In this document: piece by piece, positions 1 to 64,000 of the stretch | Position numbering within the stretch: position 1 is the first letter of the stretch | Layout of the letters: the number at the start of each line of letters is the position of its first letter | Assembly: GCF_001647085.1 (NCBI RefSeq) | Contig: NZ_CP015520.1 | Location: forward strand, 992,001-1,056,000 | Direction of reading: 5' to 3' | DNA length: 64,000 bases | From: Thermococcus piezophilus | Lineage (GTDB): Archaea; Methanobacteriota_B; Thermococci; Thermococcales; Thermococcaceae | Program-made: the position numbers and the translations under genes | The notes under the pieces: model-generated | Database searches by the model: none | What the model saw: only the letters and a program-made list of their open reading frames with translations | Told to the model about the DNA's origin: nothing

Positions 1-2
1 TA

Positions 3-464
3 GCGGTCGACCTGGGGTACCGCACGGGTATTAAGAATCTCTACGCAGTTGGGGAAGCCATGAGCAACGGTTTCCACGGGGCGAACAGGCTGGCGAGCAA
101 CTCTCTGCTGGAGTGCATCGTGAGCGGACTTGAAGTTGCCAGAACCATAGCGAGAGATAGGCCGAAGCTTGGCGGGGTTCCAGAGGTTCCCTACACCTTT
201 GACTCTCTGGGTGATGTTGAAGCCCTCAGGGAAATACTGTGGGAGCACGCTGGAATAGTGAGAACTGCCGAAGGCCTGAGGTTTGGCTTGGAGAAGCTTA
301 ATGGGATTGAGGTTGATGGAAGGCTTAAGCTGCTCGCGAAGGGTGTTCTTGAGTGTGCTTTGGCAAGGGAGGAGAGCAGGGGGAGCCACTACCGTGATGA
401 CTTTTCCGTCATGAGGAAGGAGTTTGAGAGGCCGAGCTTCTTCGACGGGAGGTGCAGGCTCTGA
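3..464 (+). CDS. nadB: L-aspartate oxidase NadB, C-terminal part (partial gene)
   Basis: The reading frame enters from the left edge and is open from base 3. It reads YRTGIKNLYAVGEA, then SNGFHGANRLASNSLLE, the FAD-binding C-terminal signature of the succinate dehydrogenase/L-aspartate oxidase family. This is followed by a helical C-terminal region ending with a cysteine, arginine and leucine. NadB oxidises L-aspartate to iminoaspartate, which NadA condenses with dihydroxyacetone phosphate to quinolinate. NadA and NadC lie directly downstream on the same strand, which supports NadB over succinate dehydrogenase or fumarate reductase. The N-terminal FAD domain lies outside the window. Confidence 0.93.
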   Translation, partial: AVDLGYRTGIKNLYAVGEAMSNGFHGANRLASNSLLECIVSGLEVARTIARDRPKLGGVPEVPYTFDSLGDVEALREILWEHAGIVRTAEGLRFGLEKLNGIEVDGRLKLLAKGVLECALAREESRGSHYRDDFSVMRKEFERPSFFDGRCRL

Positions 465-505
465 GCCCAAACATTTAACTTCTCATCGAATCATTATCAT
501 ACCCG

Positions 506-1702
506 GTGAAACGGGTGGAGCTCCTCTACCTCATAGCCTCCTTCGCAGTCATCATCGCCCTCATCTGGCTTAAAATCAACATCGGCGTCTCGATATTCGT
601 CGGCTCACTTGTTCTGGCCTTTCTGTTCGGCATGAGCCCCTCCGATGCGGTTGTGGCCCTCTATCATTCTGCCACCTCCTGGGAGACCATCAGGCTCGTA
701 CTTATCATCGCCTTCATCATGGGGATGACCTCGGTGTTCTCACAGATCGGCTATTTGAAGGATATGGAGGCCGCCGCGGGCAACCTCTTCCCCAAGGCCA
801 AGTACTCACTGGCAATGCTTCCGGCCCTCATAGGCCTCATGCCGATGCCCGCTGGCGCCCTCGTTTCGGCCCCCATGATAGAGCCCGTCGCGGGCAGGTT
901 TGAGCTGAAGCCAGAGGATAAGACGCTGGTCAACTACTGGTTCAGGCACATATGGGAGCACTCCTGGCCGATGTACCAGGCCATAGTAATCGCCTCCGCC
1001 ATCGTCGGGATTTCCATAAGGGAGATAAGCACCAAGATGTTCCCCCTGACGGTTCTTATGGCTATCATCGGCTACCTGATGCTGATTCGGCCCCTTCCGG
1101 ATGACGGGAGTGGCGAGGGCGACTTCAGAACCGGCCTAAAGCTCCTCCTGAAGAGCACGTACCCCATACTGGTTATCATACTCGTTTCAATCGTTCTGGG
1201 CATCGACATGGTCTACGGTGCTTTTCTCGGCTTCCTCTCGGTTCTCATTCCCAACCTGAAGAGGGTGAGCCTGAAAGAGGTCATTGCTCATGCCCTCCAG
1301 CCCAAGATAGTCTTCCTCCTCGTTTCGGTCATGTACTTCAAATACGTCCTTGAGGTTACGGGGGCCGTGGAGGCCCTCCCAAAGGGCATGTTGGCCATGA
1401 ACCTCCCAGTAATCCTTGTCCTCATGGTGACGCCCTTCGTTGTCGGCCTGATGACGGGCATAAGCTTCGCCTACGTCGGCATGACCTTTCCGCTGTTGCT
1501 CCCCTTCTTCACGAGCTTTGACAGGGTCGCCCTTGCCTATCTAAGCGGCTACATGGGGATGCTATTCAGTCCTGTCCATCTCTGCTTCGTTTTCTCGGCC
1601 GAGTACTACGGGGCCGAGCTCCGGAAGGTCTATTTGAGGCTGCTGGTTCCCGCTCTGGCCATCTTCCTGCTCGGGCTTCTTTACATCACCGTTGTGCTTT
1701 AG
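506..1702 (+). CDS. DUF401 family integral membrane permease
   Basis: The 398-residue protein is almost entirely hydrophobic, with roughly ten to eleven predicted membrane segments and short polar loops. The central part (MPMPAGALVSAPMIEP, then WFRHIWEHSWPMYQ) is typical of the DUF401 group, distant relatives of ion-transporter-type permeases. The substrate is unknown. The start is GTG, 41 bases after the nadB stop; a TTTAAC element near 475 could be its own promoter. The gene sits between nadB and nadA, so transport of a precursor or organic acid linked to NAD synthesis is possible, but this rests on position only. Confidence 0.8.
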   Translation: MKRVELLYLIASFAVIIALIWLKINIGVSIFVGSLVLAFLFGMSPSDAVVALYHSATSWETIRLVLIIAFIMGMTSVFSQIGYLKDMEAAAGNLFPKAKYSLAMLPALIGLMPMPAGALVSAPMIEPVAGRFELKPEDKTLVNYWFRHIWEHSWPMYQAIVIASAIVGISIREISTKMFPLTVLMAIIGYLMLIRPLPDDGSGEGDFRTGLKLLLKSTYPILVIILVSIVLGIDMVYGAFLGFLSVLIPNLKRVSLKEVIAHALQPKIVFLLVSVMYFKYVLEVTGAVEALPKGMLAMNLPVILVLMVTPFVVGLMTGISFAYVGMTFPLLLPFFTSFDRVALAYLSGYMGMLFSPVHLCFVFSAEYYGAELRKVYLRLLVPALAIFLLGLLYITVVL

Positions 1703-1747
1703 AACAAGCTTTTATACCCCTGAGCATAGCATTCTCTAGGTGAGATC

Positions 1748-2656
1748 ATGAAAATGGATGAGCTCGTTAGGGAGATTGAACGTCTCAAAGAGGAGAGAAA
1801 CGCCATAATCATGGCCCACAACTATCAGCTGCCCGAGATTCAGGACATAGCGGACTTCCTCGGTGACAGCCTTGAACTCGCAAGGAAAGCTGTTAACGTT
1901 GATGCGGACGTCATAGTTTTTGCGGGCGTTGACTTCATGGCTGAAACTGCCAAAATCCTCAATATGGAGAAGACCGTCCTGCTGCCAGCGAGGAGGGCAA
2001 CCTGTGCGATGGCCAACATGCTCAAGGTGGAGTACATCCTCAAGGCCAAGGAGCAGTACCCGGACGCGCCGGTGGTTCTCTACGTAAACACCACCGCCGA
2101 GACCAAGGCCTATGCCGACGTTACGGTTACCTCTGCCAACGCCGCGAAAATCGTTGGAAAGCTCGATTCTGACGTCATCATTTTCGGTCCCGACAAAAAC
2201 TTGGCCCACTACGTCGCCAAGGTCACCGGAAAGAAGGTCATCCCCGTTCCTGAGTACGGCCACTGCTACGTGCACAGGCAGTTCACCCTTGAGGATGTCG
2301 AGCGCGCAAGAAAGCTCTACCCCAACGCCAAGCTGATGGTTCACCCGGAATGCGAGCCGGAGGTACAGGAGAGGGCCGACATCATAGTCTCCACGGGCGG
2401 AATGATAAGGCGAGCTCCCGAGCACGACGAGTGGGTCGTCTTCACGGAGAGGGAGATGGTCTACCGCCTTCAGAAGCTCTATCCGGACATCAAGTTCCAC
2501 CCGGCTAAAGAAGACGCCATCTGCATCGGCATGAAGGCGATAACGCTCAACCACATCTACGAGTCGCTAAGGGACATGAAGTACGAGGTTGAAGTTCCAG
2601 AGGATATAGCCGAGAAAGCCAGAAGGGCCATAGAGAGGATGCTGGAGATGAGCTAA
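1748..2656 (+). CDS. nadA: Quinolinate synthase NadA
   Basis: This 302-residue protein has the compact archaeal NadA length. It condenses iminoaspartate and dihydroxyacetone phosphate to quinolinate using an oxygen-sensitive [4Fe-4S] cluster. Visible are [11 protein letters not shown] near residue 23, three well-spaced cluster cysteines (ATC about 86, GHC about 173, ICIG about 259), matching the spacing known in Pyrococcus NadA, and the MVHPEC active-site segment near 197-202. The ATG start follows a GGTGAG ribosome site. A TTTTATACC promoter element lies near 1710, so transcription may start here as well as upstream. Confidence 0.97.
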
Positions 2657-2733
2657 GTCTGTAGGGAAAGATTCTACCATTTTTGTCAAGTACAGAGGGA
2701 AACTTTTTAAGGATTTTTACCTCTTTATCTAAC

Positions 2734-4044
2734 ATGAGCCGCGAGGAAACAATGGCCCAAATTGTGATGGACTATCTCAATCTCAGCGTTAAAGGTGTCG
2801 AGCGTGAGCTGAGGATTTCTGAGGACATCCGAATAAACAAAGCAATAACAATAATCGGCCCAAGAAGGGCTGGGAAGACCTTCTACATTCTTCAAAAGTT
2901 TTCCAAACTGAGGAAGGCTGGTAAAGCAGCCGTCTTCTTCCCTCTCGACGATGACAGGATATACCCTCCAACACCCGATGACCTTTCAACTCTCGTGAGG
3001 GTATTCTACGAGCTCTTCCCGGATGCCGACGAGAAGTACCTTTTTCTCGACGAGATTCAGAACGTCCCCAACTGGGAGCTTTTCGTTAAGCGTGTCATGG
3101 AACGTGATGGGTTCAGGGTTTACTTAACCGGCTCCTCTTCAAAACTCCTCAGCAGGGAGATAGCAACGGCCCTTCGGGGAAGAACTCTAACATTCGAGAT
3201 GCTACCCTTCAGCTTCCGAGAGTTCCTTAGAGCGAAGGGGATTGAGGTGGGTAGGTATCTCTCAACGAGAGAAGAGGCGGTTGTCAAGACTCTTCTGAGG
3301 GAATACCTAGAGTTCGGCGGCTTTCCAGAGGTTGTTCTTATCGAGGACACATACCTAAAGCGGAAAACGCTTTCCGAGTATGTGGATGTGATGCTGTATC
3401 GCGACGTTGTTGAAAGGCACGGGGTAAAGAATTTAAAAGCTGTGAGGCTGTTCCTGAAGCTTCTCATAACGTCCTTTGCCAAGGAGTTCTCGGTGAACCG
3501 AACGGCTAGGTACATGAAGGGTATTGGCGTGGACGTCAGCAAGAACACCCTCTACAGCTACTTCGACTACTTTGAAGAAGCTTACGTGATCTTCCCGCTC
3601 AAGAAATTTTCCTACAACTTGAGGGAGGTTGAGAATAGCCTTCCCAAGGTCTACGTCGTTGATACGGGTTTGATAAACGCCTACTCGCTTCGCTTCGGGG
3701 AGACCATTGGTAGGCTCATCGAGAACGCCGTTTTCCTTGAACTTAGAAGACGTGAGAATGAGCTCTACTACTTCAGGGACGAGCGCGGGAGAGAGGTTGA
3801 TTTCCTCGTGAAGGATGGAAAGGATATCTCGGAGCTCATACAGGTCAGTTATTCACTTGAAGCCCCCGAAACGTTCGAACGAGAGATCTCGGCACTGGTG
3901 AATGCCTCGGAGAAACTCGACTGCGAAAACCTCACGATAATAAACTGGAACAGAGATGACATTCGTGAGGTCGGAGGGAAAAAGGTCAGGCTCATCCCTC
4001 TCTGGAAGTTCCTGCTTGGAGGTGACAGTAATGATTCACCTTAG
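2734..4044 (+). CDS. AAA-type ATPase with C-terminal DUF4143
   Basis: The protein belongs to the archaeal ATPase/DUF4143 group, whose members have no agreed function. It has a Walker A motif IIGPRRAGKT, a Walker B motif YLFLDEIQN and a sensor-like YLTGSSSKLL. A C-terminal PD-(D/E)XK-like region shows ENAVFLELRRRE and GREVDFLVK, as in the nuclease-fold part of DUF4143 proteins. A longer frame begins at a TTG at 2683, but the TTTTTAAGG promoter element at 2704-2712 lies inside that extension, so the ATG at 2734, giving a nearly leaderless mRNA, is preferred. The end overlaps nadC by 14 bases. An ATPase between nadA and nadC is an oddity of this locus. Confidence 0.85.
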   Translation: MSREETMAQIVMDYLNLSVKGVERELRISEDIRINKAITIIGPRRAGKTFYILQKFSKLRKAGKAAVFFPLDDDRIYPPTPDDLSTLVRVFYELFPDADEKYLFLDEIQNVPNWELFVKRVMERDGFRVYLTGSSSKLLSREIATALRGRTLTFEMLPFSFREFLRAKGIEVGRYLSTREEAVVKTLLREYLEFGGFPEVVLIEDTYLKRKTLSEYVDVMLYRDVVERHGVKNLKAVRLFLKLLITSFAKEFSVNRTARYMKGIGVDVSKNTLYSYFDYFEEAYVIFPLKKFSYNLREVENSLPKVYVVDTGLINAYSLRFGETIGRLIENAVFLELRRRENELYYFRDERGREVDFLVKDGKDISELIQVSYSLEAPETFEREISALVNASEKLDCENLTIINWNRDDIREVGGKKVRLIPLWKFLLGGDSNDSP

Positions 4045-4864
4045 TTATCTCATTCGCTTCGTAGAGGAGGACGCCCCCTTCGGCGACGTCACGAGTGAGG
4101 CAGTTATTCCGGAGGAGTTGAATGCAAAGGCCGTAATCATCGCAAAGCAGGAAGGAATAATAGCGGGCGTTGAGGAAGTCAAGGCCCTCTTCGAGCACTT
4201 CGGGGTTAAAGTTGAGGTCAGAAAGAGGGATGGCGAGGCCGTGAAGAGGGGCGACGTCCTCCTTGAGCTCGAAGGGAACGCGAGGGCAATACTTCTCGTC
4301 GAGAGGACAGCGTTAAACGTTATGGGCAGGATGAGCGGCATAGCGACCGAGGTCAGAAAGCTGGTGGGGAAGGCCAAAGCCATAAACCCGAGGATTCGCG
4401 TCGCCGGAACTAGGAAGACCCTCCTCAAGCCGATAGATAAGAGGGCGATACTCATAGGCGGCGGTGAGCCCCACCGTTTTTCCCTTAGCGATGCGGTACT
4501 CATAAAGGACAACCACCTGGCTCTTGTCCCCCTGGAAGAAGCTATAAGGCGCGCCAAGGCCTTCAGCGTCTACACGGTCGTCGAGGTTGAGGTCGAGACC
4601 CTCGAGGACGCCATCAAAGCGGCCAGAGCAGGTGCCGACGTTGTGATGCTCGACAACATGAAGCCTGGGGAAATAGCCGAGGTTTTAGAAGCCCTCAAGC
4701 GGGAAGGGCTCAGGGAGAGAGTTAAAATTGAAGTCAGCGGTGGAATAACGCCCGGGAATATAACCGAATACGCCAAGCTTGACATTGACGTTATAAGCCT
4801 CGGCTACCTGACGCACTCGGTGAGAAACTTTGATGTCAGCCTCGATATCGTTGGGAGGCTGTGA
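4031..4864 (+). CDS. nadC: Nicotinate-nucleotide pyrophosphorylase NadC
   Basis: NadC (quinolinate phosphoribosyltransferase) makes nicotinate mononucleotide from quinolinate and PRPP. The 277-residue protein shows EDAPFGDVTSE at the N-terminus, AGTRKT with the downstream GGGEPHRFSLSD motif, IKDNH, and the barrel-end sequence EVSGGI. The ATG at 4031 follows GGAGGTGA and gives the normal family N-terminus; an upstream in-frame start would add unrelated residues read from the ATPase gene. It overlaps the ATPase gene by 14 bases, so the two are probably cotranscribed and coupled. Confidence 0.97.
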   Translation: MIHLSYLIRFVEEDAPFGDVTSEAVIPEELNAKAVIIAKQEGIIAGVEEVKALFEHFGVKVEVRKRDGEAVKRGDVLLELEGNARAILLVERTALNVMGRMSGIATEVRKLVGKAKAINPRIRVAGTRKTLLKPIDKRAILIGGGEPHRFSLSDAVLIKDNHLALVPLEEAIRRAKAFSVYTVVEVEVETLEDAIKAARAGADVVMLDNMKPGEIAEVLEALKREGLRERVKIEVSGGITPGNITEYAKLDIDVISLGYLTHSVRNFDVSLDIVGRL

Positions 4865-4978
4865 GTTTTATCCTTCCATGCGTTTTTCTTTTGGGTTCCC
4901 TTCTGTATCTCTCGCCGGCCAAGGCAAAAATTTAGGGTGCCGCCCGAACTGTTGGAGCTCGTAATCATAATTCTGCAC

Positions 4979-5288
4979 TTATTTTCTCCCCAGTGCACTT
5001 GCATACCTGCTGTTTCGTATAAGCTCCTTCACCCGTTCAAGGGCGGTTAAGTATGCATCTTCTGTGGCATCTTTTAAGTACTCCTCGTACTGTGGCTTCA
5101 TCGCACGATGCAACCGCGAAGGTTACTGTAGCGAGGATTGCCGCCAGCGCCTGCACAATGTAGCAGAGTGCTAATACAAACTCTTTCCCGTTAATCTCAA
5201 CCTCAATCTCAGCACCAAATCCATCGGATTCCTTCAGCTTTTCAAGACTTGGCTTAACACAAAATTTAATGTCCATCACTATCCTCAT
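4979..5288 (-). pseudogene. Frameshifted small gene of unknown function (edge of accessory island)
   Basis: The frame opens with MRIVMDIKFCVKPSLEKLK at 5288 and has a hydrophobic stretch ALCYIVQALAAILATV. It then runs out of frame near 5095-5115. The continuation in another frame (KPQYEEYLKDATEDAYLTAL, then ERVKELIRNSRYASALGRK, stop at 4979) reads as a natural charged C-terminus, so I see one gene of about 100 residues broken by one indel. Its start overlaps the stop of the upstream gene as ATGA. I do not recognise the family; its position suggests a partner of the gene at 5285-5797. Confidence 0.55.
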
Positions 5289-5797
5289 TCTTCGCTCAAT
5301 TCTTTCAGGTTTTTAAGGAGTTCTTTGTAGTCATTAATTATCTTTAGGTACCCTTTAATCCCGTTCTCCTCAAATATGCGAGTGCAGGATTCCAACTCTT
5401 GGATGGCCCTGTCAGTGACGTTTATTGCAACCTTCGCAAACTCTTTAACCGGTACCCTACAGACCTTCCTGTAATCCACACTTACGAGATAGATATACTC
5501 ATCCTCCCTGAACCCGTAGATGACTAAAGTTGGATCATAACTTCCAAGAAAGGATCTCAAGAACAGGTCTGATGCCAATTTGTTAAATTTGTTTTTCAAT
5601 AGTCCTCTGGGAATTCTGACTTCATTGTCAAGCCAGTTCGGGAGCTCTTTAGGGATCTTAAAGCTTCATCCGTAGGACCTTACGTTCTTGGGAACTTCCC
5701 TATACTTCCACAGGATAAAAAATCCCTCTCCCTCATCCGATACCTGTTCTCTCTTCTTTCTACCCCTTAACCAGTTCAATATACTCAATCCCACCAC
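5285..5797 (-). pseudogene. Small gene with an in-frame TGA, possible relative of the toxin-linked gene at 11747
   Basis: The frame is open for 170 codons from a GTG at 5797 (MVGLSILNWLRGRKK, counting GTG as Met) except for one TGA at 5666-5668. After it come KIPKELPNWLDNEVRIPRG and LGSYDPTLVIYGF, then VPVKEFAKVAINVTDRAIQE. The last part aligns loosely with the C-terminal third of the 267-residue protein at 11747-12550 (LGTYDPLEIVYV, then KVPKEVLLMALNDAIRDAE). The similarity is weak but collinear, so distant kinship is an inference. No domain of known function is visible. It overlaps its downstream neighbour by ATGA and follows 5804-5914 by 6 bases. Confidence 0.55.
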
Positions 5798-5803
5798 CCC
5801 GCA

Positions 5804-5914
5804 TCATTCAAGCTTCTTTTTCCTTAACATCCTTCCAGCATCCTCAGGCTCCAAATCTCCTTACTTAACAGCCCTTATGACATTTTCCGCTATCTCTATG
5901 CTTTTTTGATCCAT
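5804..5914 (-). pseudogene. Tiny open frame with an in-frame stop, downstream of the hsdM fragment
   Basis: A GAGGTG ribosome site precedes an ATG at 5914. The frame reads MDQKSIEIAENVIRAVK, a TAA, then GDLEPEDAGRMLRKKKLE and a final TGA. The reading on both sides of the TAA is acidic/basic and helical, so a 36-residue protein with one nonsense change is likely. It lies 9 bases after the hsdM stop and 6 bases before the next gene, so it belonged to the same operon. Function is unknown. Confidence 0.4.
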
Positions 5915-5923
5915 TTTCACACC

Positions 5924-6330
5924 TCAAATTTTAGTTAATATTCTCCTCAATTCCTCATCAACCTTTCTCCTCTCCTCCTTAACCTTTGCAAGCTCAACGA
6001 GTATGTCCTCAACTGGCAAAATCTCCTCTTTCTCATCAACTGAAACATAACGGGAAGGACTCAAGTTATAATCGTTCTTTCTTGCCTCCTCTATTGTTAT
6101 GATCTTTGAAAAACCTTCTATTTCCTTCCAGCCGAAATATGCATCAAGTATCTTCTTTATGTTTTCATCCGTCAAATAATTCTTTGGTCTTCCCTTTGCA
6201 AACTCCTTTGAAGCATTTATAAGCAAAATCTCGCCCTTATGCTTCTTCGCCTTATTTATCACAATTATGGTTCCGGGTGCTGTTGTGTTGTAAAATAAAT
6301 TATCGGGAGTAAAATCACTGCTTCAATAAG
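5924..6330 (-). pseudogene. hsdM: Type I restriction-modification DNA methylase HsdM, C-terminal fragment
   Basis: The frame carries DNLFYNTTAPGTIIVINK, then GEILLINASKEFAKGRPKNY and LSPSRYV, the classic post-catalytic half of type I N6-adenine methylases, ending in a coiled-coil C-terminus (VKEERRKVDEELRRIL). A one-base loss near 6303 separates the preceding LIEAVIL from PDN. Everything upstream of that, including the NPPY catalytic block, is absent. The sequence stops at about 6330, where a plus-strand helicase begins. The missing N-terminal half of an hsdM lies on the same strand at 10458-11149. Confidence 0.85.
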
Positions 6331-7822
6331 CATTCTTGCTGATTTTGAGAGCAAAGAAAGAAGTCTTCTCATAGCAACAGATGTAGCATCAGAAGGTCTC
6401 AATTTGCAGATTGCAAACGTCGTCGTAAACTATGAATCCCCATGGACTCCGATAAAGCTCGAACAGAGGATAGGAAGAGTTTGGAGACTTGGGCAAGAAA
6501 AAGAAGTGTTTGTATATAACCTCTTCCTTGCAACTAGAGCAGATTTAGATATTGCTAACGCTCTTTATGTAAAGCTTCTTAACATACATGAAGCTTTGAG
6601 TGATACAAGAGCAATACTCGGAGAGAAGATTCATGCCGCGTATGAGAAGGATGTTGGTAGCGTGGATCAGATATTCGAACCAGTTTCTGAGCTTGGCGAG
6701 GTTAAAATAAAAGGTAGGAGAAGAAAGATAACAGAGTATAGGATAGCGCTTTCGCAGATCACTGGAGAATTTGACGAACTTATGGAACTTATAGCGAGGC
6801 AGATTGCAGATCTTAAAGATGAGATATTTAGAAAGAGAATATATCCGACAGAGATTGCAGAATTTATAAAAGAACAACTTCAAAGACTTGGTGTAGGAGA
6901 TTCAGAGAAGATAGAAAAGTTACTATTAGACGTGGTAAATTTGTGTTCTCTAGAAGTTAGGAATGTTCATGAAATTTATGAACTGCTGAAGACGATTGAT
7001 GGAAGAATACCAGAAATACTTGTTATATTGGACGACAAAGAGGGCGTTGACTATATAGTGATTGCTACCGTAAAGTTTGCTGAGCATGAGATGAAGATTC
7101 CGCTCGTAGTCTTTGGAGATGATATTAAGATGGGTATAGATGCTTTGAAGTACATTATTGAAGTCGTGAAAAGATCAATAGTCCCGGATGATATCTATTA
7201 TGAAAAGCAAATAAGGCCGGGAATAGGTATTAAGAGCATGATCAAAATTAAGCTTGAAGAAAGATTTAACTCTCTCTTACGTCCTTACAGGGAATACTCT
7301 TCAAAATATGGAGGACTTTGGAAGGATGTTGGTATAAAAAATATAAGACTCGAAATTTTGACAACAGTCTTAAGACTACCTTCTACACCCGGAAATCCAG
7401 AAGAGTATGATGAAAGTTTTAGGAAGAAAGTCGAAATGGCTGCTGTGGAGTTTGTAAAAAGATATGAAGAAAGAGAGGGTAGGGTAATAGAAGACAGGCA
7501 AAATACGATGAAGTTTGACTTCTATACATATCCAAAAAATGAGAAGGATGTTCAAGAGGGTATGAGGAGAGGTGAAAGATATATAGAAGTAAAGGGGCAT
7601 GCTAGGGGCGCTGTGTTCTCAATACTTCCAAAAGGCGAGTTTGAGTTCGCAAAGAGTAGGGGAGATAAATACTGGCTTTACGTTGTGTATAACGCTTTGA
7701 GTGATAATCCCATATTAGCTACCATTAGAGATCCCATAAGCAAGCTTGCTATCGAGAAAGAAAAAAGGACTAAGGTTATTAAGGAAGAAGTCTATAAAGT
7801 TTATTTCAAACCCAGGATTTAA
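6329..7822 (+). pseudogene. SNF2-family helicase with DUF3883, C-terminal half only
   Basis: The frame is open from the junction at about 6329 to 7822. It begins in mid-domain with SILADFESKERSLLIATD, then VASEGLNLQ and LEQRIGRVWRLGQ, which are helicase motifs V and VI of the SNF2/RapA type. The C-terminal 130 residues (FDFYTYPKN, then RYIEVKGHA, then KYWLYVVYNA) fit DUF3883, a PD-(D/E)XK-like nuclease-fold domain often attached to defence helicases. Motifs I to IV and any start codon are missing, so the protein has lost its ATP site. A shorter product could start at a TTG or later codon, but it would not be an active helicase. Confidence 0.8.
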
Positions 7823-7965
7823 CAATTTAAATAAATATATCACTCGCTCGACTCCTTTGAGTTTGGCAGGAAACTAAGACGGAAGATAAATAACTTTAAA
7901 AGTAATAGGGGCAATATACTATTCGGAAAAAGTTAAGTACGGAATACAGGGTGTTGGTGAGTTTT

Positions 7966-8748
7966 ATGAGAAGTCTGAATGAAATTTTGGAAATCTTCTC
8001 ACAAATTCCTTTGGAAGTCTGGAACAAAATTGTTCAGGAAGAACCAGAATGGAAGAATATGCGAGAATTTCTTGAAAAATATGGATTCAGCAGATTTGCA
8101 GTTCTCATGACAGCAGCCGGATTAAACGACTTTCAGCTTAAAGGAAAGGCCGAGGTAGCATACTGGCCAAAAATAAGAGAATTGCTGGAGTCCTGCAAAC
8201 CTCCTGAAAGCCTGTCCGACCTAAAATCGATTCTTTCAGAATTTTACAGCAGAGAAAGATTGCCAGATCTAAAACTGAAGAGATTGAGTCGGTTCCTTTC
8301 AAGCAGACTCGCTGAATGGTTATGGGAATCAAGTGCAAAGGATGTTGCTGAGAATTTCGTCAAGATTTGGTATGAGCTTGCTACAACAATGAAACAGAAT
8401 AGAGATGCAAAAACAATTGTCTTTGCGATGAAATGCCTCGGGATTGCACTTCTCATGGCTGGGGAGACTAATTTCAGTTTCGAGAGTATTCCCATTCCTG
8501 TGGATTACAGAGTCAGAGAATTCACGAGAAGACTCGGTATAGCCGTGAATACTGACGAGGACGTGCGAAGATTCTGGAACAAAGTTCTGGAGGGATTGAG
8601 AAAAAATGGCCAGAGAATAAACATGATTCACCTTGATTCTCTGATATGGCAGATTGGCGTGCTGAGAGATTCTGAGATAGTGGATTATTTTTCGAGATTC
8701 GGTTTGAAGGAAGTTGGGGAGAGAATATCGGAGGTGTTGAGAAGATGA
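7966..8748 (+). CDS. AGOG-like N-glycosylase/DNA lyase (8-oxoguanine DNA glycosylase family)
   Basis: The protein has 260 residues from the ATG at 7966, which follows GGTGAG; a GTG at 7951 is less likely. AGOG enzymes remove oxidised guanine and cut the abasic strand. The family core is visible: DAKTIVFAMK with a lysine near 149, PIPVDYRV with an aspartate near 180, and HLDSLIWQIG near 230. The lysine-to-aspartate spacing (31) is close to that of the catalytic pair in Pyrobaculum AGOG (32). The gene is AT-rich compared with the surrounding core genes and overlaps the next gene by ATGA. It may be a horizontally gained paralogue with a role other than housekeeping repair. Confidence 0.82.
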   Translation: MRSLNEILEIFSQIPLEVWNKIVQEEPEWKNMREFLEKYGFSRFAVLMTAAGLNDFQLKGKAEVAYWPKIRELLESCKPPESLSDLKSILSEFYSRERLPDLKLKRLSRFLSSRLAEWLWESSAKDVAENFVKIWYELATTMKQNRDAKTIVFAMKCLGIALLMAGETNFSFESIPIPVDYRVREFTRRLGIAVNTDEDVRRFWNKVLEGLRKNGQRINMIHLDSLIWQIGVLRDSEIVDYFSRFGLKEVGERISEVLRR

Positions 8749-9194
8749 GGCTATGTGTAGTCCCGTGTGGAAAGTTAAAAATCTGGGACAAAAATCCTGA
8801 TGCAGGACCCACAAAGGCAAAGGACGTTTACATTGGTCCCTTTGCAAAAGCATGCATTGATTATGCTGAGAGATTTTATCCCCGAAGATATGTGATTCTA
8901 TCTGCCAAATACGGTTTTCTCTTTCCGGATGAACTGATTCCCGGAAATTATAACGTGACATTCAACGATCCAAAAACGAACCCGATAGGGGTTGAAGAAC
9001 TGAGAAGACAGGCAGAGCAAAAAGGATTGATGAAATATGACGAGATAGTTGTTGTTGCGGGTAGCAATTACGTGAAAATAGTCAGAAAGGTGTTCGCAGG
9101 AAAGAAGATCATAACTCCGCTCAAGGGGCTTGGAGGAATGGGTCTAATGATATCTGCTATAAAGAGAGCCATAGAAGATGGAAGGGAGCTTTAA
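8745..9194 (+). CDS. DUF6884-type protein coupled to the DNA glycosylase
   Basis: The 149-residue protein opens with RLCVVPCGKLKIWD and has DVYIGPFAKACIDYAERFY, ILSAKYGFLFPDE and a final glycine-rich LKGLGGMGLM. This layout (VPCGK.K.W, then an Y.G.F segment, then LSAKYG) is that of the DUF6884 family. The family's activity is not established; members occur near nucleoside or nucleic-acid modifying enzymes. The start overlaps the stop of the glycosylase gene in an ATGA, so the two products are probably made together. The gene is intact although most neighbours are broken. Confidence 0.72.
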   Translation: MRLCVVPCGKLKIWDKNPDAGPTKAKDVYIGPFAKACIDYAERFYPRRYVILSAKYGFLFPDELIPGNYNVTFNDPKTNPIGVEELRRQAEQKGLMKYDEIVVVAGSNYVKIVRKVFAGKKIITPLKGLGGMGLMISAIKRAIEDGREL

Positions 9195-9260
9195 ATTATT
9201 TAATTATTTATGTAAAAAGCATGTTGGGAGCTGATCTGAATGGTCAGGTAAACCTTTAAA

Positions 9261-9771
9261 AAAGCTATACTCACCCCACAGCCTGAAAAGGTTGGAGAAA
9301 TTAAAATTCAAAAATTTGAAGCAGGTAAAGTGAAAATTGCCAGGCTTTTCATAGAAGGCAATTTCAGCAGAAGATTTGTATGCAAGAAAAGCACTGGAAA
9401 AAGTTTCAGAACTGGATTTCAAAGCGGACTATTTTCTGACTCCAAGTGGATTTTTAATAATTCCTTGAAAGTTCAGAAGATTTGAAGAGGCTGCAGAAGA
9501 AGGAAAGTTATGGGTTGAGAAACTGCTGAGAGGTATTGAGATAAATGCTAATCACGTTCTCGTTGGTGTGGATTCCTACAGCAGCAACAGCATCAAAGAA
9601 CCACACGTCGAGCTCTCCATCACTTACTCTCAGGGAGAATGGCACTGCACAGGTAAGATATATCCTACAGTTCATCTGGAGAAGGGATTGGCCAAAGCTG
9701 ACATGGACTCTCACTTTGTAGAGCTTGATGACAGGGTTATGGTGGAGGCCTTAAATCAATACATGAGTTAA
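9261..9771 (+). pseudogene. Unrecognised gene remnant, several frameshifts
   Basis: Two in-phase stretches are separated by stops. The first is KAILTPQPEKVGEIKIQKFE followed by GKVKIARLFIEGNFSRRF; the second, from about 9487, is EEAAEEGKLWVEKLLRGIEI, then NHVLVGVDSYSSNS, GEWHCTGKIYP and LDDRVMVEALNQYMS with a stop at 9771. The amino-acid composition is protein-like throughout, so this seems to be one former gene of about 170 residues. I do not recognise it. It follows the DUF6884 gene in the same orientation and could once have belonged to that operon. Confidence 0.4.
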
Positions 9772-9883
9772 TTTGAGGTCCGAGGTCCAAAAGAGACAGT
9801 ATAAATAGAAGATTATTATCTGGGTCGCTCTCATACTCATTGTATATGTACTAACAGACGATACATTCATATTTTACCATTTT

Positions 9884-10137
9884 TCAACCCCTATGAGCTA
9901 GATCTACACCATCTTCAGTTAGATACAGCATTTTTCTCAACTACAAATCTTTCAGCGATTAGGTATTCAAGGTTGAAGCTTAGTTCAAAGTCTGAAACAT
10001 TACTGAGTTTCGTTTTCAGTTCATCTCTTGTTAATCTCTCCATTTCCAATTTCTTCGACAATCCTTTTTCTCAAAGGATTCATTGAAGCTTTAAAAAGTC
10101 GTTCATGCTGTTCTCTATCTCCTTCTCGTTCAGACAA
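9884..10137 (-). pseudogene. Winged-helix transcriptional regulator remnant
   Basis: An AGGAGG site precedes a TTG at 10137. The frame reads SEREGDREQHERLFKAS, then MNPLRKRIVEEIGNGEINKR and a stop. In the next frame it continues DELKTKLSNVSDFELSFNLE, then YLIAERFVVEKN, and in the third frame YLTEDGVDLAHRG with a stop at 9884. This is the pattern of an ArsR-like winged helix (helix, LR.RI, second helix, then a wing and YLTEDG). Two indels break it. It probably regulated part of the island. Confidence 0.5.
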
Positions 10138-10250
10138 ATTCGATTCCTCCTGCGTTTTAACCGAGTTTCAATCTTTTATTAAATTTTCGTTAGAACTTCG
10201 GGACGTGTCCGCTTAACATAACCACCTCGTTGTAGTAAAGTATAAACAGC

Positions 10251-10457
10251 TTACGAAAATTCCAGTTTAAGATTAAAACAGCTAATCGAACAGAAAAAGA
10301 TCTTTATCCTCTGCTTTAGTGGAAAAACTGATTCAATCTTACTTCTACAAAGGAATTGATGCCCGTATTCTAAATTAAGACTTTTCAGTGCATCGATTAG
10401 CAGAGCTTTATCAATGATGAATTTTGGTTTATTCTCACAGTATTTAGCTTCTTTGAC
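10251..10457 (-). pseudogene. Transposase C-terminal fragment (DDE type, tentative)
   Basis: After the hsdM-derived part of the same frame, the protein changes to YCENKPKFIIDKALLIDALK, then SLNLEYGHQF and RSKIESVFPLKQRIKIFF. The spacing of an I-D-K segment, ALKSLNLEYGH, and a basic R.KIE..F..LKQR.K.FF resembles the end of IS6/IS240-like DDE transposases, with the last acidic residue in the KIES segment. A second copy of the core (ENKPKFVIDKAEL) lies at 11461. Identification is by pattern memory only. Confidence 0.42.
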
Positions 10458-11149
10458 AAAATTTGGATTCCTTATTGTGTCCCCAACCCTTATATCTACA
10501 TCCATGTCATGGATAAAGGCGTTCATCTTTGCCATTGCATAGATAAATGGATTTATTTCCTGTCCATAGAGCTTTAAAGGCCTTTTAACTTCTTTTTTCT
10601 ATAGAATTCACCCGCCGACTGCCCCGAGTCTTCAGCAAATTTTCTCAAAAGGCATTCGTATGCTCTGCCCAGAATGTCAGGCTCTACATCATCCAAGCCA
10701 AGCCTGTACTTGCTCAGACTCTGCATTAACCTGTGGATGCTCTCATCGCTTATTATTCTCTGTCCTGCCTGAGTTGCATTAAAATCAACAATATCAATAA
10801 CTCCCTGCAATTTTGGATTCTCTTTTGCTATTTTTCTCAATGCCTCTGTTAATTTTTCACCCAAACCTGTTGTTATTTTCCTGATATTCTTCCAGAGACA
10901 TTCTTCAGGGATGTAGAATCTTACGAGTTTTCTGTCTTTTTCTACAAGCTTCCTTGCTATCTCTTCATTTCCAAATTCACTGGCAAGCTTCTTTATTTCA
11001 TCTTCATACACATCACAGAGCCTTTTGTAAAATATCAATGGAATTATGTAATCTTTATACTTTGGAGTATCTATTTCTCCTCTAATACTACATGCTGCTT
11101 CCCAGAGCCAATTTTCTAATGTTGAAGTATCAAGCTTTCCAAACTACAT
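10458..11149 (-). pseudogene. hsdM: Type I DNA methylase HsdM, N-terminal fragment
   Basis: GAGGTG and an ATG at 11149 are followed at once by a TAG, then FGKLDTSTLENWLWEAACS, GEIDTPKYKDYIIPLIF, and the HsdM N-terminal helical domain to SGQSAGEFY. The next family segment (PKEV and methylase motif I) is missing. The sequence resumes, after a frameshift near 10580, with KLYGQEINPFIYAMAKMNAF and RVGDTIRNPNF, then breaks off into a transposase-like fragment at about 10457. A TTTAAAAAT promoter element lies at 11163-11172. The start nonsense codon, internal deletion and truncation all make it non-functional. Confidence 0.85.
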
Positions 11150-11226
11150 CACTACACCTCTAATTTTTAAAGCCGAGCCACATATTTTGGGAACTCCAAG
11201 TTTAGCAGAATATGCGAACTTCCCAA

Positions 11227-11456
11227 TCATTCTTTCATTCCCATCAAATCCAGCGGACTCCTTATTTTCTCAAATCTTTAGTAGCAACATGAGTATATAA
11301 CTCTATCGTTTTCGAGCTTTTGGGCCCTAATAGCTCCTGAATGCATCTAAGTCAGCTTTCAATCAGGTGAGTTGCAAATGAATGTCTTAAGGAATGAACG
11401 GTGGCATCTTTTGTTATTCCGCTTTCTTACATGCGTTCTCAAATTCTCAAAAATTT
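11227..11456 (-). pseudogene. Tyrosine recombinase (Xer/integrase) C-terminal remnant
   Basis: Read on the minus strand, the segment gives EEQIFENLRTHVRK, then after an indel TVHSLRHSFATHLIES, a TGA, LRCIQELLGPKSSKTIELYT, HVATKDLR, and after another indel KIRSPLDLMGMKE with a stop at 11227. These are box II (HxLRH) and the catalytic tyrosine region (LYTHV) of tyrosine recombinases. The usual ELLGHKS histidine is a proline. At least three lesions make it dead. It marks a past integration event at this locus. Confidence 0.78.
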
Positions 11457-11460
11457 GCTC

Positions 11461-11508
11461 CTCAGCGAGAATAAACCGAAATTCGTTATAGATAAGGCAG
11501 AGCTTTGA
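11461..11508 (+). pseudogene. Short transposase-like scrap
   Basis: The plus strand encodes SENKPKFVIDKAEL followed by TGA. It matches ENKPKFIIDKALL of the minus-strand fragment at 10251-10457, with changes mostly at third codon positions, which argues for common coding ancestry. Only about fifteen codons remain. Together the two scraps bracket the hsdM N-terminal fragment. Confidence 0.35.
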
Positions 11509-11746
11509 AAGGCTCCCTCTTGTTTGCATCCGCTATAACCAATCACTCATCAACGCCGAAGAGCTCAAGTCTCTCTAAAATCGGTGAGTAGAAGAAGTGA
11601 ACGTAAATGAAGACAACATCCCAAAACGCTCAATTCTGTAGTATGGTCTCGTCTCCGTGCCGGAGTGCAACCGTCAGGGCATCCACCGAAACCTCGCCCC
11701 CGGAGTGCCTACTCCCAGCCGAAGAAAAAGATGGAAAAAGACATAT

Positions 11747-12550
11747 TCACCACCCGGACAACTTTAGCCTTTCGAGTTCCTTTTCCGCGTCCCTTATTGC
11801 ATCGTTCAGAGCCATTAAAAGAACTTCTTTAGGAACTTTAATTGCGATTTTGGCCCATGCAACAAAGAACAGGGCAGCTCTGTCGCCAAGGTTGGAGACA
11901 TAAACTATCTCCAATGGATCATAAGTGCCAAGATTAAATCGGACAAAAGGTGGACTAACACAGTCAGCCGACTTGACCAGTGTTGGTAGCGCTTTTTCCA
12001 AGCCCTGCTTTAGTTGAGCGATGTCCCACACCACTCTCCACTTTTCCTTAGGTAGTTTTCCCTCCTCAATAAACTCTTTCAGTCCCCTCAGGTCATCCAG
12101 GTAATCCCTCAAGTTTATAGTAGCGTTTAGAACGTAAACGTCGCCATAAATCTCGATATCATACTCATTCAGGTAGCTCTCATCGCCCTCGCTCCAGAAC
12201 TCCTCCGGGCGGAGGAGTCTAAATTTTAAATGCTTCACTTTCACTGGCCTCTTCTGTAGAATACGGCGTATGTTTTCTATAGTGTGTTGAACGTTTTTAG
12301 TGAACTCTCCAGCGGAGACCTGGATGTTCCTGCCGTCTGGAAGTCTAATCTTGACGTACTCTCCATTTTTTATGATTTTCAACCCGAATATATCTGTGGA
12401 AACTGTTCTTAAATTTACGAGTTCCATCAGCATATTCAGGAACTCTTTTACCAGGATGGGTTCTTCAGTGATGAAAATGGGTTCCTCGGCTGTTATCAGA
12501 ACCGGAAACCCATCTTCCTCTGTGGTAAAATAAAAGGAGAAATACACCAT
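11747..12550 (-). CDS. Hypothetical protein, candidate immunity protein for the adjacent toxin
   Basis: The 267-residue protein has no signal peptide and no membrane segment. It starts MVYFSFYFTTEEDGFPVLI and ends with a charged helix (DAIRDAEKELERLKLSGW). A GGGGG ribosome site stands before the ATG, and only 11 bases separate it from the end of the toxin-like gene upstream. I do not recognise the family. Its position immediately 3' of a secreted nuclease-like toxin, its intact frame next to a broken toxin, and a possible paralogue at the other end of the island (5285-5797) all fit an immunity gene; this is inference from context. Confidence 0.6.
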   Translation of the reverse strand: MVYFSFYFTTEEDGFPVLITAEEPIFITEEPILVKEFLNMLMELVNLRTVSTDIFGLKIIKNGEYVKIRLPDGRNIQVSAGEFTKNVQHTIENIRRILQKRPVKVKHLKFRLLRPEEFWSEGDESYLNEYDIEIYGDVYVLNATINLRDYLDDLRGLKEFIEEGKLPKEKWRVVWDIAQLKQGLEKALPTLVKSADCVSPPFVRFNLGTYDPLEIVYVSNLGDRAALFFVAWAKIAIKVPKEVLLMALNDAIRDAEKELERLKLSGW

Positions 12551-12561
12551 AACACAGCCCC

Positions 12562-13539
12562 CTAATATTTAGATGCCGGGAATGCGGTGACTATCCTATA
12601 CCACCCATTTCCCACTTTTTCAAGCACTACTGCCATTTTTGTTCCAAGTTTCGGAGAGTACCTCACGAGTAGCATGCTGTTCGGCTTCTTTCCACAGTCC
12701 ACATCATCTGGATTCCGTATGGTCTCTTTTATTTCCCTCATGATGTCTTGGGCAGAGAGGTACTTAAATTTGTCCTTGGACCTATACGCCCTCGTGAGTA
12801 TATGTCGTTTAATGATGTGTTTAACTCCTTCCTTGTCAAGTATAACCCACCCACCATCAAAAACCCCGCAAGATAGTGTTGCTCCTTTAAACCATATATT
12901 TCCAAAATATGGATATTCTTTCTCAAATTTCTCGGCAAGTTTCTTCGCGTCATTTGCGTCCCATCCGTTGAGCCATGCTTGTGCGAGTAGTTGTCCGAAT
13001 TCTTTTGGACTGAAGAGGCAGCTGACTTGGTCAAGCTCGCTGGTTTTGACTCCCACTATTTTTCTTGGGCCATTATAAATCGCAATACTTTCAACTTTGG
13101 GTAGTGGGATGATCCAGATTTCTTTAGGTTGTAATTAACGTCCGGATCCCTCATGTAATTGCCTGCAGTCGTTAGGAAACCGTCACCAAACTCTGAGGTT
13201 TGTTTAATGCCTATGGCCCTCAGCACATACTTGCCAGGTGAACGCCCCGTATTTCTCAATGACCCTGTAAAGTCCAATGACAGCTATTGTGGCTAAGCTT
13301 ACGGTTATGGCTAACAGTTCAGTACTGCCCACTACTATACTTATACCAACACCAATAGCTGGTAGGAACTGCGGCTGGACTTTATCTCCTGGCTTCCTCT
13401 CAGGATTGAATTCTGAGGGGAGTTCTACGGTGCTGTTCGAGGTAGTGTTCACTAACTCTGCCGTGGCGCTTGCACTGCTGACGGTCATTCCAAGAAAGAG
13501 CACAACCGGGGTAAGAGCAACAATCCTACGCAATTTCAT
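12562..13539 (-). pseudogene. Secreted toxin with C-terminal BECR-type nuclease-like domain (two frameshifts)
   Basis: Three frames join into one protein of about 325 residues. Part one (from ATG 13539) is a signal peptide (MKLRRIVALTPVVLFLG), a Thr/Ser-rich spacer and a long hydrophobic glycine-rich segment ending VIGLYRVIEKYG. Loss or gain of one base at a C4 run (13245-13248) leads to SPGKYVLRAIGIKQTSEFGD. A second slip at a T3 run (13123-13125) leads to EIWIIPLPKVESIAIYNGPR. The last 110 residues hold EGVKHIIKRHI, then IMREIKETIRNPDDV and WYRIVTAFPA. This H..RH, I..I..P and VTA.P layout is that of barnase/EndoU/colicin-E5/RelE-like toxin domains. A signal peptide on such a domain suggests an exported toxin. 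Confidence 0.66.
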
Positions 13540-13569
13540 TGTATCATCAGTGTTGAGCACACGATTGTA

Positions 13570-13579
13570 GTTTTTAAAC
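13570..13579 (-). promoter_or_regulatory. TATA-like element of the toxin gene
   Basis: On the minus strand GTTTAAAAAC lies about 30 bases upstream of the ATG at 13539, at the distance expected for an archaeal TATA box giving a short leader. It suggests that the toxin and its downstream partner form their own transcription unit, divergent from pdxS. Confidence 0.45.
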
Positions 13580-13808
13580 TTTGCTTAGTAACAACTGAGG
13601 CATGTCTTGGCAAACATCGTTGAGTAGTAATTGAGGACAGAAAATATTTGCTGGATTTTTAATCCAATCCGAACAACCCTATACAATATTCCCCGGCTGT
13701 TAAGTCTTTAAACTGCTTCCCTGGTCATTTCTGCTTCCACATCGCAATCCTTATATTCAAGCTTTTTCTTGAGATTATTGCAAGTTACAGCTTGAAAAGG
13801 TGATACCA

Positions 13809-14816
13809 ATGGGAAGGCTCCGCGTTATTGAGGCTAAGGGCACGGAGAGGTTGAAGCGCGGTTTTGCCAGGATGGTTAAGGGCGGCGTCATAATGGACGT
13901 CACCAACGCCGAGCAGGCGAGGATTGCGGAAGAGGCCGGTGCAGTTTCTGTCATGGCCCTTCACAAAGTTCCGGCCGACATTAGGAAGGCCGGCGGCGTT
14001 GCTAGGATGGCTCCGATAGAGAAGATCCAGGAAATAATGGACGCGGTGACGATTCCCGTCATGGCCAAGGTCAGGATAGGCCACGTCGCCGAGGCTAGAG
14101 TTCTTGAGGCGCTCGGTGTGGACATGATAGACGAGAGTGAGGTTTTAACTCCAGCGAACCCGTTCTTCCACATAGACAAGAGGGAGTTCAACGTTCCCTT
14201 CGTCTGTGGAGCGAGGAATCTTGGGGAGGCCGTTAGGAGGATATGGGAAGGCTCCGCCATGATAAGAACCAAGGGCGAGGCCGGAACCGGTAACATCGTC
14301 GAGGCAGTCAGACACGTTAGGCTCGTCGCCGACAACATAAGGCTCATCCAGCGCATGACGGACGAGCAGGTCTACGGCGTGGCTGAAAAGTTTGCCGAGC
14401 CCTACCTCAGGCTGGCCAGGCAGATAAGGGAGATAAGCGGCCTTTCAGAGAGGATCCTCGAGAACGAGCCTGTTTACGGTCACTACACCTACCGCGAGAT
14501 AGTTGACGGTCTCTACAAGATTCTCCTGGGGATAAAGAAGCTCGGAAGGCTGCCCGTGGTTAACTTCGCCGCTGGAGGAGTTGCCACTCCAGCCGACGCT
14601 GCCCTGATGATGCAGATGGGCATGGACGGCGTCTTCGTGGGCAGCGGCATCTTCAAGAGCTCCAATCCGGAAAAGATGGCCCGGGCCATAGTCGAAGCTG
14701 TAAACCACTGGGACAAGCCGGACGTTCTTGTGGAGATAAGCAAGGAGATTGGAGAGCCCATGAAGGGTCTAGAGATTGAGGAGCTCGAGGTCCGCCTCGA
14801 GGATAGGGGCGTCTGA
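13809..14816 (+). CDS. pdxS: Pyridoxal 5'-phosphate synthase lyase subunit PdxS
   Basis: PdxS builds pyridoxal phosphate from ribose 5-phosphate, glyceraldehyde 3-phosphate and ammonia supplied by PdxT. The 335-residue protein shows [37 protein letters not shown] and [20 protein letters not shown] with the GVFVGSGIF phosphate site. The lysine of KVRIGH is the catalytic type. The ATG at 13809 has AAGGTGAT at the right distance; a GTG at 13800 is part of that site. A CTTATATTC promoter lies near 13752. pdxT follows 33 bases downstream. Confidence 0.97.
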
Positions 14817-14849
14817 GCTTTTTCTTTCTCTATTTCTGGGGGTGAGAAG

Positions 14850-15443
14850 GTGCTCAAAGTCGGAGTTATCGGTGTTCAGGGGGCTGTGAGCGAGCACATC
14901 GATGCAACAAAAAGGGCTTTGGAAAAGCTCGGCGTTGGGGGGGAGGCATTCTGGCTGAGGAGGCCCGAGCAATTGAATGCCATTGACGCAATAATCCTGC
15001 CTGGCGGGGAGAGCACGACCATATCTCGGCTGATGCAGAAGAGCGGTCTCTTTGAGCCGGTTACGAAGCTCGGTGAGGAAGGGCTTCCAATAATGGGCAC
15101 CTGTGCAGGTTTAATCCTCCTCGCAAAGGAGGTCGAGGGAGCCGTTGAGGGGCAGCGCTTTCTGGAGCTCCTCGACGTCAGGGTTAACAGAAACGCCTAC
15201 GGCAGGCAGGTGAACAGTTTCGAAGCCCCGTTAAAGCTGTCCTTCAGTGATGAACCGTTCCCAGGTGTCTTCATCCGCGCGCCGAGGATAGTCGAGCTTC
15301 TGGGCGATAAGATCAAGCCGATAGCCTGGCACGGCGATGAGGTCGTTGGCGTAGAGCAGGGGAACATCATTGGCTTAGCGTTCCATCCTGAGTTAACCGA
15401 AGACGCAAGGCTTCACGAGTACTTCCTCAGGAGGGCTCTTTGA
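14850..15443 (+). CDS. pdxT: Pyridoxal 5'-phosphate synthase glutaminase subunit PdxT
   Basis: PdxT releases ammonia from glutamine for PdxS. Visible are GVIGVQGAVSEH, LPGGESTTI, the nucleophile motif MGTCAGLILL, VNRNAYGRQVNSFE and the histidine/glutamate pair in AFHPELTED. The length (197) is normal. The start is a GTG with a strong GGGGGTGAG site 5 bases upstream. It is in an operon with pdxS. Confidence 0.96.
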   Translation: MLKVGVIGVQGAVSEHIDATKRALEKLGVGGEAFWLRRPEQLNAIDAIILPGGESTTISRLMQKSGLFEPVTKLGEEGLPIMGTCAGLILLAKEVEGAVEGQRFLELLDVRVNRNAYGRQVNSFEAPLKLSFSDEPFPGVFIRAPRIVELLGDKIKPIAWHGDEVVGVEQGNIIGLAFHPELTEDARLHEYFLRRAL

Positions 15444-15478
15444 CTTTACAAATTTTCATATACGCAGAATAAGGAAGC

Positions 15479-16810
15479 TCAGAAGCGGAAGGCCCACTCT
15501 GGATACTCTCCGGTGAGACAGGCGGTGCAGAGCTCCCTTTTCCCCACCGCTTTTTTCAGCCCCTCGACGCTAAGGTAGGCTAAGCTGTCGGCCCCTATAG
15601 CTTCCCTGACCTTTTCAACACTACCAAAAGCGGCTATGAGCTCGTGCCTGGTGGGGATGTCTATTCCCATGTAGCAGGGATGCCTTATCGGCGGCGAGGC
15701 GATCCTCACGTGCACCTCCCTCGCGCCGGCCTTTTTGAGCATTGCGACAATCCTCTTCATCGTCGTGCCCCTGACTATTGAATCGTCCACGAGAACAACT
15801 TTCCTGCCCTCGACGATTTCCTTAACTGGCGAGAGCTTGAGCTTGACCTTCAGCTCGCGGTAGAACTGCCCCGGGGTTATGAACGTCCTTCCGATGTAAC
15901 GGTTCTTTATGAGCCCCTCGGAGTATGGGATGCCGCTCTCTTGGGAAAAGCCCAGAGCGGCTGCCCTTCCAGAATCGGGCACCGCTATGACGATATCACC
16001 CTCCGCTGGACTCTCTTTGGCGAGCTCACGGCCCATCCTCACGCGGGCGCTGTAAACGTTCACCCCATCGAGCGTGCTGTCTGGTCTGGCGAAGTAGATG
16101 TACTCAAAGACGCAGTGGTGGTGATTTTCCTCCACTAGAACTTTGCTCTCAATCGAATCATCCACGAGGAAGACCTCCCCGGGCTTTACGTCCCTTATCT
16201 CATCAATAAAGAGCCTCAGCGCGGAATCCTCGGAGGTGAAGTAGTGACCATCGCCCCTTCCATAGCTCAATGGTCTAAAACCAACTGGATCCCTTGCGAC
16301 GAGGAGCTTACCGTCGAAGAGTAAGGCAACGGAATAGGCGCCTTTGACCTCATTGAAAACTTCCCGCATCGCTTCGAACTCGTCCCCGGTTTCCTTGAGG
16401 TGCCAGAGGAAGGAAACGCCAAGGAGCTCGGAATCGACGGAGTGGCTGAACTTCACGCCGAGCTTCTCATAATGTCTCCGCAGGGGCAGGAAGTTTGTGA
16501 GTGTGCCGTTGTGGGCTAAGGCAAGCCTCTTACCGCAGCAGGAAACTTCAAGCGGCTGGGTCTCGTTCAGCGAGCCGGAGGTGGAGTAGCGGACGTGGGC
16601 TATGGCGAGGTTCGATTTCAGCTTCGCCAGCTCACCGTTGTGGAAGACCTCCGAGACAAGCCCCTGGCCGGTTAAAGTCTTAATTCTGTGCTTCCAGACG
16701 CTTATGCCGGCGCTCTCCTGGCCGCGGTGCTGCAGAGCGATGAGTGCGTAGTATGCCTTCTTCGGGGCGTTTTCAGTCTTCGCTGCAAAGATTCCGCAAT
16801 TCTCCCTCAT
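15479..16810 (-). CDS. purF: Amidophosphoribosyltransferase PurF
   Basis: PurF makes phosphoribosylamine from PRPP and glutamine, the first step of purine synthesis. The N-terminus MRENCGIF implies a four-residue propeptide before the catalytic Cys5. The PRPP site is [13 protein letters not shown]. Cysteines at HHHCVF, RHPCYMG and LCTACLTG match the [4Fe-4S] ligands of Bacillus-type PurF, so this is the iron-sulphur class. The gene converges on pdxT and diverges from purC; a palindrome lies in the shared promoter region. Confidence 0.97.
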
Positions 16811-16905
16811 GGCATACCCTCACACACTGGTTTGACTTGAAAGTGATAATTATGGTCTGTTTTGACGGCCTTTTTTAGTGTTTTATGCTTAAAAGCTTTG
16901 CTCAT

Positions 16906-16929
16906 GTTTTGTCACACTAATGGCAAAAC
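16906..16929. promoter_or_regulatory. Candidate purine operator between purF and purC
   Basis: GTTTTG at 16906-16911 and CAAAAC at 16924-16929 form an inverted repeat with a 12-base centre. It lies between the divergent purF and purC genes. On each side it abuts a promoter: AAAGCTTAAATA for purC and AAAGCTTTTAAG on the minus strand for purF. A related palindrome stands between purE and purD. The regulator is unknown. Confidence 0.4.
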
Positions 16930-16961
16930 AAAGCTTAAATATTCGCAAAGTTTACATAAAT

Positions 16962-17669
16962 ATGGTGAAACCCATGCAGGTTTATGAAGGTAAGGCCAAG
17001 AAGATAATCCCACTCGACGGTGGAAAGGTTATCATGGAATTCAAAGACAATGCAACGGCCTTTGACGGCAAGAAGAAGGCCCAGTTCAAAGGAAAAGGCT
17101 GGTTTAATGCCCAGATAAGCGCGACTCTCTTCGGGGTTCTCGAGGAGAGGGGTGTTAAGACCCACTTCATAGGCGTTGCTGGTGACAACAGGCTCATTGT
17201 TGAAAAGCTCGATATGTATCCGCTCGAGGTTGTGGTCAGGAACGTCGTTGCTGGAAGCCTGAAAAAGCGCCTTCCGCTGGAAGAAGGAACCAAGCTTCCG
17301 GAGCCGATAATCGAGCTTTACTACAAGGACGACAGCAAAGGAGATCCGATGATAAACCACTACCACGCCAAAATCCTCGGAATAAGCGAAGGGGAAATCA
17401 GAGAGATGGAGCGTATAGCTCTGAAGGTTAACGAAATCCTGAGGGAGTACTTCGCCGAGAGGGGAATAATCCTCGTCGACTTCAAGCTCGAGTTCGGAAA
17501 GAACGGCAGAGGTGAGATAGTCCTTGGGGATGAGATAAGCCCTGACACCTGCCGCTTCTGGGACGCCAGAACGAGGAAGAGCCTCGACAAGGACGTTTTC
17601 CGCTTCGACAGGGGGGATTTGATAAGCGCTTACGAGGAGCTCTATAAGAGGCTTACGGGCGAGGCCTGA
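16962..17669 (+). CDS. purC: SAICAR synthase PurC
   Basis: PurC joins aspartate to CAIR with ATP. The protein shows YEGKAKKIIPLD, DNATAFDGKKKAQF, YPLEVVVRNVVAGSL, GIILVDFKLEFGK and DEISPDTCRFWDA, all family signatures. Two starts fit: ATG 16962 (MVKPMQVYEGK, close to the Pyrococcus N-terminus) or ATG 16974, which has GGTGA in front. An earlier frame start at 16920 overlaps the promoter and is rejected. It converges on the small gene at 17653 and overlaps it by 17 bases. Confidence 0.96.
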   Translation: MVKPMQVYEGKAKKIIPLDGGKVIMEFKDNATAFDGKKKAQFKGKGWFNAQISATLFGVLEERGVKTHFIGVAGDNRLIVEKLDMYPLEVVVRNVVAGSLKKRLPLEEGTKLPEPIIELYYKDDSKGDPMINHYHAKILGISEGEIREMERIALKVNEILREYFAERGIILVDFKLEFGKNGRGEIVLGDEISPDTCRFWDARTRKSLDKDVFRFDRGDLISAYEELYKRLTGEA

Positions 17670-17817
17670 AATCCGAATCATAGGTTATCCACACAATGTA
17701 GCATCCTTTTTCATCCTCCACTATTTCTATTCTCTTCAGTCTCGGGCCATACTCCCTAACGGCATCATCTACGACCTTGGACAGCTCCTCAAGGAAGGCC
17801 TTTCTCTTAACCGTCAT
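17653..17817 (-). CDS. Small conserved protein of unknown function
   Basis: The 54-residue protein (from ATG 17817) reads MTVKRKAFLEELSKVVDDAV, then YGPRLKRIEIVEDEKGCYIV and a short tail. A GTG at 17832 or TTG at 17835 would add a few residues. The alpha/beta pattern and high charge look like a real soluble protein, and it fills the gap between purC and purM. It overlaps the purC end by 17 bases on the opposite strand. I know no function; its position in the purine cluster is the only hint. Confidence 0.6.
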   Translation of the reverse strand: MTVKRKAFLEELSKVVDDAVREYGPRLKRIEIVEDEKGCYIVWITYDSDFRPRP

Positions 17818-17855
17818 CTCCACCTGCTCCACCAAAGAAAAGTAAAGGCAAGGGC

Positions 17856-18860
17856 TTAAAGCCTTACCCCGTAGTTCTCCACGACGATTCCTGGCTCCTT
17901 TGTAACCATTCCGAGCTCAAAGCTTTCGTAGTGTTTGTTGAGAACCTCGAGGACCTCCTCCTTCCCCTCTTGAGGGACTATGACAGCGAAGCCCACTCCC
18001 ATGTTGAAGACCCTGAACATCTCCTCAAGCGGAACGCCGTTCTCGTAGATCAGCTTGAATATCCCCTCTAGTGGGGGCATCTCAAGGGAAAAGCCGTAGT
18101 TCGTTAGGCGCTTAAGGTTGAGCAGGCCTCCGCCAGTGATGTGTGCCAGTCCGTAAACCTCAACACTCTTCAAAAGCTCAAGCACGAGCTTGACGTAAAT
18201 CCTCGTCGGCTCGAGGAGGTGCTCCCAGAGCTTTTTTCCATCGAACTCATAGTCGAGGCTGTATCTTGGAATGAGGAGCTTTCTGGCAAGGGTTAGGCCG
18301 TTTGAATGTACACCTGAGCTGGAAATTCCAATGACCACATCCCCTGGCTTTATCTTCTCGCCCGTTATTACTCCGTCTTTCTCGACGACACCGATGGCGG
18401 TTCCGGCTAAATCGAAGCCGTTGATGAGGTCGGGCATCACGGCGGTTTCGCCGCCGACTATGGCTATTCCCGCTTGCCTTGCCCCTTCGTGGAGACCCTT
18501 CGCAATCTGGGAAAAGACTCCTTCGTCGGGCTCTTTTACTGCGAGGTAATCAACGAGCGCTATTGGCTCAGCCCCAACGCAGAGCAGATCGTTCACGTTC
18601 ATGGCTATCATGTCTATTCCTATGGTGTCGAACTTACCAACGGCCTCAGCAACCAGAATCTTAGTGCCTACTCCGTCGGTCGTCATGGCGAGGTGAAAGC
18701 TTCCGAAGTCCATCAAGGCTGCGTAGTGGCCGAGGTTCTGGGCCGGTTCTCCGAGTTTTCCTTTCCTGAAGGCAAAGGTTGTCTTGGCGGCGTTTATTAT
18801 ACTCTTTAGAGCTTTAGCCGTCTTTTCGTCGTCCACACCAGCCTGGGCATAGGTCAGCAT
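17856..18860 (-). CDS. purM: AIR synthase PurM
   Basis: PurM closes the imidazole ring of FGAM to give AIR, using ATP. Visible are the TDGVGTK motif, [44 protein letters not shown] and [10 protein letters not shown]. The length (334) is usual. The ATG at 18860 has GGTG six bases upstream; longer alternatives start in the leader. It is divergent from purT. Confidence 0.97.
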
Positions 18861-18978
18861 GAGCAACACCTGGCCTTAGTTTGCGTGGAGGCTTAAAAGG
18901 TTTGCCATTTTCTTGCTTAAAAAGGCTTAAATACTTGCAAATTTTAACATTTTAACGTCAAACCTTGAGGTGATTTTT

Positions 18979-20268
18979 ATGGTGAAGCTTAGGGATGAGC
19001 TAGGAACCGCGATGACGGATTCTGCCCAGAAGATACTCCTCTCCGGTAGCGGCGAGCTCGGGAAGGAGATAGCTATAGAGGCCCAGCGCCTGGGCGTTGA
19101 GGTTGTGGCGGTAGATAGATACGCCAACGCCCCCGCCATGCAGGTTGCTCATCGCTCTTATGTGGGCAACATGAAGGACAAGGACTTCTTGTGGAGTGTC
19201 ATGGAGAGGGAGAAGCCTGACGTAATAATCCCTGAGATTGAGGCCATCAACCTCGACGCGCTGTTTGAGATTGAGAAAGAAGGTTACTTCGTCGTGCCAA
19301 ACGCCAAAGCAACGTGGATAGCCATGCACCGTGAGAGGACGAGGGAGACTTTAGCAAAGGAAGCTATGGTCCCAACGTCAAGATATGCCTATGCAACAAC
19401 TCTCGACGAGCTCTATGAGGCGTGCGAAAAGATTGGCTATCCCTGCCACACCAAGGCCATAATGAGCTCCAGCGGAAAGGGCTCCTACTTCGTGAAGGGT
19501 CCTGAGGATATCCCTAAGGCCTGGGAGGAGGCGAAGAAAAAGGCCCGCGGTAGTTCAGACAAGATAATCGTCGAGGAGCACATCGATTTCGACGTCGAGA
19601 TAACCGAGCTGGCAGTCAGGCACTACGATGAGAACGGGGAAATTGTGACGACCTTCCCCAAGCCCGTTGGCCACTACCAGATAGACGGTGACTACCACGC
19701 CAGTTGGCAGCCGGCCGAGATAAGTGAGAAAGCTGAACGGGAGGTTTACAGGATAGCGAAGCGCATAACGGATGTTCTCGGTGGTCTTGGCCTCTTCGGC
19801 GTCGAGATGTTCGTTAAGGGTGGCAAGGTCTGGGCCAACGAAGTCTCCCCGAGACCCCACGACACTGGAATGGTGACGCTCGCCTCCCATCCGCCAGGCT
19901 TCTCGGAGTTTGGCCTCCACCTGAGGGCCGTTCTCGGCTTGCCAATACCTGGTGAATGGGTTGATGGTTATCGCCTATTCCCGATGCTGACCCCAGCAGC
20001 GACCCACGTCATCAAGGCCAACGTTTCAGGTTATTCTCCGCGCTTTAGGGGGCTGGCCAGAGCTCTGAGCGTTCCGAATGCCACAGTACGGCTCTTTGGA
20101 AAGCCCGAAGCTTACCCTGGAAGGCGCTTGGGTGTTGCTTTAGCATGGGACAGGGATGTTCAGGAAGCGAAGAAGAGGGCTGAGAGGGTCGCCCACATGG
20201 TCGAACTCAGGACGAGGAGCTCCGACTGGTACGATCAAGACTATGAAAAGAGGAGGCACCTTCTTTAA
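18979..20268 (+). CDS. purT: Formate-dependent GAR transformylase PurT
   Basis: PurT formylates glycinamide ribonucleotide using formate and ATP, replacing folate-dependent PurN. The ATP-grasp protein of 429 residues shows LLSGSGELGKE, VVAVDRYANAPAMQVAH, PEIEAI, KAIMSSSGKGS, FDVEITELAVR and the C-terminal VSPRPHDTGMVT and AFGRAEAYPGRR-like GKPEAYPGRRLGVA. GAGGTGA precedes the ATG at 18979. Its promoter GGCTTAAATAC lies near 18925. Use of formate here matches PurP downstream. Confidence 0.96.
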   Translation: MVKLRDELGTAMTDSAQKILLSGSGELGKEIAIEAQRLGVEVVAVDRYANAPAMQVAHRSYVGNMKDKDFLWSVMEREKPDVIIPEIEAINLDALFEIEKEGYFVVPNAKATWIAMHRERTRETLAKEAMVPTSRYAYATTLDELYEACEKIGYPCHTKAIMSSSGKGSYFVKGPEDIPKAWEEAKKKARGSSDKIIVEEHIDFDVEITELAVRHYDENGEIVTTFPKPVGHYQIDGDYHASWQPAEISEKAEREVYRIAKRITDVLGGLGLFGVEMFVKGGKVWANEVSPRPHDTGMVTLASHPPGFSEFGLHLRAVLGLPIPGEWVDGYRLFPMLTPAATHVIKANVSGYSPRFRGLARALSVPNATVRLFGKPEAYPGRRLGVALAWDRDVQEAKKRAERVAHMVELRTRSSDWYDQDYEKRRHLL

Positions 20269-20560
20269 CACCTTTTTTAGGTGTCAGCTTCCTTGGGGTT
20301 GGCGGGATTAGTCCCCAACACGTGACGGGCGCAGAATGTGCTTTTTGACAGAACAAATGAGCACAAAACGCTCTAATTTGTAGACAACATGTAATGTAAC
20401 GTTGGATAGTTTTTGGCATTGTGATGAGGATTTTAGAACTTTATCAAATCTTTGGAAAAAATGCGAAAAATTTAAATTTGATTAATGTGCCTATATTATG
20501 TATGCCCTCTTGATGTTAAAATCAGGCGGTTGAAATCAGCCTCGACCTTAAGGGAAGCCA

Positions 20561-20992
20561 CTAACCGCGCATCCTTTCCCTATAATCTTCGAGCTTCTTT
20601 CTTAGTCTCTCATCCCTGAGTGCGAGTATCTCAATCGCGAGCAGAGCAGCGTTCTTGCCGTTGTCTATGCCAACGGTGGCGACGGGAACGCCGGGTGGGA
20701 GCTGGGCGATACTGAGCAGTGCATCGAGGCCGCCCAGTTTGGCCGAAATGGGGACACCTATGACCGGCTTAACCGTGTGGGCGGCTATGACGCCCGGCAG
20801 GGCCGCACTCAGGCCTGCTATTGCTATGAAAACATCATAGTCCTTCTTTGCCAACTCCTCGACCTTTTTTGGGTCCCTGTGGGCTGAAGCAACCTCGAGG
20901 TCGTATGAAACTCCGAACTCGTCGAGAACTGAAGTCACCTTCTCGGCTATATGGCTGTCGCTTTTACTCCCCGTAACCACGAGCACCTTCAT
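20561..20992 (-). CDS. purE: N5-CAIR mutase / AIR carboxylase PurE
   Basis: The protein of 143 residues starts [19 protein letters not shown], with [32 protein letters not shown] and [12 protein letters not shown], the PurE core. The GSxSD and SAHR motifs bind the substrate. No purK is present in the cluster, so the enzyme may carboxylate AIR directly (class II), but the class cannot be told here. The start at 20992 is chosen because the longer frame runs through the purD promoter. Confidence 0.95.
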
Positions 20993-21038
20993 GGTCTTCA
21001 CCGGAGTTCGTTCGTCGTTGACCTTTATAAATTTTGCC

Positions 21039-21054
21039 GTTTTTGTGTAAAAAC
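21039..21054. promoter_or_regulatory. Candidate purine operator between purE and purD
   Basis: GTTTTT at 21039 and AAAAAC at 21049 form a perfect 6-base inverted repeat around GTGT. Directly after it comes AAAGCTTAAAAAC, the presumed BRE/TATA of purD; the 15 bases AAAACAAAGCTTAAA are identical to the purC promoter. A second TTTATAAA element for purE lies on the other side. The shared arrangement suggests common control of the two divergent pairs. Confidence 0.4.
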
Positions 21055-21098
21055 AAAGCTTAAAAACTAAAGTTTTTGACAAGTTTATGGTGAACATC

Positions 21099-22415
21099 AT
21101 GAAGGTTCTGCTCGTTGGTGGCGGCGGTAGGGAGAACGCCATAGGCGAGGCTCTTGTAATGGCCGGGGCCGAGCTCTACGTTGTCTCAAGGCATGTTAAT
21201 CCCGGACTTAAGAGGTTTGCGAAGGAGTACAGCTTGGTGAAGGAGACCGACGTTCCCAAGGTTCTCGAGTATGCAGAGAGGTGGGGAGTCGAGCTTGCTT
21301 TCATTGGTCCCGAGGCCCCTCTCGAAGCCGGTATCGTGGATGTTCTGGAGGGAAACGGCATCCCAACTGTTGGGCCGAGTAAGGAGGCTGCCAAGCTCGA
21401 AACCAACAAGGCCTTTGCCCGTGAGCTGATGGAGAAGCACGAAATCCCTGGAAGGAAGCTCTTCAGGGTCTTTGAGGACGTTGCCGAGATGAAATCCTGG
21501 ATAGACAACTTCGGGAGGCCAGTCGTTGTTAAGCCTCTAGGCCTTACCGGCGGCAAGGGGGTTAAGGTCGTCGGCTACCAGCTAGAGGACAACGACGAGG
21601 CCAAGGTCTACGCTGAGGAGCTTATCAGAAAGGACGGTAAAGTCCTCATCGAGGAGAGGACCGATGGAGTGGAGTTCACCTTCCAGATCTTCACGGACGG
21701 GAAGAGGGTTCTGCCGATGCCTCTAGTCCAGGACTACCCACACGCCTATGAGAACGACGAAGGCCCGATAACGGGCGGAATGGGCTCATACTCGTGCTCA
21801 AATCACCTCCAGCCCTTTGTCATGAAGGATGACTACGAGAAGGCTCTGAAGACGCTGAAGGCAACGGTCGAGGCCATGAGGAAAGAAGGAATTCCCTACA
21901 AGGGCATCCTCTACGGTCAGTTCATGCTGAGCAAGGAGGGGCCGGTGATAATCGAGTACAACGCCCGCTTCGGAGATCCTGAGGCGATGAACGTCCTCCC
22001 GCTTCTGGAGACAAGTCTCCTTGAAATAGCGGAGGGAATCGTCGACGGGAGATTAAAGAAAGCCGAGTTCGAGAGGAAGGCCACCGTCGTGAAGTACCTC
22101 GCCCCCGAGGGGTACCCAACGCACCCTGTTAAGGGTGTCAGGATAGAACTCGATGAGAAGGCCATAGTCGAGACGGGAGCGAAGCTTTACTATGCTTCAA
22201 TTGACGAGAACCTCACTTTACTCGGCTCACGTGCCTTGGCAGTGGTTGGTGTAGCAGATACGCTTGAGGAAGCGGAGAGGATAGCCTCGGAAGGAATCTC
22301 CCACGTTAAGGGTGAGCTGTTCTGCAGGAAGGACGTTGGAACGAGAGAGAGCATCGAGAAGAGGATCAGGCTGATGAGGGAGTTCGGTAAAGATTTCGAG
22401 CCTTTGGCCTGCTGA
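21099..22415 (+). CDS. purD: GAR synthetase PurD
   Basis: PurD couples phosphoribosylamine and glycine with ATP. The ATP-grasp protein reads [46 protein letters not shown] and [15 protein letters not shown]. An ATG at 21087 is also possible, but ATGGTGA just before 21099 supplies a ribosome site. The next gene begins 10 bases after its stop, so it heads the purD-purP operon. Confidence 0.96.
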
Positions 22416-22425
22416 GGTGGTCGGG

Positions 22426-23568
22426 ATGATAAGCCGCGAGGAGATTTTGGAGGTTCTTGAGAAGTACGACCTAGAGAAGATAACCGTTGGCGTCATTGGA
22501 AGCCATTCCGCGCTGGACATAGCCGATGGTGCTAATGAGGAAGGTCTCCCAACGCTTGTCGTTGCCCAGAGGGGCAGGCACAGGACTTACACGGAATACT
22601 TCAAGCTTAGGAGGATGAAAGACGGCCTAACCAAGGGGTTCATCGATGAGATTATAGTTCTCGAAAAGTTCGCTCAGATAATTGACGTTCAAGAGGAGCT
22701 GAGAAGGAGGAATGTCATCTTCGTCCCCAACCGCTCGTTCGTTGTCTATACCGGAATAGACCGCGTCGAAAACGACTTCCTCGTTCCGCTCTTTGGCAGC
22801 AGGAACCTCCTGAGGAGCGAGGAGAGAAGTGAGGAGAAAAGCTACTACTGGCTGCTCGAGAAGGCTGACCTGCCTTACCCAGAGCCTGTTAAGCCCGAAG
22901 AGATTGACGAGGTCGGTTTGGTCATCGTCAAGCTTCCTCACGCCAAGAAGAGGCTGGAGAGAGGCTTCTTTACGGCTGCCTCTTATCGGGAGTTCCGCGA
23001 GAAGGCCGAGATGCTTATCAAACTTGGGATAATCACCGAGGAAGACCTCGCCAAGGCAAGAATCGAGCGCTACATAATCGGCCCGGTGTTCAATTTCGAC
23101 TTCTTCTACTCGCCTATAGACGATGAAATCGAGCTCCTTGGGATAGACTGGCGCTTCGAAACCAGCTTAGACGGCCACGTTCGTCTTCCAGCTCACCAGC
23201 AGCTTACCCTTCCAGAGCATCAGTTCGAGCCTGAATATACTGTCTGCGGCCACGCTTCGTCAACCCTTAGGGAATCTCTGCTTGAGAAGATCTTCGACAT
23301 GGCTGAGCGTTATGTTAAGGCGACACAAAAATACTATCCCCCGGGAATAATCGGCCCATTCACTTTGCAAACAGCTCTTGACAAGGATCTCAACTTCTAC
23401 ATCTACGACGTTGCTCCAAGAACCGGCGGTGGAACGAACATCCACATGGCCATAGGCCACCCGTACGGCAACGCCCTCTGGAGGAGGCCGATGAGCACAG
23501 GTAGAAGGGTGGCGCTTGAGATTAAGAGAGCCATTGAGCTGGGCGAGCTTGAGAAGGTCGTTACATGA
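22426..23568 (+). CDS. PurP-like ATP-grasp paralogue, probably diverged
   Basis: The 380-residue protein is a homologue of PurP (FAICAR synthetase) with the long N-terminal form (SREEILEVLEKYDLEKI, then GVIGSHSALDIADGA). It keeps VPNRSFVVYTGIDRVEN, FGSRNLLR, FNFDFFYSPIDDEIELLGID and a GGTN segment. The glycine-rich ATP loop that is GAKGGRGYF in the second PurP of this operon reads HAKKRLERGFF here. Thermococcales carry two PurP paralogues; this one may have a different or structural role. ATG 22426 follows GAGGTGG. Confidence 0.85.
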   Translation: MISREEILEVLEKYDLEKITVGVIGSHSALDIADGANEEGLPTLVVAQRGRHRTYTEYFKLRRMKDGLTKGFIDEIIVLEKFAQIIDVQEELRRRNVIFVPNRSFVVYTGIDRVENDFLVPLFGSRNLLRSEERSEEKSYYWLLEKADLPYPEPVKPEEIDEVGLVIVKLPHAKKRLERGFFTAASYREFREKAEMLIKLGIITEEDLAKARIERYIIGPVFNFDFFYSPIDDEIELLGIDWRFETSLDGHVRLPAHQQLTLPEHQFEPEYTVCGHASSTLRESLLEKIFDMAERYVKATQKYYPPGIIGPFTLQTALDKDLNFYIYDVAPRTGGGTNIHMAIGHPYGNALWRRPMSTGRRVALEIKRAIELGELEKVVT

Positions 23569-23578
23569 GGTGGTCTGA

Positions 23579-23821
23579 ATGAGATGGGAAGTTAGGGTAA
23601 CCGTCCGCCTTAAGGAGGGCCTCAACGACCCTGAGGGAAGGGTGATAGAAAGCGCCTTGAGAAACCTGGGCTACGCCGTCGAGAACCTCAAGGTTCCGAA
23701 GTACTTCGAGTTCGAGCTTGAGAGCGATAATCCAGAGAGGGAAGTTGAGGAGATGTGCAGGCGTCTGCTGGCTAATCCCGTCATACACACCTACGAGTAC
23801 CGCATCGAAAAGGTGAGCTGA
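23579..23821 (+). CDS. purS: FGAM synthase subunit PurS
   Basis: The 80-residue protein ([20 protein letters not shown], then [20 protein letters not shown]) is the small subunit that holds PurQ and PurL together and helps ammonia transfer. The length is typical. GGTGG precedes the ATG. The stop touches the purQ start. Confidence 0.95.
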
Positions 23822-23822
23822 T

Positions 23823-24494
23823 GTGCCAAAGTTTGCTGTCATAGTGTTTCCAGGGACAAACTGCGACTTCGAGACCGAACGGGCAATAAGAAAGGCCGGC
23901 GGCGAGGCCGAGAGAATCTGGTACAGGGAAAGCCTCAAGGATTTCGATGGCGTCATCCTTCCTGGGGGTTTCAGCTACGCCGATTATCTACGTGCCGGAG
24001 CGATAGCGGCGAGGCAGGAAATAATGGAGGAAGTGAAGGAGCTCTCGAAGGAGGGAAAACCCGTCTTGGGGATATGCAATGGCTTTCAAATACTGACTGA
24101 ATCCGGCCTCCTCCCGGGTGCTCTGAGACCCAACAGGATTCCAAGATTCATCTGTAAGTGGGTTCACCTCAGGGTCGTCGACACCGAGACGGCTTTCACC
24201 AGCCTCTACGAGCCGGGAGAAGTGATAAGAATGCCAATAGCTCATGCAGAGGGTAATTATTACGCCAATGATCTGAGCAAAGTTAGGATAACCTTTCAAT
24301 ACAGTGATGGGAATGGCGAGATTATAGAAGATGCTAATCCAAACGGTTCTCTGTTAAATATAGCGGGAATAAGTAACGAGAAGGGCAACGTCCTCGGCAT
24401 GATGCCTCACCCCGAGAGGGCGAGCGATAGGTGGCTGGGGGGTGAGGATGGGTTGAGAGTCTTCAGCTCTATGATTGAATATGCGAAGAGGTGA
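23823..24494 (+). CDS. purQ: FGAM synthase glutaminase subunit PurQ
   Basis: PurQ releases ammonia from glutamine for PurL. It shows [30 protein letters not shown], the nucleophile motif GICNGFQIL, and the histidine/glutamate pair in MMPHPERA. The start is a GTG at 23823, two bases after the purS stop. The length of 223 is usual for the short archaeal/bacterial PurQ. Confidence 0.96.
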
Positions 24495-24500
24495 AAAGCA

Positions 24501-27634
<3,134 letters not shown>

Positions 27635-27701
27635 ACGTGAGGATTTGCCACAGGATAGGTTTATAAATTGACTGTCCAATGCGAAGGAAAAGGTGATGCT
27701 C

Positions 27702-28625
27702 ATGTGGGAGAACTTCATAGAGGAGAAGGTTAGAGAGATTAGGGAAACCGTTGGCAATGGAAAGGCCATCATAGCGCTCAGCGGCGGCGTTGACAGCTCA
27801 ACCACTGCTGTTTTAGCCCACAGGGCCATCGGGAATAAACTTCACGCGGTCTTCGTGAACACTGGCTTCCTAAGGAAGGGCGAACCAGAGTTCGTGGTGA
27901 AGACCTTCAGGGACGAGCTCGGCATGAACCTTCACTACGTTGACGCTCAGGAGAGGTTCTTCGATGCCCTCAAAGGCATAACCGACCCCGAGGAGAAGAG
28001 GAAGATAATAGGCAGGGTCTTCATAGAGGTGTTCGAGGGGGTTGCAAGGGAAATAGACGCGGAGTTCCTGATTCAAGGCACGATAGCTCCAGACTGGATA
28101 GAGAGTCAGGGCAAAATCAAGAGCCACCATAACGTCGGCGGACTGCCGGAGAGGCTGAACCTTAAGCTTATCGAGCCATTGAGGGATCTCTACAAGGATG
28201 AAGTCAGGGAACTGGCAAAGGAGCTCGGCCTTCCGGAGAAGGTATACAACAGGATGCCCTTCCCTGGTCCCGGACTGGCCGTCAGGGTTCTTGGAGAGGT
28301 TACCCCCGAAAAGGTCGCCATCGTCAGGGAGGCCAATGCCATCGTGGAGGAGGAGATAGCTAAAGCTGGACTGAGGCCATGGCAGGCCTTCGCGGTTCTG
28401 CTGGGCGTCAAGACCGTCGGCGTTCAGGGTGACATAAGGGCCTACAAGGAGACGATTACAGTTAGGGTCGTGGAGAGCCTCGACGGCATGACAGCAAATG
28501 CCATGAACGTCCCCTTTGAGGTTTTGCGGAGAATAGCCTTTAGGATAACGAGTGAGATTCCACAAGTTGGCAGAGTCCTCTATGATATAACCAACAAGCC
28601 GCCGGCGACCATAGAGTTCGAGTGA
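27702..28625 (+). CDS. guaAB: GMP synthetase, ATP pyrophosphatase subunit
   Basis: This subunit adenylates XMP and accepts ammonia to form GMP. It has the pyrophosphatase P-loop [43 protein letters not shown] and the C-terminal [11 protein letters not shown]. The ATG at 27702 follows GGTGAT. GGTTTATAAATT at 27659-27670 is a strong TATA element, so the two gua genes have their own promoter. The amidotransferase subunit follows 10 bases later; the split form is typical of Archaea. Confidence 0.97.
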
Positions 28626-28635
28626 GGTGAAATGA

Positions 28636-29202
28636 ATGATAGTCATAATGGACAATCACGGGCAGTACGTCCACAGGATTTGGCGTACTCTTAGATACCT
28701 CGGCGTCGAGACGAGGATAATCCCAAACACGACGCCTCTCGAGGAGATAAAGGCGATGAAGCCCACGGGAATAATCTTCTCTGGGGGACCGGACATAAAC
28801 AAAACTGGTAACTGTGAGGCGATTCTGGAGCACTACGACGAGTTCAGCGTGCCCATCCTTGGTATCTGCCTCGGCCACCAACTCATATCGAGGCACTTCG
28901 GCGGTAAAGTCGGCAGGGGCGAGAAGGCCGAATACAGCCTCGTGGAGATTGAGATACTCGAGGAGAACGACATCTTCAAAGGGCTTCCGAAGAGGCTCAA
29001 GGTTTGGGAAAGCCACATGGACGAGGTGAAAGAGCTGCCCGAGAAGTTCAAGCTTTTAGCAAGGAGCGAGTTCTGTGAAGTCGAGGCAATGAAGCACAGA
29101 AAATTACCTATCTATGGAGTCCAGTTCCATCCAGAGGTTGCACACACAGAAAAAGGAAGCGAAATCTACAGAAACTTCGCTGAACTCTGTGGAGAGCTTT
29201 GA
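28636..29202 (+). CDS. guaAA: GMP synthetase, glutamine amidotransferase subunit
   Basis: The 188-residue glutaminase supplies ammonia to the neighbouring subunit. It shows [23 protein letters not shown], the nucleophile GICLGHQLI, and [15 protein letters not shown] with the catalytic histidine and glutamate. It has its own ATG after GAGGTGAAATGA, 10 bases behind the synthetase subunit. Confidence 0.97.
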
Positions 29203-29306
29203 GTAATCCCATTCTACCCACATTTTTACAATAAATCTTTGTAAAAACAAAAATTTTTTAAAGTTTTAATCTCTACCATTTTTGAAAGTGTTGGTGGGGG
29301 CCGGAA

Positions 29307-29597
29307 ATGGGTTACACAATTTATTACATTGTGTCATTCAGGGACAGGGATAAAGCCCTCAAAGTCTTGAAGCCAATCCTCGAAGAACTTAACTTCAGGG
29401 TTTATGAGAAAAATGCGGCAATAATAATAGAACCCAACTGTGAGCGTGTTGAGCCGATGATAATAAATGGAAGATGGATGTCGGCAAAAACTTACAAACT
29501 GCAACCCTATACCGGGATTTACAAACTGCTGTTGCTTTCGCTTTCCTCCTTTGCTTCAGTTGAGGCCTTTGATGATGAAGGCTGGTCGCTTAAATAA
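29307..29597 (+). CDS. Conserved hypothetical protein, 96 residues
   Basis: The protein reads GYTIYYIVSFRDRDKALKVL, KPILEELNFRVYEK and MIINGRWMSAKTYKLQPYTG. It looks like a small alpha/beta protein, and I know no function. GGTGGGGG precedes the ATG and a TTTTTTAAAG promoter lies near 29258. The last 79 bases overlap the end of the convergent gene at 29519, an unusually long overlap, so one of the two C-termini may be recently extended. Confidence 0.65.
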   Translation: MGYTIYYIVSFRDRDKALKVLKPILEELNFRVYEKNAAIIIEPNCERVEPMIINGRWMSAKTYKLQPYTGIYKLLLLSLSSFASVEAFDDEGWSLK

Positions 29598-30286
29598 ACC
29601 TCAATTATTTTCGTTGGCACAGCTCCTCTAAATGCCCTTTCCTCAACTAAAACTTTCACTATTCTCCCAATTTCCACATCTGGAACCTTATCAACCCAAT
29701 ATTCACCAGGCTTAACGTTCGCTCTTATGTCATCGTGTACACTAATTTTCACCACATTTTCTTTAATTTCCTCTATGACACCATAAGTCCAGTTTCTGCC
29801 GTATTTAGACTTGAAATAAAACCTAAACAGGATAACCACAACAAAAACAAAAACAAGGTAACCCAACGAATAATGAATGCCTAAAGAAAATCTCTTCAGA
29901 AGTGAGTATCCAAAAAACGCTAGGAAGCCTATGACGCTGATTGAGTAATAGAACATTTGATACGGCCTATACTCGATGAAAAATTCTCTATACTTGCGGA
30001 ATATTGCTCTCAAATATATGAAATACACAGCTGTTAAGGCAACCAAATATAACTCGTTTGGCAAGAAAACTACGAGGAGTAAGGATAGAAGCAAATAGGA
30101 GATAAAAGCTAACTGAAGCTTTAGGACTAACAATTCATGAACTGTAACTTTCCTTTTTACAACTCTTCCCAGAAGTTTAAAGGCCGGAGGCTTCTCTTGG
30201 GGTCTTGGATTTATGGTGCTTCTTATTTTCTCCCATGCCGATTCTACAAACTCGCCCACTCTGTAGAATAATTCTTCGAGATTCAT
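29519..30286 (-). CDS. DUF2101 family membrane protein
   Basis: The protein has a cytoplasmic amphipathic N-terminus (NLEELFYRVGEFVESAWEKI), about four membrane segments around residues 50-150 (LAFISYLLLSLLLVVFL and FVFVVVILFRFYF among them), and a soluble C-terminal beta domain ending in a Ser/Glu-rich tail. The layout is that of the DUF2101 group. It is the last gene of the ten-gene operon and follows its neighbour by 6 bases. It may be a membrane anchor or assembly factor for the surface proteins. Confidence 0.7.
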   Translation of the reverse strand: MNLEELFYRVGEFVESAWEKIRSTINPRPQEKPPAFKLLGRVVKRKVTVHELLVLKLQLAFISYLLLSLLLVVFLPNELYLVALTAVYFIYLRAIFRKYREFFIEYRPYQMFYYSISVIGFLAFFGYSLLKRFSLGIHYSLGYLVFVFVVVILFRFYFKSKYGRNWTYGVIEEIKENVVKISVHDDIRANVKPGEYWVDKVPDVEIGRIVKVLVEERAFRGAVPTKIIEVYLSDQPSSSKASTEAKEESESNSSL

Positions 30287-30292
30287 TTGATT

Positions 30293-31396
30293 TCACCCAT
30301 TTCCAAATACTAAAGACTTTGTTATGGTGTCCAATTTAAATGCATCATACCTAATTGAAACTCCCTCTCTACAATCTTCACCATCGATAGCACATCTCAG
30401 GAAATAATATGAAACGCTGGTATAATTGTCAGGAACAAAACTTCCGACACTTGTTAATGCTCCAAGAAGTGCAGGATCAACATTTGGATCCGGCACGAGA
30501 AATGTTACAATACCAACAGGGAAGTTCCGGGTAAATCCTAGATGTTCCTGGAACTTCTTTGCTAAACTTAGGTAATACTCATGCTGATTCATGTCTATTT
30601 TCCCTTCGAATCTCTCCAAAATTGTAGGATAGTACATTCCTGCCGATTCGTTGTCCTGAAGACCGAGATAGCACCAATTGAGGACAAGTTCATCAACATC
30701 ATCTTGGCTGGATATATTGTAATATCCATAAACTTCTCCGGGGAATGGTATTTTGCATGGTGTTATGACCCTTGTGTAAAGTCCGTTGAGCATCCTTACA
30801 ATAAAAGGATCCTCAAATCCAACAATACTTACAACGGAGTATAGATATTTATCATTTCCTGGAGGGATGTCTCCAGAGTATCTGACCACTCCAGAACTCT
30901 CCGTGATTGTGATGTTCTTTATCTTAACCCTGACGGCGACGTGGAACGAGTCGAGCGGTCCCACGGTGACCTCTAGGTGATCCCTCACGAACTCATCCGG
31001 GTCTGAGGGCTCCACGTTAAAGCCAATCGAGTTGAGGTAGCTCACAGTATTTTTAAACCAGTCCCTCAGGGTCAGGTTGTCCATGTTTTTCTGGGGCATT
31101 CCTTTGAGGGTTCCATAGACCATGAGGTTCTTGAGCTCAAGGGAGGCGTTGTCCACGAAATCATAGTTTATTACGTATTCCGTTAAAGTCAAATATGCCC
31201 TTTTAAAGCTCAGCTCGACGATATTCTGGAGGTCATACTGGATGTTGTTTATGCCGAAGTACTGCCTCTCCACGAGGGTTCTCTGGGACTGGGATGCTAT
31301 GATATAGCTGGACGCCTGCTGGTATGTAGCCACGAGGAGGAGAAGTGGGATAACGAGAAGCAGTGCTGTGACGTTGAGGAGGTATCCCCTGCGCAT
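30293..31396 (-). CDS. Surface-anchored hypothetical protein of the CetZ/pilin operon
   Basis: The N-terminus is MRRGYLLNVTALLLVIPLLL, one membrane segment after a short basic stretch, followed by about 340 extracellular-looking residues with several N-glycosylation sequons and cysteines near the C-terminus (CAIDGEDCREG). The N-terminal pattern recalls pilin-like and archaellin-like proteins, but no class III cleavage motif is clear. The start overlaps the stop of the upstream gene by one base. Function is unknown. Confidence 0.65.
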   Translation of the reverse strand: MRRGYLLNVTALLLVIPLLLLVATYQQASSYIIASQSQRTLVERQYFGINNIQYDLQNIVELSFKRAYLTLTEYVINYDFVDNASLELKNLMVYGTLKGMPQKNMDNLTLRDWFKNTVSYLNSIGFNVEPSDPDEFVRDHLEVTVGPLDSFHVAVRVKIKNITITESSGVVRYSGDIPPGNDKYLYSVVSIVGFEDPFIVRMLNGLYTRVITPCKIPFPGEVYGYYNISSQDDVDELVLNWCYLGLQDNESAGMYYPTILERFEGKIDMNQHEYYLSLAKKFQEHLGFTRNFPVGIVTFLVPDPNVDPALLGALTSVGSFVPDNYTSVSYYFLRCAIDGEDCREGVSIRYDAFKLDTITKSLVFGNG

Positions 31397-33948
31397 CAGC
31401 CACCCCTCCAGATGCGAAGGGTTACGGTTATCGACCCTCCGGTTGCGGGAACGCTCTTTATGCCTATGGCCTTTCCAGCCAAACCTTTGAGCTCTACTCT
31501 AATGGGATTATCTTTCGTTCCCGGGAACGAGGCGCTGTCTTCCTCTGCCCCAAGCTGGACGAATAGGCGGTATATTGCATCATCGAGTGCATACTTCCCT
31601 GGTTCCAGATCATCGGTCTTTTTTTGCACGGGCGCCTCGCTCGGCCTACAGTTGCCTATGAGGACGCTCCCTTGCTGGACACCGCTCCCGAGATTGTACC
31701 AGTAAATCAGGTTGTAGCCGCAGGCGTTGTCCTGGGCGTAGTAGGTGAATACCTTCCCATAGGGAGCATAGCCGTTGAGGAAGTAGTGGACGATGGCACG
31801 GCTGTCATCAACTCTGAAAACATAGTCATTGGAATCACTTTCAAGCTTAAATTCATTGGTCTCTCCTGGCACCATAATGTTGTTAGTTAGGCGGGTATAG
31901 GCAAGTCGTATGAGGTAATAATCTAAGGGGAACTCAAAGACCTTCGTGTTTGCGTTCGGACCGTCATAGAGGGTTGTTAAGCCGGTAGGATACCCAGAAA
32001 AAGATATCGCGGTCCACACGTCAACGTACCACGGCTGTGCTTTGTCGGGCAGGTAATAATCGAAGTACATCGTCTTGTATCCTGCGAGGTACCGTCCCTC
32101 TCCATTTGGGGAGTATATTTGTTCAAGGGGTATCGTGAACCTTGTCATAGTTACTCTTGGGATGTATGTTATGTTGATATAGGAGTCGGGGTATCCATAG
32201 AGAGTCCTTTGATTGCTCCACTCGTAGTTATAGTCCTGGCCGGCGTATCTCACCGGACGACTATAGTTGGTGTCATAGTATGCATCCAGCATTATCACCA
32301 GGTTGAAGTTTCTTTTGCTTAGTTCCTGCAGGGTGGCGTACCTGGTCAGGTTTCCCATAAGCGTGGAGTTGTCTATCGTTACCGTCGTCAGTCCTGGCGA
32401 GACGCTCGTGTTCTCGTAGATGAGGTTTAAAGTTGTTCCGTTAGAGTAGTAGATTCTTATCTCGTGAACGCCCTCAACGGTGAGTTTTATGTTTATTCCG
32501 GTAACGTTGCCCGGGACAAAGAGGGAGTTGAGGTAGTATATTCCGGTTCCCTCGCTCGTTATGCTGTAGAACTTAACCAGACCTGGGTTATCAACTTGGG
32601 GCGTTGAAGTTTTGTATTTTAGGCTTATCCAGCTACCACTACCAAAGCCGATTTCATACCATTGAGGATTGTAGAAGTAGGCATCTAGGACATTATCCCC
32701 TCCAACGAGGTAGTTCGATATCTCCGTAGAGGTTAGGGTCTTCCCATTCAGGATAAAATTTACAAATTCGCCAGCCCTTGTGGCGTAGTTGAGCAGTCCA
32801 CTTATATCTGAAGCGTCGAGGGGGAGTTTGAATCTAAGAGTAACGTTGAGGGAGTTATCGTTGAAATCATTGCATTCATAAGGTGGAACCGAAACTCTGT
32901 AAATTGCGTTGGATATATCTGGTGTAGTAGTATATGCCCTAGACGAGGAAATGTACCATCCCCAATTCCATGTCCAACTCACCACAACGTAAACCCCGCT
33001 GTCAGGGTACACAACTTCCTGATTCCCACTGGCATCCTCATAGACTATGGCCCTGACGTCATAATTTGTAGTGAAACTTGAGAACCTTTTGTTTAAGTAT
33101 AATCTAACGGTGTTTACTCCATTGCTTATAGTTATCTGACCAACGTATCCGTAGCCATCAACATAAACGTTCCTGTAATTAACGCTCCACCAGCTCAAGT
33201 CTTCATTAACGCTCACGCTTCCCCCGTTGTAGCTCCCCTCAAGCTGGAACCTGCCTGACTGGACGGTGTTTTCATATCCCGGAACTGTCTGATACTCAAG
33301 GTAGAGCTTCGAGACGGTCAGAGAATAATCGTTATAAGAGGATGGAACAGGCTGGGAGCAGTAATATCCACCTGCCAGAACCCTCTGTATTCCCACGAGC
33401 TTCTCCTGAAACGTTACGAACTTCGTCAGGTAAGCCTTGGCCACGTAGCCTCTCGGTGTTTCGTTCGCCACATAACCACTCACCATAACAGTTGCCGAGC
33501 CGACGTCGCTCGCGTTTTGATAGGAGTTGTCGAACGTCAGGTATGGACTCGTGTAGTTGTTGATTATGAGCTGGTATTTGTAGCCACTCGCCAAATTCTG
33601 AAGGAGGTACTTCATTATGGCTTCAGCCTTCTGTTTGTACTCTGTCGAGTTCAGCGCCCAGTAGGTTGCCACTATCTGCAAAGGGGGCATCTGAGGATTA
33701 ACGTAGGTCAAATCAAGAGTGCCGTCACCAATCCAATCCGAGATTTGAGTGGGAGGAACGAGGTTATCCAAAGGAACAGTTCTAAAGGTTCGGAGAAGGT
33801 TCTCAGCCATATCCTTATTCTTCTCTCTAACCTGAGTGGCATAACCATGTTCCATGTTCTCAACCATAGTGACTGTAGATACTACAAACAGAGAGACAAG
33901 GGTTAAAGCGAGCAGTGCATCCAATGTAAATATAAATCCCTGCCTCAT
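31396..33948 (-). CDS. Large surface protein with pilin-like N-terminus (850 residues)
   Basis: The start RQGFIFTLDALLALTLVSLF is a single membrane helix of the kind found in pseudopilins and minor pilins, followed by a helical stalk (VREKNKDMAENLLRTFRTVP). More than 750 residues of beta-rich, Tyr/Asn/Ser-rich sequence with many N-x-S/T sequons follow. No enzymatic motif is seen. It probably sits on the cell surface as a tip or adhesin component of the assembly coded by this operon. Confidence 0.65.
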   Translation of the reverse strand: MRQGFIFTLDALLALTLVSLFVVSTVTMVENMEHGYATQVREKNKDMAENLLRTFRTVPLDNLVPPTQISDWIGDGTLDLTYVNPQMPPLQIVATYWALNSTEYKQKAEAIMKYLLQNLASGYKYQLIINNYTSPYLTFDNSYQNASDVGSATVMVSGYVANETPRGYVAKAYLTKFVTFQEKLVGIQRVLAGGYYCSQPVPSSYNDYSLTVSKLYLEYQTVPGYENTVQSGRFQLEGSYNGGSVSVNEDLSWWSVNYRNVYVDGYGYVGQITISNGVNTVRLYLNKRFSSFTTNYDVRAIVYEDASGNQEVVYPDSGVYVVVSWTWNWGWYISSSRAYTTTPDISNAIYRVSVPPYECNDFNDNSLNVTLRFKLPLDASDISGLLNYATRAGEFVNFILNGKTLTSTEISNYLVGGDNVLDAYFYNPQWYEIGFGSGSWISLKYKTSTPQVDNPGLVKFYSITSEGTGIYYLNSLFVPGNVTGINIKLTVEGVHEIRIYYSNGTTLNLIYENTSVSPGLTTVTIDNSTLMGNLTRYATLQELSKRNFNLVIMLDAYYDTNYSRPVRYAGQDYNYEWSNQRTLYGYPDSYINITYIPRVTMTRFTIPLEQIYSPNGEGRYLAGYKTMYFDYYLPDKAQPWYVDVWTAISFSGYPTGLTTLYDGPNANTKVFEFPLDYYLIRLAYTRLTNNIMVPGETNEFKLESDSNDYVFRVDDSRAIVHYFLNGYAPYGKVFTYYAQDNACGYNLIYWYNLGSGVQQGSVLIGNCRPSEAPVQKKTDDLEPGKYALDDAIYRLFVQLGAEEDSASFPGTKDNPIRVELKGLAGKAIGIKSVPATGGSITVTLRIWRGG

Positions 33949-33952
33949 AATA

Positions 33953-35731
33953 TCACCCTCTTGGCCATACCCACAATCTTATGACTCCCATTTGTTTGAT
34001 GGGCTTGAGATATGCATCAAGGTTTCCTATATCCTCTACCGTAACCTGAGGAAACCCTTTAAGCTCGTAGGCCCAGACCGTAAAGGTTACAGGATCGTCT
34101 AAACTGGCCTCTGGAACGAGACAGAAGAATGAAACAGTCACTTGTCCATCATTGAAATTTACATTGCAGTTATCAGGGACACCTGTAACGTTGTAAGTTC
34201 CATATATCTTTGTCATATTAACTCCATATGCCCATTGATTGTTGTTTCTAGCGATAACGAGAACAGCATATCCAGTATACTCTTTGGTCGTAAATGCAGA
34301 TACAAGGGTTAAGTTTCCGTTCTCTATATTTGCAGGAAATGTTAAACTTAACTTGCTCGGAGTATACTGATCAAGAACACCGGAATAAATTTCTCTTGGA
34401 AGATCGCTCTGGGACAGCACATACTTCTCAGCATATACTTTTTTGGAAGTTGGAAACATCTTTGCAGAGTACTCAATCCAACTTGCCCGAGATTTAGAAG
34501 ACTGAATCACATCTTCATCTGTAACGAGGGTGCCGTTTATCACTGCAAAGGATTTTTTATATGGAGTTATACTGCCCAATACCTGGGGGTATTCAAAGCT
34601 AAGGATTACATTCAATGATGATAGCTTTACTGCTGTAAATACACCTCCTCCAAAACATGGGGGTGTTGGAAAAGATGTTGGAGGAGTTGCTAATTTCCCG
34701 CTCCCCGCTATACTTATGCTCCCGCTACCGGAAGTACTGAGTGCATTATCAAGTCCCTTATCACTAACCCATTCGTTTCCGTTCCATTTGTACCATTCCA
34801 AGGAAGTGCTCCTTCTTGAGATATATCCTCTTGTCGCGTACCACTCTCCATTATACTCAATGTAGATCCACCCATTTATTGTTATATCATTACTTCCCGT
34901 AAGTCTAATAGCAGGTAAATTGGCATCGAATATATATACGCTTCCCCCAATATATGCTGAATCACTGCCACTAAAATCTACATATCCCTTAACATGGACA
35001 TTTCCTCCAATATTAATCGATCCAGATCCCGTTCTATCCCAATAATCATATACATACAAATCCCCGTTTACGGATATGTCCCCGCTTCCGCTCTCATCAA
35101 ACGTACCGTTAATTGCAAGGTATGAGCCGATTGTTACGTCACCTGATCCAGTGTAGTCGAAGCCAGAAATTATACACAAGCTGGAATCTGCAATCAAGTC
35201 TCCGCTTCCTGTTCTTCTGAATCCATCAGTACAGTTTACTATTGTTGGATCACTGAACGAAATATCTCTGCTCCCGGTTATACTGCAGTCTCCATTATAA
35301 ACTGTGCCATCAAATAGATATCCACTTTGAAGGGTGCTTGTAAAGTTTGCAGAAATCCCAGAGCGCATTAAATCAAATGTTATCTGGAAATTCATGTTGG
35401 ACACCATTTTCTCCAAAACAGATATTGTATGTGTATCATTTGCTTCAAGTAGTGATATTAATCTGCTCAGTTTGGCATATTCAATGTAACCCTCCTGACC
35501 TCTTAATCCGAATATAACAACGTTTGTGCCATCCCAGTCCTCCGGCTCTCCGGGACTCTTCGTTAAGACGTCCAGCATGTTGTCTCCGATATTGGCCCTT
35601 TCGTACCAGCCCAGCATAGTAGTTATATCATCTTTTAGTGCACTAGATGTGCTGGTTATCATTCCCAGTATGAGTATAACTATGACCAATGAAAGCATCG
35701 CGTCAAAGGAAAGCAGCTGACCTGGCTTCAT
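33953..35731 (-). CDS. Pilin-like surface protein with GSGD beta-helix repeats
   Basis: An N-terminal helix (GQLLSFDAMLSLVIVILILG) is followed by a helical neck and, from about residue 150 to 280, by a ladder of imperfect 18-21 residue repeats with a conserved T/S-GSGD core (RRTGSGDLIADS, DYTGSGDVTIGS, DESGSGDISVNG, DRTGSGSINIGG, DFSGSDSAYIGG, RLTGSNDITING). Such short repeats with alternating hydrophobics point to a right-handed beta-helix. A cysteine-containing C-terminal domain follows. The stop is 4 bases before the next start, and the start overlaps the upstream pilin gene by 4. Confidence 0.68.
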   Translation of the reverse strand: MKPGQLLSFDAMLSLVIVILILGMITSTSSALKDDITTMLGWYERANIGDNMLDVLTKSPGEPEDWDGTNVVIFGLRGQEGYIEYAKLSRLISLLEANDTHTISVLEKMVSNMNFQITFDLMRSGISANFTSTLQSGYLFDGTVYNGDCSITGSRDISFSDPTIVNCTDGFRRTGSGDLIADSSLCIISGFDYTGSGDVTIGSYLAINGTFDESGSGDISVNGDLYVYDYWDRTGSGSINIGGNVHVKGYVDFSGSDSAYIGGSVYIFDANLPAIRLTGSNDITINGWIYIEYNGEWYATRGYISRRSTSLEWYKWNGNEWVSDKGLDNALSTSGSGSISIAGSGKLATPPTSFPTPPCFGGGVFTAVKLSSLNVILSFEYPQVLGSITPYKKSFAVINGTLVTDEDVIQSSKSRASWIEYSAKMFPTSKKVYAEKYVLSQSDLPREIYSGVLDQYTPSKLSLTFPANIENGNLTLVSAFTTKEYTGYAVLVIARNNNQWAYGVNMTKIYGTYNVTGVPDNCNVNFNDGQVTVSFFCLVPEASLDDPVTFTVWAYELKGFPQVTVEDIGNLDAYLKPIKQMGVIRLWVWPRG

Positions 35732-36201
35732 TTTCTCACCACATCCACGTTTATCTCAACTTCTTTTCCACCAAAATACAGCTTGCCCCCGCTCAGCCGA
35801 ACGTTCGTGTTTGAGGCAAGGTCATTGACTATGTACTGCTTTATGTTGGTTTCTAGGGTTGTTTCAGGGACGGCGCTTCCCGAGTACGTTATGATGATAT
35901 TGACCTGTATCTTGCTATCCAACTCGTTCATGCTAATGGATGTGAGCTGGAATGTGTGGTAAGTGTAGGTGTCAGCCTTTATTATTACGTTCAGGGGAGT
36001 GTAGTCAGCTTCGTTGATCACAACCCCTGTGTTCAGGTATGTACAGGCGTTGGACGCAGAATTCCTTGCATAGACTACCAGTGAGATGTTCTTGTTTTCG
36101 TTCAGGTAGGGAGGCACTATTATTAGAATGCCCGTAAGGATTATTGCGATTATGAAGATGCTCTCAATTGCAGTCTGGGCCTTACGACGAGACATCAACA
36201 T
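35728..36201 (-). CDS. Class III signal-peptide pilin-like protein
   Basis: RRKAQTAIESIFIIAIILTG is a class III (FlaK/EppA-type) signal peptide: basic residues, then Q-x-x-I-E-S followed by the hydrophobic helix. The mature part of about 140 residues is beta-rich (VVYARNSASNACTYLNTGVV). ATG 36201 and ATG 36195 are both possible. It overlaps the upstream pilin gene by 20 bases and the downstream one by 4. Confidence 0.72.
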   Translation of the reverse strand: MLMSRRKAQTAIESIFIIAIILTGILIIVPPYLNENKNISLVVYARNSASNACTYLNTGVVINEADYTPLNVIIKADTYTYHTFQLTSISMNELDSKIQVNIIITYSGSAVPETTLETNIKQYIVNDLASNTNVRLSGGKLYFGGKEVEINVDVVRK

Positions 36202-36622
36202 ACAGCCTTCCCTCCGTCTCGTTGTACTTTGCCACTATCTGGAATTCTCTATCGGCCTCTGTGAGTGTCACTGAGCTTTCCCGGTAAATTGGCACGGGAC
36301 TGTTCTGAATGACGAGGTACTTCCTGCCAGCTATCGTGGCGCTTATCATGATAGTATCGTTGGAGGGCACGAGTGTGACTGTGACTTTGTCGCCCTCATT
36401 GAGGGACATGGGCAGTTCTTTTCTGATACTAAAGCCGTCTCCAACCGCGTAGACTTTAGCAACGGAATCCCTAACGTCTATTGAGAACACTTTGAGGTTC
36501 GTAATCACATCAAAGGTTTCGGCGTAGCTCGTCTCGCTGCTGGCGATATAGGCTAAGTTGACTATCGTCAGTGTTATCAGAGTAACCGCAAAGAGGAGGT
36601 CTAGACTTATCTGTGCTCTCAT
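36182..36622 (-). CDS. Pilin-like protein with short class III-type N-terminus
   Basis: From the ATG at 36622 the protein reads MRAQISLDLLFAVTLITLTI, with the Q-I-S-L-D start of a class III signal. About 120 mature residues with beta character follow (KVYAVGDGFSIRKELPMSL). A longer frame upstream is in the coding region of the previous gene and is rejected. It begins 2 bases after the upstream pilin gene, so the pilins are cotranscribed. Confidence 0.7.
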   Translation of the reverse strand: MRAQISLDLLFAVTLITLTIVNLAYIASSETSYAETFDVITNLKVFSIDVRDSVAKVYAVGDGFSIRKELPMSLNEGDKVTVTLVPSNDTIMISATIAGRKYLVIQNSPVPIYRESSVTLTEADREFQIVAKYNETEGRLYVDVSS

Positions 36623-36624
36623 CT

Positions 36625-37260
36625 TCAGCCACCGGGATTGATGTTTATTCTCAGCTCGCCCTTGGCCGAGTCGAACGTCCAGCTCTCCGGCTGGTCCGGG
36701 TTCCACTCAACGACTATCTTCAGGGTGGGGGGAAGGCTTGTGGGATCTATTTCCAGGCCGTACAGCGTAATAGTTCCAACTGTGATGCTCCCGGATGGTG
36801 ACCATACGGAGGGGTTGCCGTAGGGCACCGCCTGATACATTGACCTGCTCCAGAAAACGTTCTTGTTCCCGCCAGTCAGGACGGGAGTAAACCCCGTGCC
36901 TGTGACCGTGACATAGGTGCCGTTACCATCGTTACTATAGTTGCCATAGGTTATGAATATGTTTGGACTCCCCAGGTTCAGAGCCTTTTCGAGCATGCCT
37001 GCATCCCTTAAGTATGTCAGCTTGACGTATGTGGTGGACTTGGCACCGGGTCCCTGGGCGTAGACCTGGCTTATGGTGTTCGATATGGCATTGGCGAGGT
37101 TCTTCTCCTCAAGACTTACCTGAATACGGAGGGTTTCGATTGAAGTTGAACCCTCCCGGAAAGTGATGTTGTTCACAGAGTAAAGTAACAGTATAAGCAT
37201 TATACCGAATATAAGCATGAACTCCAGTGATATCTGGCCACGCTTCGCTTTTTTCATCAT
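36625..37260 (-). CDS. Class III signal-peptide pilin-like protein
   Basis: The N-terminus MMKKAKRGQISLEFMLIFGI is a textbook archaeal class III signal peptide (K/R-G, then Q-x-S-x-E-F and a hydrophobic helix), cut after the glycine. A helical stalk (SLEEKNLANAISNTISQVY) and a beta domain with sequons follow, as in adhesion pilins. GAGGGGAG stands before the ATG at 37260. A TTAAATA element at about 37300 could be an internal promoter for the pilin half of the operon. Confidence 0.78.
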   Translation of the reverse strand: MMKKAKRGQISLEFMLIFGIMLILLLYSVNNITFREGSTSIETLRIQVSLEEKNLANAISNTISQVYAQGPGAKSTTYVKLTYLRDAGMLEKALNLGSPNIFITYGNYSNDGNGTYVTVTGTGFTPVLTGGNKNVFWSRSMYQAVPYGNPSVWSPSGSITVGTITLYGLEIDPTSLPPTLKIVVEWNPDQPESWTFDSAKGELRININPGG

Positions 37261-37299
37261 ACATTCTCCCCTCAATAGTGATTAGTTGTGAGCATCTAT

Positions 37300-37929
37300 T
37301 TAACCGTTACTCTCGGATTTTTCAGCCTTTATTACTGCAAAAAGACTCGTTCCGGCTTTTCTGGTTGTAACTCCAAAGTAATCGCCGCTGAATATCTTGA
37401 ACTTGTACTTTTCTGGAGGCAGGGAGTGCTTCCTCACGAGCTCGTCCAGTTCGTCAATAAAGAACTGGGTTAGCTCATAGTACATCAAATCGAGCTTCTC
37501 TTTCGTGTAGTCCCTGATGAAGAGAATCACTGGCAGCATCGCGAGGCCGAGAATTAAGTAGGGCTGTTTTAGCAGCAGGGAGGCCACTGCCGTGGCTGCA
37601 ATGACACCTCCTACGGCGGTGTATGCTGCTTTTTCCTTTTTCTTTATCCCCTTGATTTCCTCTACCTTCTCTTCCCAGATGTCCAGAAGCGCCGGATTGT
37701 AGAAGTCAAAGGCGGTGTGACGCTTTCCCTTTGCAATCCTTTCCCTGATTAAATCGTCCCAGTTGTCCCTGTAATAGATGATCTCTCCATGGAGCCTAGC
37801 CCTTTCAGCATCGAGGGAGGAGATTATCCTGATTATGTCCTCGGCGCTTTCGTGGGCTATGTGAGAGTAGACTTCCTTCTCGTCGAGCTCCAGCGCGACC
37901 TCGACGGAGTCCTTTATTGGCTCGGTCAT
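37300..37929 (-). CDS. Hypothetical membrane protein between CetZ and the pilins
   Basis: The 209-residue protein has an acidic N-terminal half (VALELDEKEVYSHIAHESAE), a basic helical linker, and two membrane segments near residues 105-140 (AAYTAVGGVIAATAVASLLL and LILGLAMLPVILFI). A cytoplasmic C-terminal half ends KAEKSESNG. The start overlaps the cetZ stop in ATGA. A role in linking the CetZ polymer to the membrane is plausible from position only. Confidence 0.65.
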   Translation of the reverse strand: MTEPIKDSVEVALELDEKEVYSHIAHESAEDIIRIISSLDAERARLHGEIIYYRDNWDDLIRERIAKGKRHTAFDFYNPALLDIWEEKVEEIKGIKKKEKAAYTAVGGVIAATAVASLLLKQPYLILGLAMLPVILFIRDYTKEKLDLMYYELTQFFIDELDELVRKHSLPPEKYKFKIFSGDYFGVTTRKAGTSLFAVIKAEKSESNG

Positions 37930-39017
37930 TCTTCACCACCGGGGTATATGTCATCGAAGTCAGGCAGACCGCTTAGCAGCTTCTTCTTCTTAGCCTCAGC
38001 CTCTTTCTTGGCCCTCATGAACGACTGAGCGTAGCGCTTGGCAGTTAGTACTATCTCTTCGATGCTCTTGCTTTCGTAGATGCCGCTCAGCAGGGTTACA
38101 ACTTCAACCTCTCTCTCGCGCGGATCTGGATAGAAGCCGCGGAATATCTGCTTACCTCGTATCTTGTTGGTGAGGTAATCGAGGGCCTCGAATATCTCCG
38201 TAGCTTTGAGCAGCTCCGGCGGCCCATGAATTGCAACGAGGCCGTAGAGCGCTGACTCTATGTTTGCATCCAGATAAAGCCCCTCGTTCTCGAAGGACTT
38301 CATTATGAGTCGGGAGAGGCTTTTGAGTTTGTTTGCGTCGGCCTTTGCGTAGCCAATCGTCGAAAAGCTTCCAAAGGCCTTGAGGACGAACTTCAAATCG
38401 CTTGCGTCAAGGGTCTGTTCACCTGGCACGTCAACGAGGGCCAGTAGGGAAGCTATACGCTCGACTATGGTATAGTTTATCCTCTCATAGGCTTTGGTTA
38501 TGTCGTCGCCGCTTTCTTTCATTTTGTTGTTGTCGATGGCTATTATGGAGTCTGCTATCTTTGAGAGTTTGTCGATGGTTATGGCCGCGTTGATGGTAGG
38601 CCTTATGCCCTCCTCTCTGAGGGGAAGTGCTCCGATGGCTACAACAAGGGAGTCTGGGTATTCCTCCTTGAGTGCCTGAGCCAGAACTGGTGTTCCCCCC
38701 GCGCCAGTCCCGCCTCCGAATCCAAAAGTGAGGAAGAAGACGTCAACGTCCTCATAGCCGATTATCGAGCCTATCTTGCGCATGACTATTTGCAGGTCGC
38801 GCTTCATCGCTTCCCTGCCAAGGAGGGGATTGGCGTTTACACCTTTGCCACCTGTTAGACTTTCTCCTATGAGTACCCTTCTCTCCGGCGGGATGTGCTT
38901 GAGGTACTCTAGGTCGCCTTTAGATGTGTTTATGGCGAGAGTTTCGAAGTCCACCAGCGCGAAGAGGTCGGCTATCTTAGTTCCACACTGGCCAATCCCT
39001 ATGATTATAGCCCTCAC
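37926..39017 (-). CDS. cetZ: CetZ/FtsZ3-type tubulin superfamily GTPase
   Basis: The protein starts MRAIIIGIGQCGTKIADLF and has the tubulin/FtsZ GTP signature FGFGGGTGAGGTPVL plus a synergy-type region NAAITIDKLSKIADSIIAID. The GQCG loop and length (363) fit the CetZ branch, which controls archaeal cell shape and motility rather than division. The C-terminal tail is lysine-rich and then acidic. It lies in an operon between a secreted toroid protein and pilin-like genes, which hints at a CetZ dedicated to a surface structure. Confidence 0.88.
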   Translation of the reverse strand: MRAIIIGIGQCGTKIADLFALVDFETLAINTSKGDLEYLKHIPPERRVLIGESLTGGKGVNANPLLGREAMKRDLQIVMRKIGSIIGYEDVDVFFLTFGFGGGTGAGGTPVLAQALKEEYPDSLVVAIGALPLREEGIRPTINAAITIDKLSKIADSIIAIDNNKMKESGDDITKAYERINYTIVERIASLLALVDVPGEQTLDASDLKFVLKAFGSFSTIGYAKADANKLKSLSRLIMKSFENEGLYLDANIESALYGLVAIHGPPELLKATEIFEALDYLTNKIRGKQIFRGFYPDPREREVEVVTLLSGIYESKSIEEIVLTAKRYAQSFMRAKKEAEAKKKKLLSGLPDFDDIYPGGEE

Positions 39018-39024
39018 GACTTAA

Positions 39025-41247
39025 TCACCCCACGACTATAACGCGCACCCTACTGTTCTCGTTAAGAAGGACAAGCGCGTCTCCCCTAAGGTATCTAATG
39101 AACCCCGTTGTGAATATTTCTTTTACGATTTCGGCGTTTTCTGGCTCGTAGAATATGAACAGCACGACGCCCTTAGGGGTCTTGCCAGGGATGAGTACCA
39201 CTGCTTTGTCCGTTGGGACGGTGACGTTGCCCACCGTGACGGTTCCGTTCTCAAAGTGGAATCTTAGGTAGGGGTTGTACTCCCTTATGCTGTATTCTCC
39301 AAAGTTCGCCATCACTATATAGCTCTCTTCGCCGATGGTTGTGGAGTTGGCCTCGATAAATCCTCCTGCGAAGAGGTCGTTCAGCGTGGTGACTATCTCA
39401 CTCACGCTCTCATTGTCTATTCCAGGCGTTATGATGTGGAAGATGTCCTCGTTGAGGGCTCTCTCAACGTCGTAGAGGTCGACTGGCGGTATGTACTGGA
39501 AGCGCGAGAGGTAGAGTATCGCGCTAGCTATCCCTATGGTATTGTTTTCTATCAACCCGCTGTCGCGGGCGTCCATGACAAAGTTAAGGGTTTCATTGGT
39601 GTAGTTGTAGCCGTACTTGAGGAGCAGATCTGTGGTTCTAACAGTAAGCTCAACACTTGGCGTTCCTGGATATTCCCTGTTCTTTTCCCATATGTAGTAT
39701 ACCTTCCAGTAGGGCCATCCACCATTGACTCTCTGCTCGATGAGCCACTCGATGTGTGGTTGAAGCTCTTCCCGCGTGGCTATTCCATCGAGGGCCTCGA
39801 GGACAGTGATGGTGGTGAGGACATCTGGCTTGAGCATATATGAGAAGTACCTTGTGGTAACGTACGTTCCCCATCCGCCGTCCGTTATGCTCAGGAGCCA
39901 GTCCTTGGCCTTCTGAATTAGCGGGTCGTCGGGGCTCACGCCGAGATCGCGAAGGGCCTTGATGGCCAGTGCCGTTTCGTAAGGCTGAGGACCGAGAATG
40001 GTGTTGCCCCAGAGGCCGTAGTCGAGCTGGGAGCCCTTTATGAGCTCTATCGCTTGCTCCTTCTCCTCATCTGTGAGGGTGTTGTACATCAAGAGAGTCT
40101 CAAGGGCGTAATAGTATCCGACTGACATCCTGCCGTTCTGCTTCATCCAAACCGCATCCTTCTGGAAGGCATCCCTCGCCCACGCTACGGCCCTGTCTAT
40201 TGACTCCTTCTCCGGATAGCAGGCTTCTATAGCTTTGAGGGCGTAGTAGGTGGCCTTCTCGTCGGAGGGTGAGTTCAGAGTCAGACCCCATCCTCCATCG
40301 GGATTCTGCATATTCTTCAGGGCTTGGCAGGGCATCTCGTATGGGTTTTTAATCTCGCTTGGAGGAAGTACCTCAAAGGACGTGGAGAGCGCCATCAGAG
40401 CAAAGGATGTTGTCGCTATGAGCTCAGTGGAAGAGAACAGATTTGGAGTGTTCATCCAATAAACGAGGTCGTTGGATGTTTTGCTGTAAGATTCGAGTTT
40501 TGTGAGTATTCTCGCGGTGTCAAAATCGAGTGGTGTGTAGAGAACTAGGACATAGGTGAGCATTGCCCTCTCTTTCATAGTTATCTCGCCGTTGAGTAGG
40601 ACATCCTTGACCTCGTCTATGGTCTCTTTGTCGACGGGATAGCCTGTGCTGTGGTATGCGATGAGCTTAAGGGCTAGGGCTTCGTAATCGGAGATCTCGC
40701 AGGAGGCGTTTTCGAGATATTTAATCGCATCGCGGACGGTTTGGCTGTTGTAGGTGTATCCGCTTTCACCAAGGGCCCAGATTGCTACCACCGTTGGGTA
40801 ACATGAGGTAGGTGTCTCTGGAACATAGCCCCATCCGTTTTGGTTTTTCGCCAAAATCAGGTATGAAATTCCCCTTTCAATGGCGGATCTTACCTTGAGT
40901 CTCTCCTCCGTTCCCAGATATGGGTAAGCCTTCTTCAATGCTATAACAGCATAGGCGGTATCGAGAACGTTGCTTGTCTCACCCGGGTAAAAGCCCCAAC
41001 CGCCGTCGGGATTCTGGTTGGTGAGGAGCGTTTCTACTAAGGATTCTATGTTGGGATTGATAATAACACCCGATGTTAAATCATCAACTGCCCCTGATAA
41101 CGCCATCAATGCAAGGCTTATTTCCCTCGTCTGCTTTGTAGAGTTGGCTGCATCCCTGAGGAACCTTACAGAACCATCTATCGTGCTCGCGCTGATGACT
41201 GGAATCAGCATGAGAACTACCAGTATCAGAGCTAGAACCTTCTTCAT
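39025..41247 (-). CDS. Secreted alpha/alpha-toroid (squalene-cyclase/prenyltransferase-like) repeat protein
   Basis: A signal peptide (MKKVLALILVVLMLIPVIS) is followed by at least five QW-type repeats (QNPDGGWGFY, KNQNGWGYV, QNPDGGWGLT, TDGGWGTYV, VNGGWPYW) in a helical solenoid to about residue 560. A 170-residue beta-rich end domain with many sequons follows. The repeats are those of the terpenoid cyclase/prenyltransferase alpha-toroid fold, but no catalytic DXDD is seen, so a binding or structural role outside the cell is likelier. It is the first gene of the operon and has its own leader at 41250-41320. Confidence 0.75.
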   Translation of the reverse strand: MKKVLALILVVLMLIPVISASTIDGSVRFLRDAANSTKQTREISLALMALSGAVDDLTSGVIINPNIESLVETLLTNQNPDGGWGFYPGETSNVLDTAYAVIALKKAYPYLGTEERLKVRSAIERGISYLILAKNQNGWGYVPETPTSCYPTVVAIWALGESGYTYNSQTVRDAIKYLENASCEISDYEALALKLIAYHSTGYPVDKETIDEVKDVLLNGEITMKERAMLTYVLVLYTPLDFDTARILTKLESYSKTSNDLVYWMNTPNLFSSTELIATTSFALMALSTSFEVLPPSEIKNPYEMPCQALKNMQNPDGGWGLTLNSPSDEKATYYALKAIEACYPEKESIDRAVAWARDAFQKDAVWMKQNGRMSVGYYYALETLLMYNTLTDEEKEQAIELIKGSQLDYGLWGNTILGPQPYETALAIKALRDLGVSPDDPLIQKAKDWLLSITDGGWGTYVTTRYFSYMLKPDVLTTITVLEALDGIATREELQPHIEWLIEQRVNGGWPYWKVYYIWEKNREYPGTPSVELTVRTTDLLLKYGYNYTNETLNFVMDARDSGLIENNTIGIASAILYLSRFQYIPPVDLYDVERALNEDIFHIITPGIDNESVSEIVTTLNDLFAGGFIEANSTTIGEESYIVMANFGEYSIREYNPYLRFHFENGTVTVGNVTVPTDKAVVLIPGKTPKGVVLFIFYEPENAEIVKEIFTTGFIRYLRGDALVLLNENSRVRVIVVG

Positions 41248-41319
41248 TATCTTACCCCCCTAAGTTCATTCTAAGCGGCAAAAATAAATAAACCTTTTCC
41301 ATAAAAAGGGAGAGAAAGC

Positions 41320-42306
41320 TCAGTGCTTTATGAAGCGTTCCGTTTTATCCACATCATCGCGCATTATCAGAACGACACGGCTTGGCTCATACTCGTCCTC
41401 GATGTGATAGCCCGGAAGGTGCCTGACGAGCTCTTCGGCGAAGGCCCTAATTTCCTCATGGCGCGGCATGTTGTTGATCGTCAGCCTATTGCGTGAGAAG
41501 CCGACGAACATGTATGCCTTGGCCTCAACGAACATAGGCTTGGCTTTCATTATGAACTTTGCGTAGCCCTCTGGATTGTGCATGTTCTCGCCCTTGACGA
41601 GCGTGAGTCTTATCACCGTCCTCGTCGGCAGGCCGTTCATGAGCTCGAGCGTTCTAAGGATTTTCTCCCAGCCGTCGGGACTCATTGGGACATTGACGCG
41701 GTTGTAGGTCTCTATGTCTGGAGCGGTGAGCGAGACGTAGAGCTGGGTCGGGAGCTTGTCCTCTTTAATCATTTCTTCGAGTCTCTCCGGAACCGTTCCG
41801 TTGGTGACGATGAAAGTGGTGAATCCCCTCTTGTGGAACTCCTCAACGAGGTCGCCCATGTACGGATAGAGCATGGGCTCACCTGAGAGGCTTATGGCTG
41901 CGTGCTTTGGATTCCATGCCTCCTCGAACTTCTTCATATTTATTCCCGGCATGCCCTTGTAGCCGACCAAAAGCTTCCTCTGGGCCTTTATGCTCTCCTC
42001 GACTATAAACACTGGATCGTCCCATGGCTTAGGCAGTTCGACGTTGAGGAACCCCTCCATTGGGCGCCAGCAGAATATACAATTGTGGGTGCACCAGGCA
42101 AGGACTGGGGTCATCTGGAGGCAGCGGTGAGCGTGGATGCCATAGAACTTCTGCTTGTAGCAGAATCTGTCATGCTTTATACTCTCTTTTAACCAGTGGC
42201 AGAGCTTCACTCCGCTGTGATTGCCCACCAGAGCGTAATGTTGCTTCTTGAAGAGTCTCGCGATTTCTTCGGGCATGTTTGGATTGGACTTCACAACTAT
42301 TGCCAT
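41320..42306 (-). CDS. taw1: tRNA 4-demethylwyosine synthase Taw1
   Basis: Taw1 (TYW1) forms 4-demethylwyosine on tRNA-Phe G37 from pyruvate by radical SAM chemistry. Visible are the radical SAM cluster motif CTHNCIFC (C-x3-C-x2-C) and three further cysteines spaced by exactly 12 residues (KLCHW, RFCYK, HRCLQ) that bind the second cluster in TYW1. The lengths and SLSGEPMLYP and TNGT motifs agree. The ATG at 42306 has GGTGA upstream; the GTG at 42315 is part of that site. Confidence 0.95.
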   Translation of the reverse strand: MAIVVKSNPNMPEEIARLFKKQHYALVGNHSGVKLCHWLKESIKHDRFCYKQKFYGIHAHRCLQMTPVLAWCTHNCIFCWRPMEGFLNVELPKPWDDPVFIVEESIKAQRKLLVGYKGMPGINMKKFEEAWNPKHAAISLSGEPMLYPYMGDLVEEFHKRGFTTFIVTNGTVPERLEEMIKEDKLPTQLYVSLTAPDIETYNRVNVPMSPDGWEKILRTLELMNGLPTRTVIRLTLVKGENMHNPEGYAKFIMKAKPMFVEAKAYMFVGFSRNRLTINNMPRHEEIRAFAEELVRHLPGYHIEDEYEPSRVVLIMRDDVDKTERFIKH

Positions 42307-42437
42307 TAGTCTCACCTAATTCGAGTTCAGGGATGTTTTTAAAAACCTGTTGGAAACATAACTGTCCCATATTTTATCGTCGAAAAATACTTCGACGATT
42401 GAGAAAGGTTTAAAAGCGGAAGTTCGAGGCTACTTTT

Positions 42438-42572
42438 ATGTTTGAGCGGATAAAACCGATCCCAATGCTCAAAAAGGAGGAGTTCGAGATCTTTCCTACG
42501 GGAGAACCAGAGGTCAAGAACAAGCCGAAGGTTAAGTTCCTGTTTGAAGTTAAACGTCACCATTTGGCTTAA
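42438..42572 (+). CDS. Small conserved protein, 44 residues
   Basis: The frame starts MFERIKPIPMLKKEEFEIFP and continues with PTGEPEVKNKPKVKFLFEV before the stop. AAGGTTTAAAAGC at about 42406-42418 is a well-placed promoter, giving an almost leaderless mRNA. The acidic/basic pattern and the clean promoter suggest a true gene. It converges on the methyltransferase gene and overlaps its end by 4 bases. No function is known to me. Confidence 0.55.
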   Translation: MFERIKPIPMLKKEEFEIFPTGEPEVKNKPKVKFLFEVKRHHLA

Positions 42573-43153
42573 TCCTCAAGCAGGGCGTTTATTAGGACTA
42601 TGTCCTCAAAGAAGACATGATTCTTAGCGGCTATTTCTCCCTTTAGACCCACTTCTTTCAGCCTCTTGAGAGTCTCTTTTATTCCTGTTATGGAGCTCTG
42701 AACTATTTGAATGATTCCCCCGGGCTTCAGATAATCTACAACCTCATCTATGAACCTGTCGAGGACTTCCCTTCCGGTTTCTCCCCCCACCAGTGCTAGG
42801 TCTATAGGCTCCTTGGGTTCGCCGGGCAGATACGGCGCGTTGAAGGTGATGACGTCAAACTCCCCATCAACCCCCCCGAAGAGGTTGCTCTGGATGAACT
42901 CAACGTTTTCAATGCCGTTGAGCCTCGCATTTTCCCTTGCCAGCTTAATGGAGAGGGGATTTACGTCAACGCCGAGGACGTACTCTGCCTTTCTCGCCAT
43001 CAGAAGTGCTATTATGCCCGTTCCGGTGCCCATATCGAGGGCAACGTCGCCATGTTTAACCGCCAAGTTCTCGGCTAAGAGAAACGTATCCTCCGCTGGC
43101 TCGTAGACTTGCGGATGGAGTTTGAGCTTTAGTCCTTTGTAATATATCATCAT
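42569..43153 (-). CDS. HemK/PrmC-like (Mtq2-type) protein methyltransferase
   Basis: The Rossmann methyltransferase of 194 residues shows VYEPAEDTFLLAE, ALDMGTGTGIIAL (SAM motif I), VLGVDVNP and FNAPYLPGE. The NAPY takes the place of NPPY, as in several archaeal HemK homologues that methylate the glutamine of release factor aRF1. The start may be ATG 43153 or 43150. Confidence 0.85.
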   Translation of the reverse strand: MMIYYKGLKLKLHPQVYEPAEDTFLLAENLAVKHGDVALDMGTGTGIIALLMARKAEYVLGVDVNPLSIKLARENARLNGIENVEFIQSNLFGGVDGEFDVITFNAPYLPGEPKEPIDLALVGGETGREVLDRFIDEVVDYLKPGGIIQIVQSSITGIKETLKRLKEVGLKGEIAAKNHVFFEDIVLINALLED

Positions 43154-43279
43154 GAAAGTAGATATCTTCAGAACCTTTTTGTGTTTAACCCTGTGTCTTT
43201 TTGGTTTTTTGGGATATTTTTTGAATATCTTTCGAACATTTTGAAAATATTCTTATGTTTTGTATACTTGCCAATGTAT

Positions 43280-43304
43280 TGTCATGTAGAAATGCCACAT
43301 GACA
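43280..43304. promoter_or_regulatory. Inverted repeat upstream of the subtilisin gene
   Basis: TGTCATGT (43280-43287) and ACATGACA (43297-43304) are a perfect 8-base inverted repeat with a 9-base spacer. A further half-like site TGTCATATGT lies at about 43330. Both are upstream of the presumed ACTTAAGTAT TATA region near 43350, the place for an activator rather than a repressor. The AT-rich 250 bases around hold no gene. Confidence 0.4.
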
Positions 43305-43440
43305 GAACTTTCTTACATTTGATGACGATTTGTCATATGTAACCTACGAAAGACTTAAGTATGTGTGCCTTTATGTATAAGTGCACAAAATGGTACTGGG
43401 GTGTTGTTGAAGGAACAGGAAAGTAACTATAGGTAGTTTA

Positions 43441-44691
43441 ATGGCCTTGTTGCTTCTGGCAGCAATCTTTGCCGTCCCCGCTGTCGCTGAGAAGCCAGAG
43501 ACTATCAGGGTTGTCGCACACATAGACGTGGGCCACTTCAAGGCCGACGCCGTCAATGGAATCGGGGGTAAAATCGTCTACGAGTTCAAGCTGATCGATG
43601 CCGTTGTCATTGATATCCCAGCTAATGCCGTCGGCAAGCTGATTAATCTCGACGGTGTTACCAAGGTTGAATACGACCACATGGCTCAGGTTTACAGGGG
43701 CGGTCCTCCGTGGCTCATCAGCCAGCCGACCCAGCCTGCTCAGACGGTTCCGTGGGGAATTGAGCGTGTTCAGGCTCCAACCGTCTGGAGCATAACCGAC
43801 GGCTCCAGCAACGGCGTCATTGAAGTTGCAGTTCTCGACACTGGAGCTGACTGGGACCACCCTGACATTGCCGCCAACATTGTTTGGGGAATTAGCACCA
43901 GTGGTGGTGTTGTTAGCACGGACCCTGCTGACTGGTACGACGGAAACGGACACGGAACCCACGTTATAGGAACTATAGCGGCCCTTAACAACGACATTGG
44001 TGTCGTCGGAGTTGCTCCGAACGTTGAGATCTACGCCATCAAGGTCCTTGACGACAGGGGAAGCGGAACCTACACTGACATAGCCATTGGTATAGAGCAG
44101 GCTGTTCTCGGTCCGGACGGAGTCCTCGACGCTGACGGAGATGGAATAGTCGTTGGCGACCCGGATGACGACGCTGCTGAGGTCATAAGCATGTCTCTCG
44201 GCGGTCCGAGCGATGACCAGTACCTCCACGACATGATAATCCAGGCCTACAACTACGGCGTTGTCATAGTTGCCGCCAGCGGCAACGAGGCCGCTGACCA
44301 GCCGAGCTACCCGGCCATCTACCCGGAGGTCATCGCCGTTGGTGCCACCGACTCAACCGACGCCATAGCTTACTTCAGCAACCTCCAGCCTGAGGTCAGC
44401 GCTCCGGGTGTTGACATCCTCAGCACCTATCCGGACGACACCTACGAGAGCCTCAGCGGAACCAGCATGGCCACTCCGCACGTCAGTGGTGTTGTTGCCC
44501 TCATCCAGGCTGCCTACTACAACAAGTACGGCAAGGTTCTCCCGGTTGGAACCTTTGACGACATGAGTACCAGCACTGTCAGAGGAATCCTGCATAGCAC
44601 TGCTGATGATCTCGGTGAAGCTGGTTGGGACATATACTACGGTTATGGAATAGTAAGGGCCGACTTGGCAGTTCAGGCGGCCATCGGCTGA
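43441..44691 (+). CDS. Secreted subtilisin-like serine protease of the Tk-subtilisin type
   Basis: The protein has a signal peptide, a propeptide of about 65 residues and a subtilase domain. Catalytic residues from the ATG at 43441 are Asp133 ([14 protein letters not shown]), His171 (NGHGTHV), Asn282 (AASGNE) and Ser342 (GTSMATPH). The insert [20 protein letters not shown] is the calcium loop characteristic of Tk-subtilisin. From this ATG the signal peptide lacks its basic n-region; upstream in-frame codons encode [10 protein letters not shown] but end at a TGA. A TTG at 43407 would give MKRNRK if one base were added near 43412. So the start is either unusual or damaged. Confidence 0.9.
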
Positions 44692-44801
44692 TTTCTCTTT
44701 TTTATTTCTCTGTTTTGATAGCCTGAGCAAGGTTTTCTTAACTGGAACAGGAGCTTTAGTTGTTTTCAGGAAACGTTCAAGGGATTAGAGAGAAAAAGAA
44801 A

Positions 44802-44957
44802 TCACTTCCTCTTCCACTCGGTGTAACCGCAGCGGCCGCAGCTCCAGCGGTCCTTGTGCTCGGCCATAAAGACACCCGGACCGCAGCGCGGGCAGAACTT
44901 GTTCTTCCTCTTGACCTTACCGTCCTGAACCTCGTAGAGCTTCCACTTCTGTCCCAT
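44802..44957 (-). CDS. rps27ae: Ribosomal protein eS27-type S27Ae
   Basis: The 51-residue protein reads [50 protein letters not shown]. It has the two CxxC pairs of the zinc ribbon in archaeal S27ae. AAGGAGG lies 7 bases before the ATG at 44957; an ATG 6 bases further up is too close to it. It follows rps24e by 2 bases. Confidence 0.95.
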
Positions 44958-44959
44958 TT

Positions 44960-45253
44960 TCATTCCTCCTTGGTTATTATTCCGTCCCTAATGAGAATGT
45001 ACTCGGGCTCGATATAGAGCATCCTCTCCTTGCTCTCGTAGGCCTTGGCATAGCCCTTGCTGGCCCTGCTACCGAAGTAGGATCTAATGTACTGAACAAC
45101 GGTGGTCTCGGGGTTGAGGTCGAGCATGGCAACGAGCTTGCCCTTGACGTCCTTCCTCGAGGGGGTCGGCTCACCCTCGTGGATGATGTCGAAGTATATC
45201 TCCTTTCTTCCGAGGAGCTTGTTCTCCTTTATCTCGGTAACCTTAATCTCCAT
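44960..45253 (-). CDS. rps24e: Ribosomal protein eS24
   Basis: The 97-residue protein begins [20 protein letters not shown] and has [19 protein letters not shown] and YGKAKAYES-like [13 protein letters not shown], all eS24 features. It overlaps the dephospho-CoA kinase gene by 11 bases and lies in the conserved rpo7-spt4-dpck-rps24e-rps27ae operon. Confidence 0.96.
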
Positions 45254-45779
45254 CTCGAACCACCTCCATCTTGGACATGAGCTTCCCGCACTTGAGCTTA
45301 CATTCAGGAGTTACCTTTATAAGCACTACTCCCTCGTTGGGCTGGCCATAGAGCACCACTGAGCCCTCGGGGGCGTAGAGCACCGCTGGAATCGCCGCGA
45401 GGTCTTCCTCTCCGCACACCTTTATGTAAACCCTACGGCCCCTTTCGGCCAGTCCAAACCCCTTTCTGATTGCGTTTAATAAAGCTTTCGTTATTGTTCC
45501 GGGGGGATTTTGCACTGTCATTATAACGGCTTCGTTCTCGATCTCGGGACTGTACTCCCGTCTTTTTGTCTTGTGGTCGTATATGGCCAAATTTGGCTTT
45601 ATCCCGAGCTTGAGGACATTCTCTGTGACGACGTCACCGACTGTAACGACATGCCTGGCCTTTTCAAGCTCGCCCCGTATCTTCAAGTAGGGTTCAGGAA
45701 TCTCCCCTCGGATAAGCCTTCCGAGGGGCTCCTTCAGCACTTTTCGGAGCTCGGGAGTTAATTTGAAGTAGGGCATCAT
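45243..45779 (-). CDS. GTP-dependent dephospho-CoA kinase (DUF359)
   Basis: The DUF359 family was shown in Thermococcus kodakarensis to be the archaeal GTP-dependent dephospho-CoA kinase, the last step of CoA synthesis. Visible are [38 protein letters not shown] and [13 protein letters not shown], all typical. It overlaps spt4 by 4 bases. The placing between transcription and ribosomal genes is conserved in Thermococcales. Confidence 0.93.
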
Positions 45780-45961
45780 CTGACCCTTATCGCGTACTTT
45801 CCTGGAACCTTAACGCCCAGCTTTTGGGCTATCCTCGACTTCTCCGGCTCGGTAATGATGACGAGGTCGAACCATTCATCACTCAGGTCCCTGCCGCCGC
45901 AGACGGGGCAGCGGTCTTCCGTGGTGATGAAGTGGCAGTGCCTGCAGGCGCGCTCCTTCAT
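45776..45961 (-). CDS. spt4: Transcription elongation factor Spt4
   Basis: The 61-residue zinc protein (ACRHCHFITTEDRCPVCGGR) has the four-cysteine ribbon and the LVIITEPEKSRIAQKLG tail of archaeal Spt4, the partner of Spt5. It overlaps both neighbours by 4 bases, next to the rpo7 gene as usual. Confidence 0.96.
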   Translation of the reverse strand: MKERACRHCHFITTEDRCPVCGGRDLSDEWFDLVIITEPEKSRIAQKLGVKVPGKYAIRVR

Positions 45962-46518
45962 GCCTCGCCCTCCTTGCGCTTCTCCTTCTCAATCCACTCG
46001 AACTTTCCAAGACCTGGCTGCCTCATCGTCAGGCCGATCTTGTTCTCCCTTATGACCCTGCTCTTGATGCTCACCGCGATAATCCTTGCCCTAACCTCGT
46101 CTCCAAGCTTAAGGGTTCTCTTGGTTTCTTTACCGAGGAACTGCTTGTTCTTCTCGTCAAAGACGACGTAGTCGTCCATGAGCTGTGAGATGTGAACGAG
46201 ACCGTCCATTGGGCCTATCCTTATGAAGGCACCGTAGGGAGCAACGTCGATGACCTCGCCCTCAACCACCTCATGCATCTCCGGCTTCCAGACGAGGACG
46301 TTGAAAATCACGTCGTGGTAGGTCGCTCCGTCTCCAGGGACGACGACGCCTTGGCTTATCTCCTCAACGTCCATAACGGCTAAGATGACTCCCTCATCCC
46401 TGTCGTAGATTCCCTCATATGTCTCTCTCAAAACTATCTTTGCGGCTTCCTTTGGGTCTATGGTGAACATCTTGGGTGGAATCCTCACGACGTCCTTAAT
46501 CTTCAGGAGCTTGTACAT
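45958..46518 (-). CDS. rpoE1: RNA polymerase subunit Rpo7 (E')
   Basis: The 186-residue protein starts MYKLLKIKDVVRIPPKMF and ends with an S1/OB domain (GEVIDVAPYGAFIRIGPMDG, then VHISQLMDDYVVFD). It is the homologue of eukaryotic Rpb7 and forms the polymerase stalk with Rpo4. It is the first gene of this operon; GGAGGTAAA lies just upstream. Confidence 0.96.
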   Translation of the reverse strand: MYKLLKIKDVVRIPPKMFTIDPKEAAKIVLRETYEGIYDRDEGVILAVMDVEEISQGVVVPGDGATYHDVIFNVLVWKPEMHEVVEGEVIDVAPYGAFIRIGPMDGLVHISQLMDDYVVFDEKNKQFLGKETKRTLKLGDEVRARIIAVSIKSRVIRENKIGLTMRQPGLGKFEWIEKEKRKEGEA

Positions 46519-46553
46519 GCCTTTACCTCCTCTCTCAAAATAAAATGGGAAAA

Positions 46554-47090
46554 TCAGTCCTTCTTGCCGAACTTCTCCTTGTAGAGCTCGATGGCACGGA
46601 GGATTTCTTTCTTAGCTTCTTCTGCATTGCCCCAGCCCTCTATCTTGGTGACCTTGCCCTGGAGCTCCTTATACCTCTGGAAGAAGTGGGCTATCTCGTC
46701 GAGGAAGGCCTTTGGGATGTCGTCGATGTCCTTCCAGTCGTCGAAGTACGGGTCCTCAACGGGAACGGCCAGAACCTTCCAGTCCTTGTCACCGCTGTCC
46801 TCCATCTTCATTATGCCTATTGGCCTAGCCTCGACGATGGTGAACGGGTAAACGGGCTCGCGCATGATGACCATTATATCAAAGGGATCTTCATCCTCGT
46901 ACCAGGTCTGTGGAATTATTCCGTAGTCGATCGGATAGAAGAACGGGCTGTAGAGGACTCTGTCGAGCTTGAGAAGGCCGGTCTTTTTGTCTATCTCGTA
47001 CTTGTTCCTGCTCCCCTTTGGAATCTCTATGAGAGCGTAAACAACCTCGGGAACCTCCGGTCCTGGCTCCAGATCATGGAACGGGTTCAT
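46554..47090 (-). CDS. ppa: Inorganic pyrophosphatase
   Basis: The family I pyrophosphatase of 178 residues shows [43 protein letters not shown] and the acid metal-binding [28 protein letters not shown] stands before the ATG at 47090. The gene is separate from, but next to, the rpo7 operon. Confidence 0.97.
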
Positions 47091-47201
47091 CACTACCACC
47101 TCTTACCACTTGTAGAACTTCTAGGTTAGGCTTTCAGATAGGGCTTTTAAAGTTGTTGGTTGTGAAACGGGGAAAATAGTAAAGGGAAAAAGAAAAGGGA
47201 G

Positions 47202-48216
47202 TCAGTTGTCCTTCTTCTCTTCGGGCAGGGGTTTCCTGTACTCATAGGAGATGTCGCCCTCGATTATGGCGTAGACTTCTTCGCCCTCTATGTAGTGCGG
47301 TATTGGCTTGTCCAGCAGCTCAAAAGTCGTTTCTATGTCCTTTGGAGTCCTTAGAACGACCTTTTTCTGAACCTCTCCAGGGGCGCCCTTCACGATGTAC
47401 GGCCTCATCTTCTTTATCTTGTCGTAGGGTGTCCTGGCAGTGTATACATATCCCAGAAGTGGCATGAGTATCAGCAATGCTAGGGCTGTGGTGACGGTCT
47501 TTGCTGTTCCAACATCACTCGTTATTCCCAAAACGCTGGCGCTTACTTCCTCCTTCACTGTCTCGGTGAGAGTCTTCTTTGTCGTCTTTGTTGGGTTCGT
47601 GAAGTAGTAAAGCTCCGCGGTTGAGTCCTTAATAAGCTCTATCTCATGGCTGAAGCTCTCGTGTATCTCCTTCCCATACGCCACTCCCACACCAATTACC
47701 GTAGCGGTTATTGTTACCCTCCTTTTGAGCCTTTTGACTCAAGGTCGTTGGCTATCTGAGTGCTCATGTCGTCCAGTTCTTCCATGTCCAGTACGTAATT
47801 AACGGTGAACCCCCATCCTGGAGCTGGCCTTTCTCGTCAAAGAGGGTTTCTTCCCATAGAACGACTTCTTCGTTCCCTTTGTTCACGTAGTATTCAACAG
47901 TTCCAGTAACATGGTATGTCCCATCCGTCAAGACGGGATTGGATTTGTAGGTATAAGTCAACAGGAATCTGTTAACAAGTGATATGGGGTAGTTGTCCAT
48001 GGTGACGAGGTACCCGTAGAGGGTGTTAGGGTTCAAAAATGCTGCGTGATTGAGTGTTCCTTCCCCTGTATAGGTTCCAAGGATTTCGCTGCTGACCACA
48101 TAGTGGTGAGCGCTCATGAGCTTTACTGAGTAAAATCCAAAAATGAGGAACAGCACTAGGAATGCTCCCAGCACCTCCTTCCTCATAACAAATCCTAATG
48201 TTTTTTCCTTTTTCAT
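47202..48216 (-). pseudogene. DUF5305-type membrane protein, two frameshifts
   Basis: Part one (from 48216) has a membrane helix (LGAFLVLFLIFGFYSV) and the extracytoplasmic SSEILGTYTGEG and GTYHVTGTVEYYVNKGNEEV, ending near 47770. A second frame gives FTVNYVLDMEELDDMSTQIA; a third gives RLKRRVTITATVIGVGVAYG and the remaining 160 residues with a second membrane helix (TTALALLILMPLLGYVY). The join makes a normal DUF5305 protein of about 335 residues. Such proteins accompany signal peptidase I genes in Thermococcales, as here. Confidence 0.6.
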
Positions 48217-48242
48217 CTTTCATAATCTCCTATCAAGCTGTC

Positions 48243-49593
48243 TTAAAAAATGGCCTCCCCTTGGGCGGAATGCCCCTCCTCCGAATCGCAGCAGCACGAG
48301 TGAACCACGAGGACGTCTATGGAGTCTCCCCACATCCATTCGCATTCCTCGACCCATGGTGAGCTAACGAGCTCAACCGTCATCTCGTGGCAATGGTGGA
48401 CGGATATACCATCCGTGTGCTCGTGCAGGGTTAGGTAGACGGTTTCCCAAACTTCGAGATGGACGCTCCAGGTTACGAGTGTCCGTCCATTGGGCATTGG
48501 AGTCAGCGTTACGCTGCCGTCCGTCGGTGTAAAGTCTTCCACAGTGAAGTGACTCCCCACGTACTGTTTGATCACCACGTCCTTCTCTGCTCCAGTGTTG
48601 ACAACCGTCAGCTGGGTGTAGAAGTCGCCCGGTGTGTCCGACTCTATCGTCTGATATGTAGGACTGAGCAGTTCGTTCATAACGTAGAGCTGACAGTCGT
48701 TCTCTCCGTCGCACTCCGCCGTGACTGTTATTCCATCACTCGTGATGTCGTAGCCTTTCAGTTCGGCCCTCTCATTTGGTATATAATCTCCACAGGAGGT
48801 GAATTCTTGAATGCCTGGGGGTTGAGTTTGGTGTAGATAGTAACGTCGAGGTAATCACTTCCATCGGCTTCCACCTCCACATTCGAGTAGATGTGGGGGG
48901 AGGCACCGTGCTGAATGACGTAGTAGCTTCTGTGCTCGGCGAGATGCTCTTTATTTCAAATTCTCCTGGTATAACGTCTTTTATGGTTAGATCCCGTGTC
49001 TCTCCAGGGCTTGTCACCGTGATGCGGAACGTCCACTCCTCATAGGTGTGAGTGGGTACTACTAAATCCCCGCTCAGGAGCTCCTTCTCTATCGTCGGCC
49101 GCCGGTAATGATGAGTTTTATAGGACAGGTCGATATGACTGCGTCTCCGCCTTCCCAGCGGGCGTACATCGTAACTGGAATAATGTATTCGCCGGATTCA
49201 ACCTCACCGACGGTTACGTGGTCGCTGAAGGTATATTCCTCGCCTGAGGCTATCATCTTCTCGACGCCGTCTTCCTTTTCTACGAACATGTCAACATCGT
49301 TTGGAAGGTTGGAATAGTCCGGCTGGAGCCATATCCAGGCGTCTTTCATCTCGTTCAGGTAGTTCCTGACGGTCAGCGCGTCAAAGTCTGTTTCACTGTT
49401 CGCTGCGACTTCCACTATGGCTGCGTAATCGTCCTCACACAGAAATCCAATGTACTCCTTTTCATGGGGTACGACCGCGACCTTAACTTCTCTCGATGCT
49501 TTCGAAGCTTACAAAAGTTCCACTGGAGCCCACGAGAATCAGCGATGCCAGTGCAAACGTTATGGTTATTGAGAATAGTCCTTTCCTAAACAC
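48243..49593 (-). pseudogene. Secreted surface protein with Ig-like repeats, several frameshifts
   Basis: A GTG at 49593 begins FRKGLFSITITFALASLILV, a signal peptide. After a frameshift near 49498 it continues REVKVAVVPHEKEYIGFLCE, DALTVRNYLNEMKDAWIWLQ and ARWEGGDAVISTCPIKLII. Further frames give TVTSPGETRDLTIKDVIPGE and later FYTQLTVVNTGAEKDVVIKQ, TPTDGSVTLTPM and VTWSVHLEVWETVYLTL. The beta-sandwich rhythm (conserved-domain adhesion type) is clear although the family is not. At least four indels are needed to join it. Confidence 0.5.
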
Positions 49594-49609
49594 CTTCGCT
49601 ATTCCTCTT

Positions 49610-50138
49610 TTAGCAAAATTCCTTCTCCTCCTGATTCCAATTATCTCCTCGTTTCTGATCCCTGAAACCATGTACAGCACTCCTAGGAATATTGAAACCT
49701 CGATAAGCATCGCAAAGAGCGGCACTATCGGGTGGATGCTGTGGAGTTCCTCTATCACCGATGCAGGCAGGAGTGGTAAATAGGCGTTTATCTGAACTTT
49801 CGTTGAGTATAGGGACGTTGTTTGGGGCTCTTTTACTCTCACTGTTATCTCAGTTTCTTCTCCAGCACCAGCCGGAATTCTCTACCAGAGATATCTACTA
49901 CCGGGCCTTTGCTGAAACGTAGTAGAACATCGAATAGAAGTTGTTGTTCTTAATCGTCAGTTCACGCTGGAACTCATCGCCGGGCAGGTACCAGCCTTCC
50001 CTCATCCTGCCTGCTGAGGTAACCGCGTAGTCTATGGGAATGAGCGCCCATGAGACGAAAGTTGAAACGGCTATCATGATGAGCAGGAACGCAGAGACCA
50101 GAAGGTAAGCGGTCGTGAACTTTATCGTAAAAAACTTC
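49610..50138 (-). pseudogene. Membrane protein remnant of the signal-peptidase module
   Basis: One stretch reads FTTAYLLVSAFLLIMIAVST, FVSWALIPIDYAVTSAGRMR and LPGDEFQRELTIKNNNFYSM, with a stop after VSAKAR. A second stretch in another frame gives GAGEETEITVRVKEPQTTS and ends with a membrane helix (IVPLFAMLIEVSIFLGVLYM). Together they look like a protein with N- and C-terminal membrane segments and an outside beta domain. The start codon is not clear. It lies between the signal peptidase and the surface protein. Confidence 0.45.
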
Positions 50139-50638
50139 TTTTCTTTGCCTTTTTTGAAGTCCCACTACTGGTGAACGCGAGAACACCGATAATAACGAGC
50201 AGACCGCCAATCAGCATCCTGCTCTTTTCCGTGAGACCTGTTTCAAGGTACCCTCACCTTTGGGATGGTCAGGACTTTTTCGCTGGCTGTTACAACAGTT
50301 CCTCCTATCTTGTCCTGCGTTACAGAGGGAATGTTGCAGCTCTGCTGGTCAGTTGCAATGTTGTTGTCCCCTTTTGTGATATATTCTTCGTCAGTAATGG
50401 CGACTACTCTGTGAACCGTCCATATGTCCCCCTCTGAAAGATTATTATGTCCTCAACGTTGGGGTTTCTGTCAAATGGGTTAATGAAAAAGACGTCTTCC
50501 CTGCATATGGTGGGCGTCATGCTGTCTGAGTTAAGCGTAAGACATAAAAACGGGCCTGTCAAGGAGGGCTCCCAAGATGAAACATATAACTATGATGCCG
50601 ATGGAAGAGAGAAGAAGGTATTCGATGAGAATCTTCAT
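50123..50638 (-). pseudogene. Signal peptidase I (SipW-like), frameshifted
   Basis: The ATG at 50638 starts MKILIEYLLLSSIGIIVICF. In pieces the protein continues with SDSMTPTICREDVFFINPF (catalytic serine in the SDSM motif), NPNVEDIIIFQRG, RVVAITDEEYITKGDNN (the KGDN box), IGGTVVTASEKVLTIPKV and a final membrane helix (MLIGGLLVIIGVLAFTSSG). At least three indels separate the pieces. The archaeal/ER-type enzyme has no lysine of the bacterial type. Its start overlaps the DUF1102-like gene upstream. Confidence 0.7.
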
Positions 50639-51144
50639 CCGCAGCTTTCTCCCCAGGCCTCAATGGTTATTTCATCAGTGTAGTCCCCAAGGGTGAGGCC
50701 ATTGGTGTCTATCCTCATATCCCCCACCCATGCTCTCGTTGGCCAGTAGAATCGCCTCAATCACCTGACTCCAGCTTCCGTCAAAACTATCGGTGAAGAA
50801 GCCTATCTTGGCGGAATCCGAGCTTATTCTCACACATATCTTGTAGTAGCTCGTCTCGCTTTGGTTGTTTTCGATCAGAAATGCATCCTCGAAAATGTAC
50901 ACACTATCACTGCCTAAACCATCTCCCCCATTCTTGGTGGAACGGGCTTTGGGCGCTTATCTCGACTCTTAGGACCCTGTCACTCGAATGGGGATATAGA
51001 GGAAGTGGGCTTTTTATTGAGACGTTGTCTCTATCGGGGTCGCGTAAACGACGGTTATGGGCTCTGATGGATACACGCTCCTGAGCCCTGTGAGCAATAG
51101 AATGATATTCCAATACCGACGAAAATCTTTGTACTCGTTCTCAC
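50635..51144 (-). pseudogene. DUF1102-like (TasA/CalY-type) secreted protein, frameshifted
   Basis: A GTG at 51144 begins RTSTKIFVGIGI, then other frames give ILLLTGLRSVYPSEPITVVY, RDNVSIKSPLPLYPHSSDRV, GSDSVYIFEDAFLIENNQSE, YYKICVRISSDSAKIGFFTD and finally MRIDTNGLTLGDYTDEITIE with stop at 50635. The motif VYIFEDAF and the SipW-type context agree with the intact pattern of the next gene upstream, so I read it as a paralogue. A TTTTTAAAAC promoter element lies at about 51165-51174. Confidence 0.55.
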
Positions 51145-51206
51145 TCTTTCTTCCCCCTAAAAAAATGTTTTAAAAGGAGCAAAGGCTCCAGAAAGAAACC
51201 TTACAT

Positions 51207-51744
51207 TCACGACATGTATCCACTGCAGACTCCAGCCTCTTCGTAGAGCTGTATCTGGCCATCAATAGTGTCGCCATCTACATGCCGGTGCTGTCGATGA
51301 TCATTCCGATCTTGACAACCTCGCCCGGCATGATGGTCACGTCAAGGGTGGTTGCACCTGCCTGACGTAGTCTCCCTCAAAGAAGAGAATTCCACCACTG
51401 CCGCTGTAGGTTATGCGCGTGCATATGGAGGTACCCTCCCAGAGGTCGTTGCTGATCCCAAAGACTTCCTCGAAGACGTAGGTGCTGTTCGGGCTTACAC
51501 CCTCACCAGGGTTACTATTCCCGTTTCCGTTGTGGCTGCTGAGATCAATCACGAGTTGTCCCCCGTTTGTGATGTATGCGTAGGGCTGGACAGGGGTCAG
51601 GTCGATGAGCTCTTCATCGTCGGCTACTACTGCGATATGTGCGCTCCTAGTGGCCTCAAAGTCTCCGAAGGTCGCGCTCGTGCCTAAAGCAAAGGCCGCC
51701 GCGATCATAAGCCCCAGCATACCAAGGGCCAAAATTTTCTTCAT
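51207..51744 (-). pseudogene. DUF1102 family secreted protein, two frameshifts
   Basis: The N-terminus MKKILALGMLGLMIAAAFAL, then GTSATFGDFEATRSAHIAVV, is a SipW-dependent type signal peptide and the start of DUF1102. The frame continues through NSTYVFEEVFGISNDLWEG, ICTRITYSGSGGILFFEGDY to about 51358. A second frame gives GATTLDVTIMPGEVVKIGMI and a third VDGDTIDGQIQLYEEAGVCS with a stop at 51207. The protein would be about 175 residues and is probably exported and cut by the adjacent signal peptidase, as TasA/CalY are by SipW. Confidence 0.65.
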
Positions 51745-51915
51745 GGCTTTTCCTCTAGATGTTCAAAGGTCGTGCTCCGAGATATAGACTGAGCACTTAT
51801 TCTATTATTGGGGCCTTCATGTATATAGTAAATTCCGAGTTACTGCATGGTAATCCCACGTTACCGCCCAAAAGAGCAGCCTTTGGGACAGGAAAGTGTT
51901 CTTCACCCATAATAA

Positions 51916-52347
51916 TTAAAACAGCTTTTTCATCTTCCTGTGGTGCACGATGCTTATACCAAGGTACACCAGTGCTGCAAAAAGCAGGGGAATGCTTCCC
52001 AGATACCAGCCCAGTATCGTGAATATTATTGAGGTGCCCATATAAAAGGTGCTCCAGCTTATGTCGTCCTTTTTAACGACTTCCATGTAGAGGGTCACGT
52101 CCTCTGGAATCCTCAGAAGTATGACAACACCATGGTTGAAAGTGACCACACCTTCCCTTTCAAGCTTGGGGATATAGGTTTGCATCAGGCTGACGTAGAC
52201 GCTTTTTTATTCTTCCGATTGGTGTCCCCTTTTCTTGGCTATTTACTCAACGAGCTCCCTGAGTTCGGCCTTGCCCTCACATCTCTGTAGGAACTCTATC
52301 AGGAGCATCCTCCTGTCGTTCCTCAGTATCATCGTTGCAGTACCCAT
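51916..52347 (-). pseudogene. Membrane-bound winged-helix regulator remnant (DUF7344-like)
   Basis: The same frame gives MILRNDRRMLLIEFLQRCEG, KAELRELVE, a TAA, IAKKRG, another TAA, then KSVYVSLMQTYIPKLEREGV and two membrane helices (FYMGTSIIFTILGWYLGSIP and LLFAALVYLGISIV). The order helix-RR..L..L, LRELVE..A, L...HIPKLE..GVV, then membrane segments is that of haloarchaeal-type DUF7344 regulators. Two stops break it. It lies upstream of the DUF1102/signal peptidase genes and probably controlled them. Confidence 0.5.
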
Positions 52348-52696
52348 AGTATCACCGTAGGCGATAATGATTCCGCTTGTTTCCGTTGGTGTAAAATGCC
52401 TCTACCTTTTTTGGTCTATCATATTCCCGAGCGTTCTTTCAACTTTCTGCCTCGTGCAGCATATTCCTCTCTCATTCAGGAATCTCGTCCCTCAGGAGGT
52501 TTGCAATCTCTCCCTTAAGGTTTATTACAGTGTTCACGTCCTCACCCCCTTGACTTGTTCAACTTCCAAAAGTCGGATAGCATTCATGATAAAGCCCCTT
52601 CATGACGTGATACATTGTGAGGTATAACATGAGGTTCGAGATTAGAACACGGAAGATGATAAAAGGATGGGGTTCGAGGTCTGGAGCCCAGTTAGA
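52348..52696. other. Gene-poor gap with coding scraps
   Basis: No intact gene is seen. On the minus strand a short frame from about 52542 reads NTVINLKGEIANLLRDEIPE and stops; KVEAFYTNGN follows in another frame near 52410. These look like leftovers of one more gene of the decayed module. Bases 52620-52696 hold no clear signal before the tRNA. Confidence 0.3.
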
Positions 52697-52772
52697 TGGT
52701 AGCCCCGCGGGGATTCGAACCCCGGTCGCGGGATCCAGAGTCCCGCATGCTTGGCCGCTACACCACGGGGCT
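52697..52772 (-). tRNA. tRNA-Gln (anticodon CUG)
   Basis: Acceptor arms AGCCCCG (5', from 52772) and CGGGGCT pair fully. The anticodon stem-loop CGGGA-CTCTGGA-TCCCG presents CTG. The T arm CCGGGGTTCGAATCCCCG-type sequence is complete, and the CCA end is encoded (52697-52699). No intron is present. Confidence 0.93.
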
Positions 52773-52897
52773 GTGCCCGTTGATAGGTTCAGGTATTGAT
52801 TTATAAATTTTATCCTCTTCCCTGGAATTTCATACTCCTAGTGGGGCTTATGCAAAATTTATATTTTTCTCTACTTCAATGGTAACTAGTGAGAGCA

Positions 52898-53152
52898 ATG
52901 GACTTTGCCCTCTTCATGGAAAGGTACGGCTACCGAATTTTGGTGTTGGTTTTTGGCGCCGCTATACTCGGAATCATGCTCGCGCCCTTTGTGATGACTT
53001 TCTGGGCCTTCAGCAGCGGCATTGCGGCCGCAGTTATCGCGGTGATAGTGCTCGCAATAGGCATTGCATTGATGGTCGTCCCGAAGTTCTGGAATTTTGC
53101 TGACAAGATGAGACAGACCCACGTCATTAAAGACTGGAACGAGGAAAAGTAG
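52898..53152 (+). CDS. Small membrane protein
   Basis: The 84-residue protein begins MDFALFMERYGYRILVLVFG, has two membrane segments (ILVLVFGAAILGIMLAPFVM and GIAAAVIAVIVLAIGIALMV) and a charged end. An earlier GTG at 52889 is possible, but a short leader fits the ATG. AATTTATATTT at about 52857 is a promoter. Function is unknown to me. Confidence 0.65.
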   Translation: MDFALFMERYGYRILVLVFGAAILGIMLAPFVMTFWAFSSGIAAAVIAVIVLAIGIALMVVPKFWNFADKMRQTHVIKDWNEEK

Positions 53153-53323
53153 CGCCAAACTTTTCTAGTGAAAAGGTTGATCAAAGAGCGAACTTCCATC
53201 TAAATAGGCTATTGAGTTTGCATGTCTTTCAAGATTGTAAGTTCAAAGTGGGTTTGACTCAAAAAACAAGCAATCCAAATGGTTTCACTTTCCTCTTAAC
53301 GCCTTTCGGACGTTATATTCGCA

Positions 53324-53400
53324 GTGAAACACTGTAAAACTGGCAATTGAGGGAGTAAACCCATTTAAGAACCAGCCATTTTAGAATTGACATGCGAACC
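53324..53400 (+). repeat. Intergenic repeat, copy 1
   Basis: The segment starts GTGAAACACTG, contains CAATTGAGGGAGTAAACC and ends TTTTAGAATTGACATGCG. The same order of blocks (GTGAAAC, CAATTG, GGAG.ATAAACC, AGAATTG, CGC.ACC) recurs at 53588-53658. It lies in a 540-base stretch without genes between a membrane-protein gene and tRNA-Pro. Confidence 0.45.
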
Positions 53401-53587
53401 TTAATCAAACTTCGCGAAGGCGAAGCAACCTTTGCCTTGCAAAGGTTGATCAAAAGAATCCTTTTCATTGAACGGTAGAAATGAAAGCGTGCACTTTTGA
53501 ATTGTGCTTTTAGTGTGGTTTATCTTCGAAAACAGTCTGTTACCTGGGTTCATGTTTTCCTGGCGTCCGTTGGACGCCTTGAGGAGA

Positions 53588-53658
53588 GTGAAACCATTGC
53601 AATTGATAATTGGAGAATAAACCACTTGGAATGCGAGCACTTCAGAATTGCACGCACC
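53588..53658 (+). repeat. Intergenic repeat, copy 2
   Basis: The segment starts GTGAAACCATTG, contains GGAGAATAAACCACTTGG and ends TTCAGAATTGCACGCACC. It matches copy 1 at 53324-53400 block by block with small gaps. A hairpin GGCGTCC-GTT-GGACGCC lies just 5' (53561-53578). A third, weaker AATTG/GCAC block is at about 53490. The gap also holds two AAGGTTGATCAAA blocks, at about 53174 and 53445. Confidence 0.4.
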
Positions 53659-53694
53659 TTTCCGTCAACGCTTTGCGCAAGCAGAGGGTTGTTA

Positions 53695-53772
53695 TGGTGG
53701 GGCCGCCGAGATTTGAACTCGGGTCCCCGGCTCCCGAAGCCGGAAGGATAGGCCAAGCTACCCCACGGCCCC
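53695..53772 (-). tRNA. tRNA-Pro (anticodon CGG)
   Basis: Acceptor GGGGCCG (from 53772) pairs with CGGCCCC. The anticodon arm CCGGC-TTCGGGA-GCCGG presents CGG. The D arm GGGTAGCTTGGCC and T arm ACCCGAGTTCAAATCTCGG-like sequence are complete. CCA is encoded at 53695-53697. No intron. Confidence 0.93.
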
Positions 53773-53851
53773 ATGCCCGCTGATAAGGGGACTCGCAGGA
53801 CTTATAAAGTTTACGGAGTAGTCTAGTGTACATGGTGGAGGAGTGGAGAAC

Positions 53852-54910
53852 ATGAAGGTCTCGGTGATAGTACCAACGTACAACGAGCGCGACAACCTTG
53901 AGGAGCTCTTCGAGAGAATAAGCAAGGCCATTGCTTATTACGATTATGAAATCATCGTTGTTGACGACGATTCCCCTGACAAAACCTGGGAATTCGCCCA
54001 GAAGCTCGCCGAAAAGTATTCAGTTAAGGTTATCCGCCGGACGAAGGAGAAGGGTCTCTCCTCAGCTGTCATCCGCGGCTTCAAGGAGGCGAGCGCCGAC
54101 GTCTTCGTCGTAATGGACGCCGACCTGCAGCACCCGCCGGAGGTGATTCCCCTGCTGCTGGAGGCAATCGAGAACGGCGCGGACATAGCCATAGCCTCCC
54201 GCTACGTTAGGGGAGGGGGCGTCAGGAACTGGTACTGGTACAGGAAGCTGATCTCCAAGGGGGCTATAATGATCGGCCGTATTGCCCTGCCGAAAATAAG
54301 GGACGTTAAGGATCCCGTGAGCGGCTTCTTCGCCCTCAGAAAGGAAGTCGTCGAAAACGCCCAGCTTAATCCCATTGGCTTCAAGATACTTATGGAGATA
54401 CTTATCAAGGGCAGATACCAGCGCGTCGAAGAGGTTCCATTTATCTTTGGCCTCAGACACGCCGGCGAGAGCAAGCTCGGTGGAAAGACGATACTCAATT
54501 ACCTCAAGCACGTTTACAGGCTCATGAAGTGGGAGGGCGAGCTTGACAGGCTGGTGAAGTTCACGCTCGTTGGCCTCTCAGGGGTACTCGTTAACCAGGG
54601 CTTTCTCTGGTTCTTCGTCGAAAAGCTCGGCTGGGACAAGATACTCGCTAACATTCCTGCCATGGAGCTGGCAATACTCAACAACTTTACTTGGAACGAC
54701 CTCTGGACTTTCAGAGACCTGAAAAGCAGGCCCCTTTATCAGCGCCTCCTGAGCTTCCATCTTGCTGCTCTAACTGGTGCAATCGTTCAGTGGATCATCT
54801 ACGCTACCCTCATCTTCTTTGGAATGAACTACCTCCTTGCCAACCTGGTCGGCATCGCCGTCTCGTTCATAGTCCGCTTCCTCGTGAACAGGCACGTCAC
54901 CTGGGGTTAG
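53852..54910 (+). CDS. Dolichol-phosphate mannosyltransferase with GtrA-type membrane domain
   Basis: The N-terminal GT2 domain (VSVIVPTYNERDNLEELFER, VVDDDSPD, VMDADLQHPPE with the DAD metal site, DPVSGFFALRK) transfers mannose from GDP-mannose to dolichol phosphate. The C-terminal 125 residues (FTLVGLSGVLVNQGFLWF, then three more helices) are a GtrA-like membrane domain. The same two-domain design is known from the Pyrococcus furiosus enzyme. It supplies sugars for N-glycosylation. ATG 53852 follows GGAGTGGAG. Confidence 0.93.
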   Translation: MKVSVIVPTYNERDNLEELFERISKAIAYYDYEIIVVDDDSPDKTWEFAQKLAEKYSVKVIRRTKEKGLSSAVIRGFKEASADVFVVMDADLQHPPEVIPLLLEAIENGADIAIASRYVRGGGVRNWYWYRKLISKGAIMIGRIALPKIRDVKDPVSGFFALRKEVVENAQLNPIGFKILMEILIKGRYQRVEEVPFIFGLRHAGESKLGGKTILNYLKHVYRLMKWEGELDRLVKFTLVGLSGVLVNQGFLWFFVEKLGWDKILANIPAMELAILNNFTWNDLWTFRDLKSRPLYQRLLSFHLAALTGAIVQWIIYATLIFFGMNYLLANLVGIAVSFIVRFLVNRHVTWG

Positions 54911-54980
54911 TTGGCTTTTTCATTTCCCTGCCGGAGACCAACCTTAAATATCCAGAGGGTTATTTCCTCTGGGGATAGAC

Positions 54981-56669
54981 ATGATGCGCTTTTTGAAGGA
55001 GGCAGAGGTTTTTGATTCGGCCAACGTTCTCCACTACATAGCCGAGATAAGTCAGTTCCACAGGATACAGGGCTCGAAGGAGCTCCCTGAGGCAGTTAAG
55101 TTTATCGGGGAGGAGCTCAGAATCTGGGGGATTAACTCTCAGCTCTTCGAGGAGTTCTACGATGGGAAGACCCGCTATCTGACGTTGAAGTCTCCTATAG
55201 CGTGGGATTTAGTACATGGAAAGGTCGAGCTCCGTGGAAAGGTTCTCACGACTTCGATGAGCCCGCTGGTGGTGATGGCCCACTCCCCGAGCGGGAAAGC
55301 TGAAGGTGAAGTCGTCCACATAGCCAAGGACGAGGACTGGGAGAAGGCTGAAGGGAGAGTAGTCATGGTTGGGAGGAACTGGAGGGACGCCTATAGAAGG
55401 GCCAACGAGGTAAAGGCAAAGGCGTTCATCGCCTACAGGGAAGGAACGGGGGACGCAATTCCCTACATCGGCCTTTTCCTCACTAAGGATGAACTTGAAT
55501 GGGCAAGGATTCCAGCCGTTGCAGTTCCAGAGAGCCTCTCGAAGGCGGTCATAGGCAAGCTGAACTCGGGGGAGACTGTTAAAGCGAAAATAGAGGTCGA
55601 GACCCAGATAAACGAGCGTCAGGTTCTCCCAATCCTCTACGCCGAGATAGGAAAGCCTCCTTTCATACTCTTCACAGCCCATATCTGCCACCCCAAGCCC
55701 GGGGCCAACGACAACGCCAGCGGAAGCGCGATGCTCATAGAGCTCGCGAGGGTTCTGAACGGCCTCTACAACAACTCCTTCCGCTTTGGTTTTGCCTTCC
55801 TTTGGATACCCGAGTACTACGGAACCCAGGCCTTCATCGAGAAGTACGCCGAGCTCGACAAGTACTATGCTGTTATAAACCTCGACATGGTCGCCGGGAG
55901 CGAGGACAGGGCCGGTTCGACGGTGATGCTCGTTAGAACTCCTGTGTCAAGGTTCTCGGTGGTCTCAGGGGTTATTGAATATTTCCTCGAAAAGGCAAAC
56001 GGAGCCGGAAAAAGCTTTTCGGGAAGCCCGATGCCGAGGCTCAAGCTTAAGTCTTATCCCTACGAGATGGGCAGCGACCACGACGTCTTCAACTTCTTTG
56101 GTATTCCCTCGGTAATGTCCATAACGTGGCCTGACCGCTTCTATCACTCCAGTGAGGATACCATCGATAAGGTGAGCAAGGCAACCATCGAGCTGATTGG
56201 TAAGGCTGTTCTGGCGACTGCCCTGGCACTGGCAAAGGCAGAAAAGGACGAACTCCAGCGCTTCGCCAGGGGCTACGCCATGAAGTATCTGGGTGAACTC
56301 GGGCGAGAGAGGGACACCGAAACGGTTGAGAGGCTCGTCATGATGGGCCTCGCGAGGGACTCGCGCTTCCTCGAAATCCAGAGCGGCCACCACTTTGAGA
56401 GAAGGCCATGGCTTAAGTGGGTTAGGAAAGGTATCATTTCGGCGACTTTCATCCGTGAAATTGACGAGAAGGCCTATGAGGAGTTTAAAGTGCTGACGGA
56501 GGATAGAAAAGTTCTCGCCCACCTTCACGAGCTCTTAATGCTGGGTGAGCTTCTACCGAAGGACGAAGCCTTTAAAGCCCTTGAGGAGGAGTTTGGCAAG
56601 GTGGATGTGGAGAAGCTCGAGAGGCTCGTGGAGATCCTGAAAAAAACAGGAATTGTGGGGCTCCTCTAA
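54981..56669 (+). CDS. M28/DUF4910-like zinc aminopeptidase with PA insert
   Basis: The 562-residue protein has a PA-like insert (residues 90-200, with VVMVGRN and AKAFIAYREGTGDA) in a peptidase core. Metal-site candidates are FTAHICHPKPGANDNASG (His, Asp), WIPEYYGTQ (Glu), NLDMVAGSED (Asp) and FYHSSEDT (His). This is the M28 pattern with the HxCHPxxGANDNAS form of the DUF4910/peptidase group. The last 150 residues form a helical tail. No signal peptide is seen, so it acts in the cytoplasm. A CTTAAATAT promoter lies near 54945. Confidence 0.82.
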   Translation: MMRFLKEAEVFDSANVLHYIAEISQFHRIQGSKELPEAVKFIGEELRIWGINSQLFEEFYDGKTRYLTLKSPIAWDLVHGKVELRGKVLTTSMSPLVVMAHSPSGKAEGEVVHIAKDEDWEKAEGRVVMVGRNWRDAYRRANEVKAKAFIAYREGTGDAIPYIGLFLTKDELEWARIPAVAVPESLSKAVIGKLNSGETVKAKIEVETQINERQVLPILYAEIGKPPFILFTAHICHPKPGANDNASGSAMLIELARVLNGLYNNSFRFGFAFLWIPEYYGTQAFIEKYAELDKYYAVINLDMVAGSEDRAGSTVMLVRTPVSRFSVVSGVIEYFLEKANGAGKSFSGSPMPRLKLKSYPYEMGSDHDVFNFFGIPSVMSITWPDRFYHSSEDTIDKVSKATIELIGKAVLATALALAKAEKDELQRFARGYAMKYLGELGRERDTETVERLVMMGLARDSRFLEIQSGHHFERRPWLKWVRKGIISATFIREIDEKAYEEFKVLTEDRKVLAHLHELLMLGELLPKDEAFKALEEEFGKVDVEKLERLVEILKKTGIVGLL

Positions 56670-57007
56670 CCCCCCCGGCTAGAAGAGCCATTTAATTCTT
56701 TCTCCAGCTCGTTTATCCTCTTTACAAGGTTTTCCTTAATGTTTCCGAGGACTTCACTCGGTGAGACCGCGGTGTAGACGTAGCCGAGCCATCCCTGCTC
56801 GATGAGCCTCCTTTTTAGAATTCCTCTTCTATACAGCTTCAGGACGTGCTCCCTGACCGAGCGTTCGCTTATTCCGAGCTCCCTCTGTATTTCAGTTATT
56901 CTCATTGGCTCCCTTTTCTCAAGCAGGAGGCGGTATATTCTCAGTTCCGTCTTCTTGATACCCATTGAGCGCAGCAGTGCCTCGAGCTTCTCATAGACGT
57001 CGCTCAT
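56666..57007 (-). CDS. Winged-helix transcriptional regulator (MarR/TrmB-like)
   Basis: From the ATG at 57007 (GGTGGGGGAG upstream) the 113-residue protein reads SDVYEKLEALLRSMGIKKTE, LRIYRLLLEKREPMRITEIQ, RELGISERSVREHVLKLYRR and ends with a helix (INELEKELN). This is a helix-turn-helix of the TrmB/MarR kind. It overlaps the convergent peptidase gene by 4 bases. Its target is unknown. Confidence 0.75.
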   Translation of the reverse strand: MSDVYEKLEALLRSMGIKKTELRIYRLLLEKREPMRITEIQRELGISERSVREHVLKLYRRGILKRRLIEQGWLGYVYTAVSPSEVLGNIKENLVKRINELEKELNGSSSRGG

Positions 57008-57076
57008 CTCCCCCACCTGATGTACTCTCATCTTACCTATGAAAAGTTGTTTTCATACTCATTAATAAAGTTTGTC

Positions 57077-57727
57077 CTACTGGAAGGAAACTTCGCCTAT
57101 GTAGAGTCCGTCGGGTAAAAAAGCCTTTCCCTTCTTTGCATTTCTCAAGAAGGGGACTATCTTAATACCTTCCCTCGCGTCAAAGCCCTCTAGGTATGGA
57201 TTTACAGAGGGCAGGATTAGGAACTTCTCCACCCTCAAGAAACATTTGGTTTTTCTGAGGACTCTACCCCCCTTGATGCCACAAGCGGGATGTATGTGGC
57301 CGAGGTAGGCCTCAACGAACTCCACCTCTGGCAGGTTTGTGTGCCCGTGGAGTAAAAGGAGGCCGTCAATGACGAGGTGGTCAACGACATTGATGTTTGG
57401 AAACTTCCTGGCAACTTCTTCTATGCGCCCGTCGTGATTGCCTTTGGTTATTACAGTTGGAACCTCTCTCAGCTCGGAAAAGAACCCAATCAACAGGCGC
57501 TTCATCGTGAAACTAAGTCCAATGGGCTCTTTGACATCTCCCAGGAGTATCAGCAGGTCAGGGTCTCTCTCCTTTATGAACTCGGCGAGCCTCTCTTCGA
57601 AGTGAGTCCTTATTCTCAACCCGCGGGAAAGCTCAAACCCCATGTGTGCATCGGCCAGGAGGAGGGTCTTCCCCATTGAGGTTTTAAGCTCGAGTGAAAG
57701 CCTCTCGAAGGCATCGAAAAAGTCCAT
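57077..57727 (-). CDS. Metallophosphoesterase (COG1407 type)
   Basis: The 216-residue protein shows LLLADAHMGFE (D.H), LLILLGDVKE (GD), ITKGNHDG (GNHD) and LLLHGHTNLP plus YLGHIHPACG (GH.H), the full calcineurin-like set. It belongs to the ICC-like phosphoesterases of Archaea, whose substrates are not known. GGTGGTGCT precedes the ATG at 57727. Confidence 0.85.
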   Translation of the reverse strand: MDFFDAFERLSLELKTSMGKTLLLADAHMGFELSRGLRIRTHFEERLAEFIKERDPDLLILLGDVKEPIGLSFTMKRLLIGFFSELREVPTVITKGNHDGRIEEVARKFPNINVVDHLVIDGLLLLHGHTNLPEVEFVEAYLGHIHPACGIKGGRVLRKTKCFLRVEKFLILPSVNPYLEGFDAREGIKIVPFLRNAKKGKAFLPDGLYIGEVSFQ

Positions 57728-57771
57728 AGCACCACCAAAAAGCAAATCGATAGAAAAGGAGAGGAGGGTTA

Positions 57772-57885
57772 TCAGATGAGTCCGCGTTCCTTTCTCCTCT
57801 GCCTCTTGAGGCGCCTGATCCTCTTCTTAATCCACTTCCACCTCATCCTTCCTTTCTTCTTCCACTTCCTGGGTCTCCTCTTCAT
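57772..57885 (-). CDS. rpl41e: Ribosomal protein eL41 (37 residues)
   Basis: The tiny frame reads [20 protein letters not shown] and ends [14 protein letters not shown]. More than half of the residues are Lys or Arg, and the R/K/W pattern with one helix fits eL41, the smallest ribosomal protein. GGGGTGAT lies before the ATG at 57885; an ATG at 57891 would add two residues. It is too short to be found by usual gene calling. Confidence 0.8.
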
Positions 57886-58242
57886 GAGCATCACCCCTGA
57901 GCTTTAACTCCACCCTTAGCTCCAGCGGCTCCTTTTTAAGCTTTTCCGTGGGGAAAGGTTAGCTCCCTTTGGACGGTCGAAAAGATGCACCAACGCTCTA
58001 ACCTGCCCGAAAAGCCGATAGAGGATGGGTTCTTGTTTTCCAATTTTTCCAGAATGTGTGGGGCTTTTATATTTTATCTGTAGCCTGTTATTGGTCTTTA
58101 GGCTGAATGCGTTGTCAACTATATAGCAATTGTCTATATTGATCTTGTAAGATGGAGTAGATTAAATATGACTGTTTTCAAGTTTGAAACACTTCTCCAT
58201 TAACCTTATCTACTTCTCCGGATAAAATCCCACGGTGGTGGT
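57886..58242. other. Intergenic region without a recognised gene
   Basis: No open frame, tRNA or repeat is convincing. The part near 57890-57950 is GC-rich leader of the eL41 gene, with TTAAGC on the minus strand as its promoter. Near 58065-58075 there is TTTTATATTTTA and near 58165 ATTAAATATG; one of these probably serves the nitrilase gene. Confidence 0.4.
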
Positions 58243-59037
58243 ATGAGGGTCGCCTATGTCCAGATGGAGCCGAAGCTTTTGGAACCTGAGAAAAACTACT
58301 CCAAAGCGGAGAGGCTTATAAAAGAGGCCGCCAAGGAAGGGGCGAAGCTGGTGGTCCTCCCTGAGCTCTTCGACACCGGCTACAACTTTGAGAGCAGGGA
58401 CGAGGTGGAGAGCGTCGCCGGCCAGATTCCGGACGGAGAAACCACTGAGTTTCTTGTTGAGCTTTCCAGGGATCTTGAGGTCTTCATCGTCGCGGGAACT
58501 GCAGAGAAAGATGAGAAAGGAAGGCTCTACAATTCCGCAGTAATAGTTGGCCCGATAGGCTGGGGCTATATCGGGAAGTACCACAAGGTTCACCTCTTCT
58601 ACCGCGAGAAGCTCTTCTTCGAGTCCGGAAACCTCGGCTTCCACGTTTTCAATATCGGCATCGTAAAGGTCGGAGTTATGATATGCTTTGACTGGTTCTT
58701 CCCAGAATCGGCAAGAACGCTCGCTCTGAAGGGAGCGGAGATAATAGCCCACCCGAGCAACCTCGTTATGCCTTATGCGCCGAGGGCCATGCCAATCAGG
58801 GCCTTGGAGAATCGCGTTTACACTATAACCGCTAATCGCATAGGCGAGGAGCGGGGCCTTAGGTTCATAGGCAAGAGCACAATAGCCTCACCGAAGGCCG
58901 AAGTTTTGGCGGTAGGAAGTGGGGATAGGGAAGAGATTGGTGTCGTCGAGATTGACCTGAACCTCACCAGGGACAAGAGGCTCAATGAGCTCAACGACAT
59001 ATTCAAGGACAGGCGGCCCGAGTTTTATTTTGTATGA
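58243..59037 (+). CDS. Nitrilase-superfamily amidohydrolase
   Basis: The 264-residue protein has the nitrilase triad: glutamate in VLPELFDTGYN, lysine in GKYHKVHLF and cysteine in VMICFDWFFPES. It matches the well-studied hyperthermophilic nitrilase of Pyrococcus abyssi, which acts on aliphatic dinitriles; amidase or carbamoylase activity is also possible in this family. GGTGGT precedes the ATG. Confidence 0.93.
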   Translation: MRVAYVQMEPKLLEPEKNYSKAERLIKEAAKEGAKLVVLPELFDTGYNFESRDEVESVAGQIPDGETTEFLVELSRDLEVFIVAGTAEKDEKGRLYNSAVIVGPIGWGYIGKYHKVHLFYREKLFFESGNLGFHVFNIGIVKVGVMICFDWFFPESARTLALKGAEIIAHPSNLVMPYAPRAMPIRALENRVYTITANRIGEERGLRFIGKSTIASPKAEVLAVGSGDREEIGVVEIDLNLTRDKRLNELNDIFKDRRPEFYFV

Positions 59038-59329
59038 GCCGATGTCTTTCAGCTTTCATTTGTTTTACCTTGCTTTGTCGGTCGGGTGATGCAGGCCTCT
59101 GGCAGATGTTGTAGTAATGACACTTGTAACGATAGTATCCTAGGGAGTAAGCAATTGGTCTTGACGGATTTTTCATTAAAGCCGTTGTTCTTTTTGTAAT
59201 TCACAATGGGCATAGAAGAACTTGGAGAAACAGCATAAAAGACTGTGGATTGCACAGCTTTTTGGCGATTGTGCTATTTTTCGAAAGAGTTTTAAAAAAT
59301 AAGGCCTTAAATGAAAGCTGGTGCTGAAA

Positions 59330-59707
59330 ATGAGGAGACTAATCCTCCCTGAAGTGTTGCTTGTGATTGCAGTGGTGGTTGGTTTTGTTGCACAGGCGGC
59401 ACTCCTGCCGGCCAACTACGTTTATGAGAAAAGCTATGTTTGTCCCAATCACATCCAGGCCGAATTCATTCCAGCCAACACCTCCGTCACTGGGTACATC
59501 AGGGCAGAACATCCATTTTCGGCTTACGTGATTATCTCGGATTCTGGCTATTTTGGGGAGTTTGATCCTTCGAGTGCTGTGATGATGTGGGAGAATGTAA
59601 CTGCAGTAGAGCTTGACTTCCAGGCTCCTGGGGAGGATTGTTACCTCGTCATAAAGAACGGAAATACAAGTCAGATAGTGGAGATAGAATTTAAAGCGGA
59701 GCACTGA
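59330..59707 (+). CDS. Small secreted or membrane-anchored protein
   Basis: The N-terminus MRRLILPEVLLVIAVVVGFV is a signal peptide or anchor. The outside part of about 100 residues has two cysteines (YVCPNH and EDCYLV) that could form a disulphide, several sequons and a beta pattern. ATG 59330 has GGTG ten bases upstream. AGTTTTAAAAAATAAG at about 59287 is its promoter. Function is unknown; genes like it seem common in Thermococcales. Confidence 0.65.
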   Translation: MRRLILPEVLLVIAVVVGFVAQAALLPANYVYEKSYVCPNHIQAEFIPANTSVTGYIRAEHPFSAYVIISDSGYFGEFDPSSAVMMWENVTAVELDFQAPGEDCYLVIKNGNTSQIVEIEFKAEH

Positions 59708-59727
59708 GGCATTTAGGATAAATCAAG

Positions 59728-60515
59728 TCAAAAAGCGCTGAATACTTCCCTGGCGATATTCCTCCTCGGCCTTCTGAAGTAGAGCAGGTGGGAAACACCG
59801 TTGATCCCATGTTCGTTTATTGTGATGAGCTTCCATTCCCTGAAGAAAACGCTCCCGATGGCCAGCTGCGACGCAACGTCCCAGAGCCTGTACCCATCTT
59901 CGGTAATCTTCTCGAAGCCCGGTAGCTTGTAGTATGTCCTCCTGAAGTGCCCCTCTTGAGGTTGTAGCCTTCGTGAACTGAGACTATGGTGTGGTCCTCC
60001 GTTTTAGATTCGACGAGGAAGTCTTTGTAACCTATATTGTATAGGATTCCGTAAACCCTGTCCGTTTCTTTTATGACGAAAATTCCATCTTCGTTCAGGC
60101 TCAGGGTAACGTTTGCGAATATTCTTACGGCATCGAAGGGGTCGAAGTGTGGCATTGTGAGTCCCCAGAGTAAGGCCAGGCCGTGCTCTCCTACGAGCTT
60201 TGAAACTTCCCTCACATATCCAGTGATGAGCTTAAGCTCTAGACTTATCCCCGCTATCTCGAGCCACTTCCTGGCCTTCTTAAGGTCCTCATTCCTTGCG
60301 TCCAGAACCGTCAGCAGGGGAGCATTAGTGGCTTTGGCAGTGGCCGCTCCGGCAATTCCCGTACCGGCGCAGAAGTCGAGCACTCTAGGCTCTTCCGGCA
60401 GGAGTTCCTCCATGAATTCAAAGACCTTTGCTATCCCCTAGAACCTCTCCACGGCTCTTTCGTCATCGGGCTACGTTCTCCAACGAAGGTAGCGGTAGAG
60501 CTCCTCGAGGAACAT
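59728..60515 (-). pseudogene. SAM-dependent methyltransferase with two TAG codons and a frameshift
   Basis: The ATG at 60515 starts FLEELYRYLRWRT, followed by TAG, PDDERAVERF, TAG, GIAKVFEFMEELLPEEPRV, then LDFCAGTGIAGAATAKA (SAM motif I), LTVLDARNEDLKKARKWLEI and GYNLKRG. Near 59955 an indel switches to HFRRTYYKLPGFEKITEDGY and the rest to the stop at 59728. One joined protein of about 260 residues results. With two in-frame stops and an indel it cannot be functional. Confidence 0.72.
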
Positions 60516-60593
60516 GATATCACCACAGCCAATAATACATGAAGTTATTTAAATCCGTTGAAAGCCTGAAGAGTTAAAGCCTTTGAGAGCTGA

Positions 60594-61297
60594 CTACTCA
60601 TACCCTTCCTCCTCAGCTCTCAGCAGGGAGCGGAACATTTCAATGAACATAAGGGGGATTAATATCAGGGCAAAGAGAACCCCAACCTCTGTTCCGGCTT
60701 CAAAAAAGGTTAGCACTCCAGACATAACGCAGAGGAACGTCAGAAATGTCATGAACTCAGCACTGGCCTTTGCCAGCTTATCTGTGAAATTCGGTGAAAT
60801 CTGGAGGATGAGCGGTTTTCCTGAGAAGACGTCATGAAGAGCATGAATAACATTATCAGAAGCAGTTCCCAGGGAGCTTTACCAAGAAGGGGGTGATAAG
60901 CTGTTATCATGATTGTCTGGGCGTAAAGGTACTGTTCTTATATCGGGCAGTTCTATAATCTTTTTAGGCTTTTCTAGGGCTTTTTCACTGAGTTCCTCCT
61001 TCTCGTAGGCTTCCTTCGCGAGCAAGTAGGCAACCCCCGAGATTACCGCGATTCCAAGGAGAAAAACGACTATCGGCCAGGTAGTGCTTAGGAAAGGGCT
61101 TATGACTATTATCGCGACCCCAAAAAGGGTTAGGGCCACCCGCCGAAGGCGTTGGCCTTTCCCCCGGCTTCCCGCCAGAGGAAGGTGTAGCCGATGCGGA
61201 AGCATATTACATAGTTTGGTTCGTTTCTGTAGTGATATGTGAGCAGGCCGCCTAGGAAGAGACTGTAGAGGAATCTAAGGAGCGGATAGGGCTCCAT
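60594..61297 (-). pseudogene. DUF1648/SdpI-like membrane protein, frameshifted copy
   Basis: From ATG 61297 the frame reads MEPYPLLRFLYSLFLGGLLT and CFRIGYTFLWREAGGKANAF. Another frame continues RVALTLFGVAIIVISPFLST and KEAYEKEELSEKALEKPKKI, and a third ISPNFTDKLAKASAEFMTFL, VGVLFALILIPLMFIEMF with a stop at 60594. The RIGYTF..REA.GKAN segment equals the RVGNTYLSEEAWKKGN segment of the next gene, so the two are paralogues. It lies 4 bases after that gene. Confidence 0.5.
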
Positions 61298-61301
61298 TGC
61301 A

Positions 61302-62101
61302 TCACTTCGCCGAGAGAAGCCTGCAAATTTCAAAGAGCATCCCCGCCAGCACCGGGAAAGCGGCGTAGCTGACGTATATCCCAGGAATCAGGACCACGTT
61401 GTAGAGCAGCGCGATAGTATACACGGGTGTTGTGGTCATGTTCAGTACCGTCATGAACTCGGCGAAGCGCTTAGACCTATTGGGCAGAATAAAGAATCCT
61501 CTGCTGGTGAAGAGCGGGCTCTTGGCAAAGTACGTCATTGTAAAGAAGAATCCCCACACTAACAGAGGTATGGCGAGAATTCCAGTGACCTTGTCCGCAA
61601 AGCCGTCTGGCTGACCGTTCAGGTTGAAGTGTATTGCAACTGTGTCCGGAATTCTCTCCCAGAGAAAAGCGGTGAGGATGAAGTATATGACCAGAACCGC
61701 GAGATGGATGGTGAGGTACGGCCTCACGTTGAACTCGGGTATTTGCCTTTCCCGCTCTGGCTTCTCCAGAGCTTCTTGGCTCAAATCTTCAATCTCGTAA
61801 TTTCTCTTCGCCACATAAGTGCCCGCCCAAATCACGGCGAAGGTTCCAATCAGAAGGGTGATTGTGAAAATGTCCCTTCTGACGTTGAAGAGTATCATAG
61901 CCGCAAGGACGAGCGAGAGAAGGAGCATTCCGATTTCAGCCATGGTGTTTCCCTTCTTCCAGGCCTCTTCCGAAAGGTATGTATTGCCCACCCTTAACCC
62001 GATGTTGCTGTTAATATTGTTTCGAAAGCAAAGGTCGAAAGGCCTGCAATTAAAACCATCGCCGTTGTAAAGGCCTCGAGTGGGATGTCGGGGTTCGTCA
62101 C
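61302..62101 (-). pseudogene. DUF1648/SdpI-like membrane protein, one frameshift near the start
   Basis: A GTG at 62101 gives MVTNPDIPLEAFTTAMVLIA, then a shift near 62035 leads to NSNIGLRVGNTYLSEEAWKK, several membrane helices, RNYEIEDLSQEALEKPERER and the DUF1648 box ERIPDTVAIHFNLNGQPDGF. SdpI-like proteins are immunity or sensor proteins in bacteria. The 229-residue part after the shift is open and could still be made from a GTG at 61991. It overlaps padR, its probable regulator. Confidence 0.6.
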
Positions 62102-62454
62102 CACTGCTCCCTCCTTTCTATTATTCGAACTATCTCATTTATTTCACCCCTCAGCTCGGTTAGAACTTCCCTTCCAAGATCCGTAATTCTGTAATACTTC
62201 CTCGGCCTTCCGCCGACCTCGGCCCAGAAGTCCTCAACGAGTCCGTACTTCTTCAGGCTCTTGAGGAGGTCGTAGAGAGTTCCCTCGCTCGGAACAAGCC
62301 TTCCACTGCTCAGCTTCTCAAGCTCTTTCCTTATCGCATATCCGTGCATCTCTTCTCTCTTTTCTAAGAGAGAAAGGACTAAATAGGAGTAAAGACCGGA
62401 GCGTAAGTCCTTGAGAAGCTTTTTGAGTGCCCTTTCCTTTTTGTTACCAAGCAA
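62098..62454 (-). CDS. PadR-family transcriptional regulator
   Basis: The 118-residue protein shows LRSGLYSYLVLSLLEKREEM, HGYAIRKELEKLSSGRLVPS, EGTLYDLLKSLKKYGLVEDF and GRPRKYYRITDLGREVL, the complete PadR winged helix. The start is a TTG right after a stop codon, with GGTGA upstream. It overlaps the DUF1648 gene by ATGA-like ends, a common padR/membrane-protein pairing. It is intact although both neighbours are broken. Confidence 0.88.
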   Translation of the reverse strand: MLGNKKERALKKLLKDLRSGLYSYLVLSLLEKREEMHGYAIRKELEKLSSGRLVPSEGTLYDLLKSLKKYGLVEDFWAEVGGRPRKYYRITDLGREVLTELRGEINEIVRIIERREQW

Positions 62455-62459
62455 TCACT

Positions 62460-63139
62460 TCACCATATTACTTTTTCTTCCTCAGGCTTCTCGACCTTCA
62501 CCCTGAGCGCGAGCGCTATTCCGGCAAAGATAACCTCGTGGCGTACATAAATGTCTCGCTCCCTGTTAGCTGGTAGTAGGCTGCCATTGAGTCAACGATC
62601 GTATGCAGACCGACGATTGCAATCAACCCTTTCTTTCCGAAGCCTTCCCTGTATGCGTAGGCGAGGAAGACCGTTGTCCCTACATGGAAGAACACGGCGA
62701 AGTAGCGCTCGATCTACGAGAGGAGGGCTGTGCTGACTGGAACATCCAGTGGGGTCTCGCTATCGCGGCAACGGCGGCGATTATTCCCACAAAGAAAGCC
62801 TCGGTGACGCCGAATCAAGCCCCACGAAGAGAGCAGTCCTCAGGTCTTTCCCTTTAACGAGAATGTATTTGGTGCCCTCTGGATGAGGCCAGCAACAAGG
62901 CCCAGCCACAGCGAGGCCGCTATGGTAAAGGCCGCCCCCTTGGCTATGACATCTGCGTTCGAGCGTATTCCCAGCGCCAGTAGAGGCAACTGCTGGATTG
63001 AGTTCTGGACGATTATCGCAATGAAGAATATCGCCAGCCCGAATACGAACTCTGACCACTTTGTCCTTTTGAAGCCTAAGAATTATATCGTGGTCCAAGC
63101 GAGCAAACCTCCCAGTATCGGGAACGGGAGGAGGTACAT
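62460..63139 (-). pseudogene. YhfC-family intramembrane protease, frameshifted
   Basis: AAGGAG precedes ATG 63139 (MYLLPFPILGGLLAWTTI), then a TAA. After it FLGFKRTKWSEFVFGLAIFF, ALGIRSNADVIAKGAAFTIA and LWLGLVAGLIQR; further on, in other frames, FAVFFHVGTTVFLAYAYREG and LIAIVGLHTIVDSMAAYYQL. The FHVGTTVF and GLHTIVDS motifs are those of YhfC/PrsW-like glutamic-type membrane proteases. At least four lesions are present. It lies between padR and ybjQ. Confidence 0.65.
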
Positions 63140-63144
63140 GGCAA

Positions 63145-63474
63145 TCACTCCTTTTCCATGACCACCGCAGTACCGTAGGCGTAAACCTCAGCAACACTAG
63201 AACCGACGTTCGCAGTTGCGAAGCGGACGTTTACAACGGCGTTGGCTCCGAGCTCCTTGGCGTGGAGTACCATCCTTTTCAGGGCCTCCTCCCTGGCCTC
63301 GGCTATCATCTGGGTGTACTCTTTCACTTCGCCACCTTTTATGTTTCTAAAAACGGCCATTATGTCCCTGCCCAGGTGGGTGGCCTTAACTATTCCTCCC
63401 CTAGCTATTCCCCTGATCTCAACTATTCTGTATCCGGGCACGCTTTCGGTCGTAACTACTATGATGTCCTCCAT
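63145..63474 (-). CDS. YbjQ family protein (UPF0145)
   Basis: From ATG 63474 the 109-residue protein reads EDIIVVTTESVPGYRIVEIR, GIARGGIVKATHLGRDIMAV and LHAKELGANAVVNVRFATAN, the YbjQ fold signature. Members form pentamers; their role is not known. The longer open frame upstream runs into the divergent dph2 promoter and is rejected. The next gene on this strand is the broken yhfC. Confidence 0.9.
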   Translation of the reverse strand: MEDIIVVTTESVPGYRIVEIRGIARGGIVKATHLGRDIMAVFRNIKGGEVKEYTQMIAEAREEALKRMVLHAKELGANAVVNVRFATANVGSSVAEVYAYGTAVVMEKE

Positions 63475-63592
63475 AACGTCACCCCCAATACATCGGACTT
63501 CGAGGTATATTGGGTGTGAAAATATAAAAATATTTCCCCCTTTTTTGGGGAAGAATTTTAAGGCCTCATTATGAAGGCTCATTGGTGAGAGG

Positions 63593-64000
63593 ATGCACGA
63601 GATAGATGAGCGAGAGATATTGAAAGTACTTGGAGAGCTTAAAGCTAAGCGCGTTCTTATCCAGACTCCCGAGGGCCTCAAGCACGAGGCTCAGTTTCTG
63701 GCCGACTTTCTTGAAGAGAACGGGATAGAGGCAATAATAAGCGGCGACATCAACTATGGTGCCTGTGACCCTGCTGATAGGGAGGCGAAGGCCCTCGGTT
63801 GCGACGCGCTCATTCATCTCGGCCACAGCTACATGAAGCTCAACCTTGAGGTTCCCACCCTCTTTGTTCCAGCCTTTGCCAAAGTTGACGTTCTTCCTGC
63901 GCTGGAGAAGAATCTGGACGAGATTAAAAAGCTCGGGAGGAAGATAGCGCTCGTTACAACCGCCCAGCACATACACCAGCTGGAAAGGGCCAGGGAGTTC
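63593..64000 (+). CDS. dph2: Diphthamide synthase Dph2, N-terminal part (partial gene)
   Basis: Dph2 transfers the aminocarboxypropyl group of SAM to a histidine of elongation factor 2, the first step of diphthamide formation. The 136 codons in the window show KRVLIQTPEGLKHEAQFLAD, GDINYGACDPADREA with the first [4Fe-4S] cysteine and IHLGHSYM. GGTGAGAGG precedes the ATG, and GAATTTTAAGG at about 63552 is the promoter. The gene runs off the right edge. Confidence 0.95.
   Translation, partial: MHEIDEREILKVLGELKAKRVLIQTPEGLKHEAQFLADFLEENGIEAIISGDINYGACDPADREAKALGCDALIHLGHSYMKLNLEVPTLFVPAFAKVDVLPALEKNLDEIKKLGRKIALVTTAQHIHQLERAREF

Follow-up and report, generated by a model that had tools for sequence, protein, structure and literature searches.

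What does an additional AGOG-family DNA glycosylase do when its gene is overlapped by that of a DUF6884 protein and the two are surrounded by broken restriction genes? The question is raised by a locus in the window, by which we mean the whole 64,000-nucleotide stretch of Thermococcus piezophilus DNA analysed here; the host genome consists of 1.93 Mb in a single contig and belongs to the Thermococcus group. We refer to the additional glycosylase as AGOG2, and the features of the locus are collected in Table 1.

The gene pair and its surroundings

Table 1. Features of the AGOG2–DUF6884 locus, in window positions
Feature	Position	Strand	Basis
Island between nadC and pdxS, ~9 kb	4865–13799		nadC–pdxS adjacency in relatives
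Broken hsdM, C-terminal piece	5924–6262	-	N6_Mtase 230-310/311; PADLOC MTase_I
SNF2-type helicase, C-terminal piece, HmaA-like, NOV_C domain	6404–7822	+	HmaA E=8.9e-21; NOV_C PF13020
AGOG2, AGOG-family HhH-GPD glycosylase/AP lyase (predicted), 260 aa from ATG	7966–8748	+	PF09171 E=5.6e-27
Glu28 codon, position of Pab-AGOG Gln24 / Pae-AGOG Gln31	8047–8049	+	residue mapping
GGAGGTG, Shine-Dalgarno-like, 8 bases upstream of DUF6884 ATG	8730–8736	+	sequence
ATGA stop-start overlap of AGOG2 and DUF6884, translational coupling	8745–8748	+	sequence
DUF6884 (YaaA-superfamily) partner, 149 aa	8745–9194	+	PF21818 E=1.3e-14
Remnant of an unnamed third gene behind the pair, decayed	9253–9744	+	tblastn E=1e-48, frameshifts, stops
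Broken type I methyltransferase hsdM, N-terminal and middle pieces	10251–11038 (10251–10535, 10574–11038)	-	HsdM_N, N6_Mtase; PADLOC MTase_I E=4e-53

Both genes belong clearly to their families: AGOG2 scores 95.1 bits against a Pfam AGOG gathering cut-off of 26.1 bits, and its partner 54.9 bits against a PF21818 cut-off of 30 bits. The first-pass annotation, made from the DNA letters, had described two intact genes sharing ATGA, and both the family matches and the overlap agree with that description. An alternative upstream start of AGOG2, a GTG, lies at 7951. Both genes are under purifying selection in related copies, with a dN/dS of ~0.13 (L041 compared with L042).

In 10 of 11 relatives pdxS directly follows nadC, and the segment that separates them in the window is thus an insertion. 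The hsdM pieces and the HmaA-like C-terminal piece bear out the earlier view that the pair is flanked by broken restriction and helicase genes. Together with the HmaA/HmaB genes and ADP-ribosylglycohydrolases met at other loci (see below), they also uphold the defence-type setting that had been assigned to it. Two Archaeoglobus genomes have the third gene, decayed in the window, in intact form close to the pair (L050, 1507–2259; L040, 4183–5019).

Two further features of the window are recorded here. A weak match to PBECR2-type phage-associated nucleases lies on the minus strand at 12562–13056 (E=1.8e-5, just under the cut-off), and an AAA ATPase-type gene is located between nadA and nadC (2683–4044). 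The latter is found in three of the 11 relatives and is missing where nadA directly precedes nadC.

Distribution of AGOG2 and recurrence of the pairing

AGOG2 is a second AGOG, as had been supposed: a separate housekeeping AGOG is encoded in the same genome at C1:1453527 and is 31% identical to the window copy. AGOG matches were obtained in 80 of 101 genomes of the class, nearly all of which have one housekeeping-type AGOG, and the accessory type, 46–51% identical to the window copy, is found in few of them. Additionally, all eight Archaeoglobi tested contain an OGG-type enzyme besides AGOG2. The separate AGOG of the host, the single housekeeping copy across the family and the OGG of Archaeoglobi together rule out that the window gene is the single housekeeping AGOG.

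The distribution of AGOG2 is sporadic (9 of 115 Thermococci and 13 of 59 Archaeoglobi). In the tree, AGOG2 and housekeeping AGOG fall on the two sides of one branch (support 100/99). The window copy nests among those of Archaeoglobi, away from most other Thermococcus copies, indicating horizontal transfer. From this topology, Thermococcales would have acquired AGOG2 by transfer at least twice.

Joining the genome searches gave 27 distinct AGOG2 loci, of which 9 are from Thermococci, 13 from Archaeoglobi and 5 from lineages with a single locus each (contigs labelled Thermoplasmata, Brockarchaeota, Methanoperedens, Methanophagales and Omnitrophota; these belong to metagenome bins and may be mislabelled). 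Two Archaeoglobi loci stop at contig edges, leaving 25 with readable context. In 22 of these, one of them decayed (L052/L077), AGOG2 is fused to a DUF6884 or YaaA-type partner, adjoins it or lies no more than 2 kb away from it; in the other three (G044, the truncated G085, and L048) AGOG2 lacks a partner. The partners come from two families, DUF6884 and YaaA, of one superfamily. The ATGA overlap is present in seven loci, namely the window and six others (L040–L044 and L051). Fusions bring the two domains closer still: L074 encodes one intact protein of 549 aa with the order DUF7664-AGOG2-DUF6884, and L076 joins AGOG2 to a YaaA-type domain, both confirmed by Pfam. In-frame AGOG-DUF6884 junctions are also present in L050 and in L045, the latter having frameshifts elsewhere.

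Of 115 Thermococci, 9 carry AGOG2, 9 carry DUF6884 and 7 carry both, always at most 2 kb apart (Fisher p = 2.9e-8, no more than indicative since the genomes are related and hence not independent). The fusions and the repeated choice of partner across lineages weigh more than this p value. The neighbourhood survey thus shows that the pairing recurs and, given the separate housekeeping AGOG of the host, neither of the outcomes that the first-pass annotation had set as refuting its proposal was observed.

The setting of the pair varies. HmaA/HmaB lie beside it in L051, whereas in L041, L043 and L047 it is found among housekeeping genes, outside a defence island. The partner is oriented divergently from AGOG2, with no coupling, in a recurrent Thermococcus cassette (L033, 6585–15007; L034, 4879–12129; L035, 6451–14413; L036, 7667–11417; L049, 510–10774). 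Besides AGOG2, this cassette contains DUF6884, a protein X of ~280 aa, one or two ADP-ribosylglycohydrolases and TPR proteins, with a GGACT-like or MBL-fold protein or a DUF7662-like small protein in some copies. Protein X has no match in Pfam, NCBIfam or the PDB and only a weak, unnamed one in PHROGs; homology to AGOG was ruled out (hhalign probability 0.5%).

Other arrangements are seen in Archaeoglobi. DUF7664 is fused N-terminally to AGOG2 in several of them (L074, 1102–2748; L040, 1058–2197; L045, 8459–9007; L068). At L068 (378–2226), the end of AGOG2 is separated by ~1 kb from the AGOG2 body and DUF6884, as if an element had been inserted. An unnamed gene is located downstream of the pair in L040 (2655–3377), L042 (11338–11907) and L045 (11094–11327), and a Cys/His zinc-finger-like motif is present at the start of the L040 and L045 copies. 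The L040 copy does not match any family of Pfam, NCBIfam or PHROGs.

Active-site residues, the partner fold and possible functions

The PDB structures matched by the AlphaFold2 model of AGOG2 (pLDDT 92.3) with E<0.001 are AGOGs without exception, with TM scores of 0.70–0.80 and identities of 19–27% in the fold comparison. We compared 18 AGOG2 with 24 housekeeping AGOG sequences. The catalytic residues Lys149 (codon 8410–8412) and Asp180 (8503–8505) are present in all 18, as are the stacking residues Phe153 and Trp228 and the residues that face the guanine (Lys156, Pro178 and Asp224). Gln24 is the specific 8-oxoG reader of AGOG (PMC9638937). It is invariant in the 24 housekeeping sequences and is replaced by Glu28 in all AGOG2 sequences; the alignment is anchored here by “EPE” of AGOG2 against “DPQ” of Pae-AGOG, the Q being Gln31. 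Similarly, Trp62 (24/24) is replaced by Tyr66 (18/18), and Ser51 (24/24) by Asp55 (17/18). These three positions contact 8-oxoG or the sugar, and the two groups do not overlap at any of them. As the guanine face is kept and the contacts to the 7/8 edge and the sugar are changed, the target is probably not ordinary 8-oxoguanine; judging from these residues, it is probably a guanine-shaped base altered at the 7/8 edge.

A plasmid of the haloarchaeon Natribaculum longum (CP095396.1; L064, 2160–6762) also carries an AGOG-like gene, which has “EPEY” where AGOG has Gln24. It lies near an MrfA-type helicase gene, without DUF6884.

The model of the DUF6884 partner (pLDDT 95.4) has E. coli YaaA (5caj, E=6e-4) as its best PDB match, followed by AF0587 (2q07, E=0.02); matches to the uracil-glycosylase fold are weak and below significance. 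The window protein contains a CxxxK motif (Cys8 and Lys12) and an LSAxxG motif, and Cys8, Lys12 and LSAKYG are invariant or nearly so. AF0587 is related to the DUF5591 (ArcS-type) protein of the host genome. A kinship of DUF6884 with ArcS was rejected at the level of sequence profiles, where the comparison was not significant, leaving a resemblance in fold and motif. For a member of the family, YfjM of B. subtilis, the Pfam curators report an interaction with abasic and RNA-base lesions, along with a prediction that this protein flips a nucleotide into a pocket; YaaA is a DNA-binding protein of oxidative stress (PMC11701544). DpdC, the enzyme that turns dPreQ0 in DNA into dADG, contains DUF6884 or the related PF03883 (PMC11888242, PMC12839542). 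Most simply, DUF6884 would have a flipped base or an abasic site as its ligand, beside a base-excision enzyme.

We favour, with about even confidence, the interpretation that the pair is a defence module, which excises guanine altered at the 7/8 edge from foreign DNA. AGOG2 and DUF6884 would be the two components of a mobile base-excision module. In this view, AGOG2 would flip a guanine-derived base out of the DNA and remove it by means of Lys149 and Asp180 and, to judge from the conserved residues, may nick the strand by beta-elimination like housekeeping AGOG. The target would be guanine with a change at position 7 or 8, most plausibly within the DNA of a virus or another foreign source. DUF6884 would act at the same site and either recognize or chemically handle the flipped base or hold the abasic product, as suggested by the fusions, the coupling and its relatives. 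Loss of the base would then block replication of the invader, as is reported for Brig1. Counting against this interpretation are the location of some loci among housekeeping genes, the divergent and uncoupled partner of the Thermococcus cassettes, the partnerless AGOG2 of G044 and L048, and the lack of a virus link. Neither single-sequence nor alignment searches found relatives in viral contigs at the sensitivity used, and phage and plasmid records yielded nothing beyond distant DUF6884 proteins and one haloarchaeal plasmid AGOG without DUF6884. Of the first-pass annotation, the extra AGOG, the translational coupling, the recurrent pairing and the defence-type setting all stand. The function it had suggested, in which modified bases would be removed from foreign DNA while DUF6884 acts on nucleotides or marks the target, is a candidate that fits the residue pattern and the context.

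It is possible, if somewhat doubtful, that the pair is instead a mobile repair module, in which AGOG2 removes another oxidised or alkylated guanine lesion, such as FapyG or 7-methylguanine, from host DNA, leaving an abasic product for DUF6884 to bind and hand over, and has no part in acting on foreign DNA. The abasic-lesion binding of a DUF6884 member and the oxidative-stress role of YaaA (PMC11701544) would suit this function, as would the MrfA-type repair helicase adjoining the divergent haloarchaeal AGOG and the pairs that lie among housekeeping genes. However, the sporadic presence of AGOG2, its transfer between orders, the island with broken restriction genes and the ADP-ribosylglycohydrolase and HmaA neighbours are better explained by defence than by housekeeping repair.

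The defence interpretation has a narrower form, which we regard as unlikely, namely a restriction glycosylase system directed against 7-deazaguanine-modified viral DNA. Glu28 would serve as the counterpart of a positively charged 7-substituent, as found in preQ1 or archaeosine, and DUF6884, as kin of DpdC with an ArcS-core-like structure, would recognize or process the modified base. Cleavage of the glycosidic bonds of 7-deazaguanines is expected to be difficult, which counts against this proposal, and no 7-deazaguanine-modified viruses of these hosts were found in this analysis. If the proposal were true, the very modification that shields such viruses would be the point of attack. Haloviruses with dPreQ1 in their DNA are known, and the DNA of HVTV-1 contains ~88,600 dPreQ1 per million nucleotides (PMC6884629).

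A plain duplicate for 8-oxoG repair, with AGOG2 as a redundant glycosylase and DUF6884 as an accessory, is rather improbable. The AGOG fold and the catalytic residues would allow it, and since Glu28 can in principle still accept the N7-H of 8-oxoG, the residue switch narrows the substrate without settling it. On the other hand, the change of the 8-oxoG reader from Gln to Glu is fixed and the Trp contact is altered, and the Q31S mutant of Pae-AGOG is inactive (PMC9638937). AGOG2 is also always extra to AGOG or OGG where tested, and it scores 87 bits against the NCBIfam equivalog for 8-oxoG N-glycosylase/DNA lyase, far under the cut-off of 240 bits.

Very unlikely, in our estimate, is an exchange or marking of bases in host DNA, whereby AGOG2 removes guanine and DUF6884 helps to install or finish a modified base. 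Such a role could be expected from the DUF6884 or PF03883 domain of DpdC (PMC11888242, PMC12839542) and from the resemblance of the DUF6884 fold to AF0587, a relative of the ArcS-type protein of the host. However, the pair has no recurrent neighbour that encodes a transglycosylase, a preQ0-synthesis enzyme or a DpdB-like protein, a strand-breaking lyase is poorly suited to base exchange, and neither the non-significant similarity to ArcS nor the weak match of the DpdC model to the window protein (E=0.015) strengthens the case. A toxin-antitoxin-like couple, in which AGOG2 damages DNA and DUF6884 restrains it, is hardly probable, since the small, overlapping and decay-prone operons on islands that recall such pairs are accompanied by in-frame fusions and divergent cassette orientations, which are atypical of them, and AGOG2 occurs alone in G044 and L048.

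Relation to known systems

Both protein families and glycosylase-based defence are already known. In the literature searched, we found no published description of the pair, and none of the AGOG2 clade, of its seemingly obligate partnership with DUF6884 or YaaA, of the fusions or of the residue switch. There was likewise no mention of PDC-M57 or DUF7664, and none of the papers listed by a search combining AGOG with defence mentions AGOG. The fusions and the fixed residue switch place DUF6884 beside a base-excision enzyme and narrow the candidate substrates of AGOG2 to a few that can be tested. Among PADLOC models, PDC-M57A, which is of the DUF6884 type, matches the window protein (E=1.4e-15), so that the family is already among defence candidates; the PADLOC hits include no AGOG-type protein, and the pair itself is not listed.

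Housekeeping AGOG (PF09171; Pab-AGOG, 7olb; Pae-AGOG, 1xqo) has its fold and family in common with AGOG2, and its catalytic (Lys142 and Asp174), stacking (Phe146 and Trp212) and guanine-face residues (Lys149, Pro172 and Asp208, all in AGOG numbering) are retained. In contrast, AGOG2 forms a separate clade, is sporadic, mobile and paired with DUF6884, and has Gln24, Trp62 and Ser51 changed to Glu, Tyr and Asp, respectively. YfjM shares the DUF6884 family with the partner, but it is not reported to be coupled to a glycosylase (PMC11701544). DpdC of the 7-deazaguanine system and DUF6884 belong to one superfamily; the DpdA transglycosylase, DpdB and other Dpd components are not recurrent neighbours of the pair. 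R.PabI (PMC10273834), also present in Thermococcales, similarly employs base excision and AP-lyase activity, in the service of restriction. It differs, however, in its HALFPIPE fold, its sequence-specific target and its cognate methyltransferase. None of these is seen with the AGOG2 pair: no methyltransferase recurs beside it across the loci, and the hsdM of the window is broken.

Anti-phage DNA glycosylases were first reported in 2024, with a uracil-glycosylase-like fold and modified cytosines as targets. Brig1 and Brig3 (PMC11078745, PMC13160076) resemble AGOG2 in being extra glycosylases in mobile defence settings, with a proposed excision from invader DNA, and ADP-ribosylglycohydrolases have been reported near Brig1 homologues (PMC11078745) as they are found near AGOG2. 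Brig1 is structurally closest to uracil DNA glycosylases and has alpha-glucosyl-hmC as its substrate, that of Brig3 being 5hmC, whereas AGOG2 has the HhH-GPD fold and appears to be built for a guanine derivative. If the defence interpretation is correct, AGOG2 would be an archaeal counterpart of these enzymes, with another fold, a guanine-derived target and a dedicated DUF6884 partner.
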